DNA of 64,000 nt from contig OY282369.1 in assembly GCA_958295735.1 (NCBI GenBank), forward strand, positions 1,906,161 through 1,970,160, given 5' to 3'. This DNA comes from an uncultured Candidatus Cenarchaeum sp. (lineage in GTDB: Archaea; Thermoproteota; Nitrososphaeria; Nitrososphaerales; Nitrosopumilaceae). The position numbers were made by a program, and so were the translations under genes. This document shows positions 1 through 64,000 of this stretch, piece after piece (position 1 is the stretch's first letter; each line of letters begins with the position of its first letter). The notes below the pieces were generated by a model. The model searched no databases, had not been told where the DNA came from, and worked only from the letters and a program-made list of their open reading frames with translations.

Positions 1-292
1 CGGCGTGGTCGCCCAGCTGGAATTTCGCGTACCCGAGCTTGAGCAGCACCTCCACGCTGTCGGGGTCCAGCCTGAGGGCCTGCTCGAACGCCTCGGCGGC
101 CTCCTCCAGCTTTTCGTCCGCCATGAGGTTGACGCCCCTCTTGAACAGCTTTTTCCGCTGGTAGTCGGCATCGGTGAGCTCCGAGCCGGGCTTCGCGGGC
201 CCGGCGCCTTCTGCCCTCGCGGGAAGGCCGGCCTTTTCCGGGGCGCCGCCCCCCGGCGCGCCGTCCTGGCCTTCCCCGGGCGGCCCGCTCAT
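1..292 (-). CDS. TPR-repeat protein (partial, N-terminal part)
   Basis: The reading frame runs off the left edge of the window, leaving 97 codons. The first 45 residues or so are Gly/Pro/Ala-rich, followed by a tetratricopeptide-like helical pair with the pattern [20 protein letters not shown] and then [23 protein letters not shown] domains mediate protein-protein contacts; no specific partner can be inferred. The start ATG is at 290-292. An AT-rich stretch at about 310-325, reading TATTTA on the minus strand, lies about 25 nt upstream as expected for a leaderless archaeal gene. The TPR assignment rests on one and a half repeats. Confidence 0.7.
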
Positions 293-737
293 GCGGGCGT
301 CGGCGCTCCCTTTGGATAAATACCATTCCAAGCGCCGCCCCCGCCGCCCCCCCCCCGCGCGCCGGAAGATCCGGGACGCCGCATCGCCGCCCCCGCCGCC
401 CCCCCCCGCGCGGCCGCGCGGGCGGCCGCGGGGACGCGATGCGGGCGGCCGCGGGGAAGTGGGGCGCCGCCGGGCAGGCCGGCACGGGCCGCGGCGGGGC
501 GGGCCGGCGCACGGGAGGCCTGCGGGGCCGGCCGCGCCCCGCAGCCCGGCCGCGGGGCGGGCGCATCCTGGCCGGCGCTGCGCGCGCGGAGCCGCCCGCT
601 CCGGGCCGGGCGCGGACCAGGATCCGCGGGGGCGTTCCCGCGCCCGCGGCTGCCGGGCGCGAGTACCCGCGCGGCAGCATCTTGAAAATACAGAAATACT
701 TCGTGGTGAGTACCCGGGCGGGTTGGATGCGGCCAGA

Positions 738-3035
738 ATGGTGAGGGTGCAGGGGGCGGCGCCGTTCAGCCAGCCCGGCGTGTTCGAGGTGGTGATCTCC
801 CTCGCCGCGCAGCGGCCTCCCGCCGCCGGCATAGATGCCAAGAACTTTCCCGTCCTCTGGAGCGACCGCTTCCACCTGCGCGTGAAGGACGGCCGCTTCG
901 ACGAGGTGCTCGGAAGCGCGGAGAACCCGATCCCCGACTCGGTGTTCGCGCTGCGCACCGCTTGGGTGGTAGTGACCGACCAGTTCTCTACCACGCATTC
1001 CGTATTCGACATAGTGGTGCCCGATGCCGCCCCGCAGCCGGCGCCCCCGCCCGCCGCCCCGCAGCCGGCGCCCCCGCCCGCCGCCCCGCAGCCGGCGCCC
1101 CCGCCCGCCGCCCCGCAGCCGGCGCCCCCGCCCGCCGCCCCGCAGCCGGCGCCCCCGCCCGCCGCCCCGCAGCCGGCGCCCCCGCCCGCCGCCCCGCAGC
1201 CGGCGCCCCCGCCCGCCGCCCCGCAGCCGGCGCCCCCCGCCTGGCAGTCGCCGCCAAGCGAGAGGGGGCGGCAGGGCCCGCCAGGCGACAAGGGCCCGAG
1301 CGGCCAGCCGGGCGAGAGGGGGCGGCAGGGCCCGCCAGGCGACAAGGGCCCGAGCGGCCAGCCGGGCGAGAGGGGGCGGCAGGGCCCGCCAGGCGACAAG
1401 GGCCCGCCAGGCGACAAGGGCCCGAGCGGCCAGCCGGGCGAGAGGGGCCAGGCCGGCCAGTCGGGACCCTCGGGCGACAAGGGGCCGCAGGGCCAAAAGG
1501 GCCTGACCGGCGACAAGGGCGACAGGGGCGACAAGGGCCAGTCGGGCCCGATCGGCGAAAAGGGCGAGCGGGGCCCCTCGGGACCCCAGGGCGACAAGGG
1601 CCCGCAGGGCCCGCGGGGCCCGATCGGCGAAAAGGGCGAGCGGGGCCACTCGGGACCCCAGGGCGACAAGGGCCCGCAGGGCCCGCGGGGCCCGATCGGC
1701 GAAAAGGGCGACACGGGGCCGACCGGCCAGCTTGGCGACAAGGGGCTTACCGGCGAGCGGGGCCCGTCAGGCTCCAAAGGCGAGACGGGCTCGGCCGGGC
1801 CCCTCGGCGACAAGGGCATACAGGGCCCCGCCGGCCCGCCCGGCGACAAGGGAACCGTCGGACCTCCCGGCGAGAACGGCCCCGCCGGCCCGCCGGGGCA
1901 ACAGGGCAAGGACGGGCCCGCGGGCCCCCAGGGGCTCTCGGGCGACAAGGGCCCCGCCGGTCCCACCGGCCCGCTCGGCGCGAAGGGCCTTACGGGGCCG
2001 GAGGGGGAGAAGGGGCTCACGGGGCCGGCGGGACCGCAGGGCAAGGAGGGCCCCCAGGGGCAGATGGGCGAGAAAGGGCTCACGGGGCCGGCGGGACCGC
2101 AGGGCAAGCAGGGCGAACCCGGGCAGGGCGGCCCGCCCGGCGAGGCGGGGGTGCAGGGCCCCGCCGGCCCGCTAGGAGAACAGGGCCCCGCCGGCTCGCC
2201 CGGCGAGGACGGCCCCGCCGGCCCCCAGGGCCAGCAGGGCAAGCAGGGCGAACCCGGGCCAGGCGGCCCGCCCGGCGAGGCCGGAGTGCAGGGCCCCGCC
2301 GGCCCGCCGGGCGACAAGGGACCGACCGGCCGGCCCGGCGAGGAGGGACACACCGGCCCGCAGGGGCCCCAGGGCAAGCAGGGCGAACCCGGGCCAGGCG
2401 GCCCGCCCGGCGAGGCCGGAGTGCAGGGCCCTGCCGGCCCGCCCGGCCCGAAAGGCCCCGCGGGGCCTTTCGGCGAGAAGGGGCAGCAGGGCCCGCAGGG
2501 GCCCCAGGGCAAGCAGGGCGTCACCGGCCAGCAGGGGCAGGGAGGCGAGAAGGGCCCGCAGGGGCCCCAGGGCGAGCCGGGGGAAAAGGGCCTGACGGGG
2601 GTCCCCGGCCCCCAGGGCGAGCCGGGGGAAAAGGGCCCGATGGGCCAGCAGGGCGAGAGGGGCCACCAGGGGCAGCAGGGTCCCTCCGGCGAGAAGGGCC
2701 CCACGGGCCCACAGGGCCAGCAGGGCGAGAGGGGAATCCAGGGCCCGCCAGGCGAGAAGGGCCCCACGGGCCCCCAGGGGATCCAGGGCCAGCAGGGCGA
2801 GAGGGGGACGTCCGGCCCCGACGGGCCGGCGGGCGGGGCGGGCCCGCGCGGCACGCAGGGCCCGCTGGGCCCTCCCGGGCCGCGGGGCCCGCCGGGGCCG
2901 CCGGGCGACAAGGGCCAGTCCGGCGGGATGCCCGATGCGCAGAAGGCGATGTTCAAGGATCTGCTCGAGGCGCTCACCGCCAAGAGCGTCATCACCACGG
3001 AAGAGCAGATCCGGCTCATGAGCTACCTGTACTGA
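738..3035 (+). CDS. Collagen-like Gly-X-Y repeat protein
   Basis: About 765 residues. Residues 1-95 form a compact non-repetitive domain of unknown family. Next comes a Pro/Ala linker of eight 9-residue PQPAPPPAA units (nt 1024-1240), then about 185 uninterrupted Gly-X-Y triplets rich in GDKGP, GEKG and GPQGP (nt 1258-2930), and a 35-residue helical tail ending in MSYLY. Such proteins form collagen-like triple helices and usually act at the cell surface or in adhesion, but no signal peptide is visible with this start. A TTG at 723 is also in frame and lies 26 nt downstream of the AT-rich element near 690-700, so it may be the true leaderless start. Domain order and repeats are read directly; a surface or host-interaction role is inference. 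Confidence 0.8.
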
Positions 3036-3511
3036 CGGGCCTTCCTGCCGCGCGCCCGCGGCGGGCGCGCCGCGCGGGTGCCGCGGCATCGGCCGCGGCG
3101 AGTCCGCCCCGCGCGCGGAGGCGGAACGGGGCCGCGGCGGAGTGGACGCGGATCGATTTCCGGTTTTGCCGGACTGCTTTTTGGCCGTCGGGCGATCGGG
3201 ATGCGCGCCGCCGCCGCGCGCTTTGAGCGCGCGATCTGCGGCCGGCGGCGCCCCCCGCCCCGCCCTGATCGCATCCAACGCGGGCACGCGAACCTCCCTG
3301 CTAGCGATCGCCCGGCAGCCGCTTTCGGGCTCCGGTTCGGATCGCGGCGGGCAGATGCGAGACGCGCCGCGCTGGATTCCCGCGCCCCCGCCCCGCAACG
3401 CCAGGAGCGGCTCGTGATCGCGCGCGCGGCCCGCCCGGCCGGGCGGCGGCGCGGAGGCCAGAGGCGCGCGGCCGGCGCCCTTGAATCGTAATTAAAAATA
3501 CAAACGATCGC
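3036..3511. other. GC-rich intergenic region, nothing recognised
   Basis: Frames open here only because of high GC content; none shows a recognisable domain or a promoter-start arrangement. No RNA gene or element copy was recognised. Confidence 0.5.
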
Positions 3512-4615
3512 TTAGCCGCTGCCGGACTGATCCGTGGGCGGGTCCGCTATGTAGTCCTGCTTGACCGGGTGGCCGGCTTTTTCCTTCCGTTCGTCGGGCG
3601 CTTCTTTGTAGCTGTCGAAGCTCTCCTTCCGTTCGTCGGGCGCTTCTTTGTAGCTGTCGAAGCTCTCCTTCCGTTCGTCGGGCGCTTCTTTGTAGCTGTC
3701 GAAGCTCTCCTTCCGTTCGTCGGGCGCTTCTTTGTAGCTGTCGAAGCTCTCCTTCCGTTCGTCGGGCGCTTCTTTGTAGCTGTCGAAGCTCTCCTTCCGT
3801 TCGTCGGGCGCTTCTTTGTAGCTGTCGAAGCTCTCCTTCCGTTCGTCGGGCGCTTCTTTGTCGCGGCCGGCTTCGCTGTAGGAGCTCTCCTTCCGTTCGT
3901 CGGGCGCTTCTTTGTAGCTGTCGAAGCTCTCCTTCCGTTCGTCGGGCGCTTCTTTGTCGCGGCCGGCTTCGCTGTAGGAGCTCTCCTTCCGTTCGTCGGG
4001 CGCTTCTTTGTAGCTGTCGAAGCTCTCCTTCCGTTCGTCGGGCGCTTCTTTGTAGCTGTCGAAGCTCTCCTTCCGTTCGTCGGGCGCTTCTTTGTAGCTG
4101 TCGAAGCTCTCCTTCCGTTCGTCGGGCGCTTCTTTGTAGCTGTCGAAGCTCTCCTTCCGTTCGTCGGGCGCTTCTTTGTAGCTGTCGAAGCTCTCCTTCC
4201 GTTCGTCGGGCGCTTCTTTGTCGCGGCCGGCTTCGCTGTAGGAGCTCTCCTTCCGTTCGTCGGGCGCTTCTTTGTAGCTGTCGAAGCTCTCCTTCCGTTC
4301 GTCGGGCGCTTCTTTGTCGCGGCCGGCTTCGCTGTAGGAGCTCTCCTTCCGTTCGTCGGGCGCTTCTTTGTCGCGGCCGGCTTCGCTGTAGGAGCTCTCC
4401 TTCCGTTCGTCGGGCGCTTCTTTGTAGCTGTCGAAGCTCTCCTTCCGTTCGTCGGGCGCTTCTTTGTCGCGGCCGGCTTCGCTGTAGGAGCTCTCCTTCC
4501 GTTCGTCGGGCGCTTTCGTGCAACGGCCGGCCTCGCATCGGACCTTTCGCTCTTTGCCTGTCTTGCCATCGCTAAGGTGAAAATGAAGTTGTTTTTTTAC
4601 TATTGAACTTAACAA
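3512..4615 (-). CDS. Tandem-repeat protein of mixed charge; reading frame uncertain
   Basis: The region is a mosaic of 42-nt and 54-nt units. Both lengths are multiples of three and contain no stops, so several frames stay open. The frame annotated here reads KEAPDERKESFDSY (14 aa) and an 18-aa variant with SYSEAGRDKEAP, ending in a unique tail KAGHPVKQDYIADPPTDQSG. It has the highest third-position GC: 11 of 14 codons in the repeat and about 18 of 22 in the tail, against 8 of 14 for the alternative. It needs a TTG start at 4613-4615. The alternative, ATG 4569 to 3547, would give a basic H1-like protein with ATKKRPTNGRRAST repeats. Neither frame matches a family I recognise. A gene is likely present, but which frame is translated is unresolved. 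Confidence 0.45.
   Translation of the reverse strand: MLSSIVKKQLHFHLSDGKTGKERKVRCEAGRCTKAPDERKESSYSEAGRDKEAPDERKESFDSYKEAPDERKESSYSEAGRDKEAPDERKESSYSEAGRDKEAPDERKESFDSYKEAPDERKESSYSEAGRDKEAPDERKESFDSYKEAPDERKESFDSYKEAPDERKESFDSYKEAPDERKESFDSYKEAPDERKESFDSYKEAPDERKESSYSEAGRDKEAPDERKESFDSYKEAPDERKESSYSEAGRDKEAPDERKESFDSYKEAPDERKESFDSYKEAPDERKESFDSYKEAPDERKESFDSYKEAPDERKESFDSYKEAPDERKESFDSYKEAPDERKEKAGHPVKQDYIADPPTDQSGSG
3580..4515. repeat. Interspersed 42-nt and 54-nt tandem repeats
   Basis: Two unit types share a CTCCTTCCGTTCGTCGGGCG core followed by CTTCTTTGT and differ in the linker (TAGCTGTCGAAG against CGCGGCCGGCTTCGCTGTAGG). Copies are virtually identical and arranged irregularly, which points to recent unequal exchange or slippage. 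Confidence 0.9.
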
Positions 4616-4671
4616 AATTACACAAATCGGTGTTTTTTTTTCACCCGAATTGGCCGCATGTAGTGCGGAAA

Positions 4672-5173
4672 TTAGGCAACCCTAATTCTGGGCGGCCGGC
4701 GGGAGATCATTACGTGCCGCGCCGGCCCGAACACGAGCCAGAACTCGAAAATGTGCCAGGTTACGCACTGGAAGCGGCAGCCCCGCTTGCCCGTGTCCGC
4801 CGTACGAGGTCAGCACCCCCCACTCCTCAGGCGTGAATCCGGATCGGCGAAGTCGTTTTCACGCCTGTAATTGACGGGTACGTGACCTCATACTGTCCGC
4901 CCCGATGATCTCCAGCGCGAGCCCGGCCGCCGGCGCCACGAACTCGGGCAGCGCCTCGCGCTTCCCCGCAAGCCGGCGCTCCTCCGCATCCGCATCGGCG
5001 GCGCAGTCTGGCGCGCGCCGCGCGCTGCTGCCGACCATGGAAAAGCGCGCCGGGAATGCACTGATCGTGCAGTTCGCGCTTCTCGTCGCGGGGCGGATCT
5101 CCCTGATCGACTTGCGGGCGTTCCCAATCCTCCGGCGCTTCCTGCACGTTTCCGGCGGGTCACTCTCCAGCAT
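4672..5173 (-). pseudogene. Unknown gene interrupted by a 92-bp mobile element
   Basis: From an ATG at 5171-5173 the minus strand has a frame with very high third-position GC that runs into the element at 4802-4893 and stops inside it. The element is flanked by TGTCCGCC on both sides. Removing the element and one copy of that 8-mer leaves 402 nt, an exact 134 codons ending at TAA 4672-4674. The restored C-terminus contains CRFQCVTWHIFEFWLVFGPA. The restored 133-residue protein has no family I recognise; it has a CxxxC pair and an aromatic-rich C-terminal half. Annotating it as one disrupted gene is inferred from frame restoration and codon bias. Confidence 0.6.
4802..4893 (-). mobile_element. 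Element A copy 1 (92-bp inverted-repeat element, MITE-like)
   Basis: The ends are GTACGAGGTCA and TGACCTCATAC, forming a terminal inverted repeat. Inside is a second inverted repeat, AGGCGTGAAT with TTTTCACGCCT. Exact 8-bp direct repeats TGTCCGCC lie at 4794-4801 and 4894-4901, the signature of a target-site duplication. The element has no coding capacity. It interrupts the gene described at 4672-5173. Confidence 0.85.
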
Positions 5174-5665
5174 CCGCCCGATCCTGCACCGCGGCACGTG
5201 GCGAGCGCGGGGTGCCGCCGCGCCCGCCCGCCGCCTGTTTGGCGCACGCGCTTTTCGACGACCGGCCAAAAGGCGGACTGCGTCCCGTCCCCGGCCGTCG
5301 CCCCCCTTCCGCGCGCGAGCGCCGGCGCCGCGATCGGGGCGCGCCTTCCGCGCGGCGCGCCGTGCCTGCCCGGCGGGAGGATCCGGAGCGCCGCGGCCGG
5401 CGCGTGCAGGGTGCCGGATGCGCTTGCGGCGACCGGCGACCGGCGCCCCGGTCCGCCGCCGTGGTGCGTGGCGGCGGATCGAAGCGCCGCCCGTTGGCCG
5501 CCGGCGCCCCGGGAACCGATCCGCGCGCCCGGCAAGCCTTGGACATCCTGGCCGGCAGGGCCGCGCCCGGAGCGGGAGCGCATCGACTTCCGGCGCGGCC
5601 GCGGCGGGGCCGATCGCGCCGCCGCCCCGCGGCGGCAAAAGCGGGAACGCCGGCGGGGAGGGGGG
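5174..5665. other. GC-rich intergenic region, nothing recognised
   Basis: No convincing gene, RNA or element copy seen between the disrupted gene and the 3-prime end of the DRG GTPase gene. Confidence 0.45.
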
Positions 5666-6772
5666 CTACCCCCTGACCTTCACTATGGTCAGCACGTCCT
5701 CGTCGTGCAGGGTGTGGCTTATTCCCACGCGCTGGCCGCCGAACTTGACGCTGCTCCCCCACACCAGCGCGTAGCGGAAGTCCCTCCTCATGCTGCGGTG
5801 CAGCTTGTCGCAGACGGCGCCCACGGTGGCCCTGCGCCCCATTATCAGCGGCTCCTCGTAGTCGGTAGGGCCGCCTTTGGGCCTCATGTAGATCCTTATG
5901 AACTCCAGCCTGCTGTAGATCAGCTCCTTCAGCTCGTCCACGTTCCGGTCGGCGTCGGCCGAGACCTGCACGAACCCCGACCGCACCTTCTCCTTGAGGG
6001 ACTCCAGGAACCGGCCGTCGACCAGGTCTATCTTGTTGATCACCGTGATGGACTTGGCGTACGTCTTGTTGCCGGATATGTGGTCGACCAGCTGATCCGC
6101 GCTGACGTCCTCCCTCACGACGACCCTGGCGCTGACGTACCCGTACATGCGCAGCAGCTCCTTCATGAACCTCTCGGTGGTCCTGGTGAGCTTTTTCTGC
6201 TGCGCGACGGATATGCCGCCCGAGCTCGTCTTTTCTATGACGATGTCGGGCGGCTCCTGGTTCAGGCGGATCCCCATGTTGCCGAGCTCGTTGACCAGCA
6301 CCTCCTCGTGGTACGGCTGGAACACGTCGAGCACCAGCAGCACCAGGTCGGCGTTGCGCGCCACCGCCAGTATGCGCTTCCCCAGACCCTTCCCGCCCGA
6401 GGCCCCCTTTATTATGCCGGGCAGGTCGAGCACCTGTATCCTCGCTCCCTTGTGCTCCATCATGCCCGGCACGACGGTCAGCGTCGTGAACTGGAACGCG
6501 CCGACGGCCGAGTTCGCGCCGGTCAGCCTGTTGAGGAGCGTGGACTTTCCGACGCTGGGCAGGCCGATGAAGACCACGGTGGCATCGCCGGCCCTCCTCA
6601 CGTCGAAGCCGTCGGATCCGCCCCCGCCCTTCCTGGCGTGCTCCTCCTCCTGCTCCCTCTTCAGCTTTGCGATCTTCGCCTTGAGGAGGCCGAGGTGGTG
6701 CTCCGTCGCCTTGTTGACCTGGGTCCTGGCCATCTCGTCCTGGATGGACTTTATCTTCTCGGGTATCCCCAC
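5666..6772 (-). CDS. DRG-family (Obg-type) GTPase with TGS domain
   Basis: A 368-residue developmentally-regulated GTP-binding protein, a conserved archaeal/eukaryotic family associated with ribosomes. An N-terminal basic helical segment precedes the G domain with G1 GLPSVGKS at about residues 70-77, G3 DLPGI and G4 NKID. The C-terminal TGS domain contains WGSSVKFGGQRVG and ends IVKVRG. Length matches archaeal DRG. The start is taken as GTG 6770-6772 because MGIPEKIKSIQDEM is a typical DRG beginning. An AT-rich TTTATTATT stretch lies upstream. It is transcribed divergently from pgp. The family call is firm; the cellular role is known only from homologues. Confidence 0.93.
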   Translation of the reverse strand: MGIPEKIKSIQDEMARTQVNKATEHHLGLLKAKIAKLKREQEEEHARKGGGGSDGFDVRRAGDATVVFIGLPSVGKSTLLNRLTGANSAVGAFQFTTLTVVPGMMEHKGARIQVLDLPGIIKGASGGKGLGKRILAVARNADLVLLVLDVFQPYHEEVLVNELGNMGIRLNQEPPDIVIEKTSSGGISVAQQKKLTRTTERFMKELLRMYGYVSARVVVREDVSADQLVDHISGNKTYAKSITVINKIDLVDGRFLESLKEKVRSGFVQVSADADRNVDELKELIYSRLEFIRIYMRPKGGPTDYEEPLIMGRRATVGAVCDKLHRSMRRDFRYALVWGSSVKFGGQRVGISHTLHDEDVLTIVKVRG

Positions 6773-6835
6773 GCCTCCCTCCCTCCGCCGCCCGGCCCGC
6801 CGATCTTTTATTATTCGTAGCGCAACCGCGGCGGC

Positions 6836-6920
6836 GCGGGCCCGCGCCCGCCGCGATCCGGGCGCGGGATCGGGGGGCGGTTCGCTGCCGGGCGCGGCTT
6901 CGGTTCGGGCCCGCGCCCCC
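6836..6920 (+). repeat. Diverged element B copy between DRG and pgp
   Basis: Contains the element B core GATCCGGGCGCGGGATCGGG, then GGCGGTT and a GGCGCGGCTTCGGTT stretch, with GGGCCCGCGCCC-like inverted ends. No clear target-site duplication remains, so it appears old. Confidence 0.6.
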
Positions 6921-7072
6921 GCCGCCCCGCGCGGGAATGCGGGGCCACGCGCCCGCGCCGCCGGCGCGAAAACGATCCGGGCGATCCGGATACGCGCCCG
7001 CGCGGGGGGAGGGCGGCCCCGCGCCCTCGGGAGCCTCGCGCGATTATTATTATCGGCCGGCGGCGGGCGCCC

Positions 7073-7792
7073 GTGAGGCGCGCTACGTTCGCGGTGGACA
7101 TCGACGGCACCGTGACGGAGGACGGGCAGGGGCGCATACACCTCGGGGCGCTCTCGGCCCTGCGCCACCTGGCGGCCGCGGGGCACAACGTCGTGTACGT
7201 CTCCGGCCGCTCCTCCGTGGAGGGGTTCATGCTGGCGGTGTACGGCGGGACCACGAGGCTGGCGGTGGGGGAAAACGGCGGCTGCATAACCACGTCCCCC
7301 ACCGAGCACGCCCTGATCGGCGACAGGGCGCGGTGCGAGGCGGCCCTGCGCGCCCTCCGATCGGGAATGGACGGGGTCGCCGAGAAGCCCGTGTTCCCGC
7401 GGCTCACCGAGGTGGTGCTGGAGCGGACCTTCGACGTGGCCGAGGGCAGGCGCCTGGTGGGCGAGCTGGGGCTGGGCGTCTCCCTGTCGGACAGCGGGTA
7501 CGCGTACCACATAAACTCGGCGGGGATCGACAAGGGCGCCGGACTGCGCCGCGCCGTGGAGATGCTCGGCGGCGCCGCGGCGGGCGAGGTGGTGGCCATA
7601 GGGGACAGCGAGACGGACGTGCCGATGTTCGGCGCGGCCCGCACCAGCGTCGCGCTGGGCAACGCCCCGGACGGCGTCAAGGCGGCCGCCTCGCTCGTGG
7701 CCTCGGCCCCCTCCGGCGCCGGCGTGCTGGAGGCGCTGGACGCGCTGGCCCCGCGGCTGTCGGGGCCCGGCGGGGGGGCGGCGGGCGCGTGA
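7073..7792 (+). CDS. pgp: Phosphoglycolate phosphatase, archaeal HAD type
   Basis: A 239-residue HAD-superfamily phosphatase (Cof/TA0175 type) that dephosphorylates 2-phosphoglycolate and possibly other small phosphates in the cytoplasm. Motif I is FAVDIDGTVT at residues 6-15 with both catalytic aspartates. Motif II is VYVSGRS. The distal motif has a lysine in SAGIDKGAGL and the metal-binding IGDSETDVPMF. The C2-type cap lies between. The start is GTG 7073. The stop overlaps the argS start by four bases (GTGA), so the two genes are probably co-transcribed. Substrate preference is taken from the family. Confidence 0.88.
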   Translation: MRRATFAVDIDGTVTEDGQGRIHLGALSALRHLAAAGHNVVYVSGRSSVEGFMLAVYGGTTRLAVGENGGCITTSPTEHALIGDRARCEAALRALRSGMDGVAEKPVFPRLTEVVLERTFDVAEGRRLVGELGLGVSLSDSGYAYHINSAGIDKGAGLRRAVEMLGGAAAGEVVAIGDSETDVPMFGAARTSVALGNAPDGVKAAASLVASAPSGAGVLEALDALAPRLSGPGGGAAGA

Positions 7793-9765
7793 GCTACCGC
7801 GCCGCCGCCGACGAGGCCGGGCGCCGCGTCGGCCTGGCCGCCGCCTCCCTCGGGCTGCCGGGGGGCGGGTTCGGCGTCTCGCCGGCCCGCCGGGGGTTCG
7901 GGGACATGGCGTGCAACGCCCCGTTCGTCATGGCCGGCCGATCCGGCGCCGGGAAGGGGGCGGCGCCCGGGATAGCCGAGCGGCTGGCCGCCAGGTACAA
8001 CGAGGATCTCGGGCGCGGCCGCGGGGAGGGCGGCCCCGCCGCGCTGCTGGGGGAGGCCAGCGCCCACGCGTCGGGGTACCTGAACCTCTCGCTCGACTGG
8101 CCGCGGTTCGCCGCGGCGGTGCTGCCGGCCTCGCTGCGCGGCGGGTACGGGGACGCGGGGCTCGGGGGCGGCCGGCGGGTCGCCGTGGAGCACACCAGCG
8201 TGAACCCGAACAAGGCGCTGCACATAGGGCACGTCCGCAACGTGGTGGTGGGGGACTCGGTGGCCCGCATACTGGAAAAGGCGGGGTTCGAGGTGCGCGT
8301 GCTCAACTACGTGGACGACTCGGGGCTGCAGGTGGCCGACATCGTCATGGGGTTCGAGATGCTCGGGTTCCCCGAAGAGCCGCCGCCCGGGGTGAAGTTC
8401 GACAAGTACTGCGGCGACACCGTGTACGCGGGGGCGGCCGCCAGGCGCGAGGCCGACCCGTCGCTGGAGGCGGAGCGGGGCCGCGTGCTGCGGGAGATAG
8501 AGCAGGGCGGCTCGGAGACGGCGGGCCTGGCCGGCCGCGTCACGTGCAGGGTGCTGGCGTGCCAGCTGGAGACCTGCTGGCGCCTGGGGGCGCGGTACGA
8601 CTGCCTCAACTTCGAGTCCCAGATAGTGCGGTCCGGCATGTGGCGCGACGCCTTCGAGAGGCTCAAGGAGATGGGGCTGGCGGAGCTCGAGGAGGGCGGC
8701 GGGAACGCCGGCTGCTGGGTCGTGCGCGGGGCCGCCGCCGGCGAGGAGGACAAGGTGCTGGTGAGGAGCGACGGGACGGCGACGTACATGGCCAAGGACA
8801 TACCGTACGCGGCCTGGAAGATCGGGCTGGTGGGCGACCCGTTCGGGTACGAGCCGTACGGCGCCGGGCAGCCTGGCGGCCGGGCCGTGTGGCAGACCGT
8901 GCTGGGCGGCGGCGGCGGGGGGCGGCGCCCGCCCGGCGAGTCGGCCATAACCGTGATAGACTCGCGGCAGTCGCGGCTGCAGCGGATAGTCTCCTCGATC
9001 ATGGAGCGCTTCGCCGCGGCCCGGGCCGCCGGCGGGGAAGGGGGCGCGCGCGGCCCCGCGCCGTTCCCCCCGTACCTGCACCTCGCGTACGAGTCGGTCG
9101 CGCTCAGCCCGGCCACCGCCGGGATGCTGGGGCTCGACACGGGGGGCCGCGCCGCCCAGATGTCCGGAAGGCGGGGGGTGTACGTCGGCGCCGACCGGGT
9201 GCTGGACATGCTCGCCGAGAGGGCCCTCCGCGAGACGGAAAAGAGGAACCCCGGGATGGACAAGGATCTGGCGGGGCGGATAGCCGGGCAGGTGGCCGTG
9301 GCCACCATCCGGTACGAGATGGCGAGGCAGGACCTGGACAAGGCGATCACGTTCGACGCGGCCCGCTCGCTCAGCCTGGAGGGCGACACCGCCCCGTACA
9401 TACAGTACGCGCACGCGCGCGCCGTGCGCGTCCTCGAGAAGGCCGGCGGCCGGGGCGCCGGCGGGGCGGATGCCGCGGGGTTCGCGGCGCTGGCGGCCGG
9501 CCGGAGGGAGAGGGATCTCCTGCTGCTTATATCGCTCTTCGAGACGAGGGTGGCCGAGGCGGCCTCCAACCTCTCGCCCAAGGTGGTGGCCAGGTACTGC
9601 AGGGACCTGGCGGTCGCGTTCAACGGGTTCTACGAGCACGTCCGCATACTGGACTCGGCCGACGCCGGGACGGCCGCCGCCAGGCTCCTGCTGGTGCGCT
9701 CGTTCGCGTCCGTGCTGGCCGAGGCGCTGGGCCTCGTGGGGGCCGAGGCGCCCCCCCGCATGTAG
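7789..9765 (+). CDS. argS: Arginyl-tRNA synthetase
   Basis: A 658-residue class I aminoacyl-tRNA synthetase charging tRNA-Arg. The N-terminal ArgRS add-domain is followed by the Rossmann catalytic core with NPNKALHIGHVRN (HIGH at residues 145-148). The position of the second signature holds MSGR (about residue 458), as is normal for ArgRS, which often lacks canonical KMSKS. The C-terminal DALR anticodon-binding domain contains YIQYAHARAVRVL and ends in AEALGLVGAE. The start GTG 7789 overlaps the pgp stop. Length fits archaeal ArgRS, with extra Gly/Ala-rich inserts characteristic of this genome. Confidence 0.96.
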   Translation: MSYRAAADEAGRRVGLAAASLGLPGGGFGVSPARRGFGDMACNAPFVMAGRSGAGKGAAPGIAERLAARYNEDLGRGRGEGGPAALLGEASAHASGYLNLSLDWPRFAAAVLPASLRGGYGDAGLGGGRRVAVEHTSVNPNKALHIGHVRNVVVGDSVARILEKAGFEVRVLNYVDDSGLQVADIVMGFEMLGFPEEPPPGVKFDKYCGDTVYAGAAARREADPSLEAERGRVLREIEQGGSETAGLAGRVTCRVLACQLETCWRLGARYDCLNFESQIVRSGMWRDAFERLKEMGLAELEEGGGNAGCWVVRGAAAGEEDKVLVRSDGTATYMAKDIPYAAWKIGLVGDPFGYEPYGAGQPGGRAVWQTVLGGGGGGRRPPGESAITVIDSRQSRLQRIVSSIMERFAAARAAGGEGGARGPAPFPPYLHLAYESVALSPATAGMLGLDTGGRAAQMSGRRGVYVGADRVLDMLAERALRETEKRNPGMDKDLAGRIAGQVAVATIRYEMARQDLDKAITFDAARSLSLEGDTAPYIQYAHARAVRVLEKAGGRGAGGADAAGFAALAAGRRERDLLLLISLFETRVAEAASNLSPKVVARYCRDLAVAFNGFYEHVRILDSADAGTAAARLLLVRSFASVLAEALGLVGAEAPPRM

Positions 9766-9810
9766 CGGGCGGCGCGGGGCGGGGGGCGCCAGATCCCGGG
9801 CCGGCCGGCG

Positions 9811-9900
9811 CGGGCCCGCGCCCGCCGCGATCCGGGCGCGGGACCGGGGGGCGGCCCGCCGCCGCCGGGCGCGGCTTCGGCCCGGACGCCCGCGCGCGGG
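9811..9900 (+). repeat. Diverged element B copy upstream of the tRNA methyltransferase gene
   Basis: Shares GATCCGGGCGCGGGA and GGGCGCGGCTTCGG with the other B copies and has CGGGCCCGCGCCCG-like inverted ends. No flanking duplication could be seen. Confidence 0.55.
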
Positions 9901-9943
9901 CCGCCCGGGTACGTTATTATCCCGACGGGCAGCGGCGGCGCCC

Positions 9944-10999
9944 GTGGACGACCGGATAAGGGGCAACTCGTACGCGCTGCTGTACTACAACCGCACGAAA
10001 AAATGGCTGGTGCGCCTGTCCCGCAAGGAAGAGCTGCACACGCACATCGGGGTGATACGGCACGCCGACGCCATCGGCAGGGAGTTCGGCTCCCGGATCC
10101 TCACCAGCAAGGGCAAGTACGTGTACCTGTTCCGGCCCACCGCGTACGACTTTGTGATGAAGATAGAGCACGGAACGCAGATCGTCTACCCCAAGGACCT
10201 GGGGTACGTGGTGGCGCGGGCCGGCATACGCAGCGGGCAGACCGTGGTGGAGATCGGCACCGGGAGCGGGGCGCTCACCTCGTTCCTGGCGGGGATAGTC
10301 CGGCCGCGCGGCCGCATACACACATTCGACGTCGATCCGGGGTTCATGGCGGTGGCCGAGAGGAACATCAGGAAGGCCGGGATGGAAAAGCACGTGGAGA
10401 TGAACCTCGCGGACGTGAGGAAGGCGCGGCGGCCGCCCGTCGAGGGGGCCGACGCCGCCATAATAGACCTGGGCGATCCGTGGACCGCGCTGCCCGCGGT
10501 GAGGCGCATGCTGAAGGGGAGCGGGTCGGTGACCGCCGTGTGCCCCACGATGAACCAGCTGGAAAAGCTGGCGGCGGCGCTCGCGGAGCACGAGTTCGCG
10601 GACATAGAGTGCTCGGAGCACATACTGCGCACCATCGACGCCAGGGAGGGCAAGACGCGCCACTCCTTCCAGGCCATAGGCCACACGACGTACCTGTGCT
10701 TCGCGAGGAAGGCGTTCTTCGGGCGCGCCGCGCGCGGGGCCACCGCCGCCGGCGTTGCGAAAAAGCGCGGCAGCGAGCCGGCCGGCCGGCCGGGGCCCCC
10801 CGCCGGCGTTGCGAAAAAGCGCGGCAGCGAGCCGGCCGGCCGGCCGGGGCCCCCCGCCGGCGTTGCGAAAAAGCGCGGCAGCGAGCCGGCCGGCCGGCCG
10901 GGGCCCCCCGCCGGCGTTGCGAAAAAGCGCGGCAGCGAGCCGGCCGGCCGGCCGGGGCCCCCCGCCGGCGTTGCGAAAAAGCGCGGCAGCAAGGTTTAA
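9944..10999 (+). CDS. trmI: tRNA (adenine-57/58-N1)-methyltransferase, TrmI type, with repetitive basic tail
   Basis: Residues 1-265 are a class I SAM-dependent methyltransferase of the TrmI/TRM61 family. The N-terminal beta-barrel is followed by VVEIGTGSGALTSFLA (SAM motif I), IHTFDVDP and a catalytic-loop region AAIIDLGDPW. The family methylates A57/A58 in the T-loop of tRNA; bacterial and archaeal enzymes work as homotetramers. About 80 extra residues follow the core, consisting of four copies and part of an 18-aa unit GVAKKRGSEPAGRPGPPA. The GTG start at 9944 lies about 27 nt after TTATTATCC. The core function is secure; the tail is not part of the family and may be a nonspecific nucleic-acid-binding extension (inference). 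Confidence 0.87.
   Translation: MDDRIRGNSYALLYYNRTKKWLVRLSRKEELHTHIGVIRHADAIGREFGSRILTSKGKYVYLFRPTAYDFVMKIEHGTQIVYPKDLGYVVARAGIRSGQTVVEIGTGSGALTSFLAGIVRPRGRIHTFDVDPGFMAVAERNIRKAGMEKHVEMNLADVRKARRPPVEGADAAIIDLGDPWTALPAVRRMLKGSGSVTAVCPTMNQLEKLAAALAEHEFADIECSEHILRTIDAREGKTRHSFQAIGHTTYLCFARKAFFGRAARGATAAGVAKKRGSEPAGRPGPPAGVAKKRGSEPAGRPGPPAGVAKKRGSEPAGRPGPPAGVAKKRGSEPAGRPGPPAGVAKKRGSKV
10750..10993 (+). repeat. 54-nt tandem repeats in the trmI tail
   Basis: Four full copies plus a partial copy of a 54-nt unit beginning GTTGCGAAAAAGCGCGGCAG are identical at nucleotide level and keep the reading frame. Confidence 0.92.
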
Positions 11000-11023
11000 G
11001 CAGCCTGCCGGCATCCGCGCCCG

Positions 11024-11917
11024 ATGGAGGAGCGCGCCGAGCCGCCCGGCAGCGTCCCCCTGCTCGGGGCGGAGGAGGTGCGCCGGTTCGTCCCCGCGCG
11101 GCGGGAGGACTCGCGCAAGGGCGACAACGGCAAGGTGCTGGTGGTGGGGGGGAGCGGCGTGTACCACGGGGCCCCCGTGCTGGCCTCGCTGGCCGCGCTG
11201 CGGTGCGGGACCGACCTGGTGTACGCGGCGGTGCCCGGCGCCGTCGCGCAGGCGGCCAGGTGCGCCTCGCCTGACCTGATCGTGATCCCGATGGCCGACC
11301 AGAAGCTGACCCGCGGATCGGCCAGAAAGCTGGCGGGGCGGGTCCGGCCCGACCTGGACTCGGCCGCGCTGGGGATGGGGCTGGCCGTGCAGGACCGCGG
11401 CGCGCTGGCCGGCCTGGCGCGGGGCCTGGCCTCGGCCGGCGCCAGGCTGGTCCTGGACGCATCGGCCCTCGTGCCGGAGGCGCTGGGTGCCGTCCGGGAT
11501 GCCGGTTGCGTGGTCACCCCGCACGACGGGGAGTTCCGGCGGCTGTTCGGGCAGGAGGCGCCGGCCCGGCTCGGCCCCAGGGCCGAGGCGGCGGCGCGCG
11601 CGGCGCGCGGCCACGGGGTGACGGTGCTGCTGAAGGGGCCCGCCGACGTGATATCCGACGGCGAGCGCACCTTCGCCCACGCGGGGGGCGCGCCGGCCAT
11701 GACCGTGGGCGGGACGGGCGACGTGCTGGCGGGGCTGGCCGCCGGCATGCTGGCCAAGAACGCGGATCCGCTGGAGGCGGCCTCCGCGGCGGCGTACTTT
11801 TGCGGCGCGGCCGGGAGGTCGGCCCAGGATCGGCTGGGGCTGCACGTGGCCGCCTCCGACCTGTGCGGGGAGATCCCCGCCGCCATGAAGGAGTTCGACG
11901 GGATCGTTGGCCCGTAG
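11024..11917 (+). CDS. nnrD: ADP/ATP-dependent NAD(P)H-hydrate dehydratase
   Basis: A 297-residue ribokinase-fold enzyme (YjeF C-terminal / carbohydrate kinase-related) that repairs the damaged cofactor NAD(P)HX using a nucleotide. Visible motifs are KGDNGKVLVVGGSGVYHGAP near the N-terminus, DASAL in mid-protein, TPHDGEFRRL, and the catalytic MTVGGTGDVLAGL glycine-rich anion hole. Only the dehydratase half is present, without the epimerase (NnrE) domain. The ATG 11024 lies about 28 nt after GTTTAAG at 10992-10998, immediately after trmI, so it has its own promoter. Confidence 0.9.
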   Translation: MEERAEPPGSVPLLGAEEVRRFVPARREDSRKGDNGKVLVVGGSGVYHGAPVLASLAALRCGTDLVYAAVPGAVAQAARCASPDLIVIPMADQKLTRGSARKLAGRVRPDLDSAALGMGLAVQDRGALAGLARGLASAGARLVLDASALVPEALGAVRDAGCVVTPHDGEFRRLFGQEAPARLGPRAEAAARAARGHGVTVLLKGPADVISDGERTFAHAGGAPAMTVGGTGDVLAGLAAGMLAKNADPLEAASAAAYFCGAAGRSAQDRLGLHVAASDLCGEIPAAMKEFDGIVGP

Positions 11918-12032
11918 GGGGGGCGGGGAAGGGCGGCGGCCCGGGGCCGAACACGTGCCCGCATCGCCCGCGCCCGGCCGCGCGCCGGCCGGCAGCGGGG
12001 AAGGGGGGCGGCCCGAGGCCGAGGACCTGCAG

Positions 12033-13379
12033 GTGGAGCGGCGCATGGGGAGGACGGTGGCCCGCCTCCGGAGGCTGGTGCGCCAGCCCAGCATCTCGGC
12101 CACCGGCGAGGGGCTGGAGGAGTGCGCGGGGCTGGTCGCGCGGACGCTGGAGGAAGCGGGGGTGGAGGCCACCGTGCTGGAGGCCCCGGGGGCGCCCCCC
12201 GCGGTGTACGGCGAGGTGGCTTCCCGCTCCAACCCCGGCCGCACCCTCCTGTTCTACAACCACTACGACGTGCAGCCGCCGGACCCGCTCGGCGAGTGGA
12301 AGCGGCCCCCGTTCGGCGGGAGGCTGGAGGGCGGCCGCGTGCACGGGCGGGGGGCCTCGGACGACAAGGGGGAGCTCGTGTCGCGGCTGGCGGCCGTCGA
12401 GGCGCTGCTCCGCGCGCGCGGCGACCTGCCGTGCAACGCGAAGTTCTTCATAGAGGGCGAGGAGGAGACGGGCAGCGCGCACGTGCGGCGGTACCTGGCG
12501 GGGCACCGGAGGAGGCTCGCGTGCGATGCCATCGTGTGGGAGTTCGGGTACGTGGATCCGCGCGGCCGGCCGGTGGTGAGCCTGGGGATGAAGGGGCTCC
12601 TGTTCGCCGAGCTCTCGGCGCGGGGGCCCGCGCGCGACGCGCACTCGAGCCTCGCCCCGATAGTCGCCAACCCCGCGTGGAGGCTGGTGGAGGCGCTGTC
12701 CTCGCTGCGGGACGGCGCCGGCCGGATCCTGGTGCGCGGCTGGCACGACGAGGCGAGGCCGCTGGGGCGCGCCGCGGCGCGGATGCTGCGGGAGGAGCCG
12801 TTCGACGGGGAGGCCCTCCGCCGCGGGCTGGGCCTGCCGGCCGCCGCAGCGCGGGGCAGCGGTGGCGGCATGGCCGACAAGGCCGCCCTCGCCGCCGCTC
12901 CCACGTGCAACATAGCCGGGATCCACTCGGGGTACGGCGGCCCGGGCGCCAAGACCGTCCTTCCGGCGCGCGCCGAGGCCAAGGTGGACATGCGGCTGGT
13001 CCCCGGAATGGACCCCCGCAGGCAGGCGGCGCGCCTCCGCCTGCACCTCGAGGAGCGGGGGTTCGCCGACGTGCGCGTGCGGATCCACAAGGGCCTGGCC
13101 GCCTGGAGGACCGACCCGGCGGACCCGTTCGTCCGCATCGTCAGGGACGCCGCCGCATCGCCGGCCGCCTACGGGGCGCCCCCCGTGATGAGCGCCTCGA
13201 GCGCCGGGACGGGGCCGATGCACCCCTTCGCCACGATGCTGGGCGCCCCATGCGTGGCGGTGGGCTGCACCCACGTCTTCGCCGGGATACACGGGCCTAA
13301 CGAGTACGTCAGCACGGCGCTCGTGGGGGCCGCCGCCAGATGCATGTGGCGGATAATGGACGGGGTGGGGCGCGGCTAG
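12033..13379 (+). CDS. M20-family metallopeptidase (dipeptidase / ArgE-DapE type)
   Basis: About 448 residues. A zinc peptidase with metal-binding YNHYDVQP near residue 80, GRGASDDKG holding the second metal ligand, and the general-base region FIEGEEETGS. A dimerization/lid domain with AHSS and a C-terminal histidine in HVFAGIHGPNEYV complete the fold. Family members cleave dipeptides or deacylate amino acids; substrate cannot be told. The start is uncertain: GTG 12033 gives the usual family length, but an in-frame TTG at 11907 would overlap nnrD by 11 nt and add a low-complexity leader. There is no promoter directly upstream, so it is probably in an operon with nnrD. Confidence 0.87.
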   Translation: MERRMGRTVARLRRLVRQPSISATGEGLEECAGLVARTLEEAGVEATVLEAPGAPPAVYGEVASRSNPGRTLLFYNHYDVQPPDPLGEWKRPPFGGRLEGGRVHGRGASDDKGELVSRLAAVEALLRARGDLPCNAKFFIEGEEETGSAHVRRYLAGHRRRLACDAIVWEFGYVDPRGRPVVSLGMKGLLFAELSARGPARDAHSSLAPIVANPAWRLVEALSSLRDGAGRILVRGWHDEARPLGRAAARMLREEPFDGEALRRGLGLPAAAARGSGGGMADKAALAAAPTCNIAGIHSGYGGPGAKTVLPARAEAKVDMRLVPGMDPRRQAARLRLHLEERGFADVRVRIHKGLAAWRTDPADPFVRIVRDAAASPAAYGAPPVMSASSAGTGPMHPFATMLGAPCVAVGCTHVFAGIHGPNEYVSTALVGAAARCMWRIMDGVGRG

Positions 13380-13798
13380 TGTATGGGGCGGGGCAGCCCC
13401 CTGATCACGTTGGCCAGCGCCACCCTTCCGGGCCCCATCACGATCACCACCAAGCAGGAGGCCAGAAGTATGAGGTCGAACTCGTAGGAGCCATCGCCGG
13501 TGAACGCCTTGAACTCTTTCACCTTGATCATGGCCGCCATCATTATGACCGCGAGTATGGAAGCCGATATCCTGGAGAGCACCCCGATTATGAGCATTAT
13601 GCCAGGCACGATCTCGCCCAGCGCTATCACGAACGCGAACTCGGGGCTTATCCCCATCGATCCCATCCAGCCGACGAACCCCTCGTTCCCTATCTTGGAA
13701 TAGCCGTGCACGATGAACACGACGCCTATGGTGGCGCGCAACCCCATGAACGCAAAGTCCGCGAGGGGGCCCGGCCTCAGCTTCGACGTGTCCAGCAC
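13376..13798 (-). CDS. DoxX-family membrane protein
   Basis: A 140-residue integral membrane protein with four predicted transmembrane segments: LRATIGVVFIVHGYSKI, FAFVIALGEIVPGIMLIIG, ISASILAVIMMAAM and LILLASCLVVIVMG. The pattern matches the DoxX/SURF4-like family; related subunits take part in quinone-linked electron transfer or redox stress, but most archaeal members are uncharacterized. The GTG start at 13796-13798 is supported by a TATTTTAAG box at about 13820-13828. Its stop shares the tetramer CTAG with the convergent peptidase stop. Confidence 0.82.
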   Translation of the reverse strand: MLDTSKLRPGPLADFAFMGLRATIGVVFIVHGYSKIGNEGFVGWMGSMGISPEFAFVIALGEIVPGIMLIIGVLSRISASILAVIMMAAMIKVKEFKAFTGDGSYEFDLILLASCLVVIVMGPGRVALANVIRGLPRPIH

Positions 13799-13837
13799 GG
13801 ACGGCGGCGGGGCGCGTTTCTTAAAATACCTTGCTTT

Positions 13838-14090
13838 TGGCGCCCGGCGGCGGCGAGCCGCCCCGCGATCCCGCGCCCGGATCGCGCCGGGCGCGATCCC
13901 GCGCGCCGCGCCGCGGGCGGGTCCGGCCCCCGACCGTGCCTGTATGGGCGGCCTGCCGGCCGCTCGCAAGCGTGGCTGGCAAGCGGATCCGAGCCCGCGC
14001 GCCGCGCCGCGCGTGCTCGCCCAAACCGAAACCGCGCCCGGCGGCGGCAGGCCTCCCCCCGATCCCGCGCCCGGATCATAACGGACCTGA
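13838..14090 (-). repeat. Two diverged element B copies, reverse orientation
   Basis: One remnant lies at about 13838-13895 and a clearer one at about 14010-14090 containing CCAAACCGAAACCGCGCC and GATCCCGCGCCCGGATCA. Both are in reverse orientation relative to the 47.8-kb copy. The right end of the second runs into the triple direct repeat at 14082. Confidence 0.55.
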
Positions 14091-14255
14091 GCGCTGGTAC
14101 GGGGCCAGCTGCCCCCGCCGCCTCGAACTGCGCCTTTTTCATCGACGCTGCGACGGACCTGAGCGCTGGTACGGGGCCAGCTGCCGCTGGTGCTGGCGGG
14201 CGGCGACCCCCGGGACGCCGCGACGGACCTGAGCGCTGGTACGGGGCCAGCTGCC
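14082..14255 (+). repeat. Three 32-nt direct repeats spaced by 40 and 38 nt, probably from a B/A element junction
   Basis: The identical unit CGGACCTGAGCGCTGGTACG plus GGGCCAGCTGCC occurs at 14082, 14154 and 14224. Its first half resembles the end of element B and its second half the start of element A (GTACGAGGTCAGC). The third copy continues into a diverged A body (14241-14310). Geometry is CRISPR-like and the unit has a 5-bp stem (GCTGG/CCAGC), but only two spacers exist and no cas gene is nearby. Duplication of an element junction explains it better. Confidence 0.7.
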
Positions 14256-14310
14256 CCTCTCCGCCGGGTGTAAATCTGGATTAACCGAGGCGCTTTCACG
14301 TCTGCGGTTG
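14241..14310 (+). repeat. Diverged element A copy
   Basis: After GTACGGGGCCAGC the sequence continues with GTGTAAATCTGGATTAACCG and GCTTTCACGTCTGC, recognisable as the element A internal stem. No duplication is visible. Confidence 0.5.
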
Positions 14311-14394
14311 GGGGGGGGGGGTAGATGATCTCGTGATAAACTTGGTACGCTATAGTTAAATATAAGACGCCGTATTAATTCGTATGGGATGTGG

Positions 14395-15761
14395 TAGTTT
14401 ATCTCATAACTATCCTGGACGGCGCCGGGGCTCCGCTCCTCCCCCCTCCCCTTCCCCCTTCCTCCCCCCGAGTCCCCCTATCCGATCCCCCCCGAGGCCA
14501 TGCCGACCAGCCTGTTGTAGAGGGCCACCTTGAGGCCGACCTCCTGGACTATGTTCTTCCACTTCAGGGCGCGCACGTCGCTCCCGAACAGGCGCTTGAC
14601 GGCCGAAAAAACGATCTCGATCGTCCAGCGCCGGCCGTACCTGCTGGCCGCCTTCCACGCCTCCATGCTGGCCGCCTTTTCCGCGGCGGTCAGGTCCGAG
14701 ACGTACTTTGTGCCGAAGCCCAGCTGCTCCCGCACCACTCTGCCCCACTCGTCGCCCTCGCCCTTGCCGGCCGTGGTGGCGTTCTTGCCCATCTTGATGA
14801 ACGGGACGATCCCGAGCTCCTTGCACAGGGCGACGTTCTTGCGCGACGCGTACGCGCCGTCGGCGTAGATGACCTTCTCCGCCCCCTCCGCGGCCGCCGC
14901 GGTCACGGCGGCAGAGACCGACGCCTCCGGCTCCCGCTCGCGGGCCGTCCCGCCGTCGTCGGCGGCGACCGCGCGCGCCGCGGCCGCCTCCTCGGAGGCG
15001 GAGCACATGGCCTCTGCCGCGATCGCCGCGGCCGCCTCTTCCTTCTCTTCCGCCTTCGCCGCCGCCGCCCCCGCCGATTCCTCCTCCGCCTCCTTGCCCC
15101 GCGCCTCCCCGCGCGCCGCCGCCCTGTCCAGGGCCGCGACCGCCTCGGTGACGAGCGTCTCGAATACGGGCGCGTCGCCGGTCTTCTCGTCGGTCACCTT
15201 CAGCGCCAGGACGTGGTGCGTGTCCACGTCCACCAGCATGTGCACCCTCACGAACCCGCGCTTCAGCTTCCACTTCTTCGTTATCCACTCCCCGCGGTTG
15301 TGCTGCTGCAGGCCTGACGAGTCGGTGGCCATCCGCACGGTGCACTTGCTGCTCGACGCGATGACCATCCCCTCGCAGATGTCCACCTTTATCCCGTTGA
15401 TCCTCCTGCATATCTGGGCGTGCCTCGGCGTGCCGTCGTCGCCCAGCGCCTGCCGGGCCAGGCCCTCCAGGGCCTCGTACGACGCGCCGGTCAGGCACCT
15501 TATGGCCGCCATGGCCAGGAACATGGACTCGGGGTACCGGTACGGGGCCCCGACCTTCTTCCGGTTCATCTTCTCGAGCTCCTCGCCCTCGTTCGGATCC
15601 CTCTGCAGGACGAGCAGCCTGCCGCGCGCCACGTACTTGGATTCGGCCACGCCATGGTGTGGCCGGACGGGTTTTTGGCCCGTATTGTCAACAAAAGTCG
15701 CCTGTTCGCGATCATTGTCTTGAGCTGGATCGGGTTTCAGGCGTGATTATGAGATAGACTA
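14395..15761 (-). mobile_element. Complete insertion sequence, IS5 family, ISH1-like
   Basis: The element is 1,367 bp. Its ends form an imperfect inverted repeat: TAGTTTATCTCATAACTA at 14395-14412 and, on the other strand, TAGTCTATCTCATAATCA at 15744-15761. The 8-mer GGATGTGG occurs directly outside both ends (14387-14394 and 15762-15769), an exact target-site duplication. One transposase gene fills the interior. An 8-bp duplication with a DDE transposase carrying Y-x2-R-x3-E-x6-K fits the ISH1 subgroup of IS5 (family knowledge). The intact ends, duplication and reading frame suggest a recent, possibly active copy. Confidence 0.87.
14478..15650 (-). CDS. DDE transposase, IS5 family, with Ala/Glu-rich insert
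   Basis: A 390-residue transposase. Acidic residues are visible in MATDSSG (first D, about residue 109), IYADGAYAS (second D) and YGRRWTIEIVFSAVK, which carries the Y-x2-R-x3-E-x6-K signature. The N-terminal region contains a helical DNA-binding part with PESMFLAMAAIRCLTGASYE. Between the first and second D, after TDEKTGDAPVFETLVTEAV, is an insert of about 85 residues almost entirely Ala, Glu, Lys and Arg; a typical IS5 transposase has none. Start GTG 15650. All catalytic residues are present, so it is probably functional unless the insert disturbs folding. Confidence 0.9.
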   Translation of the reverse strand: MAESKYVARGRLLVLQRDPNEGEELEKMNRKKVGAPYRYPESMFLAMAAIRCLTGASYEALEGLARQALGDDGTPRHAQICRRINGIKVDICEGMVIASSSKCTVRMATDSSGLQQHNRGEWITKKWKLKRGFVRVHMLVDVDTHHVLALKVTDEKTGDAPVFETLVTEAVAALDRAAARGEARGKEAEEESAGAAAAKAEEKEEAAAAIAAEAMCSASEEAAAARAVAADDGGTAREREPEASVSAAVTAAAAEGAEKVIYADGAYASRKNVALCKELGIVPFIKMGKNATTAGKGEGDEWGRVVREQLGFGTKYVSDLTAAEKAASMEAWKAASRYGRRWTIEIVFSAVKRLFGSDVRALKWKNIVQEVGLKVALYNRLVGMASGGIG

Positions 15762-15769
15762 GGATGTGG

Positions 15770-16065
15770 CGCGCCGGCGGCCGCACGCGGGAACGCGTGG
15801 GGCGGACTGGGATGCGGGGGCGGACGGGGATGCATCCGGAAGCAACCGCGTAGTTTTTCCTTTTGCGCCTGGCTGACCACCGATCGGACTCGGGGGAGAA
15901 ATGTGCGGCAATGCGCGCACGGCGGAGTCTGGCTTGCCTTACACGCCTGGGCCGTCCTGCGGGAAAATCCAAGATGGACGGCGGAGAACGCGGCCTGCGC
16001 CGAGCCGCCGGTTGCGGATCGCTGCGCGCGGGTTGTTGCGGACGGGCTTCGAGTAGGCGAGCTGG
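15770..16065. other. Intergenic flank of the IS, nothing recognised
   Basis: Some short runs such as GGGGCGGACTGGGATG occur in slightly altered tandem form. No gene or known site recognised. Confidence 0.4.
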
Positions 16066-16695
16066 ATGGCTAGCCGGATCGGACGGCACGCAGGCAAGGC
16101 AGGCTGGGCGAGGAAACACTGGCAGTTCCTCGTGATCGCCCCGGCACTGGCGATTGCGTTCGTGGCTCTCCTGGTGTGGGAATACATGTGGAGCGGTGAA
16201 TTTCTGAGCAAATGGGTCGCGGCAGTCACAATTATTTCGGTTCCCGGCGCGCTTGCTGCCTATTTTGGAAAACTTGGCGAAAAGGACAGGGAGCTCAGGC
16301 GGCAGGCGGAGTACGAGAAGAAGATGATATCGAACAACCTTCGCTGGGAGGTGCGGGACACCTTGAACATTCTGAAAACTACGGATGATTATTGGGAAGC
16401 AAGTTTTGGAGAAAAAAGCATCAAACTCACTAACCGATTCTTCAACCACGACATATACGACGGGCTCGTATTCTCTGGAAAGATCGGTTTTCTCAGTAAC
16501 GATCTGCAACAAAAAACACAGAACATATTTCGTCGAGTCAAGAGCCACAACCAATATCTGCGGCGCATAATAGAACTCCAGGATGAGTCGTCCCAAGTCC
16601 CGTTTCGGCACTGCGAGATTCTGGCTACCTACGAAAAAATGCTACTAAGCGAGATGCCGCAGATCATGCGCGAGTTGGAAGCGGAGTCAGGTTGA
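16066..16695 (+). CDS. Hypothetical membrane-anchored protein in an AT-richer patch
   Basis: A 209-residue protein with a basic N-terminus and two adjacent transmembrane helices, QFLVIAPALAIAFVALLVW and WVAAVTIISVPGALAAYFG, followed by a charged, helical cytoplasmic domain of about 140 residues (KDRELRRQAEYEKKMISNN). No family recognised. Base composition and codon use are clearly less GC-biased than in neighbouring genes (AAT, AAA, TTT frequent), suggesting recent acquisition or little time for amelioration. No TATA at the usual distance was seen, so the start (ATG 16066) is tentative. Confidence 0.65.
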   Translation: MASRIGRHAGKAGWARKHWQFLVIAPALAIAFVALLVWEYMWSGEFLSKWVAAVTIISVPGALAAYFGKLGEKDRELRRQAEYEKKMISNNLRWEVRDTLNILKTTDDYWEASFGEKSIKLTNRFFNHDIYDGLVFSGKIGFLSNDLQQKTQNIFRRVKSHNQYLRRIIELQDESSQVPFRHCEILATYEKMLLSEMPQIMRELEAESG

Positions 16696-16903
16696 GTCGC
16701 TTTGGCGTGGCGGGGGGTCCCGTTGCTTCACGCGGCGAAATCCCGGCATGCCGTCCATTGATGGCGCTTCTGTGCCATGACGAACAACGCGTAGATGCGG
16801 ATAGTAGCTCCTTTGGGATGCGGAAGAATCTTCCGCCGGTTTTTCGGTCTTGCTTGGCATAATTATGACAGTCGGCGCTACTATTTAAGCATAACTGTGG
16901 GGG

Positions 16904-16995
16904 GTATGAGGTCACGTACCCGTCAGTCACAGGCGTGAAAACGCCTTCGCTGATCTAGATTCACGCCTGAATAGTGGGGGTTGCTGACCTCGTAC
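16904..16995 (+). mobile_element. Element A copy 2
   Basis: The 92-bp element begins GTATGAGGTCACGTACCCGT and ends GTTGCTGACCTCGTAC, with internal stem AGGCGTGAAA / ATTCACGCCT. Orientation is opposite to copy 1. Flanking 8-mers (TGTGGGGG and GAGGGGGG) match in six positions, so the duplication is decayed or ambiguous. Confidence 0.75.
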
Positions 16996-17049
16996 GAGGG
17001 GGGAGGGGGCTGTACACGCTTATCTCCTCTCCCCCGCCGCGACTTGGGG

Positions 17050-17154
17050 CCGCCGGCTCCCCGCCCTGGGCCGCCGGCTCCCCGCCCTGGGCCGCCGGCT
17101 CCCCGCCCTGGGCCGCCGGCTCCCCGCCCTGGGCCGCCGGCTCCCCGCCCTGGG
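17050..17154. repeat. Five exact 21-nt tandem repeats upstream of psmB
   Basis: The unit CCGCCGGCTCCCCGCCCTGG plus G is repeated five times without change. Being a multiple of three it keeps frames open on both strands, but no start or domain indicates translation. Confidence 0.85.
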
Positions 17155-17262
17155 CCGCCTCCGATTCCGCCACGGCGGCCGACGAAAACACCCCGAACCA
17201 AGGATCGGCCCGAGGGATCCCGCAGTCTGGAGGGGATTGCGCGGTTGCGGGCCCGATCAGGG

Positions 17263-17380
17263 CGGATGCAGGACGCGGCGGGGGGGGGGGGGGGGGAAGG
17301 CAAGGTGTACAGGACGGGCAAGGGGGTGTTCCTGGACGTGGATGCAGGACGCGGCGGGGGGGGGGGGGGGAAGGCAAGCG
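17263..17380. repeat. Direct repeat with long poly-G runs
   Basis: GATGCAGGACGCGGC followed by a G run and AAGGCAAG occurs twice, about 77 nt apart. The runs are 17 G (17280-17296) and 15 G (17356-17370). Such runs could form quadruplexes and are prone to length change and sequencing error. They lie 110-220 nt upstream of the psmB start. Confidence 0.8.
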
Positions 17381-17486
17381 CACGCGCGCCGCGGGGGCGG
17401 CCCGGAGCGCGCACCCCCCGCGCCCGAGGCCGCGGCCGCCGCCGCGGAAAGAAAACCCTTTATTGCGCCCCGGGCGGGCCCGATCC

Positions 17487-18116
17487 GTGTCGTACATGTA
17501 CATGCCGGGCGCCACGGCCGTGGGTATGGTGTACGGCGAGGGGATCGTGCTGGCCAGCGAGAAGCGGATAGCGTACGGCAACTTTCTGGTGAGCAAGAAC
17601 ACGAAAAAGACGTTCCGCATAACCCCCAGGGTCGGCGCGGCGTGCGCGGGGCTGGTGGCCGACATGCAGATACTGTCGCTACAGATCTCCGCGCTGGCGA
17701 AGATACGGCGGATGGACCTGAAGCGGGACATACCCCCCAACTCCATAGCCAAGATGATGTCCAACATGATGTACGAGAGGAGGTTCTTCCCGCTCCTGAC
17801 GCAGGTGATCGTGGGCGGGGTGGTGGGCAAGCCGGCCGTGTACACGCTGGACCCGCTGGGCTCCGTCCTGCCGGACGCCTACGCGGCGGTGGGCACGGGC
17901 GCCGAGACGGCGCTCGGCGTGCTCGATCCGCACTTCGACGGGGGCGACGGCAGCTCCATGAAAAAGGACGACGCGGTGGCCTTGGCGGTCAAGGCCGTCC
18001 GAGCTGCCACCCTGAGGGACTCGTTCAGCGGGGACGGGATAGACGTGCTCGTGATAGACGGGGACGGGGCGACGGAGAGCACCGCCGGACCGGCGCGGGC
18101 GCCGGCGGCGGCCTGA
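17487..18116 (+). CDS. psmB: Proteasome subunit beta, apparently lacking the Thr1 nucleophile
   Basis: A 209-residue Ntn-hydrolase-fold 20S proteasome beta subunit. After a very short leader the sequence reads MPGATAVGMVYGEGIVLASE. If V-G, E17 and K33 are aligned without gaps to typical beta subunits, E17 (ASEKR) and K33 (SKNTKK) are present but position 1 is Ala9, with Thr only at position 2. Catalytic subunits need Thr1 freed by autolysis after Gly. This subunit may therefore be structural, as known for some beta subunits of multi-beta archaeal proteasomes, or be processed one residue later. GTG 17487 lies 26 nt after CTTTATTG. Confidence 0.9.
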   Translation: MSYMYMPGATAVGMVYGEGIVLASEKRIAYGNFLVSKNTKKTFRITPRVGAACAGLVADMQILSLQISALAKIRRMDLKRDIPPNSIAKMMSNMMYERRFFPLLTQVIVGGVVGKPAVYTLDPLGSVLPDAYAAVGTGAETALGVLDPHFDGGDGSSMKKDDAVALAVKAVRAATLRDSFSGDGIDVLVIDGDGATESTAGPARAPAAA

Positions 18117-18599
18117 CTAGGATCCCTGCCTGGCGGACTCCCAGAACCTGTCGGACACGTAGTGGGCGTTCCTGATCACCTCGCCCCTCTCGGCCTCCTC
18201 GGCCTCCTCGCTGCCCATGGCCGCCACCCCCACCGCGAGGAACTTGCCCCTCGACTCCTCCTTGACGCACACGATGCCGCCCTTCTCGAACCGCGACATG
18301 GCCCTTATGCCGGGGCGCATGACGTTGGCGCCCTTGCAGACGAACTTGACGGCGCCCATGTCCACCGTGACGCTGGGGAATTTTTCCAGGATCCCCGCCT
18401 CGGTGAGGAACGGCAGGTAGGCCGGGCTGCCGCCCCCCCGCCTGAGCGCCTTGAACCCCTCGCCCGAGACGAGCTGCGCCCCGTCCGCGATGTGGTCTAC
18501 CCTCAGGTTCCTGGTCCTGGGCAGCTCGATCCCCCACGCGGCGGAGATCTCCGCGGACGCCTGGGCCGACTCGCTCTTGGACAGCAGGTTGGACTTCAA
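18117..18599 (-). CDS. PUA-domain RNA-binding protein (MCT-1/Tma20-like)
   Basis: A 160-residue protein. The N-terminal half resembles the pre-PUA module (LKSNLLSKSESAQ, FLTEAGILEKFPSVTVDMGA); the C-terminal PUA domain contains GANVMRPGIRAMSRFEKGG, IVCVKEES and FLAVGVAAM. Archaeal and eukaryotic relatives bind RNA and act in translation or recycling. The TTG start at 18597-18599 overlaps the homoserine dehydrogenase stop (TTGA), so it is translated from the same mRNA. Its stop abuts the convergent psmB stop. Family assignment is good; exact role unknown. Confidence 0.8.
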   Translation of the reverse strand: MKSNLLSKSESAQASAEISAAWGIELPRTRNLRVDHIADGAQLVSGEGFKALRRGGGSPAYLPFLTEAGILEKFPSVTVDMGAVKFVCKGANVMRPGIRAMSRFEKGGIVCVKEESRGKFLAVGVAAMGSEEAEEAERGEVIRNAHYVSDRFWESARQGS

Positions 18600-19618
18600 C
18601 CGCGCGACATCCCCATCCTGATGTCCAGGAGATCCCGCAGTATGGAGCTGGCCGTCTCGGTGCCGCCGGCCCCCTTGCCTATAACGGTCTGGGTGCCGGA
18701 GTGGGCGGAGGTGAACGAGACGGCGTTGAGCGTGCCGTTGACGCACACGGGATCGTCCTGGGGGACCTCGGCGGGGCCCACCGCGAGTTTCCTGCCGTCG
18801 CCGCCGCACGATGCCATCAGCTTCACGGCGCGCCCGCCGGCCGCGGCCCTCTTCACCTCGCGCGCCCCGACGCGCCTGATGCCCTCCCTGTCGACGTCGG
18901 GCAGCGTGATCTTCATGCCCATCACCCAGTTGGCCAGTATGACCAGCTTGGCCGCCGCGTCGAGGCCGTCCAGGTCGAGTGACTCGTCGGCCTCCACGTA
19001 CCCCTTCCCCCTCGCATCCTCCAGCGCCCCCGCGTACGAGCTGCCCCCTGCCATGGCCGTGAGGATGTAGTTCGTGGTGCCGTTCAGTATGCCGCGGAAC
19101 GAGGTGATTATCTCCCCCCTCAGGCTGTTCTTGGCGTAGTCAAGTATGGGGGTGCCGCCCCCCACGGTGCCGCTGAAGCGCAGCATGACACCGTTGTACG
19201 CGGCGAGTTCCGTGAGCGAGGGGAGCGCGAGCGCCAGCGGCCCCTTGTTCGCGGACACCACGTGCATGCCGCGCTTCACGGCGCCGGTTATGTGCGACAT
19301 GCCCGGCTCGGCGTCGTCGTAGTTGCTCGGCGTGGTCTCGACGAGCACGTCCGCGTCCAGGCTTGAGATCATCTCGTCGCCGGCGCGGGATCCGGGCGCC
19401 CCCCCCGGATAGTGCGCCACGGACCCCCTCTCCTTCTTGGTGGCGACAAGCTTCACCATGTCGAGCCCCGACGGCTCGGCCGCGCCGCCGCCGCTGTCGA
19501 AGACCCCGACGATGCGGGGCTTCAGGCCGTACCTGGCGTAGAGGTCCTCGCGGCGCGACTCGAAGATCTTCGCGAGGCTCTGCCCGACCGCGCCGAAGCC
19601 GCACAGTATTACGCGCAC
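18596..19618 (-). CDS. hom: Homoserine dehydrogenase
   Basis: A 340-residue NAD(P)-dependent oxidoreductase converting aspartate semialdehyde to homoserine in threonine/methionine synthesis. The N-terminal Rossmann motif is GFGAVG at residues 7-12; then VETTPSNYDDAEPGMSHI, the catalytic-lysine region SANKGPLAL, and the substrate domain with RGILNGTTNYILTAM and GYVEADESLDLDGLDAAAKL. No ACT domain is present, typical for the short archaeal form. GTG 19618 is supported by TTAATTAA at about 19640-19647. It is followed by the overlapping PUA gene. Confidence 0.94.
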   Translation of the reverse strand: MRVILCGFGAVGQSLAKIFESRREDLYARYGLKPRIVGVFDSGGGAAEPSGLDMVKLVATKKERGSVAHYPGGAPGSRAGDEMISSLDADVLVETTPSNYDDAEPGMSHITGAVKRGMHVVSANKGPLALALPSLTELAAYNGVMLRFSGTVGGGTPILDYAKNSLRGEIITSFRGILNGTTNYILTAMAGGSSYAGALEDARGKGYVEADESLDLDGLDAAAKLVILANWVMGMKITLPDVDREGIRRVGAREVKRAAAGGRAVKLMASCGGDGRKLAVGPAEVPQDDPVCVNGTLNAVSFTSAHSGTQTVIGKGAGGTETASSILRDLLDIRMGMSRG

Positions 19619-19650
19619 CGCCCGCCGGGGCCGCGCGGCATTAATTAAGA

Positions 19651-20534
19651 TTGGGCAGGCGGCCCGCCGCCGCCGGCAGGGCGGCCCCTGCCGCGGGACG
19701 GCGGGCCGGGGCCCCGCGCCGCGGCCCGCCTCCCGGGGAACCGCGAAGGGCGGGGCGGACGGCCGCGCGCGCCGGCGCGGCGGGATGCCGCGGACGGTAC
19801 CGGGGAGGCTCTCCCGCGCCGCGCCCGCCGCGGGCCGCCCGCCTCGTGCGGTCGGCCGGGGCGGGATGATCCGGCGCGGCGGGGGGCCCGCATGGCGCGC
19901 GGTGCCATGCCGTCCGCAATGCCGGAGGGGGGCGGAAACGCCCTTCGGCGCGCCCCCTGGGGGACGGGCGTGGTCGGCGCAGATCGTGGCGCCGACGTAC
20001 CGGCGGAAACGCCCTCCGGCGCGCCCCCGGGGGGCCGGAGGGGGCGTGTCCGCTGCGGGCGCCCGCGCGGCGCCCTTGCCGCCTCCGGACGGCACGCGGG
20101 CGCCTACGCACGCGGACGGCGCGTCCGGGTTGGCCGCGGGCCTGATGCTGGGGGAGGCCGCCGGCGCGGGTGCCGGTGAGGCGCACGCAAAGGCCGCCGG
20201 AGATCGGGACAAGCCCGCCCGCGCGCAGGCCCGCCGCCGCGTCCGCGCCGGCGGGTCCCGGCGCAGCCGGTGCGGGGGCGGGAAGTTCGGACGGGCGCGG
20301 GGACGGCGCGCCGCCCGCCTTTCCCGCCCCGGCGGCAACCGTGCGGTTCCGCGGAGCTGCGCGCCGCCCCCCACCCGCCGTGCGCGAATCCGGTTCGCGC
20401 GCCCGCCGGCCGCAGGCGCGAAAGCGCCTCCGCCGATCCCGGTTCGTGCTAGGTGCGGGGCGGCGGGGGACCCCGTGCCCCGGATCGGCAAAGGCGCCCC
20501 GCCCGAGCGCCCGAGCGCCCGCGCGCCGCCGCAA
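19651..20534. other. GC-rich intergenic region with short duplications
   Basis: About 880 bases without a supportable gene. CGGAAACGCCCTTCGGCGCG and a close variant are repeated near 19931 and 20006, each followed by a C-run and G-run palindrome. A diverged element A core (GGCGCGAAAGCGCCTCCGCC, then GATCCCGGTTCG) lies at about 20411-20447. Confidence 0.5.
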
Positions 20535-20566
20535 GTTTTAAGAACTAACTACATTCGCTGCCCCGC

Positions 20567-21715
20567 GTGACGGAAGTCGAGAAAACCAAGGCGGACGAGG
20601 CTCCGGCGCCCGACGATCCGGTTGTGCCGCCGCGCATAAACGTCGGCCTGTTCAACGTGGCCGGCACGATAAGGACGCTGGGCAGCTTGGGCGTCTCCAA
20701 GACCAAGGTGAACCCAGCGCAGGGAATACTCATGGGCTGGCAGGCCGCAGCCTACCTGTGCTTTGCGGCGTTCCTGGCCTGGGTCATAATGTTCACGGTG
20801 GCCGACGACCTGTCGGTCGGGCTGGGCAAGTTCCTCGCCTTCGCCACGTTCGGGTTCTCGGCGCTCGTTCTGGTCATACTGTACGGGTCCAACCTGGTGA
20901 CCGGGGACTACATGACCTCGAGCATATCGCTGATGACGCGGCAGGTCAGGTGGCGCGAGGTGCTGTGGGAGTGGACGATCACGCATTCCGGGCACTGGAT
21001 CGCCGGGTTCGTCATCGGATGGATGATAATCATAGGCGCCTCGCAGGCGGGGCCCATGGGCTCGACCCTCATGGAGATGATGGCGGGCATAGGCAACACG
21101 AAGGTCAACGAGCTGTCCTGGGACCAGCTGTTCTACCGCGGGATACTGGCCAACTGGCTCATCGCGATGGGCGTGTGGGGGGCCTTCCGCACCAAGGAGA
21201 CCACGGCGCGGATACTGCTGATCGGCATACCCGTGTCGGTGTTCTTCGCGACCGGCTTTGAGCACAGCATCGTAAACCACTTCGCGCTGGCCGCCGGCCT
21301 CTGGGCGGGAGGCGACTACACCTGGGGAGAGGCGTGGCTCAACAACCTGGTGCCCGTCACGCTCGGAAACATCATAGGCGCCATGTTCCTGCAGGGGATG
21401 GTATACTGGTACGTGGGCGGCATGCAGACGTGGATCGGCCCGGGCAAGTGGAAAAAGCCGCACGGCTCGTACAGGGATCTCGTGCGCGCCCTGCGGGACA
21501 CGACCACCGTGATGATATTCTTCGTGGCGATGGCGCCCCTGGCGGCCGGCGCGCTGTTCGTGTACGGGGTGGAGCCCCTGATGGGGGTGACCGCCGAGTC
21601 GGGCAACCGGAACTGGGCGGAGCCCATAGGGATCGCGGCGTACCTGGTGGGCACCGCGCTGATAGTCAAGTGGTTCATGATGCCCAGGATCTGGCACAAG
21701 GTTCCAGAAGAGTGA
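20567..21715 (+). CDS. Formate/nitrite transporter (FNT) family channel
   Basis: A 382-residue membrane protein with six predicted transmembrane helices and FNT signatures: ILYGSNLVTGDYM, ILANWLIAMGVWGAF, GFEHSIVNHF and NNLVPVTLGNIIGAMF. FNT channels are pentamers that pass formate, nitrite or similar small anions; in ammonia-oxidizing archaea a homologue is usually proposed to move nitrite. An 85-residue N-terminal extension and a C-terminal extension make it longer than bacterial FocA/NirC (about 280 aa). GTG 20567 is preceded by TTTTAAGAA at 20535-20543. It is monocistronic. Family is firm; nitrite as substrate is inference. Confidence 0.88.
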   Translation: MTEVEKTKADEAPAPDDPVVPPRINVGLFNVAGTIRTLGSLGVSKTKVNPAQGILMGWQAAAYLCFAAFLAWVIMFTVADDLSVGLGKFLAFATFGFSALVLVILYGSNLVTGDYMTSSISLMTRQVRWREVLWEWTITHSGHWIAGFVIGWMIIIGASQAGPMGSTLMEMMAGIGNTKVNELSWDQLFYRGILANWLIAMGVWGAFRTKETTARILLIGIPVSVFFATGFEHSIVNHFALAAGLWAGGDYTWGEAWLNNLVPVTLGNIIGAMFLQGMVYWYVGGMQTWIGPGKWKKPHGSYRDLVRALRDTTTVMIFFVAMAPLAAGALFVYGVEPLMGVTAESGNRNWAEPIGIAAYLVGTALIVKWFMMPRIWHKVPEE

Positions 21716-22532
21716 GGGCCCGGGCGGGAGGACGCGGCCCGGACCGGCGGCGCGGGATCCGGCGCTTCTGCGGCGGGACGCCCGCGCATTCGTCCGCGCG
21801 CGCGAAATCCGTGGCCGCCCTGTATGGGCGGATCCTCCCGGGCGTCCCGAGGTTCCTGCCGGCGGGCCCCCGGCCCGGCACGCCCGCCCCCGCGGCGGCG
21901 GGGTCCGGGCGCCCCGAGGGGGGCCGGCAGGAGGGCTGCCGCGGGCCGCGACTGCCGGAGGTCCCGGGAAGGGGAGCGCGGCAGCCGCGCAAAAAAATCC
22001 GGTTGCCGGACGATTCCTGGCCGGCGCGCGCGGCCGCCGCCGGCGATGCGCGGCCGCGGCAAACCGTGCCGCCGCGGAGGCGGATCGGCCTTTCTGCCGG
22101 GCGGCGGGCGGCCGGCCGCGCCCGCAAAAGGCGGCGGCGTGGCTCCGGGATCGGGCGGCGCCGCGGGCCGCCCGCCTGGTCCCGGGGCCGGGCTCCTGCG
22201 AGCGCCAGAAAGGGCCCCGCGGCTGCCTTCCCGCCCGCCCCGCGGCTGCTTCTGCCGGCATCTGCCCGCCGCGCCTCCCGCATCGTCCGCCTTCCCGCCC
22301 GCCCCGCCGCGCCTCCCGCGGATCCGCGGCAGAAAGCCGGCGGCGCTCCCGGCGCCGGCCGCCCCGCCCCGCGCGGAGCGGATCCTGCCCGTCCCTTCGG
22401 CCGGGCCGGCCGGCGTCCTCGATCCGCGGAGACTTGCCGCCGCGCCGGCCCTTTCGCGCCTGCGGAGCCGGCCTATTTCGGCATGCGCGCCGGACGGGGC
22501 GCATCCCGCCGGCCGCAGATGCCGCGCGCCGG
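21716..22532. other. GC-rich intergenic region, nothing recognised
   Basis: About 800 bases between the FNT gene and a transposase remnant. Open frames are of arginine/proline/glycine-rich shadow type. No element copy, RNA or promoter seen. Confidence 0.5.
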
Positions 22533-22985
22533 CTATGGCGGCATTTTTTTGATCTCCCGGCGCCACCCCTGCGCGGCCTCCCCGGGGCCGGCCCGGCGCT
22601 GGTTCGAGTAGGAGAATCCCATCCTGCGGATCAGATCCCAGACCGAATGCACGTTATAGTCCACGCCGAACTCTTTTTTGATGTGCCTCGCGATCAGCGG
22701 CACGGTCCACGCGCCGGCGCCCAAGTTGAACGCCTCGGGGCCGGCCAGCAGGTCCTTGACCAGCCGCCTTCTTTGCCCCCCGTCGATCTTGCACGCCGCC
22801 CCCCTGTTCTTGACGTCGTGCCTGCGGCGGATCCCGCCGCGCGCAATCCTGGAGATCCAGTCGCCGACCGTCGCGCGGGGCGTGCCCAGGATGCCCGCAA
22901 TCTCGGCGATGCTTTTTCCCTCCTTTCTGTACATGCACGCAAGCAGCCTTGCCCTTGCCTTTGGATCCTTTTCTTTCCTGTGCAC
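22533..22985 (-). CDS. Truncated IS630-type transposase, helix-turn-helix part
   Basis: 150 residues. The N-terminal homeodomain-like helix-turn-helix reads MYRKEGKSIAEIAGILGTPR followed by ATVGDWISR; a second winged-helix-like part has GAWTVPLIARHIKKEFGVDY and SVWDLIRRMGFSYS. This two-part DNA-binding region is typical of IS630-family transposases. The DDE catalytic domain that should follow is missing; the frame ends at KKMPP, so it is probably a remnant or an adopted DNA-binding protein. Start GTG 22985; CCTATAAGG lies further upstream near 23060. No inverted ends were identified. Confidence 0.7.
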   Translation of the reverse strand: MHRKEKDPKARARLLACMYRKEGKSIAEIAGILGTPRATVGDWISRIARGGIRRRHDVKNRGAACKIDGGQRRRLVKDLLAGPEAFNLGAGAWTVPLIARHIKKEFGVDYNVHSVWDLIRRMGFSYSNQRRAGPGEAAQGWRREIKKMPP

Positions 22986-23368
22986 CTCGCGCAGGTGGCC
23001 GATGGTGGTGCGCGGAAGGAACGGTTTTTTGGGCGTGCGCGCACCCCCGCCGCGTCCCCTTATAGGAATTTTTGCCGCCGCCCGTCAATGCCACGCACGC
23101 GCTTCGTCCCCCGCGGCGAACGGGACGGGCATCCGGCCTCGCGCCTCCGGGGGGCTGCCGCGCGGCAACCGGGCACGCGAAGCGGGGCGGCTGGGCAAGG
23201 CGTCCACGGAGCCGGGCCGCTTCAAAAAGCGCGAGATCTTGCGCGTGGGCCGGCTCGGCCGCGCGGCGATGCGGGGATGGGATGCCGCCGCCTGTCCGGG
23301 GCGGGGGCGCGCGCATCGCCCGCGCCGCGCGGGGCCATGTGGGGACTCGCGCGCGGCGCCTTCCGCGG
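22986..23368. other. Intergenic region between transposase remnant and nuclease gene
   Basis: Contains a minus-strand TATA-like CCTATAAGG near 23060. Otherwise no gene or element recognised. Confidence 0.4.
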
Positions 23369-23902
23369 TCAGCAGCCGTGCCTTGTGGCCCACTGCTCTT
23401 CGCCGAACGAGCTCTCGTCGCAGAACCGCTCGTACATCCTCGCGTGCCCGCTTTCCAGAAGCGCCTCGTTGAGGCTGACCTGTCCGTCGATTCCCCCGCA
23501 CCACACCACCGCCACCGTGCGGCCGTACCTGTCGGTTCCCTGCATCGCGTCTATCTCGTAGGATGCTTGGGTGCCGGGCTGGCACGCGGCGCGGGTAAAG
23601 TCGGTCGCTTCCTTGAAGCCCTCGTCGCCCCGCTCCGGCGTGTCCACCAGGGCCAGCCTTATATTGACGTCGTCTATGTGGAGCGTGTCGCCGTCGACTA
23701 CCCTTTCGACGGTCCCCGTTATCGCCCCGGCCGGCGCCTCCTGCTCCGCGGCCGGCGCCTCCTCCAAGCGCACTTCGCTTGGCGCGGCGCCTTTCTCGGG
23801 CTCGGTCGCATCCATGTCTACGGGCGCCGTCATGGCCGCCGCCGCCAGCGTCACGATCGCCGCCGCCGCGATCGCCGCGATCACGAGCCCAATCTTGCCC
23901 AT
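23369..23902 (-). CDS. Thermonuclease / staphylococcal nuclease-like protein, membrane-anchored or secreted
   Basis: 177 residues. A hydrophobic N-terminal segment (GLVIAAIAAAAIVTLAAAA) is a signal or anchor, then a Glu/Pro/Ala linker, then an SNase domain with VVDGDTLHI, NIRLALVDTPERGDEGFKEA, DRYGRTVAVVWC and LNEALLESGHARMY. The Arg and Glu of IRLALVDTPE and the Arg of DRYGR correspond to the catalytic trio of the family. It probably degrades extracellular nucleic acid in a calcium-dependent reaction. Four cysteines in the C-terminal half could form disulfides. ATG 23902 lies 25 nt after TATTATAATG. Confidence 0.88.
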   Translation of the reverse strand: MGKIGLVIAAIAAAAIVTLAAAAMTAPVDMDATEPEKGAAPSEVRLEEAPAAEQEAPAGAITGTVERVVDGDTLHIDDVNIRLALVDTPERGDEGFKEATDFTRAACQPGTQASYEIDAMQGTDRYGRTVAVVWCGGIDGQVSLNEALLESGHARMYERFCDESSFGEEQWATRHGC

Positions 23903-23996
23903 GGCAACGCGTGAGGCCGCGAGGTATTATAATGTGATCCCGCCGCGGGGCCCAAAAAGGGGCCGGCGCGCGCGGCCAAAGCGCGCGCGGCCCCGC

Positions 23997-24425
23997 CTAT
24001 CCGTCCTTCGCGGCCCTGTCCAAGTCGAGGGATGCCGAGTTGATGCAGTAGCGCAGTCCGGTGGGGGCCGGTCCGTCGTCAAAGACGTGGCCCAGATGCG
24101 ATCCGCATCCCGCGCACCTGACCTCCGTCCTGACCATGCCGTGGCTGCGATCCCGCACCATCTCCACGCCGCGCTCCGTCGCCGCCTCCGAAAAGCTGGG
24201 CCACCCGGTGCCGGAGTCGAACTTGGCGCCCGACCTGAACAGCTCCCTGCTGCAGCAGACGCAGCGGTACGCCCCGTCCTCCTTGCAGTCGACGTACCTG
24301 CCGGAGAACGGCGGCTCGGTGGCGCCGTTGACGCACACGTCGTACTGCTCCGGGGTGAGCCTCCTCGCCGCTTCCTCCGGGATGCGCCCGGCCGGCCCCG
24401 TCCCGGCCCCGCCTCCCCCCGTCAT
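23997..24425 (-). CDS. msrB: Peptide methionine-R-sulfoxide reductase MsrB
   Basis: 142 residues. MsrB reduces methionine-R-sulfoxide in proteins. Two CxxC zinc pairs are visible (CVCC and CAGC), the domain begins LTPEQYDVCVNGATEPPFSG, and the catalytic cysteine lies in LRYCINSASL. The motif GTGWPSF and the HGMVRTEV segment are typical. The first 20 residues are Gly-rich and not conserved. No clear TATA at 26 nt, so ATG 24425 is tentative. It stands alone between the nuclease and thyX genes. Confidence 0.93.
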   Translation of the reverse strand: MTGGGGAGTGPAGRIPEEAARRLTPEQYDVCVNGATEPPFSGRYVDCKEDGAYRCVCCSRELFRSGAKFDSGTGWPSFSEAATERGVEMVRDRSHGMVRTEVRCAGCGSHLGHVFDDGPAPTGLRYCINSASLDLDRAAKDG

Positions 24426-24759
24426 CGCCCGCCTCCCCCCGCCTTTTTCCGGCGGTACCGCCCGCGGCATGCGCCCGTCCCGGCCCCCGCCGCGCGGCGC
24501 GCGGGGCAACGCGCGTATTCCGGGCGCGCGCGGAGCCCGGGACCGCCGCGGCGGCTCCCGCGGCGGGGGCCGTCCCGGGATGCGCCTCGCGCCCCTCCGC
24601 GCATCGGGCGCGGCGGGCCCGCGCGCGCGCCGGCCTGCCGCGGAACTTGCGGTCCGGGGAATGGGCGGGGCCCGCGCCGCGCTCCGGGCACCGCGGGCAT
24701 GCCCGCGCTTTCCGCCTTGCCGACGCCACCGTCCCGTGCGGTAGCGCGCCCGCCGGCCA
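24426..24759. other. GC-rich intergenic region, nothing recognised
   Basis: No gene, RNA or element copy recognised between msrB and the 3-prime end of thyX. Confidence 0.45.
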
Positions 24760-26472
24760 CTACGTCCCGCCCCCGCCCCGCCCGCCGGCGGCATCTGCGG
24801 CGGTAACGACAGCGGCAGCGGTAGCAGTGGCGGTAACGACAGCGGCAGCGGTAGCGCCTGCGGCCCTTCTCTTCCGCTCAGCTTTTCCCTCCGAGTCGAG
24901 CCTCTCCAGCGCGCATTCCTTCATGTCTGCGAACCGCATTATCTGGCTGAGCGTCGGGTGCACTCTCTGTATCTCCCTGAACATCTCTTGGGCTGCCCTC
25001 CTGTAGTCGGCATGCCCCTGCGGCATCGTGCGCAGCTCTATCAGGTGCGCTGCCTCCCTCAGGTTGAGCCTCATCATGTACGGATAGTTGTACCCAAAGT
25101 TTACCACGTACTGTGCCCGCGCGGGATCTTCCTTCCTCATACGCTTGAACACCTCCCTGGACGCATCCATGCACTCCTCATACCTGCCTTGCCACCCGAT
25201 CTCCCGCACCTCGGCGGGCACCTCGTAGCCGTGGTCAGCGGTGAGCAGCTGCCTCTGCATGGTGAGCATCCTGTGCCGATGGATGTCCCTGAACATGCCG
25301 AAGTTGCTCAGCATGTCGAACGTGTAGTAGGTCATCTCGAAGGCCCTGGGCGGCCTGTGCCTCCTGTTCCTTCTGGCCGCGGCGCATCTTGTTATTATGT
25401 CCATCTTCTCATCCTTGGACATGCGTCGCACGGCATCAAGCACGGCTCCGTACGCCGCGCCCGCCGACTGGCCGTATGCTAGGGCGGCGACTACCGAGTC
25501 GAGTGCATCTGCCTCTGGATCGTGTTCTTCTAGGCGCACGACGTTGCCGCGCTCCGCGGCCGCGCGCTCCGCGGCCGCGCGCTCCGCGGCCAGGCGCGCT
25601 TGGCGGCGCATCTCGCGCAGGTAGTCTTGCAGTGCCCTGCCGTGTTCCTCGTCGGCCCTCCTTACGAAAGCTCCTATCACCACACCCAACTCCTTTTTGA
25701 TTTGGGCGGCCAGCGTCTTCACCTCTACCAGCTCCGAACCGTACAGGACAGCCAGCAGGTACTCGAAGGCCCTGCCGTTCCCTGTTACTCCAACATTGGT
25801 AAGCGTAGATGCCGGCAGCAACCCCCTTAGTACATCTAGTGCCTTGGCTTTGATGGCTCTGCGGTACGCCGCCTCGGCCATCTTGATGTCGTCCGGGTCA
25901 CGCAGTTCAGCAAACGACTTGGCGCCCCCCTGCACCTCAAACGAGTGTTGCTCTATGGGGTGGCGCTCCTCGACGTACTTTTTCATGGGCTCGATGCAAC
26001 CCGAGTACGCCTCGAACGCCCCGTTGCACGCTTCCACGTACTCGTCGAAAAACCTTGACCCATCCAGGCCGCCGCCGCGGTAGAACATGTACCCGCCGTC
26101 CTTCTTTTTGTCCCACGCCACGTACCTGGTGGACTTTTCCAGGTACGAGAGCCCTATCCTCCTGTCTTGGATGGCCTTCACGGCTATGTTGGAGATCCCC
26201 TCTATGCCTATCTGAGCCTCCCCGAGCTCCGCCACCGAGTCGTCGCCGTACTCCATGAGGACTTTGTCGTAGAACTTTTCGCCTCTTCCCCCGCTCGTGA
26301 ACTCGTCCAGAAAAACGCGCCTCATGCTCTTGCCCGTCCTGCTGTACATGGACATGAGCGCCCCGCGGTCGGCCTGACTCGGCGTCGTTATGGCGAACAC
26401 CGGCCTGTTGGTGTTCGAAAAGTGAGGCCGCAGCCTCTCATTCTCGTCCTCGGTGAACGTCTCGGAAGGCAA
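24760..26472 (-). CDS. thyX: Flavin-dependent thymidylate synthase ThyX, tandem two-domain form
   Basis: 570 residues, more than twice a single-domain ThyX (about 220-250). The N-terminal half has ThyX-like [20 protein letters not shown] and [17 protein letters not shown]; the C-terminal half carries [17 protein letters not shown], the RHRxxS-type signature with Thr in the last position (about residues 398-403), and [19 protein letters not shown]. It converts dUMP to dTMP with FAD and methylene-tetrahydrofolate. An Ala/Glu/Arg helix and an Ala/Thr/Val-rich tail have been added by short tandem repeats. Codon third positions are less GC-rich than in neighbours. The TTG 26472 start follows the upstream small gene by 16 nt. 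Confidence 0.85.
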
Positions 26473-26488
26473 GGCGCCCGCTCCCGCG

Positions 26489-26800
26489 TCAGCCCTTTCC
26501 CTTGCCGATCTGTATGAGATCCGGCGCGCCGGCGGGTTCCCCCGCGCGGTGCCGCCCCGCCTCCGATCCCTTGGACTGCCACCTCTGGAGGACGGCCCTG
26601 AACGTATCCGCGTCGGCGCTGTTCTCGGTGTACAGCAGGACGGTGATCCACTTTCCGGTGCCGGCCCTGCCGCCCGCCGTGTTCATCCAAAAGTTGCTGG
26701 GCAGGGATGCGACGGCCTTGTCGTCCGGATCCGCGGCCATGCCCATCCACCTCCTCGACACGACGTCGAGGATCTGGCCGAGCCCTTCCCTGCTGAGCAC
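26489..26800 (-). CDS. Hypothetical protein upstream of thyX
   Basis: About 103 residues with [20 protein letters not shown] and a basic, low-complexity tail; no family recognised. A longer frame with ATG at 26831-26833 exists, but that ATG overlaps the TATA-like TTTTTAATAG (26820-26829). GTG 26798-26800 lies 25 nt downstream of that box, matching the leaderless spacing seen elsewhere, so the shorter start is preferred. thyX follows after 16 nt, so the two are probably one operon. Confidence 0.6.
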
Positions 26801-27079
26801 GGGGTGCACCCCGGCTGACCTATTAAAAACCATGGTCGGCCGCGTGCGCGGAAACGCCCCTGCCGGCCGGGATTCGCGCCCGGCGGGGAGGAGGGGAGGG
26901 GGCCGGCGCGCGCGGGCCGCCCGCGCCCCGGCGGAGCCGGCGCCCCCCCGCCCGAAGCCGGGAGGGGAGGGGGCCGGCGCGCGCGGGCCGCCCGCGCGCC
27001 CCCTGCCGGACGGAATGTTGTATGGCGAGGGGCCGGGTCAGGGGCCGGCGCGCGCGGGCCGCCCGCGCGCCCCCTGCCC

Positions 27080-28147
27080 CTACGACCTTTCGGCCAGCCA
27101 GCCGCCGAGCTCGGGCAGGATCCTCTTCTGCGACGAAGAGCTCGCTATCATCCCAACGTGCCCCGTGGGGTATATCCTCATCGTCTTGTCCCCGCTCCCC
27201 ACGGCGTAGTGCAGCGGCATGCTGCACTCCGGGGACACCAGGTGGTCGCCCACCGCGACCTGGGTGAACACGGGCATCCTGATCTCCTTCAGGGATACGC
27301 GCCGCCCGCCCACGAACATCATGTCGCGGGCCAGCAGGTTCTCCTGGTAGATGTCCCTTATCCACTGCCGGAACAGCTCGCCCGGGATGGGGGGCGTGTC
27401 CGCGAGCCACTTTTCGACGCGCATAAAGTTGTCCACGAACGCCTCGTTCTCTATGTTGTTGAAAAAATTCGCGTACTTTTCCAGGCCCTGCTCGAAGGGC
27501 TTCAGCACCGAAAAGCAGTAGTACATGAACTCCGGCGGCATGTTCCCCACGGTGTCCACCATCTTGTCGATGTCCACGTGCCTCGCTATGTTGCTCACCA
27601 CCGTGGTGTCCTTCCAGCCGTCCACCACGGGGGCCGTGGCGACCAGGTTCCTGACGCTGCCGGGGTGCAGGGCCGCGTACGTGACCGCGAGCGTACCGCC
27701 GGTGCAGTACCCCTGGAGGGAGACGTCCGGCGACCGCGACTCCCGCTTCACGAACTCCACGCAGTTGTCCATGTAGCCGTTGACGTAGTCGTCAAAGTCC
27801 AGGTACCTGTCCATGTCGGTCGGGCTTCCCCAGTCGATCATGTACACGTCGAACCCCTGTTCCAGCAGGTTGCGCACCCAGCTCTTGTCGGGGTGTATGT
27901 CTAGTATGTGGAAGCGGTTGATCAGCGCGTAGGTTATCACCAGGGGGGTGCGGTGGCGCGCCTCGGACCGCGGCCTGTAGTGCAGCAGCCTCATCCTGTC
28001 CTCCTCGTACGCCACGTCGTAGGCGGTGGTGTCGAGCTTTATCTCGTCGGGCGCGGCCGCAAGCTTGGGGGCATCGCTGACGTGCCTCCCGAACCGTATG
28101 ATCTCCTCTATCACCTTTGGGTCTATTCCCGCCTTCGGTTCCATCAT
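27080..28147 (-). CDS. phaC: Class III poly(3-hydroxyalkanoate) synthase subunit PhaC
   Basis: 355 residues, the usual length of class III PhaC. An alpha/beta hydrolase-fold enzyme that polymerizes hydroxyacyl-CoA at the PHA granule surface. The lipase-like box is GYCTGG with catalytic Cys148; Asp301 (AVGDHLVSPE) and His330 (PTGHVGM) complete the triad at positions nearly identical to those known for the Allochromatium enzyme. The ATG start overlaps the phaE stop by four bases (ATGA), implying coupled translation. Family and reaction are firm; the monomer used is not determinable. Confidence 0.95.
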   Translation of the reverse strand: MMEPKAGIDPKVIEEIIRFGRHVSDAPKLAAAPDEIKLDTTAYDVAYEEDRMRLLHYRPRSEARHRTPLVITYALINRFHILDIHPDKSWVRNLLEQGFDVYMIDWGSPTDMDRYLDFDDYVNGYMDNCVEFVKRESRSPDVSLQGYCTGGTLAVTYAALHPGSVRNLVATAPVVDGWKDTTVVSNIARHVDIDKMVDTVGNMPPEFMYYCFSVLKPFEQGLEKYANFFNNIENEAFVDNFMRVEKWLADTPPIPGELFRQWIRDIYQENLLARDMMFVGGRRVSLKEIRMPVFTQVAVGDHLVSPECSMPLHYAVGSGDKTMRIYPTGHVGMIASSSSQKRILPELGGWLAERS

Positions 28148-29094
28148 TCCCTGTTCTCTTCGCTCGCGTTCGGCGCCTTCCAGCCGCCGGCATCGCGCCG
28201 CTCTTGGCCCGCGGCGCCCGCCTCCCGCGCCTCCGGCTCCGGCTCCTGGCCCGCCTCCGGCTCCGGCTCCTGGCCCGCCTCCGGCTCCGGCTCCTGGCCC
28301 GCCTCCGGCTCCGGCTCCTGGCCCGCCTCCCGCGCCTCCGGCTCCGGCTCCTGGCCCGCCTCCCGCGCCTCCGGCTCCGGCTCCTGGCCCGCCTCCCGCG
28401 CCTCCGGCTCCGGCTCCTGGCCCGCCTCCCGCGCCTCCGGCTCCGGCTCCTGGCCAGCAGCGCCGGCCTTGAGGCCCCTGTTCTCCACCTCGAGTTTCGC
28501 GATGCGCCGCCGCAGGGCGTGCATCTCCTTGTACACGCTCAGCATGTCCTTCTTGCTGGGGAGGTTGGCCGATCTCAGCATGACTGCCGTCACGTTGTTC
28601 CAGTGTTTCGTAAGATCGAGCTCCCTGGAGACGAGCTTGCCGTAGTTGTTGCCGAACTCCTTGGAGTCGAACAGCTCGGTAAAGTCGTTGTCGAACATGT
28701 CCACCCAGACCCTCTTGTACGCCTCAAAACGCTCTAGGTCGTTCGGGATCTTCGGCACCTTTGCGTTCACCTTCTTTTGCGCCTCGACCCACGTGTCGGA
28801 CAGCTGCTTGTAGTACGTGGCGAGGGCCTTGTTGAACTCGACCAGGTCCTCGTTGGCCGCTAGGATCTCGGTGGTGATGGCCTTTGCATTCTCCGCAAAA
28901 TTCCTCATGGGGCCCACCGACGTGAGCGCTTGGGGCTTGCTTGACATCAGGTGCAGGAGGTCGGTCCAGAACACGGAGAGATGCTTAAAGTACGCGGGGT
29001 CCGCGCCGAGTCCCCCGAAAGCCGCTCCGCCGGACTGGCCCCCCTGCTCGGCTTTGCCGCCGGCGCCCCCGCCTTCCGCGCCGCTGTCCTGCAC
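28144..29094 (-). CDS. phaE: PHA synthase subunit PhaE with repetitive Glu/Pro tail
   Basis: 316 residues. The partner subunit needed by class III PhaC. The central helical domain includes FKHLSVFWTDLLHLM, FNKALATYYKQLSDTWVEAQ, ERFEAYKRVWVDMFDNDF and a terminal coiled coil KEMHALRRRIAKLEVENRGL as in PhaE. About 75 residues of AGQEPEPE and AREAGQEPEPE units follow and are absent from normal PhaE. GTG 29092-29094 is 26 nt from the TATA element centred at 29120, which also serves the divergent gene. The call rests on domain pattern plus the overlapping phaC. Confidence 0.88.
   Translation of the reverse strand: MQDSGAEGGGAGGKAEQGGQSGGAAFGGLGADPAYFKHLSVFWTDLLHLMSSKPQALTSVGPMRNFAENAKAITTEILAANEDLVEFNKALATYYKQLSDTWVEAQKKVNAKVPKIPNDLERFEAYKRVWVDMFDNDFTELFDSKEFGNNYGKLVSRELDLTKHWNNVTAVMLRSANLPSKKDMLSVYKEMHALRRRIAKLEVENRGLKAGAAGQEPEPEAREAGQEPEPEAREAGQEPEPEAREAGQEPEPEAREAGQEPEPEAGQEPEPEAGQEPEPEAGQEPEPEAREAGAAGQERRDAGGWKAPNASEENRE
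28228..28460 (-). repeat. Tandem 24/33-nt repeats in the phaE tail
   Basis: Units encoding AGQEPEPE with or without an extra ARE triplet are repeated eight times, nearly without base changes. The frame is kept. Confidence 0.88.
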
Positions 29095-29115
29095 GGTGCC
29101 GGCGCCGACGGATCG

Positions 29116-29125
29116 CAATAAATAG
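29116..29125. promoter_or_regulatory. Shared TATA element serving two divergent genes
   Basis: CAATAAATAG is AT-rich and reads as a TATA box on both strands (CTATTTATTG on the other). The phaE start at 29094 and the divergent start at 29146 lie almost symmetrically, about 26 nt from its centre on each side. This is the only AT-rich stretch in the 51-nt gap, so one element appears to direct both leaderless transcripts. Confidence 0.72.
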
Positions 29126-29145
29126 ATCGCGCGGGCCCGGCAGGC

Positions 29146-29523
29146 GTGGAGAGCGTGGACGAACTGGAGCGGCTGTGCCGCCAGATACTCGGGGTCGACC
29201 CGATGTTGAGGTCGGCGAGGCTTATAAACAGCCGCGGCCACCTGCTGGCCGGCGGCATGAGGGACGGCCTACGGCAGCTCGAGGCCCAGAGGCACGACGA
29301 GATGCTGTTCGTAGAGCTGGCGCTGCGGGTGCGCATGCGGCAGGAGTTCGACGCGGAGCTGGGCAAGGTCAACTTTTCCCTCTCGTACCGCGACAAGGTC
29401 GTAGTGATGAGCTTCCCGCTGGCGGGGGGCAACGTCCTTCTTGCTTCCGGGGAGAAGGACATAGACTTCGGCAGCGTCCCGTTCAGGATACTGGATCTGC
29501 TGAGCCCGCTCAGGGACGGGTAG
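29146..29523 (+). CDS. DUF6659-like conserved thaumarchaeal protein
   Basis: 125 residues with the arrangement LCRQILGVDPMLRSARLINS, RGHLLAGGMRDG, ALRVRMRQEFDAELG and SYRDKVVVMSFPL then NVLLASGEKDIDF. This pattern of an alpha/beta sensor-like small domain is frequent in ammonia-oxidizing archaea (DUF6659 from memory); function unknown, possibly a Roadblock- or profilin-like signalling module. GTG 29146 is 26 nt from the shared TATA. It is divergent from phaE-phaC. Confidence 0.72.
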   Translation: MESVDELERLCRQILGVDPMLRSARLINSRGHLLAGGMRDGLRQLEAQRHDEMLFVELALRVRMRQEFDAELGKVNFSLSYRDKVVVMSFPLAGGNVLLASGEKDIDFGSVPFRILDLLSPLRDG

Positions 29524-29733
29524 CAAGGGACCTAGGGGCCGCCGCGCCGCACGCGGGGACGCCTGCGATGGACGGGGCGGCGCGGGACGGGCGGCGGGGG
29601 ACCCGGGGCCGCCGCGCCGCCCTTCCCCCGCCGCCGCCGTGTTTACGATCGTACAGAACTGCGGGGCCTCTTTGGACAAAACGCCGCCGCGCCGCGACGG
29701 CTTGTTAAATAGGGCGCGCGCGCAAGCGGCGCA

Positions 29734-29973
29734 ATGGCATCGGCATACGTGTTGATCAACTGCGAGCTGGGATCGGAAGAGGCGGTGATCTCGCAGCTCA
29801 AGATGCTGGACGCGGTAAAAGAGGTCCACGGGACGTTCGGGGCGTACGACATACTGGCGAAGGTGGATGCGATCGAGGTGAGCGTGCTTCGGGAGGCCAT
29901 CACTTGGAAGATCCGCAAGATCGACAAGATCCGCTCTACCCTGACCCTCATGAGCATCGAGGGGCAGGAGTAG
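29734..29973 (+). CDS. Stand-alone Lrp/AsnC ligand-binding (RAM) domain protein
   Basis: 79 residues: ASAYVLINCELGSEEAVISQ, VKEVHGTFGAYDILAKVDA and IRKIDKIRSTLTLMSI match the C-terminal alpha/beta domain of Lrp/AsnC regulators. No DNA-binding helix-turn-helix is present. Such single-domain proteins can bind amino acids or hetero-oligomerize with full-length Lrp proteins and are common in thaumarchaea. The ATG 29734 lies 26 nt after TTGTTAAATAGG. A 71-bp repeat array follows the stop. Confidence 0.86.
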   Translation: MASAYVLINCELGSEEAVISQLKMLDAVKEVHGTFGAYDILAKVDAIEVSVLREAITWKIRKIDKIRSTLTLMSIEGQE

Positions 29974-30004
29974 TCAGGCGCCAACCGTTCATTTTCTTTC
30001 AAAT

Positions 30005-30896
30005 GCGGCCCCGCGCAGGGCGCGGGGCGGCGCCGCCCCGGACAAACAGTCGCCTCGGCCACGCGCGCCGCCTGCACGGCCCCGCGCAGGGCGCGGGGCG
30101 GCGCCGCCCCGGACAAACAGTCGACTCGGCCACGCGCGCCGCCTGCACGGCCCCGCGCAGGGCGCGGGGCGGCGCCGCCCCGGACAAACAGTCGACTCGG
30201 CCACGCGCGCCGCCTGCACGGCCCCGCGCAGGGCGCGGGGCGGCGCCGCCCCGGACAAACAGTCGCCTCGGCCACGCGCGCCGCCTGCACGGCCCCGCGC
30301 AGGGCGCGGGGCGGCGCCGCCCCGGACAAACAGTCGCCTCGGCCACGCGCGCCGCCTGCACGGCCCCGCGCAGGGCGCGGGGCGGCGCCGCCCCGGACAA
30401 ACAGTCGACTCGGCCACGCGCGCCGCCTGCACGGCCCCGCGCAGGGCGCGGGGCGGCGCCGCCCCGGACAAACAGTCGACTCGGCCACGCGCGCCGCCTG
30501 CACGGCCCCGCGCAGGGCGCGGGGCGGCGCCGCCCCGGACAAACAGTCGACTCGGCCACGCGCGCCGCCTGCACGGCCCCGCGCAGGGCGCGGGGCGGCG
30601 CCGCCCCGGACAAACAGTCGCCTCGGCCACGCGCGCCGCCTGCACGGCCCCGCGCAGGGCGCGGGGCGGCGCCGCCCCGGACAAACAGTCGACTCGGCCA
30701 CGCGCGCCGCCTGCACGGCCCCGCGCAGGGCGCGGGGCGGCGCCGCCCCGGACAAACAGTCGACTCGGCCACGCGCGCCGCCTGCACGGCCCCGCGCAGG
30801 GCGCGGGGCGGCGCCGCCCCGGACAAACAGTCGACTCGGCCACGCGCGCCGCCTGCACGGCCCCGCGCAGGGCGCGGGGCGGCGCCGCCCCGGACA
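30005..30896. repeat. 71-bp tandem array, about 12.5 copies
   Basis: Each unit contains GGCCCCGCGCAGGGCGCGGG, GCGGCGCCGCCCC, GGACAAACAGTCG and a TCGGCCACGCGCGCC stretch. The only seen difference among copies is one base, CGCCTCGG or CGACTCGG, which follows the order C A A C C A A A C A A A. The period is not a multiple of three, so reading cycles through all frames and the array is unlikely to be coding. Each unit can form strong GC hairpins. It fills the gap between two convergent genes. Confidence 0.93.
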
Positions 30897-31084
30897 AAGC
30901 GAAGCGCCGCGGAGCGGACGCCGGTGTCCCGCGCGGCGGGGCGGCGGCATCGTCACGCGCGGGGCGGCTCTCCCTCGCACCGAATCCGCCGCGCGTTCCG
31001 CTGCCCCGCCGCGCCCGCGGCATCATCCGGGGCAAAGCGCGGCGCCGCCCCCCGCGGCGGAGGGGCGGCGCGCGGCTGGGGGCA

Positions 31085-31993
31085 CTACCTGATGATCTTG
31101 CGCAGGCCGGCGCACCTGTTCCGTATGGTGACCTCGGTCACCCCGGATGCCATGGATATGTCCTTCTGGGACTTTGCCTCGTCGTTGCTGATGCACGCCA
31201 GGTAGAGGGCCGCCGCGGCCATTCCCATGGGATCCTTGCCCGCCACCATGCCCATCTTCTTGGCCTTGTCGAGTATGGTGACGGCGTAGCGCTTCGTCTT
31301 CTCGGTCAGGTCGGCCTTGCTGGCTATCCTGGAGATCCCCTTCACGGGATCCACCACGGGCATCTTCAGCTCCAGCTCCCTGAATATGAGCCGGTAGCAA
31401 CGCGCCACGTCCTTCCTCCTGACGTTGATCCCCTCCGCTATGTCGTCCAGCGTCCTGGGGGTCTCGGTGTTCCGGCACGCCGCGTACAGGCACGCGGCCA
31501 CCAGGCCGTGGATGGACCTTCCCTTGACCAGCTTTTTTTCCATCGCCTTGCGGTAAATGTACGCGGCCTTTTCCACCACGGCGTCCGCCAGGGCGAGCTT
31601 GTCCTTCATCTTGTCCATCTCGTTGAGGGCGTGGCGGAGGTTCCTGTCGGACGACGAGTGTGCCTGCGTCCTGCTGTCCCACGTCCTCAGCCTGTCGATG
31701 GACGTCTTTATGGTGGGCGAGAGGGGCCTTCCGGTGGAGTCCTTGTTGGCGGGGCCTATCACGGTCGACAGGCCCATGTCGTGCATGGTAATGGACGTGC
31801 CGGAGCCGGTCCTGGATCTGTTGGTGTCCTCGCCGGAGAACGAGCGCCACTCCGCCCCCGTGTCCTCTATCCTGTCGCTCAGGACGTACCCGCAGGTGCC
31901 GCAGAACAGCTCGCCGGTGTTCTGGTCGGTGACTATCCTGCGCTTCCCGCACGACGGACACTTGTGTGATGGAATTATGGACAGTTCACGCAC
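31085..31993 (-). CDS. tfb: Transcription initiation factor IIB
   Basis: 302 residues. TFB recruits RNA polymerase to TBP-bound promoters. The N-terminal zinc ribbon has C12, C15, C31 and C34; the B-finger/linker contains GAEWRSFSGEDTNRSRTG. Two cyclin-like repeats follow, the first with RSIHGLVAACLYAACRNTET and the second with PMGMAAAALYLACI, ending in a helix-turn-helix SQKDISMASGVTEVTIRNR that contacts the BRE. GTG 31991-31993 is 26 nt from the AT-rich ACTAATAATG element. Archaeal genomes of this group often have several TFB paralogues; this one is complete. Confidence 0.97.
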   Translation of the reverse strand: MRELSIIPSHKCPSCGKRRIVTDQNTGELFCGTCGYVLSDRIEDTGAEWRSFSGEDTNRSRTGSGTSITMHDMGLSTVIGPANKDSTGRPLSPTIKTSIDRLRTWDSRTQAHSSSDRNLRHALNEMDKMKDKLALADAVVEKAAYIYRKAMEKKLVKGRSIHGLVAACLYAACRNTETPRTLDDIAEGINVRRKDVARCYRLIFRELELKMPVVDPVKGISRIASKADLTEKTKRYAVTILDKAKKMGMVAGKDPMGMAAAALYLACISNDEAKSQKDISMASGVTEVTIRNRCAGLRKIIR

Positions 31994-32253
31994 ACCTGCG
32001 ACGAACGCGCGCGCCCATTATTAGTTTTGGCACGCCGCGTTAGGGCCGCCTAACGGACGCCGCCGCGGGCCGCGCGCGCGCAAGGGCCGCGGCAGGGCGC
32101 GATCCGGATCCCCCGGCACGGCCGAAGGCGAGCCCGCCGCGGCGCGCGGCCGGGACGAATTGCGGCGGGGCCGGGTTCCGGCGCGGCGCGCGCCGGACTG
32201 CGGCGCAAGGGCCGCGGCAGGGCGCGGATCCGCGCGCGGCGCGGATCAATATC

Positions 32254-32261
32254 GTTATATG
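32254..32261 (+). promoter_or_regulatory. TATA box that sets the Dps-like start
   Basis: GTTATATG lies 25-26 nt before ATG 32283. The upstream in-frame ATG at 32259 falls inside the box and so is unlikely to be translated. Confidence 0.65.
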
Positions 32262-32282
32262 GCAACGCGGCCATCGGCGGCC

Positions 32283-32867
32283 ATGGCAGGCAAGGCGCCG
32301 CACGTGGTGGGGGTGGAGGTGCTCAAAAAGAACGGGCTGGACGTCGACGAGCTCGTGAAGCAGCTGGTGGCGAACTCCTCGGTCGAGTTCACCGCGTACT
32401 ATTACTTTACCCTGCTGCGGGCCAACTGCACCGGCATGGACGGCGAGGGAATGAAGGGAGTGATCGAGGATGCCCGCCTGGAGGATCTGAGCCACTTCGA
32501 GTCGTGCATAGAGAGGATCTACCAGCTCGGGGGCCAGCTCCCAAGGGACGCCGCCGACTACATCAAGATGGCCGGGTGCGAGTTCCTCCAGCTTCCCTCC
32601 GACCCGACCGACCTGAAGGCCATACTGAAGAAGTGCCTAAAGGCCGAGCAGGGGGCCATAGTGAACTGGAACAAGGTCTGCCGCATGACCCACGGAAAGG
32701 ATCCGGTCACGCACGACATAGCGCGCGACATACTGGCAGAGGAGATCGAGCACGAATCCTGGTTCCTCGAGCTCCTGCACGGCAGGCCCTCCGGCCACAT
32801 GAGGCGCCGGTACTCCGGGGAGCGGCCGCACACGCGGAGGCACTCGCGCGCGCTGGACATGGCCTGA
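32283..32867 (+). CDS. Ferritin-like Dps-family (DPSL) protein
   Basis: 194 residues forming a four-helix ferritin-like bundle. Metal-ligand patterns are SSVEFTAYYYFTLLRA in helix A, EDLSHFESCIERI in helix B, KAEQGAIVNWNKVCRMT in helix C and AEEIEHESWFLELLHG in helix D, i.e. two ExxH/E sites for a di-iron centre. Two cysteines between helices resemble the thioferritin/DPSL group. It likely stores iron and detoxifies peroxide. The start ATG 32283 is chosen from TATA spacing. The Arg/His-rich tail may bind DNA (inference). Confidence 0.85.
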   Translation: MAGKAPHVVGVEVLKKNGLDVDELVKQLVANSSVEFTAYYYFTLLRANCTGMDGEGMKGVIEDARLEDLSHFESCIERIYQLGGQLPRDAADYIKMAGCEFLQLPSDPTDLKAILKKCLKAEQGAIVNWNKVCRMTHGKDPVTHDIARDILAEEIEHESWFLELLHGRPSGHMRRRYSGERPHTRRHSRALDMA

Positions 32868-33665
32868 TCGCGCAGGCTCGGGCACGCCTGCCTGACGCGC
32901 CCGCGAGCAGCCGCCCGGCCGTCCGCGCGGGCGCGGCCAAGGAACTGGCCTGCCCGCGATCCCGGCGCGCGGGGCCCCGCGCGCGGCCGCCGGCCCGGGA
33001 CGGCCGCGCGGCTCCCGCCGGCCCCGCCTCCGGAAGGGCAGGCCGCCCCCCCGCGCGGCGAATGCCCGGGACGGCCGCGCGGCTCCCGCCGGCCCCGCCC
33101 CGCCGGCCGCCGCGATCCTTGGGCCGTTTTCGGCCGCCGCGAGCGTGCCCGAACCCCCGATCCCCCGGCTTGGCGGCCCCAATTCCGCGCGGCCGTCCGC
33201 CGGGCAGGGCTGATCGCCGGCGGCCAAAACCGCGGCGCGCGCGGCATGTCCCGGCTCGGGCCGATCGGCCACGGCATCGGATGCCGGCGCGCGCGGCACG
33301 TTCTCCCCGCGCGCCTTCGTGCCCGAAAAGCGCGCGGCCGGGTTGATCGGGCGCCACCCCGCCCCCGCCGCGCGCCGCTTCCAAGCAATCCCCGGTCCGC
33401 GGCTCCGGCCGCCGCAAAGCGCGCCGCGCCGCCTCGATCGCGGGTAGCCGCGCGCGCCTCGGGGCGGCGGGCCGCCGCGCCGCGCCGCGCGGGAACCCGC
33501 ATCGCCGCGCGCCGTTGCGGGAGATGCGGCGGCGCGCCGGGTGCCGTGCGCGCAGCCTCGCGCCTCCGGCCGCCCTCCGGCGCCAAGTGCTAACGCGGAT
33601 CAGCAAAGGCGCTTTCGCGCCCGTGACTGGCAGGCGCGCGGCCTTGCGCCGCCGGGACGTGGGAA
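32868..33665. other. GC-rich intergenic region with a duplicated segment and diverged A core
   Basis: About 800 bases without a gene. CCCGGGACGGCCGCGCGGCT and its continuation CCCGCCGGCCCCGCC occur twice (near 32993 and 33066). A diverged element A core with GCGGATCAGCAAAGGCGCTT and TCGCGCCCGTGACTGGC lies at 33591-33645, close to the next promoter. Confidence 0.5.
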
Positions 33666-33698
33666 AGGCTTTAACCCGCTGGAATGGATCCGCCGCCG

Positions 33699-34292
33699 AT
33701 GACCGAGCTCGGGCTGGGTGCGCGCGTGAGCCAGACCCGGAGGCGGATCGAGCAGATCCGCGCGGAGCTCGGCGAGATGACCGAGCCGGAGGATCTGCCC
33801 TGGATGATCCGCAACACCAACGTGCTCCGGCTGAACGAGTACTTGTCTGAGGCCAACCGGAAGCAGTCGGAGCTGCTCGCGGCGTACGGGGAGTACGCGG
33901 GCCAGCTGGAGTCGTTCGTCTCGACGGCCCTGGAGATCCAGATGGATCTCAAGGACGTGCTGCGGGACCAGTCGCGCCTCATAGACGACGCCGCCGGCGC
34001 CCCGCGCCCCGCCAAGAAGGGCGCCGCCAAGGCCGGACGGCAGCCCGCCGGCGCCCCGCGCCCCGCCAAGAAGGGCGCCGCCAAGGCCGGACGGCAGCCC
34101 GCCGGCGCCCCGCGCCCCGCCAAGAAGGGCGCCGCCAAGGCCGGACGGCAGCCCGCCGGCGCCCCGCGCCCCGCCAAGAAGGGCGCCGCCAAGGCCGGAC
34201 GGCAGCCCGCCGGCGCCCCGCGCCCCGACAAGGCCGGACGGCAGCCCGCCGGCGCCCCGCGCCCCGCCAAGAAGGGCGCCGGCAAGGCCTGA
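33699..34292 (+). CDS. Hypothetical helical protein with H1-like Lys/Ala/Pro repeat tail
   Basis: 197 residues. The first 100 form predicted helices (TRRRIEQIRAELGEMTEPED, LSEANRKQSELLAAYGEYAG, LEIQMDLKDVLRDQSRLID). The rest is an 18-aa basic unit, GAPRPAKKGAAKAGRQPA, repeated four to five times plus a shortened copy. Tails of this composition resemble histone H1 and bacterial histone-like tails and usually bind nucleic acid (inference). The ATG at 33699 lies 27 nt from GGCTTTAACC; the earlier ATG at 33684 is too close. The N-terminal domain matches no family I recognise. Confidence 0.7.
   Translation: MTELGLGARVSQTRRRIEQIRAELGEMTEPEDLPWMIRNTNVLRLNEYLSEANRKQSELLAAYGEYAGQLESFVSTALEIQMDLKDVLRDQSRLIDDAAGAPRPAKKGAAKAGRQPAGAPRPAKKGAAKAGRQPAGAPRPAKKGAAKAGRQPAGAPRPAKKGAAKAGRQPAGAPRPDKAGRQPAGAPRPAKKGAGKA
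34005..34280 (+). repeat. 54-nt tandem repeats encoding basic tail
   Basis: Copies of a 54-nt unit beginning GGCGCCCCGCGCCCCGCCAA are nearly identical; one copy lacks 18 nt. The frame is preserved. Confidence 0.9.
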
Positions 34293-34370
34293 CGGCAGCC
34301 CGCCGGCGCCCCGCAGGCGGTTGCTCCGCCCGGGCCGTTGCATCCCCCCGCACGAACGGGGAGGGGCCCG

Positions 34371-35372
34371 CTACGCCAGATCGCCGGCCCCCACGGCGAC
34401 GCGGCAGCCGCCGGCCGTCGCCACCACCAGCCTGCCGTCCCCGTCCACGCTCTCCGCCACCCCGCTGATCGTCCTGCCGTCAAGCTCCAGGGACACATCC
34501 CTGCCGATCGTGGTGGCCATGCCGGTCCACCTCTCCAGCACGCCGCCCACCCCCCCTCCGCGGAGCGACTCCAGGACGGCCTCCAGCCGGCGCAGGAACT
34601 CCTGCACGAGGGGCACGGGGCCCCGCCCCGCCCCGCCCTCGGCCGCGAGGCTCGCGACCCCCGGGCTGCCCGTGCCCCTTATGCGCTCCTCTATGCGATC
34701 CGCGGGGACATCGAAGTTGATCCCGGCGCCGATCACCAGCCACTCCGCCGCGCCCCCGGCGGCCGAGGCGTCGACCATCACCCCCGCGGCCTTCCTCCCC
34801 CCCACCACCACGTCGTTCGGCCACTTCACCCCCGCGCCGATCCCCGTGCTCGACCGTACCGCCTCGGCCAGCGCGACCGACGCAGCAAGCGGCAGCGCGG
34901 CGCTGAGGGGGAACCCGGGCCCCGGCCTGTGCACCGCGGACATCCAGATCCCGCCGCGGGGGGACTCCCACCCTCCCGCCGCGCCCTTCCTCCCCATCCC
35001 GCCGGTCTGAGTCCCCGCCACGACCACCGTCCCGTCGTTCCAGGCATCGCCGGCCAGGGAGACGGCCACCTTCTGGGTGGAGCCTACGGTGTCGAAGTAG
35101 ATCACCCTCCGCCCGATCATCGTCGTTCCCAGCCCCGCGCGCACCTCCCACGGGAGGGGCGGCGCCGGGCCCGCCAGCCTGTACCCCTTCCCGGGTGCCG
35201 ATTCCACGCGGTACCCCAGCGCGCGCAGCGCGCCCACGTGCCCCCGGATCTCGCCGGCCGTCGTTCCCAGCCCCGCGGCCAGCTCGCCGTCCCCCGCGCG
35301 GCCCCCGCCCCTCCTGATCCCGTCCAGCACGCCCTCCAGCGCGCAGCGCCGATCGGACGTGTAGCAGCCCAT
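34371..35372 (-). CDS. birA: Biotin-[acetyl-CoA/propionyl-CoA carboxylase] ligase, bifunctional BirA type
   Basis: 333 residues. A winged-helix N-terminus (GELAAGLGTTAGEIRGHVGA, LRALGYRVES, GKGYRLAGP) precedes the ligase domain with FDTVGSTQ, GTQTGGMGRKGAAGGWESP, VKWPNDVVVGGRKAAGVMVD and a C-terminal beta domain. It attaches biotin to the carrier protein of acyl-CoA carboxylase, an essential step of the 3-hydroxypropionate/4-hydroxybutyrate cycle used by ammonia-oxidizing archaea. The helix-turn-helix suggests it may also repress. The ATG 35372 is 25 nt from GGATTTATTGG. Confidence 0.93.
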   Translation of the reverse strand: MGCYTSDRRCALEGVLDGIRRGGGRAGDGELAAGLGTTAGEIRGHVGALRALGYRVESAPGKGYRLAGPAPPLPWEVRAGLGTTMIGRRVIYFDTVGSTQKVAVSLAGDAWNDGTVVVAGTQTGGMGRKGAAGGWESPRGGIWMSAVHRPGPGFPLSAALPLAASVALAEAVRSSTGIGAGVKWPNDVVVGGRKAAGVMVDASAAGGAAEWLVIGAGINFDVPADRIEERIRGTGSPGVASLAAEGGAGRGPVPLVQEFLRRLEAVLESLRGGGVGGVLERWTGMATTIGRDVSLELDGRTISGVAESVDGDGRLVVATAGGCRVAVGAGDLA

Positions 35373-35399
35373 GCCCGCCGCGCGCGGGGGCGGATTTAT

Positions 35400-35889
35400 T
35401 GGTGTCTGCGCGCGGGCGGCCGTCCGGCCGCCGGATCTCCCGGCCGGGGGCGCGGCCGCGCGCGGGCCGCGGCGGGGAACGGGGAAGGGAGGGCGCGGGC
35501 CAGCGCGGGGCCTCTTCCCCCCCGAATCGCCTTTTTTCATCAAAACTAGAAGCGAGAAGGGGGAGGGCGCGGGGCCTCCCCGCCGCCCGCGCATCGGGGG
35601 GCGGCGCCCCCCCCCGCGCCGCCGTCCCGCGGGGCGGAAGATGTCCCGCCCGCCGGCCCCGGCGCGCCCCCGATCGGCGCGCAGTAGCCGCGCGCCCCGG
35701 GTTGGGGGCGCGTGGCGGCGGGAAGGGGGTGCCGGATGCCTGCGCTTGGGCGCCCCTGCCCCTGCCCCGCCGCCGCGGGACGGGAATCCCGACGCGGACG
35801 GCAGGCCGGCGGCCGCCCGCCCCGCAACCGCGCCCGCGGCGGTTTTTCGCGCCCAGGCCCCGCCGCCGCGGGACGGCCCGCGGCGGGCA
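35400..35889. other. GC-rich intergenic region, nothing recognised
   Basis: No gene seen between birA and the next membrane gene. GCCGCCGCGGGACGG-like stretches are repeated near 35771 and 35869. Confidence 0.45.
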
Positions 35890-35922
35890 ACGTTTTTTTA
35901 AAACGGCTAAAGGCAAATCGCG

Positions 35923-36504
35923 TTGATCGCCCCCTGGCCCCTCCTGATCGGGTTCGCGTTGCAGGTGCAGCAGACCGCGTTCACGCTCACGGACGAGTTC
36001 TACCTGATCGCCAGTTTTTACATCAACGTGGCAGCCATCGTCCTCACGGTGATACTGACGGTCATAGTCGTGCACTACCACAACAAGCAGCAGAGGGCGG
36101 CCGAGGAGTACTACATGAACGAGACGCTCAAGAACGCCCACGACATAGCCTCCACGTTCAAGGAGATCCTCAGGCGATCCCACGTGAGGGATCTCCGGCA
36201 GCCGTCGGAGGTGGAGCGGGCGACCTACTCGCTGGAAAGCTACTTCAAGAAGAACGTAGAGCGCATAAACAAGCTAGTGACCCACAGCGAGGCGTGCCTG
36301 GAGAGGTGGATCAGCCTGAAGATGTACCACCGGAACAACATGAACGACGCCATATCCGACCTGCACTGGCTGACGGCCGACTACTTTCCGGACGGCAAGT
36401 CGTTCAACACGAAAAAGCGCTCCTGGCCGGACCACTACGACGACCTGGTCGTAAAGGAGTCGAGGATATCCAAGATCGTCGATGCGTTGCCGGAGCCCAA
36501 ATAG
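35923..36504 (+). CDS. Hypothetical single-span membrane protein with cytoplasmic helical domain
   Basis: 193 residues. An N-terminal hydrophobic stretch (WPLLIGFALQV) and a clear transmembrane helix (NVAAIVLTVILTVIVVHYH) precede a charged helical domain of about 140 residues with TFKEILRRSHVRDLRQPSEV and ISKIVDALPE. No family recognised; similar small proteins are common in thaumarchaea. The TTG 35923 start is 25 nt downstream of TTTTTTTAAAACGG, the clearest TATA in the region. Confidence 0.7.
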   Translation: MIAPWPLLIGFALQVQQTAFTLTDEFYLIASFYINVAAIVLTVILTVIVVHYHNKQQRAAEEYYMNETLKNAHDIASTFKEILRRSHVRDLRQPSEVERATYSLESYFKKNVERINKLVTHSEACLERWISLKMYHRNNMNDAISDLHWLTADYFPDGKSFNTKKRSWPDHYDDLVVKESRISKIVDALPEPK

Positions 36505-36604
36505 CCGGCAGGCGCGCCCCTGCCCCCGCCTGCTCCGCGCCCGGGGCGGGGGCCCGGGCGCGCCCCGGTGGGAATCTTTTAAAGATCCTCCTCTGACGCC
36601 GGGC

Positions 36605-36841
36605 ATGGTAGAGGACATCGCCGTAAGGGAGGTAAGCCTCGAGCTGTCGCAGAGGCTGATCAACCTGGAGTTCAAGGTCGACTTGATCCTGAAAAAGATC
36701 GACAAGATTAGGGCCGTCCAGCCGGGCGACAGCAAGGACTACGGCTCCGCGAGGATCATGCCGGGCGGCTACGTCAGGAACAGGTGGCCGCTCCGAAGCG
36801 GCGCCGTCCCCGACGCGATCGACCCCACGGCGGAAAACTAG
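36605..36841 (+). CDS. Small hypothetical coiled-coil protein
   Basis: 78 residues. The segment VREVSLELSQRLINLEFKVD followed by LILKKIDKIRAVQ is an amphipathic helix likely to form a coiled coil; the rest is short and basic. No family recognised. The ATG 36605 is 25 nt from TCTTTTAAAGATC, a palindromic TATA-like element, which supports it as a real gene. Confidence 0.62.
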   Translation: MVEDIAVREVSLELSQRLINLEFKVDLILKKIDKIRAVQPGDSKDYGSARIMPGGYVRNRWPLRSGAVPDAIDPTAEN

Positions 36842-36874
36842 CGGGCCGGCGCCTTCCCCCTCCGCTGCCGGGGC

Positions 36875-37207
36875 GGGGGGGGGGGGGGCGCCGGGCGGCC
36901 CGCCGCAGGTTGCCCGCGGGATGCCGCGCGCCGACGCGCGGGCCGCGCCGGGCAGGCCGGATTCCGCGGTTGCGGCGCGCGGGGTTAGGCGTCCGGCGCC
37001 GGCGCTTCCTGCGATTCAAGAAGGCGGCCGACCTCGTCCCTGCGGCGCGCGGGGTTAGGCGTCCGGCGCCGGCGCTTCCTGCGATTCAAGAAGGCGGCCG
37101 ACCTCGTCCCTGCGGCGCGCGGGGCCGGCGGCCCCGCCCCGCAAGCGCGAATCCGAGTCGACGGAACAGTTTTCGCGCCTGCGGCTGGCGGGTGCGCGAC
37201 CTCGTAC
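36875..37207. repeat. Intergenic 70-bp tandem duplication and diverged element A copy
   Basis: A poly-G run lies near 36881. A 70-bp unit beginning TGCGGCGCGCGGGGTTAGGC is present twice in full (36971, 37041) and starts a third time at 37111. The third copy passes into an element A-like stretch (37136-37207) with GCGCGAATCCGAGTCGACGG, TTTTCGCGCCTGCGG and the end GCGCGACCTCGTAC. The 70-bp units themselves end in GCCGACCTCGTCC, an A-type end, so the duplication may have arisen from an A insertion. Confidence 0.65.
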
Positions 37208-37254
37208 CCGGCCGCAGGTGATCTGTTCATATACCGGCGCATCCCAACGCGCGC

Positions 37255-37614
37255 ATGGCACAGGAGGGGCAGGATCACATGCGCGAGCAGCGGATCCACG
37301 ACACGCCTTTCGTCCGCGCGGGACTCAAGCCCGCCCCCAAGGACGGCCGGGATGCGATGCAGAGGGTCGCGCAGTCGCTCTCGGACCTGATAGAATGCTA
37401 CATCCGCCTCATCGATCTGGACAACGAGGTCAGGGATCTGTTCGGCTACATAGCCGTGTCCAACCCCGAGAAAAAGCACATCTGCAACGAGTCCAGGGAG
37501 GTGGTGGTGCGCAAGTTCATCACGGAATACGTCAACTACGTCACCGAACTCACCGACACCCTCGAGAGGATCAGGTCCAGTTTCGGCCTCAACGACCCCC
37601 ACAGGGACAGATAG
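37255..37614 (+). CDS. Hypothetical small helical protein
   Basis: 119 residues with helices AMQRVAQSLSDLIECYIRLI and REVVVRKFITEYVNYVTELT plus DTLERIRSSFG. No family recognised. A TATA-like TTCATATACC at 37226-37235 lies 25 nt before ATG 37255, supporting the start. It has its own promoter and is followed by a convergent gene. Confidence 0.66.
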   Translation: MAQEGQDHMREQRIHDTPFVRAGLKPAPKDGRDAMQRVAQSLSDLIECYIRLIDLDNEVRDLFGYIAVSNPEKKHICNESREVVVRKFITEYVNYVTELTDTLERIRSSFGLNDPHRDR

Positions 37615-37749
37615 CCGCGCGGGCAGGGTTGCGGGCTTTTCCGCCGCTGGGCGCGCTAGTCGGGACTGCCCCGCGCCGTGCGGCCCAGGAGCGGGAGGAT
37701 CCCGCGAGGCGCGGCCTGTCGGGAGGCTGGGTTGCCGGCGCCAGCGCGA

Positions 37750-38289
37750 TCAGAATCCGAGGTCAAAGTCAAAGCCGCCTCCCCCGTCCATCCCGGAATC
37801 GACTCCCCCGTCCATCCCGCCCTCGTCGCCGGCGGAGCCAGCATCCGCGCCCTCGGGGATCTGGTCGGCCGGCACATAGTCCGTCATGGAGGAGCCCATC
37901 ATGCTGAACATCATGCTGAACATCATCATGTCCATCACGCCAAAGAACATCATCATGGGAAGCATCCCCCTGAACCCGTCCATCTGATCCTTCATCTTCT
38001 TCTTGTCGCCCGACTTGTAGACCTGCACCATCGTGTCCCAGCTCTGCTGCATCTCGTGGACGCTGCGCTCGAGCTCCTCGTCGCCCTTTTTCGTGGTGTG
38101 CAGCTCCACCTTCTTGCCGAGCCACGTCTTTTTTTCCTCGATCTTGATCAGCCCGCGCTTCTCGAGATCCTCCAGCGCCTTGTCGAGCTCCTCGGGGCTG
38201 ACCTTCGTCGCCTTCTGGATCTTGCCGAACTTTCTGGCTCCCCGCCTTATTGCGCCGAGCACCATGACATCGCTAGGCTCGCAGTCCAC
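37750..38289 (-). CDS. Winged-helix protein with Met-rich segment and Gly/Asp tail
   Basis: 179 residues. Residues 1-65 form a winged helix-turn-helix (VMVLGAIRRGARKFGKIQKA, SPEELDKALEDLEKRGLIKI). A helical middle part is followed by an unusual methionine-rich stretch (GMLPMMMFFGVMDMMMFSMM) that could be membrane-embedded or metal-binding, and a flexible Gly/Asp tail ending DFDLGF. It is probably a transcription regulator tethered to the membrane or oligomerized through the Met segment (inference). GTG 38289 is 26 nt from CCTATAAAATATTC. A C element lies just upstream of that TATA. Confidence 0.72.
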   Translation of the reverse strand: MDCEPSDVMVLGAIRRGARKFGKIQKATKVSPEELDKALEDLEKRGLIKIEEKKTWLGKKVELHTTKKGDEELERSVHEMQQSWDTMVQVYKSGDKKKMKDQMDGFRGMLPMMMFFGVMDMMMFSMMFSMMGSSMTDYVPADQIPEGADAGSAGDEGGMDGGVDSGMDGGGGFDFDLGF

Positions 38290-38333
38290 GCGCCCCTTCC
38301 GGGGCGGCTACCTATAAAATATTCGCCGCGCGG

Positions 38334-38414
38334 CAGTCCATCCCACAACTCGGATTTCAGGCGCGAAAAACCGCCCTGCCGAGGCCGCCGTGGGCGTGAT
38401 TGTGGGATGGACTG
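38334..38414 (+). mobile_element. Element C copy 1, MITE sharing ends with the IS at 14.4-15.8 kb
   Basis: The 81-bp element starts CAGTCCATCCCACAA and ends with its exact reverse complement. The right end read inwards is AGTCCATCCCACAATCACGC; the IS end reads AGTCTATCTCATAATCACGC, differing in three positions. CCGCGCGG flanks both sides (38326-38333 and 38415-38422), an 8-bp duplication equal in length to that of the IS. It has no coding capacity and probably was mobilized by that transposase type. Confidence 0.85.
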
Positions 38415-38422
38415 CCGCGCGG

Positions 38423-38957
38423 CGGCGCGCGGGGCCGCGCACCCGCCAGCCGCCTGCATGAAAACGATCCCGCTGATCCCCGTTGCGCGCCTGCGGGGCG
38501 GGGGCCGCCGGCCCCGCGCGCGGCGGCGCGCGGGGGCCGCGCACCCGCCGGCCTCGGGCGGGCGCCGGCGCCGCGGGCGGGGCGCGGGCGCCCACGGGCT
38601 GCGCAGCGCGGATGCGCCGGCGCCGCCCGCCGCGACGCGCCCCGCGCGCGAGATCCGTAGCATCATGCCGGCGCCGCCCCGCGCGCGCTCGCGTTCCCCG
38701 CGCATCCCGGCGCGCCGCCCCGCGCCGCGCGCCTCCGCCGATCCGGGTTCGCGCCCTGCGGGGGGCCGCCGGCCCCGCGCCGCGCCGGGCACGCGCTTGC
38801 TGCACGCGCCCTGCAGCCCCGGCACGAAATCGTCCGGCGACGCGCCGCCGGGCGCGGGTTTGATCGGGGCCAGGCGCACGCCCCTGATCGCGCACGGCCT
38901 GCGGCACAACACCGGCTTGGGGAACGAGAACAGCCGCGGGCACGGCCGCAAGATGCC
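38423..38957. other. GC-rich intergenic region with diverged A cores
   Basis: A diverged element A is recognisable at 38430-38503 (GCGCACCCGCC, GCATGAAAACGATCCCGCTG, GCGCGCCTGCGG). A shorter fragment with CTCCGCCGATCCGGGTTCGC lies near 38733. No gene is supportable. Confidence 0.5.
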
Positions 38958-39097
38958 GATGCTGCGTATGCGGTCAGCACCCCCCGCGCCGGCCGCGGCG
39001 CCCCGCGCCCAGGCCGGCTCGGGGCGGGGAGCCTCCCCGCCGCCGGCGTCGGTCCCGCGCCGGCCGCGGCGCCCCGCGCCCAGACCCGCCTTGCTGC

Positions 39098-39775
39098 TTA
39101 TTCGGCCGCGCCCTTGCCGCGCGCCCTCCGGGCCAGGACGCGCGCCGCGGAGCCGGGCATGCGCCCCATGGCCGCCGGGCCTCCCTTGATCTGCCCGCTT
39201 GTCTCGCGGAACACCACGGCGCAGCGCAGGGCGCGCCCCGGGGAGCTGTTGGCCGGTTCGACGCGAAGGTGTGCGCCTTCGACGTAGTAAGCAGCGCAGG
39301 GCGCGCCCCGGGGAGCTGTTGGCCGGCTCCGCCTCCGGTTGCTCCGGGAACGCGGGCAGGATCGGCACGGCCCCTTCGATCCCGGCGACGAGCTTTTCCA
39401 GCCGCTCGCCGCCCGAGTCCCGGTACCGGTCCGGCGCGCCTCCCAGCGCCACCTCCGCGGCCCGGCGCAGCCGCGCCGACGGCGCCCCGCCGTCGCGCAG
39501 CAGGACGGCCCCCGCGCACGCGCGCGGCAGGTCCCCGCCCAGCAGGCGCGCGTGCGGATGCGCCCCGCACACGTCCGCGACGTGCCCGGCGCCGCGCGGC
39601 CCGCGGGACCGGCAGTCCAGGCGCTTTCCGCCCGGATCGAACGCCCCGCGCGGGCGGCGGCCGCCCGCGGTCGCGCATCCCCCGTGCCCGCCCGCGTGCG
39701 CGTCGATCGCCCCCCTGCCCCTGCTCCTGTCGCATATGGCGAACTTGCTGGGGCCCGACTGGACGGCGCGGAGGC
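39098..39775 (-). pseudogene. Captured gene fragment inside the 950-bp element
   Basis: The minus strand has a frame with almost only G/C in third positions. It reads SKFAICDRSRGRGAIDAHAG, then GGKRLDCRSRG, AGHVADVCGAHPHARLLGGD and a helical ERLEKLVAGIEGAVPILPAF. No start codon exists before the inverted arm, so the 5-prime end is missing. A 70-bp insertion (36-bp direct repeat at 39221 and 39291 around 34 bp) shifts the frame; skipping it gives FRETSGQIKGGPAAMGRMPG and a stop TAA at 39098-39100. Cys/His spacing suggests a metal-binding protein, but no family is recognised. Confidence 0.5.
39221..39326. repeat. 36-bp direct repeat around a 34-bp hairpin
   Basis: GCAGCGCAGGGCGCGCCCCG continued by GGGAGCTGTTGGCCGG is repeated exactly at 39221-39256 and 39291-39326. 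The 34 bp between contain CGAAGGTGTGCGCCTTCG, a hairpin. The arrangement interrupts the captured reading frame. Confidence 0.8.
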
Positions 39776-39961
39776 TCCCAGCCCCGGGCCGGCCTGGGCG
39801 CGGGGCGCCGCGGCCGGCGGGGGACCGACGCCGGCGGCGCGGAGGCTCCCAGCCCCGGGCCGGCCTGGGCGCGGGGCGCCGCGGCCGGCGGGGGGGGGGG
39901 GTGCCGACCTCGTACGATGCTGCTCACAACATATTTAATACACTCGCGGAACAGCGCGGCA

Positions 39962-40459
39962 ATGTCATCTGACAGCGAGACGCTTGGCCAGATCGCGGCC
40001 AAGGTTGATGGGATCAGGGCAATACTAGACGAGAACAACGGAATGCTGAAGTACAACAAGGCAACGCTCACCGAGAACAACACAATCCTGAAGGAAAACA
40101 ACGAGATGCTGAAGTACAACAAGTCGACTATCGCCGAGAACAACGACATGCTGAAGTACAACAAGTCGACTCTCACCGAGAACAACACCCTCCTGAAGGA
40201 GAACAACGAGATGCTGAAGTACAACAAGGCAACGCTCACCGAGAACAACGACATGCTGAAGTACAACAAGTCGACTCTCACCGAGAACAACACCATCCTG
40301 AAGGAAAACAACGAGATGCTGAAGTACAACAAGTCGACTCTCACCGAGAACAACGACGTGCTGAAGTACAACAAGTCGACTCTCACCGAGAACAACACCA
40401 TCCTGAAGGAAAACAACAGCATGCTCACCGAGAACAACGCACTCCTCAAGAACCGATAG
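39962..40459 (+). CDS. Asn/Lys-rich heptad-repeat coiled-coil protein
   Basis: 165 residues. A short N-terminal helix (SSDSETLGQIAAKVDGIRAI) is followed by about 18 heptads of the forms ENNTILK, ENNEMLK and YNKSTLT with Leu or Ile at a fixed position, predicting a long continuous coiled coil. Base composition is strikingly AT-richer than the surroundings because AAC, AAG and GAG codons dominate. No family recognised; it could be structural or a tether. The ATG 39962 lies 27 nt from CATATTTAATAC. The gene begins 46 nt beyond the end of the 950-bp element, so its promoter abuts that insertion. Confidence 0.75.
   Translation: MSSDSETLGQIAAKVDGIRAILDENNGMLKYNKATLTENNTILKENNEMLKYNKSTIAENNDMLKYNKSTLTENNTLLKENNEMLKYNKATLTENNDMLKYNKSTLTENNTILKENNEMLKYNKSTLTENNDVLKYNKSTLTENNTILKENNSMLTENNALLKNR
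40021..40450 (+). repeat. 21-nt-based repeats encoding heptads
   Basis: Units such as GAGAACAACACCATCCTGAA and AAGTACAACAAGTCGACTCT alternate in blocks. Copies differ by few bases, consistent with expansion in multiples of 21 nt. Confidence 0.85.
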
Positions 40460-40704
40460 CGGGATTCCGCGTAGCATATTATGCCGCATTTTGTTTTATT
40501 TCTGCGATGACTCGCACGCCATCCAGCTTTCCGGGGCGGCGCCAATGCTCAGTTGGCGAAAACCGCTGGCAATCCGTCGGGCAGCTGGGCCCGTTTGCGG
40601 CCGCGGGGGCCGGGGAGGCGCGCGCCCGGCCCGGGGCAAAACCCGCGCCCGGCGCCGCGGCCCGCTTCGCGCGCGCCCGGCGCCGCGGCCTGGCCGCGTT
40701 CCCC

Positions 40705-41064
40705 CTACTCGGTCCTGCGGTAGATGACCTTGAACTCTTCCGCCAGCGTATACGAGAGGTTGAGCAGGTGGCACAGCTCCGTCATCGTTTTCTTGCCGTG
40801 GGCCAGCTGCCGAAGGAAGGTCAGCGCCTTCATGTCTGAATTGGGCTCCAGCGCCGCGTCGCCGTTCCAGGTGCCGAACGCGGCGCTGACCTCCAGGCAG
40901 AAGTTCATGACGAACCCCTCCTTGTCCCTTATGCGGTCCTTCGACTCGTGGACGCTCCAGAATATGCTGTCCTCGAGCAGCTCGAACTCGTTCTTCCTGT
41001 CCACCAAAAGCATCCCGAGCGCCCTGCTCCGCCTCCCCTCGTCGTACTGCTTGAGCATGGCCAA
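40705..41064 (-). CDS. Hypothetical helical protein
   Basis: 119 residues with RKNEFELLEDSIFWSVHESK, GFVMNFCLEVSAAFGTW, and LTFLRQLAHGKKTMTELCHL. No family recognised. The frame starts at TTG 41062-41064, 27 nt from ATTTAAGTG (41087-41095); an ATG two codons later is the alternative. Codon third positions and the promoter support a real gene. Confidence 0.65.
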   Translation of the reverse strand: MAMLKQYDEGRRSRALGMLLVDRKNEFELLEDSIFWSVHESKDRIRDKEGFVMNFCLEVSAAFGTWNGDAALEPNSDMKALTFLRQLAHGKKTMTELCHLLNLSYTLAEEFKVIYRRTE

Positions 41065-41111
41065 TGCCTCCTCCCGGCGCGAGACGATTTAAGTGATCCA
41101 TGGGCGCCCGC

Positions 41112-41203
41112 GTATGGGGCCACGTACCCGCCAGTCACGGGCGTGAAAACGACTTTGCTGATCCGGATTCGCGCCCGAGGAGTGGGGGGTGCTGACCTCA
41201 CAC
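41112..41203 (+). mobile_element. Element A copy 3
   Basis: The 92-bp element starts GTATGGGGCCACGTACCCGC and ends GTGCTGACCTCACAC. The internal stem is GGGCGTGAAA with TTCGCGCCC; the unmatched T/G would be a G-U pair in RNA. GCGCCCGC flanks it exactly (41104-41111 and 41204-41211). A second, diverged A core follows at 41226-41297 (GCGCGGATCCGGATCGGCGA, GCGCCCTCGCGACTGC). The element sits just upstream of the TATA for the gene ending at 40705. Confidence 0.87.
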
Positions 41204-41309
41204 GCGCCCGCGCACGGGGCAGGCGGCCCGCGCCCCGCGGGCGCGGATCCGGATCGGCGAAAGCGCCCTCGCGACTGCGGCCGGCGGGCGCGCGCCCCGC
41301 CCGCCCCCG

Positions 41310-42767
41310 CTAGGCCGCCCCGCCGCGCGGAGCCCCCCGCGGCCTGTCCGACATGATCCACGTGGCCCTTCCTCCGGCCCCGTCCTCCACGTCCACCCCC
41401 GCCGACCCCAGCTCGTCCCGTATGCGGTCCGCCTCGCCGTACATGCCCCGATCGCGCAGCGCCGCGCGCTCGCGCAGCGCCGCCTCTATCCTTTCCCTCT
41501 CCGGCCCGTCCGCGGCCGGCATGCGCAGCCCCAGCACCCCGAGCATCCTGTCGAACACCGGCAGCAGCGCGGCGGCCCTGGCGGCCGTCGCCCCGCCCTC
41601 CCCGCCGCGCAGGCCGGCGGACACCACCGACTGCAGGGCGCCCAGCGCCCCGCGCGTGTCCACGTCGTCCTCGATCGCCCTCGCGAACTCGCCCCAGAGG
41701 CGCCCCGCCTCCAGCGCCGCCTCCCTCCCCCCCGCGGCCGATCCCGATCCGGGGGGGCACTGCGCGAGCCTGTGGTGCGCGAGCCTGGTCCTGTCCCAGA
41801 GCGCCTCGTGCTCGGCCAGGAGATCCTCGGAATAGTCGATCGGCTTGGCGTACCCCGCGCCCAGGCAGAACAGCCTCACCACGCTGGGGCTCCACCTGGC
41901 CAGCAGGTCCCTCACGGCCTTCACGTTTCCCAGCGACTTTGACATCTTTTCGCCGCCCACCGTGACCATGCCGACGTGCATCCATATGCGGGCCAGGGGC
42001 ATCCCCGTGTGCGCCTCCGACTGCGCCATCTCGTTCTCGTGGTGGGGGAACACGAGATCCCTCCCGCCCCCGTGCACGTCGAAGCTCCCCCCGAGGTACT
42101 TTAGGCTCATCGCCGAGCACTCTATGTGCCATCCGGGCCGCCCCCTGCCCCACGGGCTGGGCCACGACGGCTCGCCGGAGGCGAACTTCCACAGGGCGAA
42201 GTCCAGCGGGCTGCGCTTGCCCTCGTCGACCTCCACCCTGGCGCCCGCCAGCAGCTCGTCCGGCCTCCTCCCGGAGAGGCGGCCGTAGCCGGGGGCCCGG
42301 CCCACCGAAAAGTACACCCCGTTCTTGGCGGCGTACGCGATCCCGCGGCCGGCGAGGCCCGCTATCATGTCCAGCATCTCCCCCACGTGCTCCGTGGCGG
42401 CGGGGTACCTGCTGGCCTTCTCCACGTTGAGGCGCCCGAAGCATTCGTGGTAGTCGGCGACGTACCTCGCGCTGACCTCGGCGGCGGACGCGCCCTCCTC
42501 GGCGGCCTTGGCGATTATCTTGTCGTCGACGTCCGTGAAGTTCTGCACGAGCTCCACCTCCGCCCCCGAGTCCTCGGCGTACCTGCGCAGCACGTCGAAC
42601 ACTATCACGGTCCTGGCGTGGCCTATGTGGGAATAGTCGTACGCGGTGATCCCGCACAGGTACATCCGGACGCGGGCCCCCCTCCCCACGCGGAGCTCCG
42701 CGGGGGCGCCCGTGAGCGTGTCCCTTACCCTCACCGCGCCGCCGACCTTCCGAGAGTCCGCGCCCAC
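41310..42767 (-). CDS. cysS: Cysteinyl-tRNA synthetase
   Basis: 485 residues. A class I synthetase with zinc ligand Cys38 in MYLCGITAYDYSHIGHARTV (HIGH at 47-50), further zinc-site residues in WHIECSAMS and VFPHHENEMAQSEA, and KMSKSLGN at about residue 273. The C-terminal helical domain ends GVDVEDGAGGRATWIM. It charges tRNA-Cys. The gene follows the Rieske gene by seven bases, so it belongs to a TPR-Rieske-cysS operon. GTG 42767 is used; GTG 42735 is possible. Confidence 0.96.
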   Translation of the reverse strand: MGADSRKVGGAVRVRDTLTGAPAELRVGRGARVRMYLCGITAYDYSHIGHARTVIVFDVLRRYAEDSGAEVELVQNFTDVDDKIIAKAAEEGASAAEVSARYVADYHECFGRLNVEKASRYPAATEHVGEMLDMIAGLAGRGIAYAAKNGVYFSVGRAPGYGRLSGRRPDELLAGARVEVDEGKRSPLDFALWKFASGEPSWPSPWGRGRPGWHIECSAMSLKYLGGSFDVHGGGRDLVFPHHENEMAQSEAHTGMPLARIWMHVGMVTVGGEKMSKSLGNVKAVRDLLARWSPSVVRLFCLGAGYAKPIDYSEDLLAEHEALWDRTRLAHHRLAQCPPGSGSAAGGREAALEAGRLWGEFARAIEDDVDTRGALGALQSVVSAGLRGGEGGATAARAAALLPVFDRMLGVLGLRMPAADGPERERIEAALRERAALRDRGMYGEADRIRDELGSAGVDVEDGAGGRATWIMSDRPRGAPRGGAA

Positions 42768-42774
42768 GCGGCGC

Positions 42775-43077
42775 TCACACGTCCACGTATATCCCGTCCT
42801 TCTTCTCCTCGACCCTGTACGTCCCGAGGCGCACCCCCTTCAGGTAGTCGAGCAGCTCGCCGGTCCTGTAGTCGTAGTGCCAAAAGTGGTGCGGGCACTC
42901 GATGACGCCGCCCTCCACCTTGCCGCACGCTATGGACTGCTTCTGGTGCGCGCACACGGCGTCGAGGGCGTGCCAGCCGCCGCTGTTCACCAGGGCGATC
43001 TTCCTGCCTGCCACCTCGAACTCCCCGCTGCCGCCCTTGGGGACATCGTCCCTGCCGGCCACCCTCGTCCAGGCCAC
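42775..43077 (-). CDS. Rieske-type [2Fe-2S] ferredoxin
   Basis: 100 residues. The soluble Rieske fold is indicated by CAHQKQSIACG (C-x-H ligands) and CPHHFWHYDYRTGEL (C-x2-H ligands). Small proteins of this kind transfer electrons to oxygenases, or serve nitrite reductase-like or biosynthetic enzymes. No transmembrane segment is present, so it is cytoplasmic and not a cytochrome bc subunit. GTG 43077 follows the TPR gene stop by 19 nt. Partner unknown. Confidence 0.9.
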   Translation of the reverse strand: MAWTRVAGRDDVPKGGSGEFEVAGRKIALVNSGGWHALDAVCAHQKQSIACGKVEGGVIECPHHFWHYDYRTGELLDYLKGVRLGTYRVEEKKDGIYVDV

Positions 43078-43096
43078 CGCCGCCCCGCCCGCCCGC

Positions 43097-44068
43097 TCAG
43101 CCGCCGCCGCGCCGCCCGGGGCGCTCCCACAGGGCGGGGTCGCACGCGGCGATCCTGCCGGCGACCTCGTCCCTCTGCCCCCCCCAGGCAGGATCGTCGA
43201 GCTCGGCGGCCTGGTCGGGGTCTATGGACACGGCCACGAACAGGGCCTCGGCGGCGGGCCCCTCCATGCCGGCCGCTTTCAGGATCCTGGCCTTGCAGAT
43301 CCAGTTGTACGGAGAGTTGGGCACCGCCTCGAGGGCCCTCTGGATCGACCTCATGGCGTCGCGGATCCGCCCGAGGCCCGCCAGGGCGTTGGCCCTGGCG
43401 CTCCACGCGTGGTCGCAGTCGGGATCTATCCTTATCCCCCTGTCCGCATCCGTCAGGGCCGCATCGTGCCTGCCCGTCACGCACATCTCGTCCGACCTGC
43501 ACGCCCACAGGCGGGGATCCTCGGGGTCGGCCTCGAGCATCCTGGTCATCACCTGCAGCGCCTTTTCGTGCATGCCCGCGTTGCTCATCACGTCAAAGGC
43601 CACCTCCAGCGTGTCCCGATCCTCGGGGGCGAGCACGAGTGCCTTTTCCACGAGCTCGACCGCCCTGTGCTTCCAGCCCCTCTTCCCCAGCATCCTGAGG
43701 CAGTTGGCCTTGTTGGTCATCGACACCGGGTCGTCGGGCGACAGGCGCATGGCCGCGGTGTAGTACCCGGTCGCCTTTTCGTGCATGCCCAGCGCCTCGT
43801 AGGCCAGGCCGGCCTTCACCACCACCTCGTGCTGGTCGGGGCTTATGCGCAGCGCGCGCCTGTACGCGCCGGCCGCCTTGCGGTACCTCCTCATGTCGTA
43901 CATGACGTCGCCCTTGTCCTCCCAGGCCTCCGGGCTGTCCGGCTCGCCCCTGAGGTTCTTCTCCGCCAGGGCGAGCGCGCCGTGCAGGTCCCCGTCGTCC
44001 AGCAGATCCTGGACGGCCTCCGCCTCGTCGCCCCGCGGCCCGCCGTCGTCCCACCTGCCTCCTAGCAA
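43097..44068 (-). CDS. TPR-repeat protein
   Basis: 323 residues built of about eight tetratricopeptide repeats, for example SPEAWEDKGDVMYDMRRYRK, AAGAYRRALRISPDQ, VVVKAGLAYEALGMHEKATG and DHAWSARANALAGLGRIRDA. It is likely a protein-interaction scaffold; the target is unknown. It is the first gene of an operon with a Rieske protein and cysS. TTG 44066-44068 lies 26 nt from the palindromic AACTTAAGTT, favouring this start. Confidence 0.87.
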   Translation of the reverse strand: MLGGRWDDGGPRGDEAEAVQDLLDDGDLHGALALAEKNLRGEPDSPEAWEDKGDVMYDMRRYRKAAGAYRRALRISPDQHEVVVKAGLAYEALGMHEKATGYYTAAMRLSPDDPVSMTNKANCLRMLGKRGWKHRAVELVEKALVLAPEDRDTLEVAFDVMSNAGMHEKALQVMTRMLEADPEDPRLWACRSDEMCVTGRHDAALTDADRGIRIDPDCDHAWSARANALAGLGRIRDAMRSIQRALEAVPNSPYNWICKARILKAAGMEGPAAEALFVAVSIDPDQAAELDDPAWGGQRDEVAGRIAACDPALWERPGRRGGG

Positions 44069-44090
44069 CGGCGCCCCTGCCCCTCCCCAT

Positions 44091-44100
44091 AACTTAAGTT
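44091..44100 (-). promoter_or_regulatory. Palindromic TATA-like element before the TPR-Rieske-cysS operon
   Basis: AACTTAAGTT is a perfect palindrome centred 27 nt from TTG 44068. It also lies about 45 nt past the convergent side of rps10, so it probably acts only toward the TPR gene. Confidence 0.55.
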
Positions 44101-44141
44101 ATTCCATGCGGCGGCGGCGCGGCCCGCGCGGGAGGGCCGGC

Positions 44142-44450
44142 TCAGGTGAGGGAAAGCTCGATGTAGACGTCGTCGGGTATCTTGAGCCTCATCAGCTGCC
44201 TGATGGCCTTGTCGTCGGCGTTTATGTCGATGATCCTGCGGTGCATCCGCATCTCCCACTTTTCGTACGTCTCGGTGCCGTTGCCGCACGGGGACTTTCT
44301 CGTGGCCACGTGGAGCTTTTTCACCGGCAGCGGCGTGGGGCCCTTTATCCTCACGCCGGTCTTCTCGCCTATCCCCATTATGTCGCCGCACACGCCGTCA
44401 AGCTTTGGAAGGCTGGTGCTGGTGAGTTTTATCCTGGCGGACTTGGCCAT
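44142..44450 (-). CDS. rps10: Small ribosomal subunit protein uS10
   Basis: 102 residues, standard archaeal length. The sequence ARIKLTSTSLPKLDGVCGDI, GVRIKGPTPLPVKKLHVATR, and RMHRRIIDINADDKAIRQLM is typical of uS10. It sits 11 nt downstream of the EF-1A gene on the same strand, the usual archaeal tuf-rps10 arrangement. Confidence 0.97.
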   Translation of the reverse strand: MAKSARIKLTSTSLPKLDGVCGDIMGIGEKTGVRIKGPTPLPVKKLHVATRKSPCGNGTETYEKWEMRMHRRIIDINADDKAIRQLMRLKIPDDVYIELSLT

Positions 44451-44461
44451 GCGCCGACCGC

Positions 44462-45760
44462 CTAGGACTTTTGCTCTTCGGTCACTTCTTTTACGATGCC
44501 GGCGGCAATGGTGGCACCCATGTCGCGCAGCGCGAACCTGCCCATCTCGGGGAACTCCTTGAACGTCTCTATGGGCGTGGGCCTCACCGGCCTTATCTTC
44601 ACCATGGCCGAGTCGCCTACCTTCAGGAACTTGGGGCCCTCCTCCTCGACGGCGCCGCTGGCGGGGTTGATCTTGGAGACGAACTCGTTCACCTCGGCGG
44701 CCACCTGGGCCGTGTGGCAGTGCATGACGGGGGTGTACCCGGGCGCGATGGCCGTCGGGTGGTGTATCACTATGATCTGGGCGACGAACTCCTTGGCTAC
44801 CCTCGGCGGGGCATCCGGCGTCCCGAGGACGTCGCCCCGCTTGATGTCCTTCTTGTCTATCCCCCTCAGGTTGAAGCCGATGTTGTCCCCCGCCTCGGCC
44901 GAGGGCATCTCGGTGTGGTGGGTCTCTATGGACTTTATCTCCCCGACCGCCCCGGACGGCATGACGACGATCTTGTCGCCGGGCTTCATCTTGCCCGTCT
45001 CGACGCGGCCGACGGGGACAGTCCCCACGCCCGTTATGGTGTACACGTCCTGTATGGGGACGCGCAACGGCTTGCCGACCGGCTTTTCGGCCACCGTAAA
45101 GTCGTCAAACGCGCCCAGAAGCGTCTTGCCCTTGTACCACGGCATGTTCTCCGACTTTTTTACGAGGTTGTCGCCCTTCCAGCCGGACACGGGTATGAAC
45201 GGCACCTTGTCCAGCTTGTAGCCGACCGACTTTATCAGGGCCTGGCCCTTCTCGGTGGCCTTCTTGTAGGCTTCCTCCGCGTACTTGCCGTCGTCCATCT
45301 TGTTGATTGCCACTATCAGCTGGTTCACGCCGAGGGTCTTCAGCAGGAACGCGTGCTCCCTGGCCTGCCCCCCCGCCGCCACCGCCGTGTCCGTCTCCCC
45401 CTCCTTTGCGGACAGCACCAGCACGGCGCAGTCCGCCTCGGAGGCGCCGGTGATCATGTTCTTGATGAAGTCCCTGTGGCCGGGCGCATCGATCAGCGTG
45501 AAGAAGTACTTTGCCGTCTCGAACTTTTGGAACGCCAAGTCTATGGTGATCCCCCTCTCCCTTTCGTCCTTTATGTTGTCCATGACCCACGCGTACTTGA
45601 ACGTGTCCCCCTTGCCTGTCTTTTCCGACTCTGCCGCGTGGGCCGCGATGGTCCTCTCGTCTACGATGCCGAGATCCATCAGGAAGTGGCCCATCGTGGT
45701 CGACTTGCCGTTGTCGATGTGGCCGGTGATGATCATGTTCAGGTGGGGCTTGTCAGCCAT
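44462..45760 (-). CDS. tuf: Translation elongation factor 1-alpha (aEF1A)
   Basis: 432 residues. The GTPase delivers aminoacyl-tRNA to the ribosome. G1 is GHIDNGKS at residues 13-20, G3 is DAPGH in TLIDAPGHRDFIKNMITGAS, G4 is NKMD. Domains II and III follow with VYTITGVGTVPVGRVETGKM and a C-terminus MGATIAAGIVKEV. The ATG 45760 is preferred over ATG 45775 because the TATA-like GTTTATTACC lies 25 nt from it. It is divergent from the FBP aldolase/phosphatase gene. Confidence 0.97.
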   Translation of the reverse strand: MADKPHLNMIITGHIDNGKSTTMGHFLMDLGIVDERTIAAHAAESEKTGKGDTFKYAWVMDNIKDERERGITIDLAFQKFETAKYFFTLIDAPGHRDFIKNMITGASEADCAVLVLSAKEGETDTAVAAGGQAREHAFLLKTLGVNQLIVAINKMDDGKYAEEAYKKATEKGQALIKSVGYKLDKVPFIPVSGWKGDNLVKKSENMPWYKGKTLLGAFDDFTVAEKPVGKPLRVPIQDVYTITGVGTVPVGRVETGKMKPGDKIVVMPSGAVGEIKSIETHHTEMPSAEAGDNIGFNLRGIDKKDIKRGDVLGTPDAPPRVAKEFVAQIIVIHHPTAIAPGYTPVMHCHTAQVAAEVNEFVSKINPASGAVEEEGPKFLKVGDSAMVKIRPVRPTPIETFKEFPEMGRFALRDMGATIAAGIVKEVTEEQKS

Positions 45761-46068
45761 GCGTGCGCTCGCCATCGTGGGGTTTATTACCCTTGCGATC
45801 GCGTAAGGCGTTTTCCGGGCAGGTCCCCCCCGCGTTGCGCTGTTCCGCCCGGCCGCCCCCCCCCCGCGCCGTGAATCGCCGCCGCGGCAGGCGGCGCCCC
45901 CCCCGCGGGGGCGGAAACCCCGCATGCCGACGGTTCCGCCGGGCCGATCCGCCGCGCCCCCGCGCCGGAACGGCCGCGGGACGCCGCGGGACGCGCCGCA
46001 ACGGCCGCGGGACGCCGCGGGACGCGCCGCAAAATACACATAAATCAAAGCTTGTTTCAGCCCATCCC

Positions 46069-47301
46069 GTGAAGATCACGGTGTCTGCCATCAAGGCCGA
46101 CGTGGGCGGGGTGGGGGGCCACACCAAGCCAAGCTCCGCCATGATGGACGCGGTGGACGTGGCGATCGAGACGGCCGGCCCCATCCTGTCCGGCAGCTAC
46201 ATCGGGCACTGCGGCGACGACATACACCTGATACTCACGCACACCAGGGGGGTGGGCGACCCCGATGTGCACGGCCTCGCGTGGCGCGCGTTCATGGCGG
46301 CCACCGCCGTGGCCAAGGAGGAGGGGCTGTACGGCGCGGGCCAGGATCTCCTGAAGGACTCCTTTTCCGGCAACATCAAGGGGATGGGGCCGGGGGTGGC
46401 CGAGATGGAGTTCGAGGAGCGGCCCAACGAGGCGTTCACGGTGTTCGCGGCGGACAAGACGGAGCCCGGCGCCTTCAACTATCCGCTGTACCGCATGTTC
46501 GTCGACGGGCGGAGCAACACGGGGCTCATAGTCAACAAGCACCTGGCAGAGGGGGTCGTCTTCGAGGTCATGGACGTGCAGGAGGCGCGCATCGCCAGGC
46601 TGTCCCTGTGGGAGGACAAGCCGACGCTGGAGGCGGCCCTCATGTATCCGGGGCGCTACGTGGTCTCGTCGGTGCAGACCAAGGACGGCGAGCCCATAGT
46701 CTCCGCATCCACCGATCGGCTCCACAACATAGCGGGAACCTACGTCGGCAAGGACGACCCCATATGCATAGTAAGGACGCAGAAGCGGTTCCCGGCGACC
46801 GAGGAGGCCGGAAGCGCGTTCGACGACCCGCACTACGTGGCGGGCAACACGCGCGGGAGCCACCACATGCCGCTCATGCCGGTGCGGCTGAACTCGGCCG
46901 CATCGACCAACTTCTGCATCCCCATAGTGGAGTCGCTCGTGTTCAGCATGCGCATGGGAAAGCTGACCGGCCCGTTCGACGGATTTTCCACCCCCGACTG
47001 GGACTATGTGCGGGAGATCGCCACGAAGCGGGCGCGCGCGATGCGCGGCCAGGGGTTCGTGCATCCGGCCACGCTCGTCCCGGAGGAACTCGAGTATGCC
47101 GAGGGGTACAAGGCCCGCATGGACATCCTGTCCTCCAAGATGAGGCCGGTCGGGGGGCAGGACGGGGCGCCGGACCCGGCCGCGCGGCCGGGCGCCGGGG
47201 CGGCCGCGGGCGGGGAGCCGGGCGCCGGGGCGGGCGGGGAGCCGGGCGCCGGGGCGGCCGCGGGCGGGGAAGGGCCGCGGCGGTACGAGGATCCCGACTA
47301 G
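46069..47301 (+). CDS. fbp: Fructose 1,6-bisphosphate aldolase/phosphatase
   Basis: 410 residues. The bifunctional archaeal gluconeogenesis enzyme (type V FBPase) condenses triose phosphates and removes phosphate from FBP. Visible are ADVGGVGGHTKPS at the N-terminal metal/substrate site, the catalytic Tyr225 and Schiff-base Lys228 in TYVGKDDP (equivalent to Tyr229 and Lys232 of the Thermoproteus enzyme), and RGSHHMPLMPV. The last 45 residues are Gly/Ala-rich repeats outside the family. GTG 46069 lies 26 nt from CATAAATC. It fits autotrophic carbon flow in ammonia oxidizers. Confidence 0.96.
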   Translation: MKITVSAIKADVGGVGGHTKPSSAMMDAVDVAIETAGPILSGSYIGHCGDDIHLILTHTRGVGDPDVHGLAWRAFMAATAVAKEEGLYGAGQDLLKDSFSGNIKGMGPGVAEMEFEERPNEAFTVFAADKTEPGAFNYPLYRMFVDGRSNTGLIVNKHLAEGVVFEVMDVQEARIARLSLWEDKPTLEAALMYPGRYVVSSVQTKDGEPIVSASTDRLHNIAGTYVGKDDPICIVRTQKRFPATEEAGSAFDDPHYVAGNTRGSHHMPLMPVRLNSAASTNFCIPIVESLVFSMRMGKLTGPFDGFSTPDWDYVREIATKRARAMRGQGFVHPATLVPEELEYAEGYKARMDILSSKMRPVGGQDGAPDPAARPGAGAAAGGEPGAGAGGEPGAGAAAGGEGPRRYEDPD

Positions 47302-47354
47302 CGCGCCGATCGCGCCCCAAAAAGATTAAATGAAAACGGCCTGTGGTACGGGGC

Positions 47355-47777
47355 ATGGGCGGGCTCGGCCGGCTGTTCGAGGTGAAGACGTACCTCGTGA
47401 CGTACCTCGTGACGGTGCTGGCAGTAGCATCGTTCTCGCAGTTCGTCGTCCACCTGTTCGGGCAGACCATACCGGGGATAGTCTGGACGTTCTTCAAGGA
47501 CGCTGGCGATGCGGTGATACTGGCCACCGTCTTCATGTTCGCCTTCGCGTGGCTCCTCAGGGCCAGGCCGCACAACAGGCCAAAAGAGTACGCCGTGGTC
47601 GTGTTCGACGTGTACGGGAGGGAGGCCGCCATCGAAGGCCTGCGCACCGAGTTCAAGACGCACGACGTGGCGTGGAGTTTCATGAAGCAGTACAAGGCGG
47701 CTTACCCGATGTACAACTTTGCGCTCGTCTCAGAGACGCCGCGGTCGGAAAAGCGGACCATATCGCGGTACATCTGA
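47355..47777 (+). CDS. Hypothetical membrane protein, two TM helices
   Basis: 140 residues. Two hydrophobic helices (LVTVLAVASFSQFVVHLFG and AVILATVFMFAFAWLLRA) precede a soluble 70-residue alpha/beta tail with EYAVVVFDVYGREAAIEGLR and FALVSETPRSEKRTI. No family recognised. ATG 47355 lies 27 nt from GATTAAATG, which supports the start. Confidence 0.7.
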   Translation: MGGLGRLFEVKTYLVTYLVTVLAVASFSQFVVHLFGQTIPGIVWTFFKDAGDAVILATVFMFAFAWLLRARPHNRPKEYAVVVFDVYGREAAIEGLRTEFKTHDVAWSFMKQYKAAYPMYNFALVSETPRSEKRTISRYI

Positions 47778-47836
47778 ACAGCGGGCGCGGGAGCGCCCCC
47801 CGCCGATCCGCGTTCGCGCCGGGCGGGCGGCGGGCG

Positions 47837-47926
47837 GTGCGGACTTACGTCCATTGTGATCTGGGCGCGGGATCGGGGGGTGGTTTGTTGCCGCTAGGCG
47901 CGGTTTCGGTTTGGGCGTACCTACAC
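47837..47926 (+). mobile_element. Element B copy with exact 8-bp duplication
   Basis: The 90-bp element starts GTGCGGACTTACGTCCATTG and ends GGTTTGGGCGTACCTACAC, forming a weak inverted repeat. GGCGGGCG flanks it at 47829-47836 and 47927-47934. The right copy is at the same time the left flank of the next A element. No coding capacity. Confidence 0.75.
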
Positions 47927-47934
47927 GGCGGGCG

Positions 47935-48023
47935 GTATGATGTCAGCACCCCCAACTCAGGCGTGAATCTGGATCAGCGAAGTCGTTTTCACGCCTGTGA
48001 CTGACGGGTACGTGACCTCATAC
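47935..48023 (-). mobile_element. Element A copy 4
   Basis: The 89-bp copy starts GTATGATGTCAGCACCCCCA and ends GACGGGTACGTGACCTCATAC (shown from GACGGG). GGCGGGCG lies on both sides (47927-47934 and 48024-48031). It ends 18 nt before the TATA-like CTTTAATT of the DNA ligase gene and could influence that promoter. Confidence 0.87.
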
Positions 48024-48070
48024 GGCGGGCGGGGCCCAAACTTTAATTCAAGGGCCGGCTCTGCCGCCGC

Positions 48071-49900
48071 GTGAGGTTTTCCGTGCTGTCCGAGTCGCTC
48101 TCGGGGATGGAGGCCACCGCGAAGCGGCTGGACCTCACGGGAATCCTGGTGGATCTGTTCGGCAAGACGCCGCCCGGCGTGCTTCCCGCCATAGTCTACC
48201 TCATACAGGGAAAGCTCCGGCCCGAGTTCGAGGGGGTGGAGCTGGGCGTGGCCGAAAAGCTCGCGGTGCGCGCGATCGCAAAGTCGTCCGGCGCATCCGC
48301 CTCCAAGATCGAGGAGGCCTACAGGGATGGCGGGGACCTGGGGCTCGCCGCCGCGGCCGTGCTGGGCCGAAAGGCCCAGACCACGTTCGTGGCGGAGCCC
48401 ATAACGGTGGAGCGCGTCTACGAGACCCTCATGCGGATCGCCCGCCTGGAGGGCCAGCGCTCGCAGGACATGAAGGTGAAGCACATATCCAGCCTGCTCA
48501 ACGACGCCAGCCCGCAGGAGGCCGCGTACGTGCTCAAGCTGCTTCTCGGGACGCTGCGGCTGGGCGTGGCCGAGAACACCGTCATGGACGCGCTCGCCGC
48601 CGCGTTCACGGGGGACAAGGGGAACAGGCCCGCCCTCGAGCGGGCGTACAGCGTGTCCAGCGACCTGGGAAGCGTCGCCGCCGCCGCCGCGGCGGGCGGC
48701 CTCGGCGCGCTCGCCGAGTTCCGCGTGTCCGCGTTCAGCCCCGTGCGCCCGATGCTGGCCGAGCGCGCCAGGGACGCGGCGGAATCCGTCGCCAAGATGG
48801 GCGGGGCCGCGGAAGGCGGGCGGGGCGGGGAGTTCGCCGCCGAGTTCAAGCTGGACGGCGAGAGGGTGCAGGTGCACGTGTCTGGCGGGCGGGTGCAGGT
48901 CTTCTCCAGGAGGCTCGAGAACATAACGCCCCAGTACCCCGACATCGTGGAGCGGATCCCGGGGCTGCTCGGCGCCGACGAGGCGATCCTGGAGGCGGAG
49001 GCCGTCGCGGTCAACGCCGACACGGGCGAGTTCCTCCCGTTCCAGGAGCTCATGCACAGGCGCCGCAAGCACAACGTGGACAGGGCCGTCTCGCAGTACC
49101 CCGTGACGATCAACTTCTTCGACGTCCTGTACGCCGACGGGAGGAGCATGCTGGACGAGCCGTACTCCGAGAGGAGGCGCCTGCTGGAGGAGATCGTCCG
49201 CCGGGACGGCGGGGAGGGGGGCGGCCGGGGCACCGGCCTGGAGTTCGCCGCGTGCGTGCCGATGAGCATGGTGGGAGACGCGGGAGGCGTGGAGGACGCG
49301 CTGGAGAACAGCATAAGCGCGGGGTGCGAGGGGCTCATGCTGAAGGCGCCGGGCGCCCCGTACCAGGCGGGCTCGCGCGGCAGCCACTGGCTGAAGCTGA
49401 AGCGCGAGTACAGGAACGAGCTCGGGGACAGCCTGGACCTGGTGGTGGTGGGGGCGTTCTTCGGGAGGGGGCGCCGCGCCGGAAAGTACGGCACGCTGCT
49501 GCTGGCCACGTACGACGACACGCGCGACGCGTTCCCGAGCGTGTGCAAGGTGGGGACGGGGTTCACCGACGAGGACCTGGACCAGATGTACCAGCTGCTT
49601 TCCCCCCGGGTGACCCGCCGGAAGAACCCCCGCATAGACAGCCAGATGGAGGCGGACGTCTGGTTCGAGCCGGAGCTGGTCGTGGAAGTGGTCGCCTCGG
49701 AGATAACGCTCAGCCCGGTGCACCGGGCAGCCATGGGGGCCGTCCGCCGCGGCGCGGGGCTGGCCCTGCGGTTCCCCAAGTTCACGGGCAGGACGAGGCA
49801 GGAAAAGTCGGCCGAGGGCGCCTCGACCGACGAGGAGGTGGTCGCGCTGTACCGCGGGCAGCGCAAGGTGGCCGCCGAGGACGCGGCGGGCCGCGGATAG
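48071..49900 (+). CDS. lig: ATP-dependent DNA ligase
   Basis: 609 residues. The replicative archaeal/eukaryotic-type ligase. The N-terminal DNA-binding domain includes LVDLFGKTPPGVLPAIVYLI and LLLGTLRLGVAENTVMDALA; the nucleotidyltransferase core has the adenylation motif EFKLDGERVQVH with Lys260, then FSRRLENITPQYPDIV, EAILEAEAVAVN and MLKAPGAPYQAGSRGSHWLK; the OB domain ends FTGRTRQEKSAEGAS. GTG 48071 is 26 nt from CTTTAATT. Length is typical. Confidence 0.97.
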   Translation: MRFSVLSESLSGMEATAKRLDLTGILVDLFGKTPPGVLPAIVYLIQGKLRPEFEGVELGVAEKLAVRAIAKSSGASASKIEEAYRDGGDLGLAAAAVLGRKAQTTFVAEPITVERVYETLMRIARLEGQRSQDMKVKHISSLLNDASPQEAAYVLKLLLGTLRLGVAENTVMDALAAAFTGDKGNRPALERAYSVSSDLGSVAAAAAAGGLGALAEFRVSAFSPVRPMLAERARDAAESVAKMGGAAEGGRGGEFAAEFKLDGERVQVHVSGGRVQVFSRRLENITPQYPDIVERIPGLLGADEAILEAEAVAVNADTGEFLPFQELMHRRRKHNVDRAVSQYPVTINFFDVLYADGRSMLDEPYSERRRLLEEIVRRDGGEGGGRGTGLEFAACVPMSMVGDAGGVEDALENSISAGCEGLMLKAPGAPYQAGSRGSHWLKLKREYRNELGDSLDLVVVGAFFGRGRRAGKYGTLLLATYDDTRDAFPSVCKVGTGFTDEDLDQMYQLLSPRVTRRKNPRIDSQMEADVWFEPELVVEVVASEITLSPVHRAAMGAVRRGAGLALRFPKFTGRTRQEKSAEGASTDEEVVALYRGQRKVAAEDAAGRG

Positions 49901-50029
49901 GCGCGCGCCCCCGGGTTGCCGGCGCGGGGCCGGGAGCGCGCGCCGATCCGGGCCGCGCGCCGGGCGCGGGGCCGGGAGCGCCCGCGCGCGACAGGATTTA
50001 ATTAGTGCGCGCCGGCCGCACCCGCTGTA

Positions 50030-50683
50030 ATGTACAGCGGCGAGCTCGAGGTGCAGGCGAAGCGCAAGGCGATCGCGGTGCTGCAGGACGAGATATACCG
50101 CATACTCAACGCGTCGCGCGAGATGTCCGCCCTCCCGGCCCTCATGATAAAGAGGGACAAGGCGGGGGTGAAGGCCGGCTTGGAGCAGATCTCCAGCATA
50201 GAGGAGGACGTGGAGAACCTCCGGCGCAAGATAACCCGGGAAGTGGCCGACGTGGGCGGGCTCATAATGAACAGGGAGAACCTGCTGAACACCGCGTACA
50301 CTATGGACGAGATAGCCGGGTACATCACGGGAATATCGTTCAAGCTGTCCAACATAAAGACGGTCACCCTGAAGAACTCGAACCTGGACAAGGACATCAC
50401 CCGCCTGATGGAGCTCGTGGTGGACGAGGTGTACAAGCTCAACGAGGTCATCCGCAGCCTGAGCACCAACGCGAGCCGCGCCATAGACCTGGCCCAAGAG
50501 ACGCAGGCCATAGAGCGGGAGATCGACATAAAGTACAGGCAGGCCACCATAAAGATACTCACGGAGATATCCAACATGCGCGAGCTCATGCTGATGAAGG
50601 ACGTGGTCGAGGGCATCGAGGAGATGGCCGACAAGTGCCAGAGGGTGTCGGACTCGTTCATACTCCTGGCACTGAGCCTTTGA
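50030..50683 (+). CDS. DUF47/PhoU-like protein
   Basis: 217 residues, nearly all helical. Patterns IEEDVENLRRKITREVADVG, MDEIAGYITGISFKLS, LVVDEVYKLNEVIRSLS and REIDIKYRQATIKIL match the DUF47 family (PhoU-like), often paired with PiT phosphate transporters. No transporter is next to it here; instead the tRNA endonuclease gene overlaps its stop. ATG 50030 follows GATTTAATTAG by about 30 nt. A phosphate-related role is inference from the family. Confidence 0.8.
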   Translation: MYSGELEVQAKRKAIAVLQDEIYRILNASREMSALPALMIKRDKAGVKAGLEQISSIEEDVENLRRKITREVADVGGLIMNRENLLNTAYTMDEIAGYITGISFKLSNIKTVTLKNSNLDKDITRLMELVVDEVYKLNEVIRSLSTNASRAIDLAQETQAIEREIDIKYRQATIKILTEISNMRELMLMKDVVEGIEEMADKCQRVSDSFILLALSL

Positions 50684-51240
50684 CGGCGCGGGCCACCCTG
50701 CTGGGCAGCCGCATCATAGTCTGGGACGCGGCGCAGGCCGCGGAGCTGTTCTGTTCCGGGTACTACGGCAAGCCGATCGGCATACCGAAGCCCAGGCCGG
50801 GCCAGATCGACGCCCCGCTGGTGCTGGACCTGATGGAGGGCCTGTACCTGGCAGAGGCCGGGCGCATGACGGTGCGCTCGGGGGGCGGGGGCGGCAGGGA
50901 CGGCCGCCGCATCGGCGCCGGGGACCTGCTCGAGGCGTGCCGCGCCGAGTACGACGACTTTGACAGGAAGTACGCCGTGTACAAGAGCTTCCGCGACAAG
51001 GGGTACGTGGTGAGCCCGGGCATAAAATTCGGCTGCGACTTTGCGGTGTACGAGCGCGGGCCCGGCATAGACCACGCCCCGTACCTGGTGCAGGTGTACA
51101 GGAGCCGCGACGCGATAACGTCCACCGGCGTGGTGCTGGCCGGCCGGCTGGCCGCCGCCGTCCGCAAGCAGTTCATCCTGGCCATACCGCGCGGGAGCGG
51201 CAGGGTGGATCTGCTGGCGCTCGACTGGTGGAAGGCGTAG
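50680..51240 (+). CDS. endA: tRNA-splicing endonuclease
   Basis: 186 residues, the single-domain homotetramer size. It cuts intron-bearing pre-tRNA at bulge-helix-bulge sites. The catalytic residues are visible in the C-terminal half: Tyr in KFGCDFAVYERGPG, His in IDHAPYLVQV and Lys in AAAVRKQFILAI. The TTG start overlaps the DUF47 stop (TTGA), so the two are co-translated. The N-terminal part with VLDLMEGLYLAEAG fits the family. Confidence 0.92.
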   Translation: MTARATLLGSRIIVWDAAQAAELFCSGYYGKPIGIPKPRPGQIDAPLVLDLMEGLYLAEAGRMTVRSGGGGGRDGRRIGAGDLLEACRAEYDDFDRKYAVYKSFRDKGYVVSPGIKFGCDFAVYERGPGIDHAPYLVQVYRSRDAITSTGVVLAGRLAAAVRKQFILAIPRGSGRVDLLALDWWKA

Positions 51241-51293
51241 CGCCCCCCGCGCCTTTTCTCCGCATGCCGGACGGCCGGCGGAATGCGCCGCGG

Positions 51294-51671
51294 CTAGAGC
51301 GACCTGACGTGGCCGGCGATCCTGTCGTATATGCGGAACATCTCCTCCGTTATGCCGAAGCCTAGGTGGTCGGACCACCCGGCCGCGTGTATGCGCACGC
51401 CGGCCGGCGTCGGCTCAACGGTTATGGACGCCTCGGCGGGCGTGCGCTCGGCGATCATCGCGCTGAGCTCCCCGTCCCCGTTGAGCGCGGCGGCCAGCTT
51501 TCCTGCCCCGTTCCACGACACCGCGGTGACCCTCTTGGCCCCGAACCTGCCGGACGTGGCCAGGACCGTCCGGGCCGCCGCGTCCCCGTCGTTCTCCACG
51601 GCCCTCCTCACGATGTAGTGCGCCTGGAAGCGGTCAAGCGCCCCCCACGGCATAGGGTTGGCATCCTGCAT
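51294..51671 (-). CDS. Hypothetical protein, second gene of a two-gene operon
   Basis: 125 residues: ALDRFQAHYIVRRAVENDGD, AVSWNGAGKLAAALNGDGEL, and EPTPAGVRIHAAGWSDHLGF. An alpha/beta domain is likely, but no family is recognised. ATG 51671 begins two bases after the upstream gene stop at 51674, so translation is coupled. Confidence 0.66.
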   Translation of the reverse strand: MQDANPMPWGALDRFQAHYIVRRAVENDGDAAARTVLATSGRFGAKRVTAVSWNGAGKLAAALNGDGELSAMIAERTPAEASITVEPTPAGVRIHAAGWSDHLGFGITEEMFRIYDRIAGHVRSL

Positions 51672-51673
51672 GG

Positions 51674-51916
51674 TCAGCCCTTCTGTATCACGTGGACGGC
51701 ATCTATGTTGCAGCCGTCCACCTCGAGGCTGCCCCTGTTGGTGACCATCCTGGGGGTGGGCACGAAGTACCTGCTGTAGTAGTCGTCGGACTCGACGTCC
51801 CCGGAGCCGATCTCGTTGGGGCGCGCTCCCACGCCGATCTCGCCGAGCATGTCGCAGAGGCGTTCCGGCCAGCTCTTCGGCACAAACGTGTCGGGCTCCT
51901 CCTCCCCGCCGTGCAT
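51674..51916 (-). CDS. Small hypothetical acidic protein
   Basis: 80 residues with WPERLCDMLGEIGVGARPNE, DYYSRYFVPTPRM and SLEVDGCNIDAVHVI. No family recognised. ATG 51916 lies 27 nt from the minus-strand box GGTTTATGTT. It is the first gene of a pair with the 51294-51671 gene. Confidence 0.64.
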   Translation of the reverse strand: MHGGEEEPDTFVPKSWPERLCDMLGEIGVGARPNEIGSGDVESDDYYSRYFVPTPRMVTNRGSLEVDGCNIDAVHVIQKG

Positions 51917-51963
51917 GGCCTCCCGCGCGGATCGCGCAACATAAACCTTCAGAAAACCTCCGC

Positions 51964-52055
51964 GTGTAGACTCGCGTCCAAACCGAAACCACGCCTGGCG
52001 GCAACAAACCGCCCCCCGATCCCGCGCCTAGATCACGATGGACGCAAGTCCGCAC
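51964..52055 (-). mobile_element. Element B copy, reverse orientation
   Basis: The 92-bp copy starts GTGTAGACTCGCGTCCAAAC and ends GGACGCAAGTCCGCAC; the ends are inverted. Flanking 8-mers CCTCCCGC and ACCGCCGC agree in five positions. The next A element starts immediately after the right 8-mer. Confidence 0.72.
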
Positions 52056-52063
52056 ACCGCCGC

Positions 52064-52155
52064 GTGTGGGGCCACGTACCTGCTGGCCGCATGCGTGAAA
52101 ACGGCTTCGTTGATCCGCATTCGCGCCTGCGGAGCGGGGGTTGCCGACCTCGCGC
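52064..52155 (+). mobile_element. Element A copy 5
   Basis: The 92-bp copy starts GTGTGGGGCCACGTACCTGC and ends GGTTGCCGACCTCGCGC, with stem GCGTGAAA / ATTCGCGC. Flanks ACCGCCGC and ACCGCAGG agree in five positions, so its duplication has decayed. Confidence 0.78.
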
Positions 52156-52163
52156 ACCGCAGG

Positions 52164-52250
52164 GCGCAGACTCGCGCCCGCCGTGATCCGGGCGCGGGAT
52201 CGGGAGGCGGCCTGCCGCCGCCGGGCTTTTGCCCGGACCCGAGTCCGCGC
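52164..52250 (+). mobile_element. Element B copy, forward orientation
   Basis: The 87-bp copy starts GCGCAGACTCGCGCCCGCCG and ends CCGGACCCGAGTCCGCGC. It begins exactly 8 bp after element A copy 5. A diverged A core (GCGGATCCCGATCGGCGGAG, TTTCCGCGCCGGC) follows at 52290-52346. Confidence 0.7.
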
Positions 52251-52358
52251 CCGGCCGCGCGCTCAGGCCGGCGGCCGGCCCCGCAGGCGCGGATCCCGAT
52301 CGGCGGAGCCGTTTCCGCGCCGGCGGGTGCGCGGCCTCGCGCCCGCCGCCGCCCCGCA

Positions 52359-52868
52359 TCAGGCCGGCTTTTTGGCGCCCGCCCTGATCCTGCTCAGGAT
52401 CCCTTCCAGGATCGGCTCGCACAGCGCGAGGTACCTGCAGACGGCGCTCTGGTCCACCCCGAACAGGGCGGCAAGCTGCCCCTGCGTCATGTCGGTCTTG
52501 CGGCGCATGAAGGTTAGGAGCAGGGCGTGCCTGCGTTCCAGGCTGCACCTGTTGCCGGGGGCGGCCGTGCCGGCCTCGCCGTCGCGGAACAGCGGCGCCT
52601 CGCGCCTGCGCTTGATCTCTCTCACGAACAGGCCCAGCAGGCGACTGAACTCGTCCGGCACCAGCCCGGTGTTGGCCTTCAGCATCCTGCGGTTGCTCAG
52701 GATGCCGTCAAGCGTCTCCAGCCTGTGCATGAGCCCGGGATCGCTCCGCGCGAGCCTGTCTTTGGTGGCGGGCGACTTCCAGAGCGCGCGCTCGCGCTCC
52801 AGCTCCGTCGCCAGCCGCCTGACCTTGTTCTGGAGTATGGCGTTCTGCTGCTTTAGCGAATTCGGCAT
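52359..52868 (-). CDS. Transposase-derived helix-turn-helix protein
   Basis: 169 residues. The C-terminal part (RRHALLLTFMRRKTDMTQGQ, LAALFGVDQSAVCRYLALCE) matches the N-terminal helix-turn-helix region of IS5-family transposases (HTH_Tnp_4 type). The N-terminal 60 residues form a coiled coil (LKQQNAILQNKVRRLATELE). The catalytic domain is absent. A promoter box ATAAGTTAAAG lies 25 nt before ATG 52868, so it can be expressed. It could be a remnant or a domesticated regulator. Confidence 0.68.
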   Translation of the reverse strand: MPNSLKQQNAILQNKVRRLATELERERALWKSPATKDRLARSDPGLMHRLETLDGILSNRRMLKANTGLVPDEFSRLLGLFVREIKRRREAPLFRDGEAGTAAPGNRCSLERRHALLLTFMRRKTDMTQGQLAALFGVDQSAVCRYLALCEPILEGILSRIRAGAKKPA

Positions 52869-52918
52869 GCCGTCGCATATCGCACGTGTTCTTTAACTTA
52901 TGGGATCGGCCAGTTCGG

Positions 52919-54053
52919 CGTGTTGTACGGAAATCATGTCACCTGTTCGCTCGCGTCCTCCTCTGTCCGGCGCGGGTTGTTTTTCTCGATCGCCTTCGCG
53001 TCCTTGGCGGGGAATGCGCCGGGCGGGGCCTCCGGGCCGTCCGTGCCCGGCGGGCGGCGGGGCCTCCGCCCGCTGCGGACCGCGGCGAATTCCGGCGGGC
53101 TCTGGCGGCACGCGATCTCTGCTTCCCCTGTCCCGAAGTACCTCCCCGGCCTGCCGCCGGTCCGCGGGAAGCAGGAGCGGATGCCTGCCGGATCGACGCC
53201 GAGCTCCTGTAGATCGCCCCCCGGCACGGCCGGCCGCCGCGATCCCCCGCTCGCCTTCCCGCAGTCCCTTCCGCGGACTCCCCGTCCCGGAGCGCGGGCG
53301 TTGCCTGCCCGCATCGCCGCGGGCGCGCCGAACCGCTTCGCGGCCCCGCGCCGCGCGGCCGCCGCGTTCCCCGGGGCCGCCTCCCCGGGCATGCGGCGCC
53401 CGCCGCGCATCGGGACGAATGGCCGAGGCATGCGGCCGCGCGGTCGCTCGCTAAAAACTTCGCCCTTTGGGGCCAAACTGCTACCCGAACGGCACCATTC
53501 GTGGCGAAATTTTCCCCGGTCGAAATCGCGGGCCGAAGCTTCCGGAGCGCGAATCCCCCGCTTCGCGTAGCCCGCGCGTCGCGCGGCGCCGGAGCGCCGC
53601 GTCGCGAAACGGACCCGCTTGCTGCGCCCCGGCCCGGCCGGAGGCGGAGCTGCCGGCCCGCATCCTCCGCGATCCCGCAGGACGCGCCGCGGATTGCGGT
53701 GCGGCCGGCCCCCGGCGCCCCGCCCGCGCGCCAGGCGCCCGCGTGCCCCGCCACGCGCCGCCGCGCCGCCGGATCGGCATCCCGCGTGGCGATCCGTGCG
53801 GGAGGCCCGCCGGGGCGCCGGAACGCGGCCCGCCCGCCCGCATCCCGCGTGCAGCTCCCGCGCGCGCCGCCGGGCCGCGCCCTGATCCCCCAGGCCATCC
53901 GGGATGTCCTGCGTCCCTTCCCGTGCTGCCTGATCGCGTACTTGTTCTGCCTGCCGGCCGGGAAGCCCGCCATCCGCTTTTGTGGTCGGCACGCCTTGGA
54001 AAAGCCGCCCGCTGGCCTCCGGGAGCTAGGTGACATGTTTCCGTACAACACAG
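52919..54053 (-). mobile_element. 1.1-kb insertion with 25-bp inverted ends and 15-bp direct repeats
   Basis: The ends carry GTGTTGTACGGAAATCATGT CACCT (52920-52944) and its near-perfect reverse complement at 54029-54052, differing by one inserted base. Outside are exact 15-bp direct repeats GATCGGCCAGTTCGG at 52904-52918 and 54054-54068. The minus strand has two partly coding-like frames: one near the right end (KYAIRQHGKGRRTSRMAWGI), one near the left end (IRSCFPRTGGRPGRYFGTGE), so the original gene is probably frameshifted. The family is not identified. Confidence 0.62.
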
Positions 54054-54068
54054 ATCGGCCAGTTCGGG

Positions 54069-54418
54069 CGGCCGGCGAGATGACGGCGGCGCCATGCGCC
54101 GCGGCCCGCCGCCCGCTCTTCCGCGCGAGCGGGGAAGGCATCGGCGCGGGATCCTGCACGTGCGGGAGGCGGCCGAGCGCCCTACCCAGCAGGCCGCGGC
54201 CTGCCCGGCGCGCGTGCCCCCCGCCCGCCCGGCGGGGGCGGCAGGCGCCGGCCCGCGGCGCGTCCTGCCCGGCGGCGCGGTCCCCCGCGCCGGCCGCGGG
54301 CACCGGCGGGGGCGCAGCGCCGGGCCGCCGCCCTTGCCGGCCCGCGGCCGAGAGGCCCGCCGGTTTCGGCGCGCCGCCGCGGGACGCGGCGTCCCGGCCG
54401 GGAGGGCCGCCGGCGCAG
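54069..54418. other. GC-rich intergenic region, nothing recognised
   Basis: No gene or element recognised between the insertion and the sugar dehydrogenase gene. Confidence 0.4.
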
Positions 54419-55714
54419 CTAGCCCAGGGGCGCCGCCCAGCCGCGCTTGATCAGCTCCGCGGCCGTGCCCGGCTTCACGCAGGCCGGCTCGCCGGTGGCC
54501 ATCTTCAGGACGCGCACGTGCCCATCGCCGCACTCGCGCGGGGGGCCTCCCCCGCCTGCCGGAACCAGCGCCAGGATCCTGTCGTCCCCCTCCGCGGGGA
54601 TCCCGCGCCCGTCCCTGTTGCTGGTGAGCACGTAGACGCTTCCCGTGCCGCCGTCCACCACCACGTCGCGCAGCCTGCCGTACTCCCCGGAAAGGTAGCG
54701 CTCGATCCCATGCACGGTCCCGTCGGCCCCGATCTCCGCGGCGAAGAGGGCCCTGCCGGCCAGCGCCGCGAACAGGAACCTCCCCTCGAACTCCGGTATG
54801 GCGCCTGATCCGTAAAAGGAAGCGCCCGACGGGGCCCACGTCTCCCCGCCGCTGTGGGCTGCGGGGGGGATCGTCCCCGGCGCCCGCCCGTCCCCCACCG
54901 CATCCGGCCAGCCGTAGTTGCCGCCGGCCTCCACCACGTTGATCTCGTCTTGCCCGAATCCCGCCTCCCCAGAAGGGCCGTGCTCGGTGGCGACGAGCGC
55001 TCCGGTGGCCGGATCCCAGTCGAACCCCTGCGGGTTCCTGTGCCCTAGCGAGAATACGGGCGAGCCCGGGACGGGATTGTCCGCCGGGATGCTTCCGTCG
55101 GGGTTTATCCTGAGTATCTTGCCGGCAAGCGATCCGGCATCCTGCGCCAGCCGCATGCTGGCGGCATCGCCCGTGGCCACGTACAGGGTGCCGTCAGGCG
55201 CGAACCTGATCCGCCCGCCGTCGTGTATGTGGGCGCCCGGTATCCCGTCGATCACGGTCGTCCCGCCCGCCAGCCTGCCGCCGGACTCCTCGAACCTGGA
55301 CACCTTGTTGTACGTGGAGAACAGCTGGCCGTACGTGTGGTACAGGTAGACTAGGCGGTTCTCCTCGAACCCGGGATCCAGCGCTATGCCGAGCAACCCG
55401 CCCTCGCCGGAGCCGACGCCGTCCATGCTGAGCGCCGGCGCCTCCGGCACGGCGCCGTCCGCCCCGATTATCCAGACGTCGCCTCCCCTCTCGGTAAAGA
55501 ACAGGCGCCCGTCCGGCGCCACGTCGACGGACCACGGAACCCGCAGGCCGTCCGCCACGGTCTCCACGGCGAATCCGGGGCTGCCGCCGAGGTCCGTGCC
55601 CCCTGTGCCCCGGTCGGCGGACCCGGACTGGGAGCCGATCCCCGCGTGCGCGGCGGGGGCCAAGACGAGCGGGACCAGCAAAAGCGGCAGCGCGGCCGCC
55701 AGATGCCGCATCAC
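54419..55714 (-). CDS. Secreted PQQ-dependent sugar dehydrogenase (Gdh/Asd type)
   Basis: 431 residues. A signal peptide (HLAAALPLLLVPLVLAPAAH) precedes a six-bladed beta-propeller of the soluble glucose/aldose sugar dehydrogenase family with GLRVPWSVDVAPDGRLFFTE, GEGGLLGIALDPGFEE, GGRIRFAPDGTLYVATGDA, SLGHRNPQGFDWDP and NYGWPDAVGDG. The His of IHDGG and Arg/Asn of GHRNPQG are family PQQ-site positions. It oxidizes aldoses outside the cell. A short tail with C-x-n-C and VKPGTAAELIKRGWA is a recurrent end of thaumarchaeal exported proteins (from memory). GTG 55714 is 25 nt from TTTTATTA. Confidence 0.88.
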   Translation of the reverse strand: MMRHLAAALPLLLVPLVLAPAAHAGIGSQSGSADRGTGGTDLGGSPGFAVETVADGLRVPWSVDVAPDGRLFFTERGGDVWIIGADGAVPEAPALSMDGVGSGEGGLLGIALDPGFEENRLVYLYHTYGQLFSTYNKVSRFEESGGRLAGGTTVIDGIPGAHIHDGGRIRFAPDGTLYVATGDAASMRLAQDAGSLAGKILRINPDGSIPADNPVPGSPVFSLGHRNPQGFDWDPATGALVATEHGPSGEAGFGQDEINVVEAGGNYGWPDAVGDGRAPGTIPPAAHSGGETWAPSGASFYGSGAIPEFEGRFLFAALAGRALFAAEIGADGTVHGIERYLSGEYGRLRDVVVDGGTGSVYVLTSNRDGRGIPAEGDDRILALVPAGGGGPPRECGDGHVRVLKMATGEPACVKPGTAAELIKRGWAAPLG

Positions 55715-55758
55715 GGCCCCCGCGCCGCCCGCGCGTAATAAAACCCTGTTCCGGGCGC

Positions 55759-55839
55759 CGGTTCGCCCCGCGACTCGAATTTTGGGCGTGAAAAGCCGCC
55801 CTGCCGCGGCCGCCGCGGGCGCGATTATGACACGGACTA
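55759..55839 (+). mobile_element. Diverged element C copy 2
   Basis: The right end read inwards is TAGTCCGTGTCATAATCGCG, 16 of 20 identical to the IS right end. The interior AAAAGCCGCCCTGCCGCGGC parallels the 38.3-kb copy. The left end is degraded and no duplication is visible. Confidence 0.6.
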
Positions 55840-56098
55840 CCGGACGCGGCCGTGCGGGCTCGCCCGCCTGCCGGCCGAGGCTGCGGGCAGGCTGTCCGCA
55901 TCCGATGCAGGCGCGGCGAGGGAATCGGCCCGCGCCCGCGCGCCGCGTTCCCGCCCGGCGCCGACCCGGCCCGCCAAAACGCGCGTTTTCCAGACGCGGG
56001 GATTCTGCGGCGGCCGCCGCCCCCGCCCGCCGCGCGGCCCCCCGCGCCCCCGCCGCCCCTCCCCGCGCCGCCGCGGATCGCCGCGCGCGATCATTCGA

Positions 56099-56106
56099 AT
56101 TAAATA
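56099..56106 (+). promoter_or_regulatory. TATA box that sets the SDR gene start
   Basis: TTAAATAC lies 25-26 nt before ATG 56128 but only 16-17 nt before ATG 56119. The downstream ATG is therefore preferred. Confidence 0.62.
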
Positions 56107-56127
56107 CGGCCGGGCGCTATGCGCCCC

Positions 56128-57909
56128 ATGCCAGCCTTTGATGGGCAGACCGCCATGGTCACTGGTAGCGGCACGGGGATAGGGCGCGCCGTCGCCGCGG
56201 CGTTCGCGCGGGAGGGCGCCAGCGTCGTAATACTGGGGAGGAGGAGGGAGCCGCTCGAGGAGGCGGCCGCCGCGCTGCGCGAGGAAGCGGCAGGGGCCGG
56301 CGCGGGCGCCACGGTCACGGCGTTTCCGGGCGTGGACGTGGCGGACGAGGGCGCGGTGACCGGCATGTTCGAGTCGCTCTCGGGATCGGGCGTCAAGCTC
56401 GACGTACTGGTGAACAACGCCGGGGTCTCGGGGCCCGTCACCTGCTTCGCCAACGCCGACCCGGCCGAGTTCGGCAGCGCGGTGGACATACACCTGACAG
56501 GCACGTTCTGGGTGTCGCGGCAGGCCCTCTCCGTGATGGGCCAGGGGGGGCGCATAATCACCATATCGACGTTCTTCACGGAGGAGAGGCCCCTGGAGCA
56601 GCGCCCGTACAGGTTCCGCGACCCGTACACCGCGGCGCAGGGAGCCAAGAACCGGCTGGCCGAGGCCCTCTCGTGGGAGCTCCGCGAGCGGGGGATCATA
56701 TCCATAGCGACCAACCCGGGGCCCGTCCATTCCGACCGCATATACAAGACCGTCTACCCAAAGGCCGCCGCCGAGTTCATGAGGGTGGGCGGGTTCGAGG
56801 GGCTGGAGCCGGCGCAGGTGGAGCAGGCCTGCCGGCGCCTGGTGCCGCTCCTGGGGGAGGACGAGGGGGCCGTCTCGGCGGGAATATCCGGCGAGGCGGC
56901 CCGCCTGGCGGGGGGCGCGCCGGATGCCGGCGCGGAGGCGACGCTCCGGCGCCTGCTGGACAAGGTGCGCTCGGTGGCCGAGCGCATACAGGCCAACACG
57001 TCGGGGATGATACCCGACGGGCAGTTCCTCTCGCAGGAGCAGGTGGCCGCGACCGTCCTGGCCCTGGCCGGCCCCGGCCTGGCCGGGACCCTCAACGGCA
57101 GGGTGGTCCCGGCCGACCGCGTGTTCTATCCCGTGAGGGCGCACGTGGCCAACGCCGCTCCCGCCTCGCCGGCCCCGGCCCTGTCAGGCCGCTCGGTCGT
57201 CATAGCGGTGGACGCGGCCGCCCCCGCGGCCGCGCGCCGCGCGGCGTACCTGGCCGCCCACGCCCAGTGGCGGGGGGCCACCCCCGTGTGCCTCGTGTCC
57301 GGCGACGCCCCCGCCGAGATCGGCAGGACCATATCCGACCGCTTCCACTCGCACTCGGCCGACCTGGGCGACCCCGCCGCGATCGGCCGGTGGTTCTCGG
57401 CCGCCTCGGCCAACGCCGGGCCGGTGGCCGCGGCGGTCCACGTCACCGGGGACGTACCCGACTCGCCGCCGCTCGCCAGCATGTCCAGGGCCGAGTGGGA
57501 TCTGCTCGTGGACAGGTTCGTGAAGAGGCCGGCCGCCGTGCTGCGCTGCGCCCTGGAGCACTTCGTGCCCGGGGGAGGCTCCGACCCGCGGCTGTACAAG
57601 GGCAGCTCCGGCCGGGTTGCCGTGGTGGTGGGGCCCTCCCTGCCCGCGGGGAAGAAGGTGCACGGGGCCCGCAGGGCCAGGGCCGAGATATTCCGCGGTG
57701 CCCTCAGGCCGCTCGCCGCGACCGTGAACCAGGAACTCTCCGACGTGCTCGGCTCCGGCCTGCGCGCGTTCGTGGCGCTGCCGGGCGCGGCCGACGGGCG
57801 CGAGCCGGACGACGCCCGCCTGGCAGACGCGTTCGACTACTTCCTGTCCCCCGCGGCCCCCTCGTCTGGGGAGGTCGTGTTCTGCGTGGACGAGTCGCGG
57901 AAGGCCTGA
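56128..57909 (+). CDS. Two-module short-chain dehydrogenase/reductase
   Basis: 593 residues. Module 1 (residues 1-330) has the NAD(P) motif TGSGTGIGRA, NNAG, and a region SLSGSGVKLDVLVNNAGVSG; the usual YxxxK is altered to YTAAQGAKNRL, with Gln at the expected Lys. Then IISIATNPGPVHSDRIYKTV. Module 2 (340-593) is a second, degenerate Rossmann-like domain with SVVIAVDAA and LASMSRAEWDLLVDRFVKRP. Tandem SDRs of this shape resemble the N-terminal half of Chloroflexus bifunctional malonyl-CoA reductase (comparison from memory). Substrate unknown; a role in the 3HP/4HB cycle is a hypothesis. Confidence 0.78.
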   Translation: MPAFDGQTAMVTGSGTGIGRAVAAAFAREGASVVILGRRREPLEEAAAALREEAAGAGAGATVTAFPGVDVADEGAVTGMFESLSGSGVKLDVLVNNAGVSGPVTCFANADPAEFGSAVDIHLTGTFWVSRQALSVMGQGGRIITISTFFTEERPLEQRPYRFRDPYTAAQGAKNRLAEALSWELRERGIISIATNPGPVHSDRIYKTVYPKAAAEFMRVGGFEGLEPAQVEQACRRLVPLLGEDEGAVSAGISGEAARLAGGAPDAGAEATLRRLLDKVRSVAERIQANTSGMIPDGQFLSQEQVAATVLALAGPGLAGTLNGRVVPADRVFYPVRAHVANAAPASPAPALSGRSVVIAVDAAAPAAARRAAYLAAHAQWRGATPVCLVSGDAPAEIGRTISDRFHSHSADLGDPAAIGRWFSAASANAGPVAAAVHVTGDVPDSPPLASMSRAEWDLLVDRFVKRPAAVLRCALEHFVPGGGSDPRLYKGSSGRVAVVVGPSLPAGKKVHGARRARAEIFRGALRPLAATVNQELSDVLGSGLRAFVALPGAADGREPDDARLADAFDYFLSPAAPSSGEVVFCVDESRKA

Positions 57910-57990
57910 GGGCCGGCCCCGGCGCGCGGCGATCCCGGCCCCCGGCGCGCGCGGGCCTGCGTTCCGCGGCCTTCCCGCCGGCCGCCCGCC

Positions 57991-58773
57991 CTACGCGGGG
58001 GCGCCCGCGCCGGAGGCCGCGGCATCGTAGAACATCTTGGCGGCGAGGGCCGCTATGGCCGCGGCCGCCAGCATCGCCAGCCTGGACTCGCCCACCGACA
58101 GGGACAGGCGCGCGCCGGCCAGGCCCCCGGCGAAGGCGCCGATCCCCAGCATGAGCGCCATCTGCAGCGCGGTGTGGCCCAGCGCCGCGTGGACGGCCAG
58201 CCCCGAAAGGGAGGCGAACAGCAGGATGAACTGGGAGGTGGGGGCGGCCCTCCGCATGCTCATGCACATGAGGGCGATCATCAGCGGGACGAACACCGCC
58301 CCGCCCCCTATGCCGAAAAAGCTGGACACCACCCCCGCGCCGAAGCTGGCCCCCGCCACCCCGAGCATCGCCGCGGCGCCGGAGGGGGCCGCCCCGGCCC
58401 GCCGGCCTCCCGCGATCCTTCCCCCCAGCAGCATGTACGCGGCCGAGGCGACTAGCACCGCCCCGAACAGCGCCTTGAACGCGGCCGGCGAGGCCTCGGC
58501 CGCGGCGTACGCGCCGACGACCGTTCCCGGCACGGACATGAGCCCCAGCCTGGCTCCCGCCGCGTAGTCTATCCTGCGCTGCCGCGCGTACGTCACGGTG
58601 GAGGCGGCCGCGTTGGTGAACGCGGCGAAGAGGCTCGTGCCGGCCGCCGCCGCCGGGGAGACCCCGGCGAAGATGAGCGCCGGCACCATGACGATCCCCC
58701 CGCCCAGCCCTATCATGGATCCGAGTAGCCCGGCCGCGAAGCCCAGCGGCACGAGCCACGCGTGTTCGATCAC
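57991..58773 (-). CDS. TauE/SafE-family membrane transporter
   Basis: 260 residues with eight predicted transmembrane segments in two related halves. Family marks are LGFAAGLLGSMIGLGGGIVM and VVSSFFGIGGGAVFVPLMIA. Members export or import sulfite, sulfoacetate or other organosulfonates; the substrate is unknown here. GTG 58773 is 25 nt from CGTATTATACGG, a palindromic TATA. It is convergent with the SDR gene and lies upstream of the CdvC 3-prime end. Confidence 0.87.
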   Translation of the reverse strand: MIEHAWLVPLGFAAGLLGSMIGLGGGIVMVPALIFAGVSPAAAAGTSLFAAFTNAAASTVTYARQRRIDYAAGARLGLMSVPGTVVGAYAAAEASPAAFKALFGAVLVASAAYMLLGGRIAGGRRAGAAPSGAAAMLGVAGASFGAGVVSSFFGIGGGAVFVPLMIALMCMSMRRAAPTSQFILLFASLSGLAVHAALGHTALQMALMLGIGAFAGGLAGARLSLSVGESRLAMLAAAAIAALAAKMFYDAAASGAGAPA

Positions 58774-58912
58774 GGCCCGCGAAGGGGGCGCCCGTATTAT
58801 ACGGTGCCGCCCGCCCGCGCTGCCGGCGGCTGGCCGGGGACCGATCCGGGCGGAAGCTAGCAACCCGCCGCAACATCGGACGCCGGCGATCGGCTCCGGC
58901 GGGGGCGCGCTC

Positions 58913-60139
58913 CTAGAGCGCCTTGAAGTTCTCGCTCCACTGGTAGTACGCCCTGAGCATCTCGTGCGAGACGCTCGGCTTCCTGCGGGTCATGATGTTC
59001 CGAAAGTCGGCGATCGCGACGTCCCGGGGCTGCTGCGCCGGCTCGCCCCCGCCGTCCTGCCCGCCGCCGTCCCCGCCCTCGCCCGTCGGCTCGCGGTACT
59101 CGGGGCTGTTGAACATCTCGTGGACCACGCGCAGCTGGGCCGCCTGGCAGACGTCCTTTATGTCGCTGGCGCTGTACCCCTCGAACAGCTTTGCGAGCAG
59201 GGGGATCTTCAGGCTGGGTTCCTTCTTGAGCGGATCCGTGTACAGCGAGAACAGGTTGTGGCGCGCCTCGACCGTGGGCAGGTTCACGTAGATCCGCTTT
59301 TGGAACCTGCGCAGGAACGGCCAGTCCAGGCTCCACGGCTTGTTGGTCGCCCCTATCACGTACAACTTCAGGTCCTTGCCCTTCCCGTTGACGCCGTCCA
59401 TCTCGGTGAGGAACTGGTTCTTCACCCTTACCTCGCCCCCCACCTCGCTGTTCCGCGAGCCCAGGAGCGAGTCGACCTCGTCGACGAACAGTATCACGGG
59501 CTTGCCCTCCTTTTCGGCGTACCCGCGCGCCATGGAGAACAGCTTTGAGACGTTCTTTTCCGCCTCGCCCAGCCACTTGCTCATCATGGAGGCGGCGTCC
59601 ACGTTTATGAAGTAGCCGTCGATCTCGCTGGCGGTGGCCGCCGCCAGTATGGTCTTGCCGCAACCCGGGGGGCCGTACAGCAGCATGCCCCTCGGCCACC
59701 CGAGGGGGAACAGGTCCTGCCTCTTCGACGGGTACACGATGGACTCGCGCAGGGCGTTCTTAGCGTCGTCGAGCCCGATCACCTCCGTCCAGCTGATGTT
59801 CGGCTTTTCCTTCATTATCAGGTCCTCGAAGTCGTTCTTGGCCTGGTGCTCGGCGAGGTTCGACTTTTGCTCCGCCGGGGACGCGGAGGGATCGACCGCC
59901 GGCTCTATGGGCGCGGACTCGCGCAGCAGCTTGATGCGCTTCTGGTAGGAGGCCGTGCGCTCCTTGTATATCGGGTTGAGCTTGCTGCGCGGGTACAACT
60001 GCATGAGCTTCATCAGCGAGTCGATCGCCTTTTGGTAGTTCGTTATCGCCATCCCGCGCGCGCCCTGCGAGTCGCACTTGATCGCCTCGCCGGCGTACTT
60101 GCTGGCGCTGTTCTCCAGTTCCTGCGGTGCCATGCTCAT
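58913..60139 (-). CDS. cdvC: CdvC / Vps4-type AAA ATPase
   Basis: 408 residues. The N-terminal MIT domain (about 5-75: ASKYAGEAIKCDSQGARGMA, YQKAIDSLMKLMQLYPRSKL) binds ESCRT-III partners. The AAA domain has Walker A GPPGCGKT (156-163), Walker B ILFVDEVD (216-223), arginine finger region RFQKRIYVNLP and a Vps4-type C-terminal helix VSHEMLRAYYQWSENFKAL. It disassembles the ESCRT-III polymer in archaeal cell division or membrane remodelling. A Gly/Asp-rich insertion lies near residue 355. Unlike neighbours it has a Shine-Dalgarno sequence. It is the third gene of the operon. Confidence 0.95.
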   Translation of the reverse strand: MSMAPQELENSASKYAGEAIKCDSQGARGMAITNYQKAIDSLMKLMQLYPRSKLNPIYKERTASYQKRIKLLRESAPIEPAVDPSASPAEQKSNLAEHQAKNDFEDLIMKEKPNISWTEVIGLDDAKNALRESIVYPSKRQDLFPLGWPRGMLLYGPPGCGKTILAAATASEIDGYFINVDAASMMSKWLGEAEKNVSKLFSMARGYAEKEGKPVILFVDEVDSLLGSRNSEVGGEVRVKNQFLTEMDGVNGKGKDLKLYVIGATNKPWSLDWPFLRRFQKRIYVNLPTVEARHNLFSLYTDPLKKEPSLKIPLLAKLFEGYSASDIKDVCQAAQLRVVHEMFNSPEYREPTGEGGDGGGQDGGGEPAQQPRDVAIADFRNIMTRRKPSVSHEMLRAYYQWSENFKAL

Positions 60140-60143
60140 CCGT

Positions 60144-60153
60144 ATCTCCTCCT
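60144..60153 (-). promoter_or_regulatory. Shine-Dalgarno sequence of cdvC
   Basis: AGGAGGAGAT lies four bases before ATG 60139. It is the clearest ribosome-binding site seen in the window, where most genes look leaderless. An AT-rich AATTAAGC near 60195 could also give a separate leadered transcript. Confidence 0.75.
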
Positions 60154-60220
60154 ACCTGTGGTGTCCCTTTGAGGCGGCATTGGCTGGTGTGAGCTTAATT
60201 GCGGTTTCATGTCAAACTAT

Positions 60221-62866
60221 TCACACCTGTTTCCGGCCCGTGGGGAACCACGGGCACGACGGGCGGGCGGGGCTCTTGGCGGGAGGGGGCGCCTCGGCCG
60301 CCGGAGGGGGCGCCTCGGCCGCCGGAGGGGGCGCCTCGGCCGCCGGAGGGGGCGCCTCGGCCGCCGGAGGGGGCGCCTCGGCCGCCGGAGGGGGCGCCTC
60401 GGCCGCCGGAGGGGGCGCCTCGGCCGCCGGAGGGGGCGCCTCGGCCGCCGGAGGGGGCGCCTCGGCCGCCGGAGGGGGCGCCTCGGCCGCCGGAGGGGGC
60501 GCCTCGGCCGCCGGAGGGGGCGCCTCGGCCGCCGGAGGGGGCGCCTCGGCCGCCGGAGGGGGCGCCTCGGCCGCCGGAGGGGGCGCCTCGGCCGCCGGAG
60601 GGGGCGCCTCGGCCGCCGGAGGGGGCGCCTCGGCCGCCGGAGGGGGCGCCTCGGCCGCCGGAGGGGGCGCCTCGGCCGCCGGAGGGGGCGCCTCGGCCGC
60701 CGGAGGGGGCGCCTCGGCCGCCGGAGGGGGCGCCTCGGCCGCCGGAGGGGGCGCCTCGGCCGCCGGAGGGGGCGCCTCGGCCGCCGGAGGGGGCGCCTCG
60801 GCCGCCGGAGGGGGCGCCTCGGCCGCCGGAGGGGGCGCCTCGGCCGCCGGAGGGGGCGCCTCGGCCGCCGGAGGGGGCGCCTCGGCCGCCGGAGGGGGCG
60901 CCTCGGCCGCCGGAGGGGGCGCCTCGGCCGCCGGAGGGGGCGCCTCGGCCGCCGGAGGGGGCGCCTCGGCCGCCGGAGGGGGCGCCTCGGCCGCCGGAGG
61001 GGGCGCCTCGGCCGCCGGAGGGGGCGCCTCGGTCGCCGGAGGGGGCGCCTCGGCCGCCGGAGGGGGCGCCTCGGCCGCCGGAGGGGGCGCCTCGGCCGCC
61101 GGAGGGGGCGCCTCGGCCGCCGGAGGGGGCGCCTCGGCCGCCGGAGGGGGCGCCTCGGCCGCCGGAGGGGGCGCCTCGGCCGCCGGAGGGGGCGCCTCGG
61201 CCGCCGGAGGGGGCGCCTCGGCCGCCGGAGGGGGCGCCTCGGCCGCCGGAGGGGGCGCCTCGGCCGCCGGAGGGGGCGCCTCGGCCGCCGGAGGGGGCGC
61301 CTCGGCCGCCGGAGGGGGCGCCTCGGCCGCCGGAGGGGGCGCCTCGGCCGCCGGAGGGGGCGCCTCGGCCGCCGGAGGGGGCGCCTCGGCCGCCGGAGGG
61401 GGCGCCTCGGCCGCCGGAGGGGGCGCCTCGGCCGCCGGAGGGGGCGCCTCGGCCGCCGGAGGGGGCGCCTCGGCCGCCGGAGGGGGCGCCTCGGCCGCCG
61501 GAGGGGGCGCCTCGGCCGCCGGAGGGGGCGCCTCGGCCGCCGGAGGGGGCGCCTCGGCCGCCGGAGGGGGCGCCTCGGCCGCCGGAGGGGGCGCCTCGGC
61601 CGCCGGAGGGGGCGCCTCGGCCGCCGGAGGGGGCGCCTCGGCCGCCGGAGGGGGCGCCTCGGCCGCCGGAGGGGGCGCCTCGGCCGCCGGAGGGGGCGCC
61701 TCGGCCGCCGGAGGGGGCGCCTCGGCCGCCGGAGGGGGCGCCTCGGCCGCCGGAGGGGGCGCCTCGGCCGCCGGAGGGGGCGCCTCGGCCGCCGGAGGGG
61801 GCGCCTCGGCCGCCGGAGGGGGCGCCTCGGCCGCCGGAGGGGGCGCCTCGGCCGCCGGAGGGGGCGCCTCGGCCGCCGGAGGGGGCGCCTCGGCCGCCGG
61901 AGGGGGCGCCTCGGCCGCCGGAGGGGGCGCCTCGGCCGCCGGAGGGGGCGCCTCGGCCGCCGGAGGGGGCGCCTCGGCCGCCGGAGGGGGCGCCTCGGCC
62001 GCCGGAGGGGGCGCCTCGGCCGCCGGAGGGGGCGCCTCGGCCGCCGGAGGGGGCGCCTCGGCCGCCGGAGGGGGCGCCTCGGCCGCCGGAGGGGGCGCCT
62101 CGGCCGCCGGAGGGGGCGCCTCGGCCGCCGGAGGGGGCGCCTCGGCCGCCGGAGGGGGCGCCTCGGCCGCCGGAGGGGGCGCCTCGGCCGCCGGAGGGGG
62201 CGCCTCGGCCGCCGGAGGGGGCGCCTCGGCCGCCGGAGGGGGCGCCTCGGCCGCCGGAGGGGGCGCCTCGGCCGCCGGAGGGGGCGCCTCGGCCGCCGGA
62301 GGGGGCGCCTCGGCCGCCGGAGGGGGCGCCTCGGCCGCCGGAGGGGGCGCCTCGGCCGCCGGAGGGGGCGCCTCGGCCGCCGGAGGGGGCGCCTCGGCCG
62401 CCGGAGGGGGCGCCTCGGCCGCCGGAAAGGCGGCCGGGAGGCCGGTTGCCGGCCCCCTCGCCTCCCTTTCCGCCGCATGGACGTTCTCCGCTCCCCCCAT
62501 GCGCAGCTGCATGGCGCGTATTCGCGCCATCGCGTCCTCGGCGGAGACCACGATCTCGTTGATGTCGCCGTCCAGCCTCCCGATGTCTTCAACGGAGCGG
62601 GTTATCACGTCCACGAACTCCTGCAGCAGGTCGCGCACGTCCTCCTTGTCCTCGTGCTTTGAGAGGACGAACCAGGCCATGTGCAGCACGCTGTACGTGT
62701 CCTGCAGCTCCTCGGCGTCCATGCCCGCCACCACCTTCCTGTACGCGCCGTCAGCGTCCTTTTCCCGCCCCTCCCGCAACCGCTCCTTCACCAGCGCCGA
62801 GAGTCCCGCTATGCGCGCCGCCTGCCGGCGGCGCTCCCTGCCGCCCCTCCCCCCCAGTATGCTCAA
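60221..62866 (-). CDS. Cdv operon protein with about 102 copies of a 7-residue Pro/Ala/Glu repeat
   Basis: 881 residues. Residues 1-150 are helical and non-repetitive ([60 protein letters not shown]); no family recognised. Residues from about 150 to 860 are PPPAAEA repeated about 102 times, encoded by a 21-nt unit with only one seen base change (Ala to Thr near 61031). The last 19 residues include a Cys-Pro-Trp and end TGRKQV. The TTG start overlaps the stop of the ESCRT-III-like gene (TTGA) and cdvC follows after 81 bp. Pro-rich peptides are known to bind MIT domains, so the repeat may bind CdvC (inference). Confidence 0.75.
60287..62425 (-). repeat. 21-nt tandem array, about 102 copies
   Basis: The unit GGGGGCGCCTCGGCCGCCGG plus A repeats over about 2.14 kb. 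All copies look identical except one C-to-T change at about 61031. The length and identity indicate recent expansion; copy number may vary among cells or be misjudged in assembly. Confidence 0.95.
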
Positions 62867-63438
62867 CCGGTGTCTTGTATACGCAATGCTAGATTAGGAT
62901 ACAGCTCGCTTAATTTAGAGCAGGCGATCAACTTTGCTTCATCAAGCAGAGCCGCGGACTCTAGGTTGTGGCGGCCAAAGTCGCACGAGGCCCCCGTCAT
63001 GCTCGCAGAGTCCGCCATCACGCTCCCGAGTATGGAGGAGACCTCGCACAGCAGGGCGCTGTACCCCGGATAGGCGGCGTGCAGCGCCGAGCTGAGCCCC
63101 CGCGCGGCCGGGATCATGGGGGGGAGCACCTCGGGCGCCCGCCGCAGCAGGGTGAGCCGGGCCAGCCGCCTCTGCATGTGGCGGGTCACGTGCACGGACA
63201 CGCGGAGCAGCATCTCCCTCTCGATCCCCTCGCGGGCCGCCCTGGCCGGGCCGGGCGCGCGGGCGGCGTTGCGCCTGCGCACCAGGTCGCGCTCGCGCCG
63301 CATGGACGACAGCAGCCCCCCGACCGCCCCCCTCGCCAGGTCCAGCCGCGGCAGTATGGCCCGCGTGCGCAGGGCCGCGGCGCGGGCGGCCGGCTCCTGG
63401 TGGAGGAGGAGGGAGGGCGCCCGCGCCGCGGCCTGCAT
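62863..63438 (-). CDS. ESCRT-III / CdvB-like protein
   Basis: 191 residues, mostly helical. The order of helices and residues AILPRLDLARGAVGGLLSSM, RRERDLVRRRNAARAPG, EREMLLRVSVHVTRHMQRRL and ARGLSSALHAAYPGYSALLC then EVSSILGSVM resembles CdvB/Snf7 proteins, which polymerize at the division site. The family MIM2 motif is not evident, perhaps because the next gene supplies a Pro-rich partner. ATG 63438 lies 27 nt from GGTATATCAG. It is the first gene of an operon with the repeat protein and cdvC. Assignment rests on pattern and context. Confidence 0.72.
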   Translation of the reverse strand: MQAAARAPSLLLHQEPAARAAALRTRAILPRLDLARGAVGGLLSSMRRERDLVRRRNAARAPGPARAAREGIEREMLLRVSVHVTRHMQRRLARLTLLRRAPEVLPPMIPAARGLSSALHAAYPGYSALLCEVSSILGSVMADSASMTGASCDFGRHNLESAALLDEAKLIACSKLSELYPNLALRIQDTG

Positions 63439-63579
63439 CACACGTTAAAGGCTCGGCCCGGGTATATCAGGCGGGACGTCACGGCATTCGCGGTAACCGC
63501 GGTGACGGCGCGCGCGGGGACGGGGGAACTTTTTTTGAGCGGTTTGGCTAAACAGTTTCACACGGCGCATTGCCCACCC

Positions 63580-64000
63580 ATGCCGCGACGTCAGGGCATG
63601 GAGGCGGGGACGGAGGCGCTCTCGGTGGGCCTGGCCGAGTTCGGGCTGAGCAAGTACGAGGCCCGGGCGTACGTGACCCTGGTGTCCAAGGGCGGCATCT
63701 CGGCCAGCGAGCTCGCCCACTACTCCGACATACCCAGGCCCAAGGCGTACCCCACGCTGCACAAGCTCGAGACGAAGGGACTCGCCATACTGCACGGCGG
63801 CAAGCCGACGACGTGGACCCCCGTGGCCCCGGAGGACGCGTTCGACGGGATAGTGCAGGACCAGATAGGCAGGATAGAGGCCATGAACTCCCTGGTGGCC
63901 GACCTGAAGAAGACGAACGACGGCAACAGGAGGTCGCGCGGGGCGCGCGAAAAAACCTACATCGGGCTCGAGGCGAGCGGCACCCTGGGCCAGATGCGGA
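63580..64000 (+). CDS. TrmB-family transcriptional regulator (partial)
   Basis: At least 140 residues; the frame continues past the right edge. The N-terminal winged helix-turn-helix reads LAEFGLSKYEARAYVTLVSK, GGISASELAHYSDIPRPKAY and TLHKLETKGLAILHGGKPTT, then a coiled-coil linker QIGRIEAMNSLVADLKKTND, as in TrmB/sugar-specific regulators. Ammonia-oxidizing archaea carry many such regulators. ATG 63580 is used; ATG 63598 is possible. It is divergent from the Cdv operon; the 141-nt gap includes AT-rich CTAAACAG and a run of T. Confidence 0.85.
   Translation, partial: MPRRQGMEAGTEALSVGLAEFGLSKYEARAYVTLVSKGGISASELAHYSDIPRPKAYPTLHKLETKGLAILHGGKPTTWTPVAPEDAFDGIVQDQIGRIEAMNSLVADLKKTNDGNRRSRGAREKTYIGLEASGTLGQMR

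Follow-up and report, generated by a model that had tools for sequence, protein, structure and literature searches.

A 92-bp MITE inserted in a decayed ISH3-like transposase relic whose joined reading frame resembles a gene, in an ammonia-oxidising archaeon

Does the removal of one short element from this DNA restore a gene that was intact until recently? The sequence analysed here (64,000 nucleotides, referred to throughout as the window) is part of a host genome that consists of one contig of 3,166,131 bp. The 8-mer TGTCCGCC occurs at positions 4794-4801 and 4894-4901 of the window, and if the flanks are joined so that a single copy remains, the result is, as the initial annotation reported, 133 amino acids followed by a TAA (4672-4674, minus strand), with high GC3 on both sides of the joint (0.88 upstream, 0.84 downstream). 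From this it was concluded that the intervening DNA, element A, had moved into a formerly intact gene, and so recently that no other damage could be seen.

The features of element A are as follows.

4802..4893, plus strand: element A, a 92-bp MITE with TIRs GTACGAGGTCA / TGACCTCATAC (42 genome matches; ends and flanks of each copy)
4794..4801, no strand: left copy of the 8-bp target-site duplication (TSD) TGTCCGCC, identical to 4894-4901
4894..4901, no strand: right copy of the 8-bp TSD TGTCCGCC, identical to 4794-4801
16904..16996, minus strand: further copy of element A (genome matches)
41112..41204, minus strand: further copy of element A (genome matches)
47935..48023, plus strand: further copy of element A, TSD GGCGGGCG (genome matches and flank comparison)

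Element A is a non-autonomous MITE. The host genome contains 42 matches at E ≤ 0.001 (focal copy included), the ends are GTAYGAGGTCA and its complement, and the TIRs of the focal copy are retained in most others. The element is non-coding and generates a TSD of fixed length (8 bp), as is expected of a MITE: among 41 correctly framed copies the 8-bp flanks are identical in 22 and differ by one mismatch in 6 more, compared with 0.1% identical and 0.9% with one mismatch in control pairings of mismatched left and right flanks. This count leaves out the 42nd copy (501974), whose flanks are identical. When inspected for covariation, pairs within the element proved mostly invariant. Among 200 genomes of the family, only the host's own carries matches to element A; a pattern scan of genome contigs returned 0 matches, from a set in which the host's own or near records may be absent. 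The focal element is identical at 92/92 bases to the copy at 501872, whose flanks differ, and this identity together with the perfect TSD identifies the insertion as young, so the recent move that the initial annotation proposed is borne out.

The likely source of this mobility resides in the host genome itself. Exact matches to the end motif GTAYGAGGTCAGC number 37 genome-wide, versus 4 for a reversed-pattern control, and three pairs of these sites enclose IS66 elements of 1889, 1889 and 1911 bp. The ends of the three elements read GTATGAGGTCAGCACC, with one end GTACGAGG..., their TSDs are exact 8-mers on both sides (GGCGCGTT, GCGGCGCG and ACTGATGT), and their transposases are almost identical to one another. 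The transposase of this partner exceeds the thresholds of both Pfam DDE_Tnp_IS66 (PF03050; E 7e-28, 98.2 bits, cutoff 23.1) and NCBIfam IS66 (NF033517; 184.3 bits, curated cutoff 180). Element A therefore shares its ends with three autonomous elements of its own genome, and the common ends and common TSD length make the IS66 transposase its likely engine, acting in trans. The likeness is confined to the terminal ~13-20 bases, with no internal sequence in common, which could point to mobilisation by a transposase other than that of IS66; we regard this as very improbable, given the excess of GTAYGAGGTCAGC sites over the control, the three site pairs that bound IS66 elements, and the 8-bp TSDs made by element A and the IS66 elements alike. 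The main text of a published overview of insertion sequences in thaumarchaea (PMC6563490) contains no mention of IS66. We recognised no IS66-driven MITEs in archaea, and no prior description of a MITE paired with an IS66 partner in an ammonia-oxidising archaeon, in the literature searched, whose coverage leaves out most subscription journals; the insertion of element A as such is ordinary transposon biology.

Some copies of element A are stacked beside other elements. An IS66-type terminal repeat (at least 12/16 bases) lies within 200 bp of 20/84 element A flanks, the distance being exactly 8 bp for 13 of these and 7-9 bp for 17 (pairs of element A copies are counted from both sides), while control stretches 400 bp further out give 3/64 with scattered offsets. 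Examples are L002/L076 (501872-502063), L006, L008, L010, L013 and L020; at 501872/501974, a single 8-mer is present three times around two element A copies. At 2607655, 817003 and 2419622 the far flank of the neighbouring element differs, and what is targeted may thus be the end of that neighbour and not the duplication beside it. Nothing in the literature searched (again with most subscription journals outside its coverage) was recognised as insertion at a distance of 8 bp from the end of a second element. A second family of 91-92-bp MITEs has ends GTGTAGACTTACGTCC and 8-bp TSDs (e.g., 27263-27354, 33939-34030 and 703064-703155 of G000); the IS66 element L100 has the same ends, and those of L095 are close. 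The window also contains, at 38980-39897, a pair of 111-nt inverted repeats (94% complementary) around an IS66 transposase relic (39267-39779).

The insertion at the focal site is shown by comparison with related loci. Thirteen related loci of the host genome align to the window (blastn). With element A in place, those that match both sides break at about 4799 and 4894; with it removed, all 13 non-self loci align uninterrupted through the site. Element A inserted here, and the empty site is present at 13/13 related loci. It is this DNA homology across the junction that proves the insertion, and not the open frame: in dinucleotide-matched random sequence, 133 codons are open by chance in 11% of cases in a given frame and in 65% in any of six, and a second frame is likewise open through the joined site. 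We therefore rejected the open joined frame as proof of an intact gene. The initial annotation had named uninterrupted, collinear homologues as the support to look for. Such homologues span the site at all 13 loci, but they belong to the host's own genome. When the joined protein was compared with 61 genomes, the host yielded 13 further matches (8 at E ≤ 1.4e-8; the seven best with 43-51% amino acid identity); the other 60 gave four weak matches (E 0.013-0.55), none of them a convincing homologue. Judged from these searches, the homologues of the joined frame are paralogues carried by the host itself.

The paralogues also disclose what the target was.

4738..5598, minus strand, 5' end approximate: the target, an ISH3-like insertion sequence surviving as a relic (blastn to 13 loci; 3' TIR)
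4759..5289, minus strand: C-terminal remnant of the transposase, split by element A, with frame-breaking indels near the upstream end (alignment)
5289..5293, minus strand: joint of an internal deletion, with ~585 bp of L038 (790-1374) absent (abutting L038 HSPs 1780-1375 and 789-560)
4756..4758, minus strand: TGG in place of the transposase stop TAG (codon alignment to relatives)
4738..4757, minus strand: degenerate 3' TIR of the old insertion sequence, 16/20 bases (highest TIR match when both strands of the 64-kb window are compared)
4672..4737, minus strand: last 22 codons (including the TAA) of the 'restored gene', DNA outside the old insertion sequence (position relative to the 3' TIR)

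The next-best match to the old TIR in the 64-kb window has 14/20 bases. The longest intact ORFs related to the target encode 401-402 amino acids and match Pfam DDE_Tnp_1 (PF01609). The best NCBIfam match of intact relatives is ISH3 (NF033541; E 6e-33 and 1.4e-37), with scores of 114.3 and 129.4 bits that lie below the curated cutoff of 225; membership in ISH3 was dropped for this reason, and the target is classed as ISH3-like. Since neither Pfam nor NCBIfam has a family that the relic itself matches at E ≤ 0.1, its identity depends on alignment to paralogues: its DNA is 69-76% identical to the long copies, and the joined frame is 52% identical to the L038 transposase over the aligned part. L042 and L043 are identical copies with TIRs CAGAAGATGAAAATGTACT and 4-bp duplications. 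TSDs in the target family (gccc in L042, gcgc in L043, actt in L039) are short, and those of the ISH3 family are typically 4-5 bp. The target's own family is ruled out as the source of element A's movement by its ends (CAGAAGATGAAAATGT versus GTAYGAGGTCA) and TSD (4 bp versus 8). The 3' flanks of the ISH3-like elements L038 and L039 read acttac(c/g)t, and the flanks of L039 suggest that it inserted into an IS66-type terminal repeat GTGTAGACTTACGTCC. Transposases related to the target are present in 9/200 genomes of the family, host included, with 34% identity over most of the protein in the best match outside the host; the 401-aa transposase has no match among solved structures.

By alignment, then, the 'restored 134-codon gene' is not a gene; it corresponds to the C-terminal region of a decayed ISH3-like transposase. 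The motif Y(2)R(3)E(6)K, the signature of IS4-type DDE transposases, is present in the intact relative L038 as YRQRWRIENAYKSIK; in the focal relic it reads CRKRRRIGNARKSIR, with the glutamate lost (GAG to GGG). Residues ~60-254 fall, by their position in the protein alignment, in the deleted ~585 bp, along with the aspartates of FDMH and LADREF, which are candidate catalytic residues. The ATG assigned to the 'gene' is preceded by indels of 5, 5, 2 and 2 bp. Since the stop TAG has become TGG, the frame continues through the old 3' TIR and for 22 codons beyond the old element. The claim of no other damage fails on each of these points (the 585-bp deletion, the frame-breaking indels, the lost catalytic glutamate and the lost stop), all independent of element A.

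Why a dead transposase should have so open a frame is explained by the unusual way in which relics in this genome decay. We took sites where L038 and L042 agree as the ancestral state and pooled seven relics (the focal copy, L041, L044, L045, L046, L047 and L048), leaving out L049 and the nearly unchanged L040 (9 changes at 341 sites), with L037 and L039 as near-intact controls. In the pooled relics, A/T had changed to G/C at 252/591 sites (0.43) and G/C to A/T at 51/1100 (0.05), whereas A/T-to-G/C changes were 0/125 in L037, 0/125 in L039 and 4/122 in L040. Both A-to-G and T-to-C changes are present, and codon positions 1 and 2 behave alike. The rates imply a simple equilibrium GC of 0.90, matching the GC3 of 0.92 and suggesting one genome-wide force, although the relics used may share part of their history. 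Within the window, Pfam-matched gene stretches have a GC of 0.674 and a GC3 of 0.924; GC is 0.715 in the remaining sequence, not counting arrays and the collagen-like ORF, and 0.779 in the relic stretch 4902-5660. In unpolarised comparisons of IS66 relics with an intact element, 9/10 show the same direction (0.30-0.63 versus 0.02-0.08 per site), the exception being L092, an IS66-type relic with little G+C drift (0.21 versus 0.11 per site). The bias is weaker among element A copies (0.142 versus 0.063), perhaps because their consensus is a rough ancestor.

Stop codons are affected accordingly. The ancestral TAG is lost in 5/6 relics in which the codon could be aligned and retained in the 5 near-intact copies compared; L049 is the relic that keeps it, and L048 has one in-frame stop. 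New in-frame stops number 1 in 738 aligned relic codons, and the catalytic glutamate codon is lost in 4/4 relics where it aligns. Dead DNA here drifts toward G+C and loses its stops, and the relic frame looked intact as a result. Tentatively, we generalise this to a genome in which unconstrained DNA decays G+C-ward (A-to-G and T-to-C, on both strands, toward an equilibrium of ~90% GC), so that dead genes lose their stops and mimic intact ones; we hold this broader proposal to be possible, though short of probable. The data are substitutions, and their source may be mutation, biased conversion among repeat copies, or selection. Hershberg and Petrov (PMC2936535, accessible part) describe AT-biased mutation in all bacterial clades they studied; if the proposal is true and its cause is mutation itself, and not biased conversion or selection, it would run contrary to the universally AT-directed mutation that has been reported for bacteria. 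Where relics drift in this way, an open frame with high GC3 is no evidence of a gene and a lack of stops is no evidence of recent intactness, and nested, datable relic families offer a direct measure of the decay spectrum of a high-GC archaeon.

The window has several other features. A tandem array adjoins the relic (3492-4615), with several frames open on both strands, and another (60078-62900; 21-bp period, very high GC) has several frames open for ~780-940 codons. A 953-aa ORF (174-3032) gives strong matches to the Pfam Collagen triple helix (E 9.5e-77). The EF-1A in the window is 85-90% identical to records from Nitrosopumilaceae and related thaumarchaea; sponge-associated Nitrosopumilaceae members have a GC of 47-67% according to the accessible sections of PMC7848895.

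The transposase fragment could in principle have become a domesticated gene, expressed as a small protein up to the point at which element A broke its frame, and the 133 open codons and the similarity to the L038 transposase would fit such a history. We consider it very improbable. A/T-to-G/C changes in the relic are similarly frequent at codon positions 1 and 2 (0.37 and 0.31 of A/T sites), other relics display the same positional pattern with no sign of protein constraint, and frame-breaking indels lie just upstream of the ATG. A recent disruption of an intact 133-aa host gene by element A is hardly credible despite the exact TSD, the open joined frame and the high GC3: the paralogues already refute it, the frame corresponds to the C-terminus of a transposase that has lost a catalytic residue and its stop, the last 22 codons of the frame lie beyond the end of the old insertion sequence, frames of this length open by chance, and a convincing homologue is absent from the 60 other genomes searched.

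We are thus almost certain of the overall account, in which an IS66-moved MITE landed in a dead ISH3-like relic whose frame was kept open by G/C-ward decay. Full-length elements of the same genome would supply the IS66 transposase, which would cut at the matching ends of element A and insert it into an 8-bp staggered target, here the already dead relic of an unrelated ISH3-like insertion sequence; the joined frame is open through the replacement of A/T by G/C during decay in this genome, with the removal of stops. The relic has 63 changes at 336 polarised sites and element A has 0/92 relative to its twin copy, which indicates that the insertion probably came late in the relic's decay, with most of the damage to the target preceding it, although some of the 63 may have arisen before that copy died.

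In comparison with known systems, the target resembles the ISH3 family and the IS4 group in its best NCBIfam match, its 4-bp TSD and the Y(2)R(3)E(6)K signature of its relatives, and is unlike ISH3 in that those relatives score 114 and 129 bits against a cutoff of 225. The partner resembles the IS66 family in a transposase above both curated cutoffs and an 8-bp TSD; unlike that family, several end-types coexist in the host genome, at least two of them with a 91-92-bp MITE. Element A itself has much in common with MITEPsy1 of Pseudomonas syringae as presented in the accessible part of PMC3189936: both are short, have TIRs and no ORF, occur in many copies and insert into other insertion sequences. 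They differ in their partner, which is entered there as 'IS5?' for MITEPsy1 and is, for element A, likely an IS66 element of a Nitrosopumilaceae archaeon.

What the first reader, a model, noticed from the sequence alone, without database searches (positions are those of the whole stretch)
38958..39923. A 950-bp element with A-type ends, 8-bp duplication and captured gene
The ends match element A, GATGCTGC is duplicated exactly, about 110-bp arms are inverted, and a gene fragment without a start sits inside. This looks like a gene-capturing non-autonomous transposon, a type rarely reported in archaea.
Basis: partly seen in the sequence, partly recalled or inferred. Interest (0 to 1): 0.85.

Follow-up and report, generated by a model that had tools for sequence, protein, structure and literature searches.

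The report
Decayed, internally deleted IS66-type insertion element
This is a dead, shortened copy of a jumping element whose intact copies sit elsewhere in the same archaeal genome; the "captured gene" inside is the rotting second half of the element's own transposase, so no gene was captured.

Summary
A 950-bp element (38966-39915) has inverted ends, ~111-nt arms (94% complementary) and an exact 8-bp target duplication (GATGCTGC, 38958-38965 / 39916-39923), and holds a gene fragment without a start. The capture interpretation fails. The interior is the C-terminal 44% (residues 259-465 of 467) of the element's own IS66-family transposase. Three full-length copies (1.89-1.91 kb, same ends, own 8-bp duplications, intact transposase) lie elsewhere in the genome. 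The window copy lost ~0.86 kb inside (N-terminus and first catalytic Asp), gained a 70-bp frameshifting duplication, and both other catalytic residues are now Gly. Its deletion junction is unique in the genome, so there is no sign that it moved after shortening. Other elements with these arms are full-length, decayed or arms only; none found holds foreign cargo. "Element A" is a 92-bp MITE family sharing ~20 bp of one end. The genus-mate has other genes in this interval and no IS. It is a new member of a known kind. One surprising by-product: IS fossils in this ~70% GC archaeon decay strongly towards GC (window copy 45 AT-to-GC vs 1 GC-to-AT at polarised sites), while fossils of the same IS group in an AT-rich relative decay towards AT.

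The parts
38958..38965 (+). left target-site duplication GATGCTGC
38966..39915 (+). the 950-bp internally deleted IS66-type element
38966..38985 (+). left terminal inverted repeat GTATGCGGTCAGCACCCCCC
38980..39090 (+). left long arm (111 nt, 94% complementary to the right arm; contains 71-bp-spaced subrepeats)
39089..39271 (-). transposase remnant, residues 405-465 (last part of the ORF, second frame)
39221..39290 (+). 70-bp insertion/duplication: 39-nt repeat (39221-39259 and 39291-39329) plus 31-nt filler 39260-39290 unique in the genome; causes a frameshift
39267..39779 (-). transposase remnant, residues 259-429; D297 and E416 both changed to Gly, D248 and the N-terminal half absent
39763..39788 (.). 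junction of the ~0.86-kb internal deletion (full-element positions ~876-899 joined to the right arm, ~1759); unique in the genome
39764..39915 (-). right long arm: two 71-bp-spaced repeats (39764-39823, 39835-39894) and the terminal repeat
39896..39915 (-). right terminal inverted repeat (inverted: GTACGAGGTCGGCACCCCCC)
39916..39923 (+). right target-site duplication GATGCTGC
4802..4893 (+). element A: 92-bp MITE of the related family, TSD TGTCCGCC
16904..16995 (-). 92-bp MITE copy, TSD decayed
41112..41203 (-). 92-bp MITE copy, TSD GCGCCCGC on the + strand
47935..48023 (+). 89-bp MITE copy, TSD GGCGGGCG

Best explanation
A full-length (~1.9 kb) IS66-family element of the single-ORF (ISBst12-like) type inserted here and made the 8-bp duplication GATGCTGC. 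The copy later lost ~0.86 kb inside (start, N-terminal half and first catalytic Asp of its transposase), gained a 70-bp duplication with filler, and drifted under a strongly GC-ward substitution process that also destroyed the other two catalytic residues. It makes no working transposase. With both ends retained it could in principle be moved in trans by the three intact copies, but nothing shows that this happened. Shown: identity with the IS, ends, duplications, deletion, lost catalytic residues, unique junction. Inferred: order of events, trans-mobilisability, inertness today.
For: Three intact copies with 8-bp TSDs (GCGGCGCG, GGCGCGTT, ACTGATGT) and 467-aa transposases. NCBIfam IS66 equivalog at 184.3 bits against a cut-off of 180; Pfam DDE_Tnp_IS66 at 98.2 against 23.1. 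The window copy is collinear with them: 1-89, 198-438, 409-899, gap, 1759-1889. Protein identity is 61% over residues 259-429 and 57% over 405-465. D297G, E416G and loss of D248. Differences fall on codon positions 39/50/16, as in a gene no longer under selection. No other place in the genome spans the junction.
Against: No relative with the empty site at nucleotide level was available, so the insertion rests on the TSD plus gene-level synteny. The order of insertion and deletion is inferred. The window fragment alone matches no Pfam model; its identity rests on direct comparison with the intact copies.
Confidence: 0.96

Rival explanations
1. The element was already shortened when it inserted here, as a non-autonomous derivative moved in trans by the intact copies.
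For: Both ends and an exact TSD are kept although the transposase is dead. Arms-only derivatives with TSDs of 0-1 mismatch exist (L070 231 bp, L095 88 bp) and the MITE family exists, which suggests that short forms are mobilised in trans in this genome.
Against: The deletion junction occurs only once in the genome, so no sister copy of this deletion form is seen.
Confidence: 0.2
2. Gene-capturing (passenger-carrying) non-autonomous transposon.
For: An internal ORF fragment without a start lies between long inverted arms.
Against: The fragment is the IS's own transposase, collinear with the full-length element. No element found with these arms carries other genes.
Confidence: 0.01
3. The truncated transposase is kept as a regulator (an inhibitor of the intact transposase).
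For: The first remnant keeps an open frame without stops over 171 codons.
Against: There is no start, a 70-bp frameshift, and substitutions concentrate on codon positions 1 and 2. An open frame is uninformative at ~80% GC. The N-terminal half of the transposase is absent.
Confidence: 0.01

Closest known systems
IS66 family, ISBst12 group (e.g. ISDge4 of Deinococcus geothermalis, PMC12898284)
   Same: Single-ORF transposase (449 aa in ISDge4, 467 aa here), imperfect TIRs sharing GT......TCAGCA (ISDge4 GTGACTACTCAGCA; here GTATGAGGTCAGCA), 8-bp direct repeats.
   Different: The copies here have ~110-150-nt GC-rich arms built of 71-bp-spaced subrepeats; the window copy lacks most of the transposase.
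ISH10 (IS66 family) of Halobacterium salinarum
   Same: Archaeal IS66 relative, 27% protein identity over 96% of the query; candidate ends GTACGTGTTTAG.. with an 8-bp TSD CCGATCTA.
   Different: Long subrepeat arms were not sought in it; different host phylum; intact.
IS66-type element in a low-GC relative of the same family (G016, L071)
   Same: Transposase 44-45% identical, TIR GTATGAGGTCAGC, TSD TACTTTTT, 1418 bp.
   Different: No room for long GC-rich arms (ORF 1447-2766 in an element at 1364-2781); the host stretch is 35% GC.
MITEs (element A, 92 bp, ~40 places in this genome)
   Same: Non-autonomous, 8-bp TSD, ends shared with the IS over ~20 bp on one side.
   Different: The window element is a single-copy internal deletion derivative of 950 bp, not an amplified miniature family.

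Membership tests
IS66 family (parent element) | IS66-type DDE transposase (TnpC) | tested here: met
   NF033517 above its curated cut-off; PF03050 above its gathering score; D248, D297, E416 invariant in A1
IS66 family (parent element) | 8-bp target-site duplication | tested here: met
   Three full copies and the window copy, all with 0 mismatches
IS66 family (parent element) | Terminal inverted repeats beginning with GT | tested here: met
   GTATGAGGTCAGCACC at the ends of the full copies; same start in ISDge4 and in the ISH10 candidate ends
ISBst12 group of IS66 | Single transposase ORF, no tnpA/tnpB | tested here: met
   The full copy is 1889 bp with one 467-aa ORF filling the space between the arms; no separate search for TnpA/TnpB models was run
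Autonomous IS66 element (window copy) | Intact catalytic triad and start | tested here: not met
   D248 deleted, D297G, E416G, frameshift, no start
Gene-capturing / passenger-carrying transposon | Internal gene not belonging to the element | tested here: not met
   The interior is the IS66 transposase
Gene-capturing / passenger-carrying transposon | Same ends with different cargo elsewhere | tested here: not met
   The long-armed elements found are covered 100% by the full IS; the search covered only stretches fetched around hits
MITE family | Multiple copies of the same short non-coding form | tested here: not met
   The junction is unique in the genome

The most novel reading that the evidence does not exclude
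The fossil and its sister fossils record a neutral substitution process in this archaeon that drives unconstrained DNA to ~0.9 GC. At outgroup-polarised sites, fossils changed AT-to-GC at 472 of 905 AT sites and GC-to-AT at 68 of 1051 GC sites. Fossils of the same IS group in an AT-rich family member show the reverse (21 of 1486 against 78 of 1512). If so, GC-biased gene conversion or a GC-biased mutation/repair process is unusually strong here.
Probability: 0.55. Interest if true: 0.6.

Novelty: new member of a known kind. Interest (0 to 1): 0.25.

Why it matters
The finding is ordinary: an IS remnant, correctly delimited from raw sequence but misread as gene capture. It shows how an autonomous element's own decayed transposase can look like cargo in a very GC-rich genome, where open frames are everywhere. 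Its side value is that a set of IS fossils, with intact copies and an outgroup, gives a direct reading of the direction of substitution in unconstrained DNA of a ~70% GC archaeon, contrary to the GC-to-AT mutation bias reported as the rule in bacteria (cited in PMC6429543).

Tried and rejected
Gene capture: rejected because the interior equals the transposase. Syntenic chromosomal gene: rejected, since the genus-mate has three other genes and no IS in the interval. Amplified deletion form: rejected, since the junction is unique. The 31-nt filler as another mobile element: a single occurrence in the genome with up to 3 mismatches, so unexplained filler. A first scan of named genomes with the single transposase found nothing; a second, with the alignment, found only distant relatives at 26-29%. 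A consensus-polarised GC test among fossils was dropped because the consensus is itself made of GC-shifted fossils. Searches (MITE script; outgroup script) failed and were redone.

Full report
Observation. The element runs from 38966 to 39915 (950 bp) and is flanked by GATGCTGC at 38958-38965 and 39916-39923. Its ends are GTATGCGGTCAGCACC and, inverted, GTACGAGGTCGGCACC. The arms 38980-39090 and 39787-39897 are 94% complementary over 111 nt. The best inverted-repeat score is 90, against at most 20 in 40 resamples of the same composition, and the chance of an 8-bp match in the local flanks is about 6e-4. The arms contain subrepeats spaced 71 bp apart.

What the interior is. A search of the window's own genome (one contig of 3.17 Mb; the window is C1:1906161-1970160) found the interior in many places. 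Three of them are full-length elements of 1889, 1889 and 1911 bp. They have the same ends and their own perfect 8-bp duplications (GCGGCGCG, GGCGCGTT, ACTGATGT), and carry essentially identical intact 467-aa transposases. The protein passes NCBI's IS66 equivalog cut-off and Pfam DDE_Tnp_IS66.

The window copy is collinear with the full element: positions 1-89, 198-438, then a 70-bp duplication/insertion with a 31-nt filler, 409-899, a deletion to 1759, and 1759-1889. The "captured gene fragment" is therefore residues 259-465 of the element's own transposase. The missing part holds the start, the N-terminal half and the first catalytic Asp (D248). The second and third catalytic residues (D297, E416; invariant in alignment A1) are both Gly in the fossil. 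That these three residues are the catalytic triad is inferred from the conserved IDE, TDG and NNxxER contexts. The remnant differs from the intact copies at codon positions 1, 2 and 3 in the ratio 39:50:16, as expected for a gene no longer under selection.

Genome context. In the only genus-mate held (2,045,086 bp, the size recalled for Cenarchaeum symbiosum A), the gene on the left (window 37750-38289) and the genes on the right (40705-41064, cysS) lie in the same order. By eye, three unrelated genes lie between them, and there is no IS. The IS is thus not part of a conserved chromosomal gene. In the window its right end lies just upstream of a TATA-like sequence (39930-39941) and the start codon (39962) of a heptad-repeat gene; any effect on that gene is untested.

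Other elements with these ends. About a dozen further decayed transposase fragments are scattered in the genome. One MITE copy (C1 ~207.9 kb) contains a second nested MITE-like sequence. No element with the long arms carries a foreign gene in the stretches examined. The window's deletion junction is unique in the genome. The MITE shares about 20 bp of one end with the IS; whether this transposase moves it is inferred, not tested.

Family. An IS66-type element of a relative in the same family (44-45% identical transposase) has the same terminal GTATGAGGTCAGC and an 8-bp duplication, which ties these ends to this transposase group. ISDge4, of the ISBst12 group, has one ORF, TIRs GTGACTACTCAGCA / GTAACTGCTCAGCA and an 8-bp repeat (PMC12898284). 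ISH10 of Halobacterium is an annotated archaeal relative. A 2019 survey of mobile elements in Thaumarchaeota does not use the word IS66 in its main text and lists no IS in C. symbiosum A (PMC6563490). Its family heat map could not be read, so I claim no first report. The same survey says that passenger-carrying composite transposons had not been detected in archaea, so a real gene capture would have been notable; this is not one.

By-product: direction of decay. At codon positions 1-2 of residues identical between the intact transposase and the outgroup (L071), the window copy shows 45 AT-to-GC and 1 GC-to-AT changes; twelve fossils together show 472 of 905 AT sites and 68 of 1051 GC sites changed. 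The same test on nine fossils in the AT-rich relative G016 gives 21 of 1486 and 78 of 1512, the opposite direction. Fourfold-degenerate sites in four neighbouring genes are 0.89-0.96 GC, but 0.73 in the heptad-repeat gene, and non-coding stretches are 0.72-0.84, broadly in line with a GC-ward process. Caveats: most AT-to-GC changes are shared by several fossils, so they are either parallel or partly inherited from common dead ancestors, and counts are not independent events. Most GC-to-AT changes are singletons (30 of 39). The G016 fossils are much younger (87-99% identical to the intact copy), so the two sets differ in age. The non-coding MITE copies show only a weak GC-ward excess (135 vs 91; implied equilibrium GC 0.55-0.77 depending on the frequency cut). 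Gene conversion between repeats, general mutation bias and selection are not separated.

Verdict. The description is confirmed; gene capture is rejected. The element is a decayed internal-deletion derivative of a resident IS66-family (ISBst12-like) insertion sequence: a new member of a known kind, of low interest in itself.

Noticed in passing
window 38966-39915 and fossils L054, L057-L059, L061, L064-L069: IS66 fossils decay strongly towards GC (472/905 AT sites vs 68/1051 GC sites changed at polarised positions), the reverse of the same IS group in the AT-rich relative G016.
   Followed up: partly
window 38326-38425: About 95-bp MITE-like element with ~25-nt inverted ends CGCCGCGCGGCAGTCCATCCCACAA ... 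TTGTGGGATGGACTGCCGCGCGGCG.
   Followed up: no
G000:C1, e.g. 177544-178626, 24111-25190 (L106, L107): Other IS66-type groups in the genome, including ~20 transposase copies with a 593-aa open frame; two compared copies are 99.5% identical, with ends GTACACACTTACCTCCC and GC-rich terminal repeats: apparently a recent expansion.
   Followed up: partly
L090 6957-7210 (G000:C1 ~207.96 kb): A 92-bp MITE interrupted by a second MITE-like palindrome (CTATAGCGCCGTCAAAAAGT ... ACTTTTTGACGGCGCTATAG).
   Followed up: partly
window 39260-39290: 31-nt filler with a short hairpin between two copies of a 39-nt stretch of the transposase remnant; found nowhere else in the genome.
   Followed up: partly
window 39962-40459: Gene made of 21-bp (7-residue) tandem repeats (ENNxMLKYNKxTLT), probably coiled-coil, with no match in the orthologous interval of the genus-mate.
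   Followed up: partly
window 60282-62426, 30006-30898, 3582-4536, 1026-2906: Very long, nearly perfect tandem arrays: 102 copies of 21 bp, 12.6 copies of 71 bp, 42/96-bp arrays and collagen-like repeats.
   Followed up: no
G001:C1:629405-630589 (L072): Open 552-aa IS66-type transposase in the genome whose length matches that recalled for C. symbiosum A, for which a survey reported no IS.
   Followed up: no
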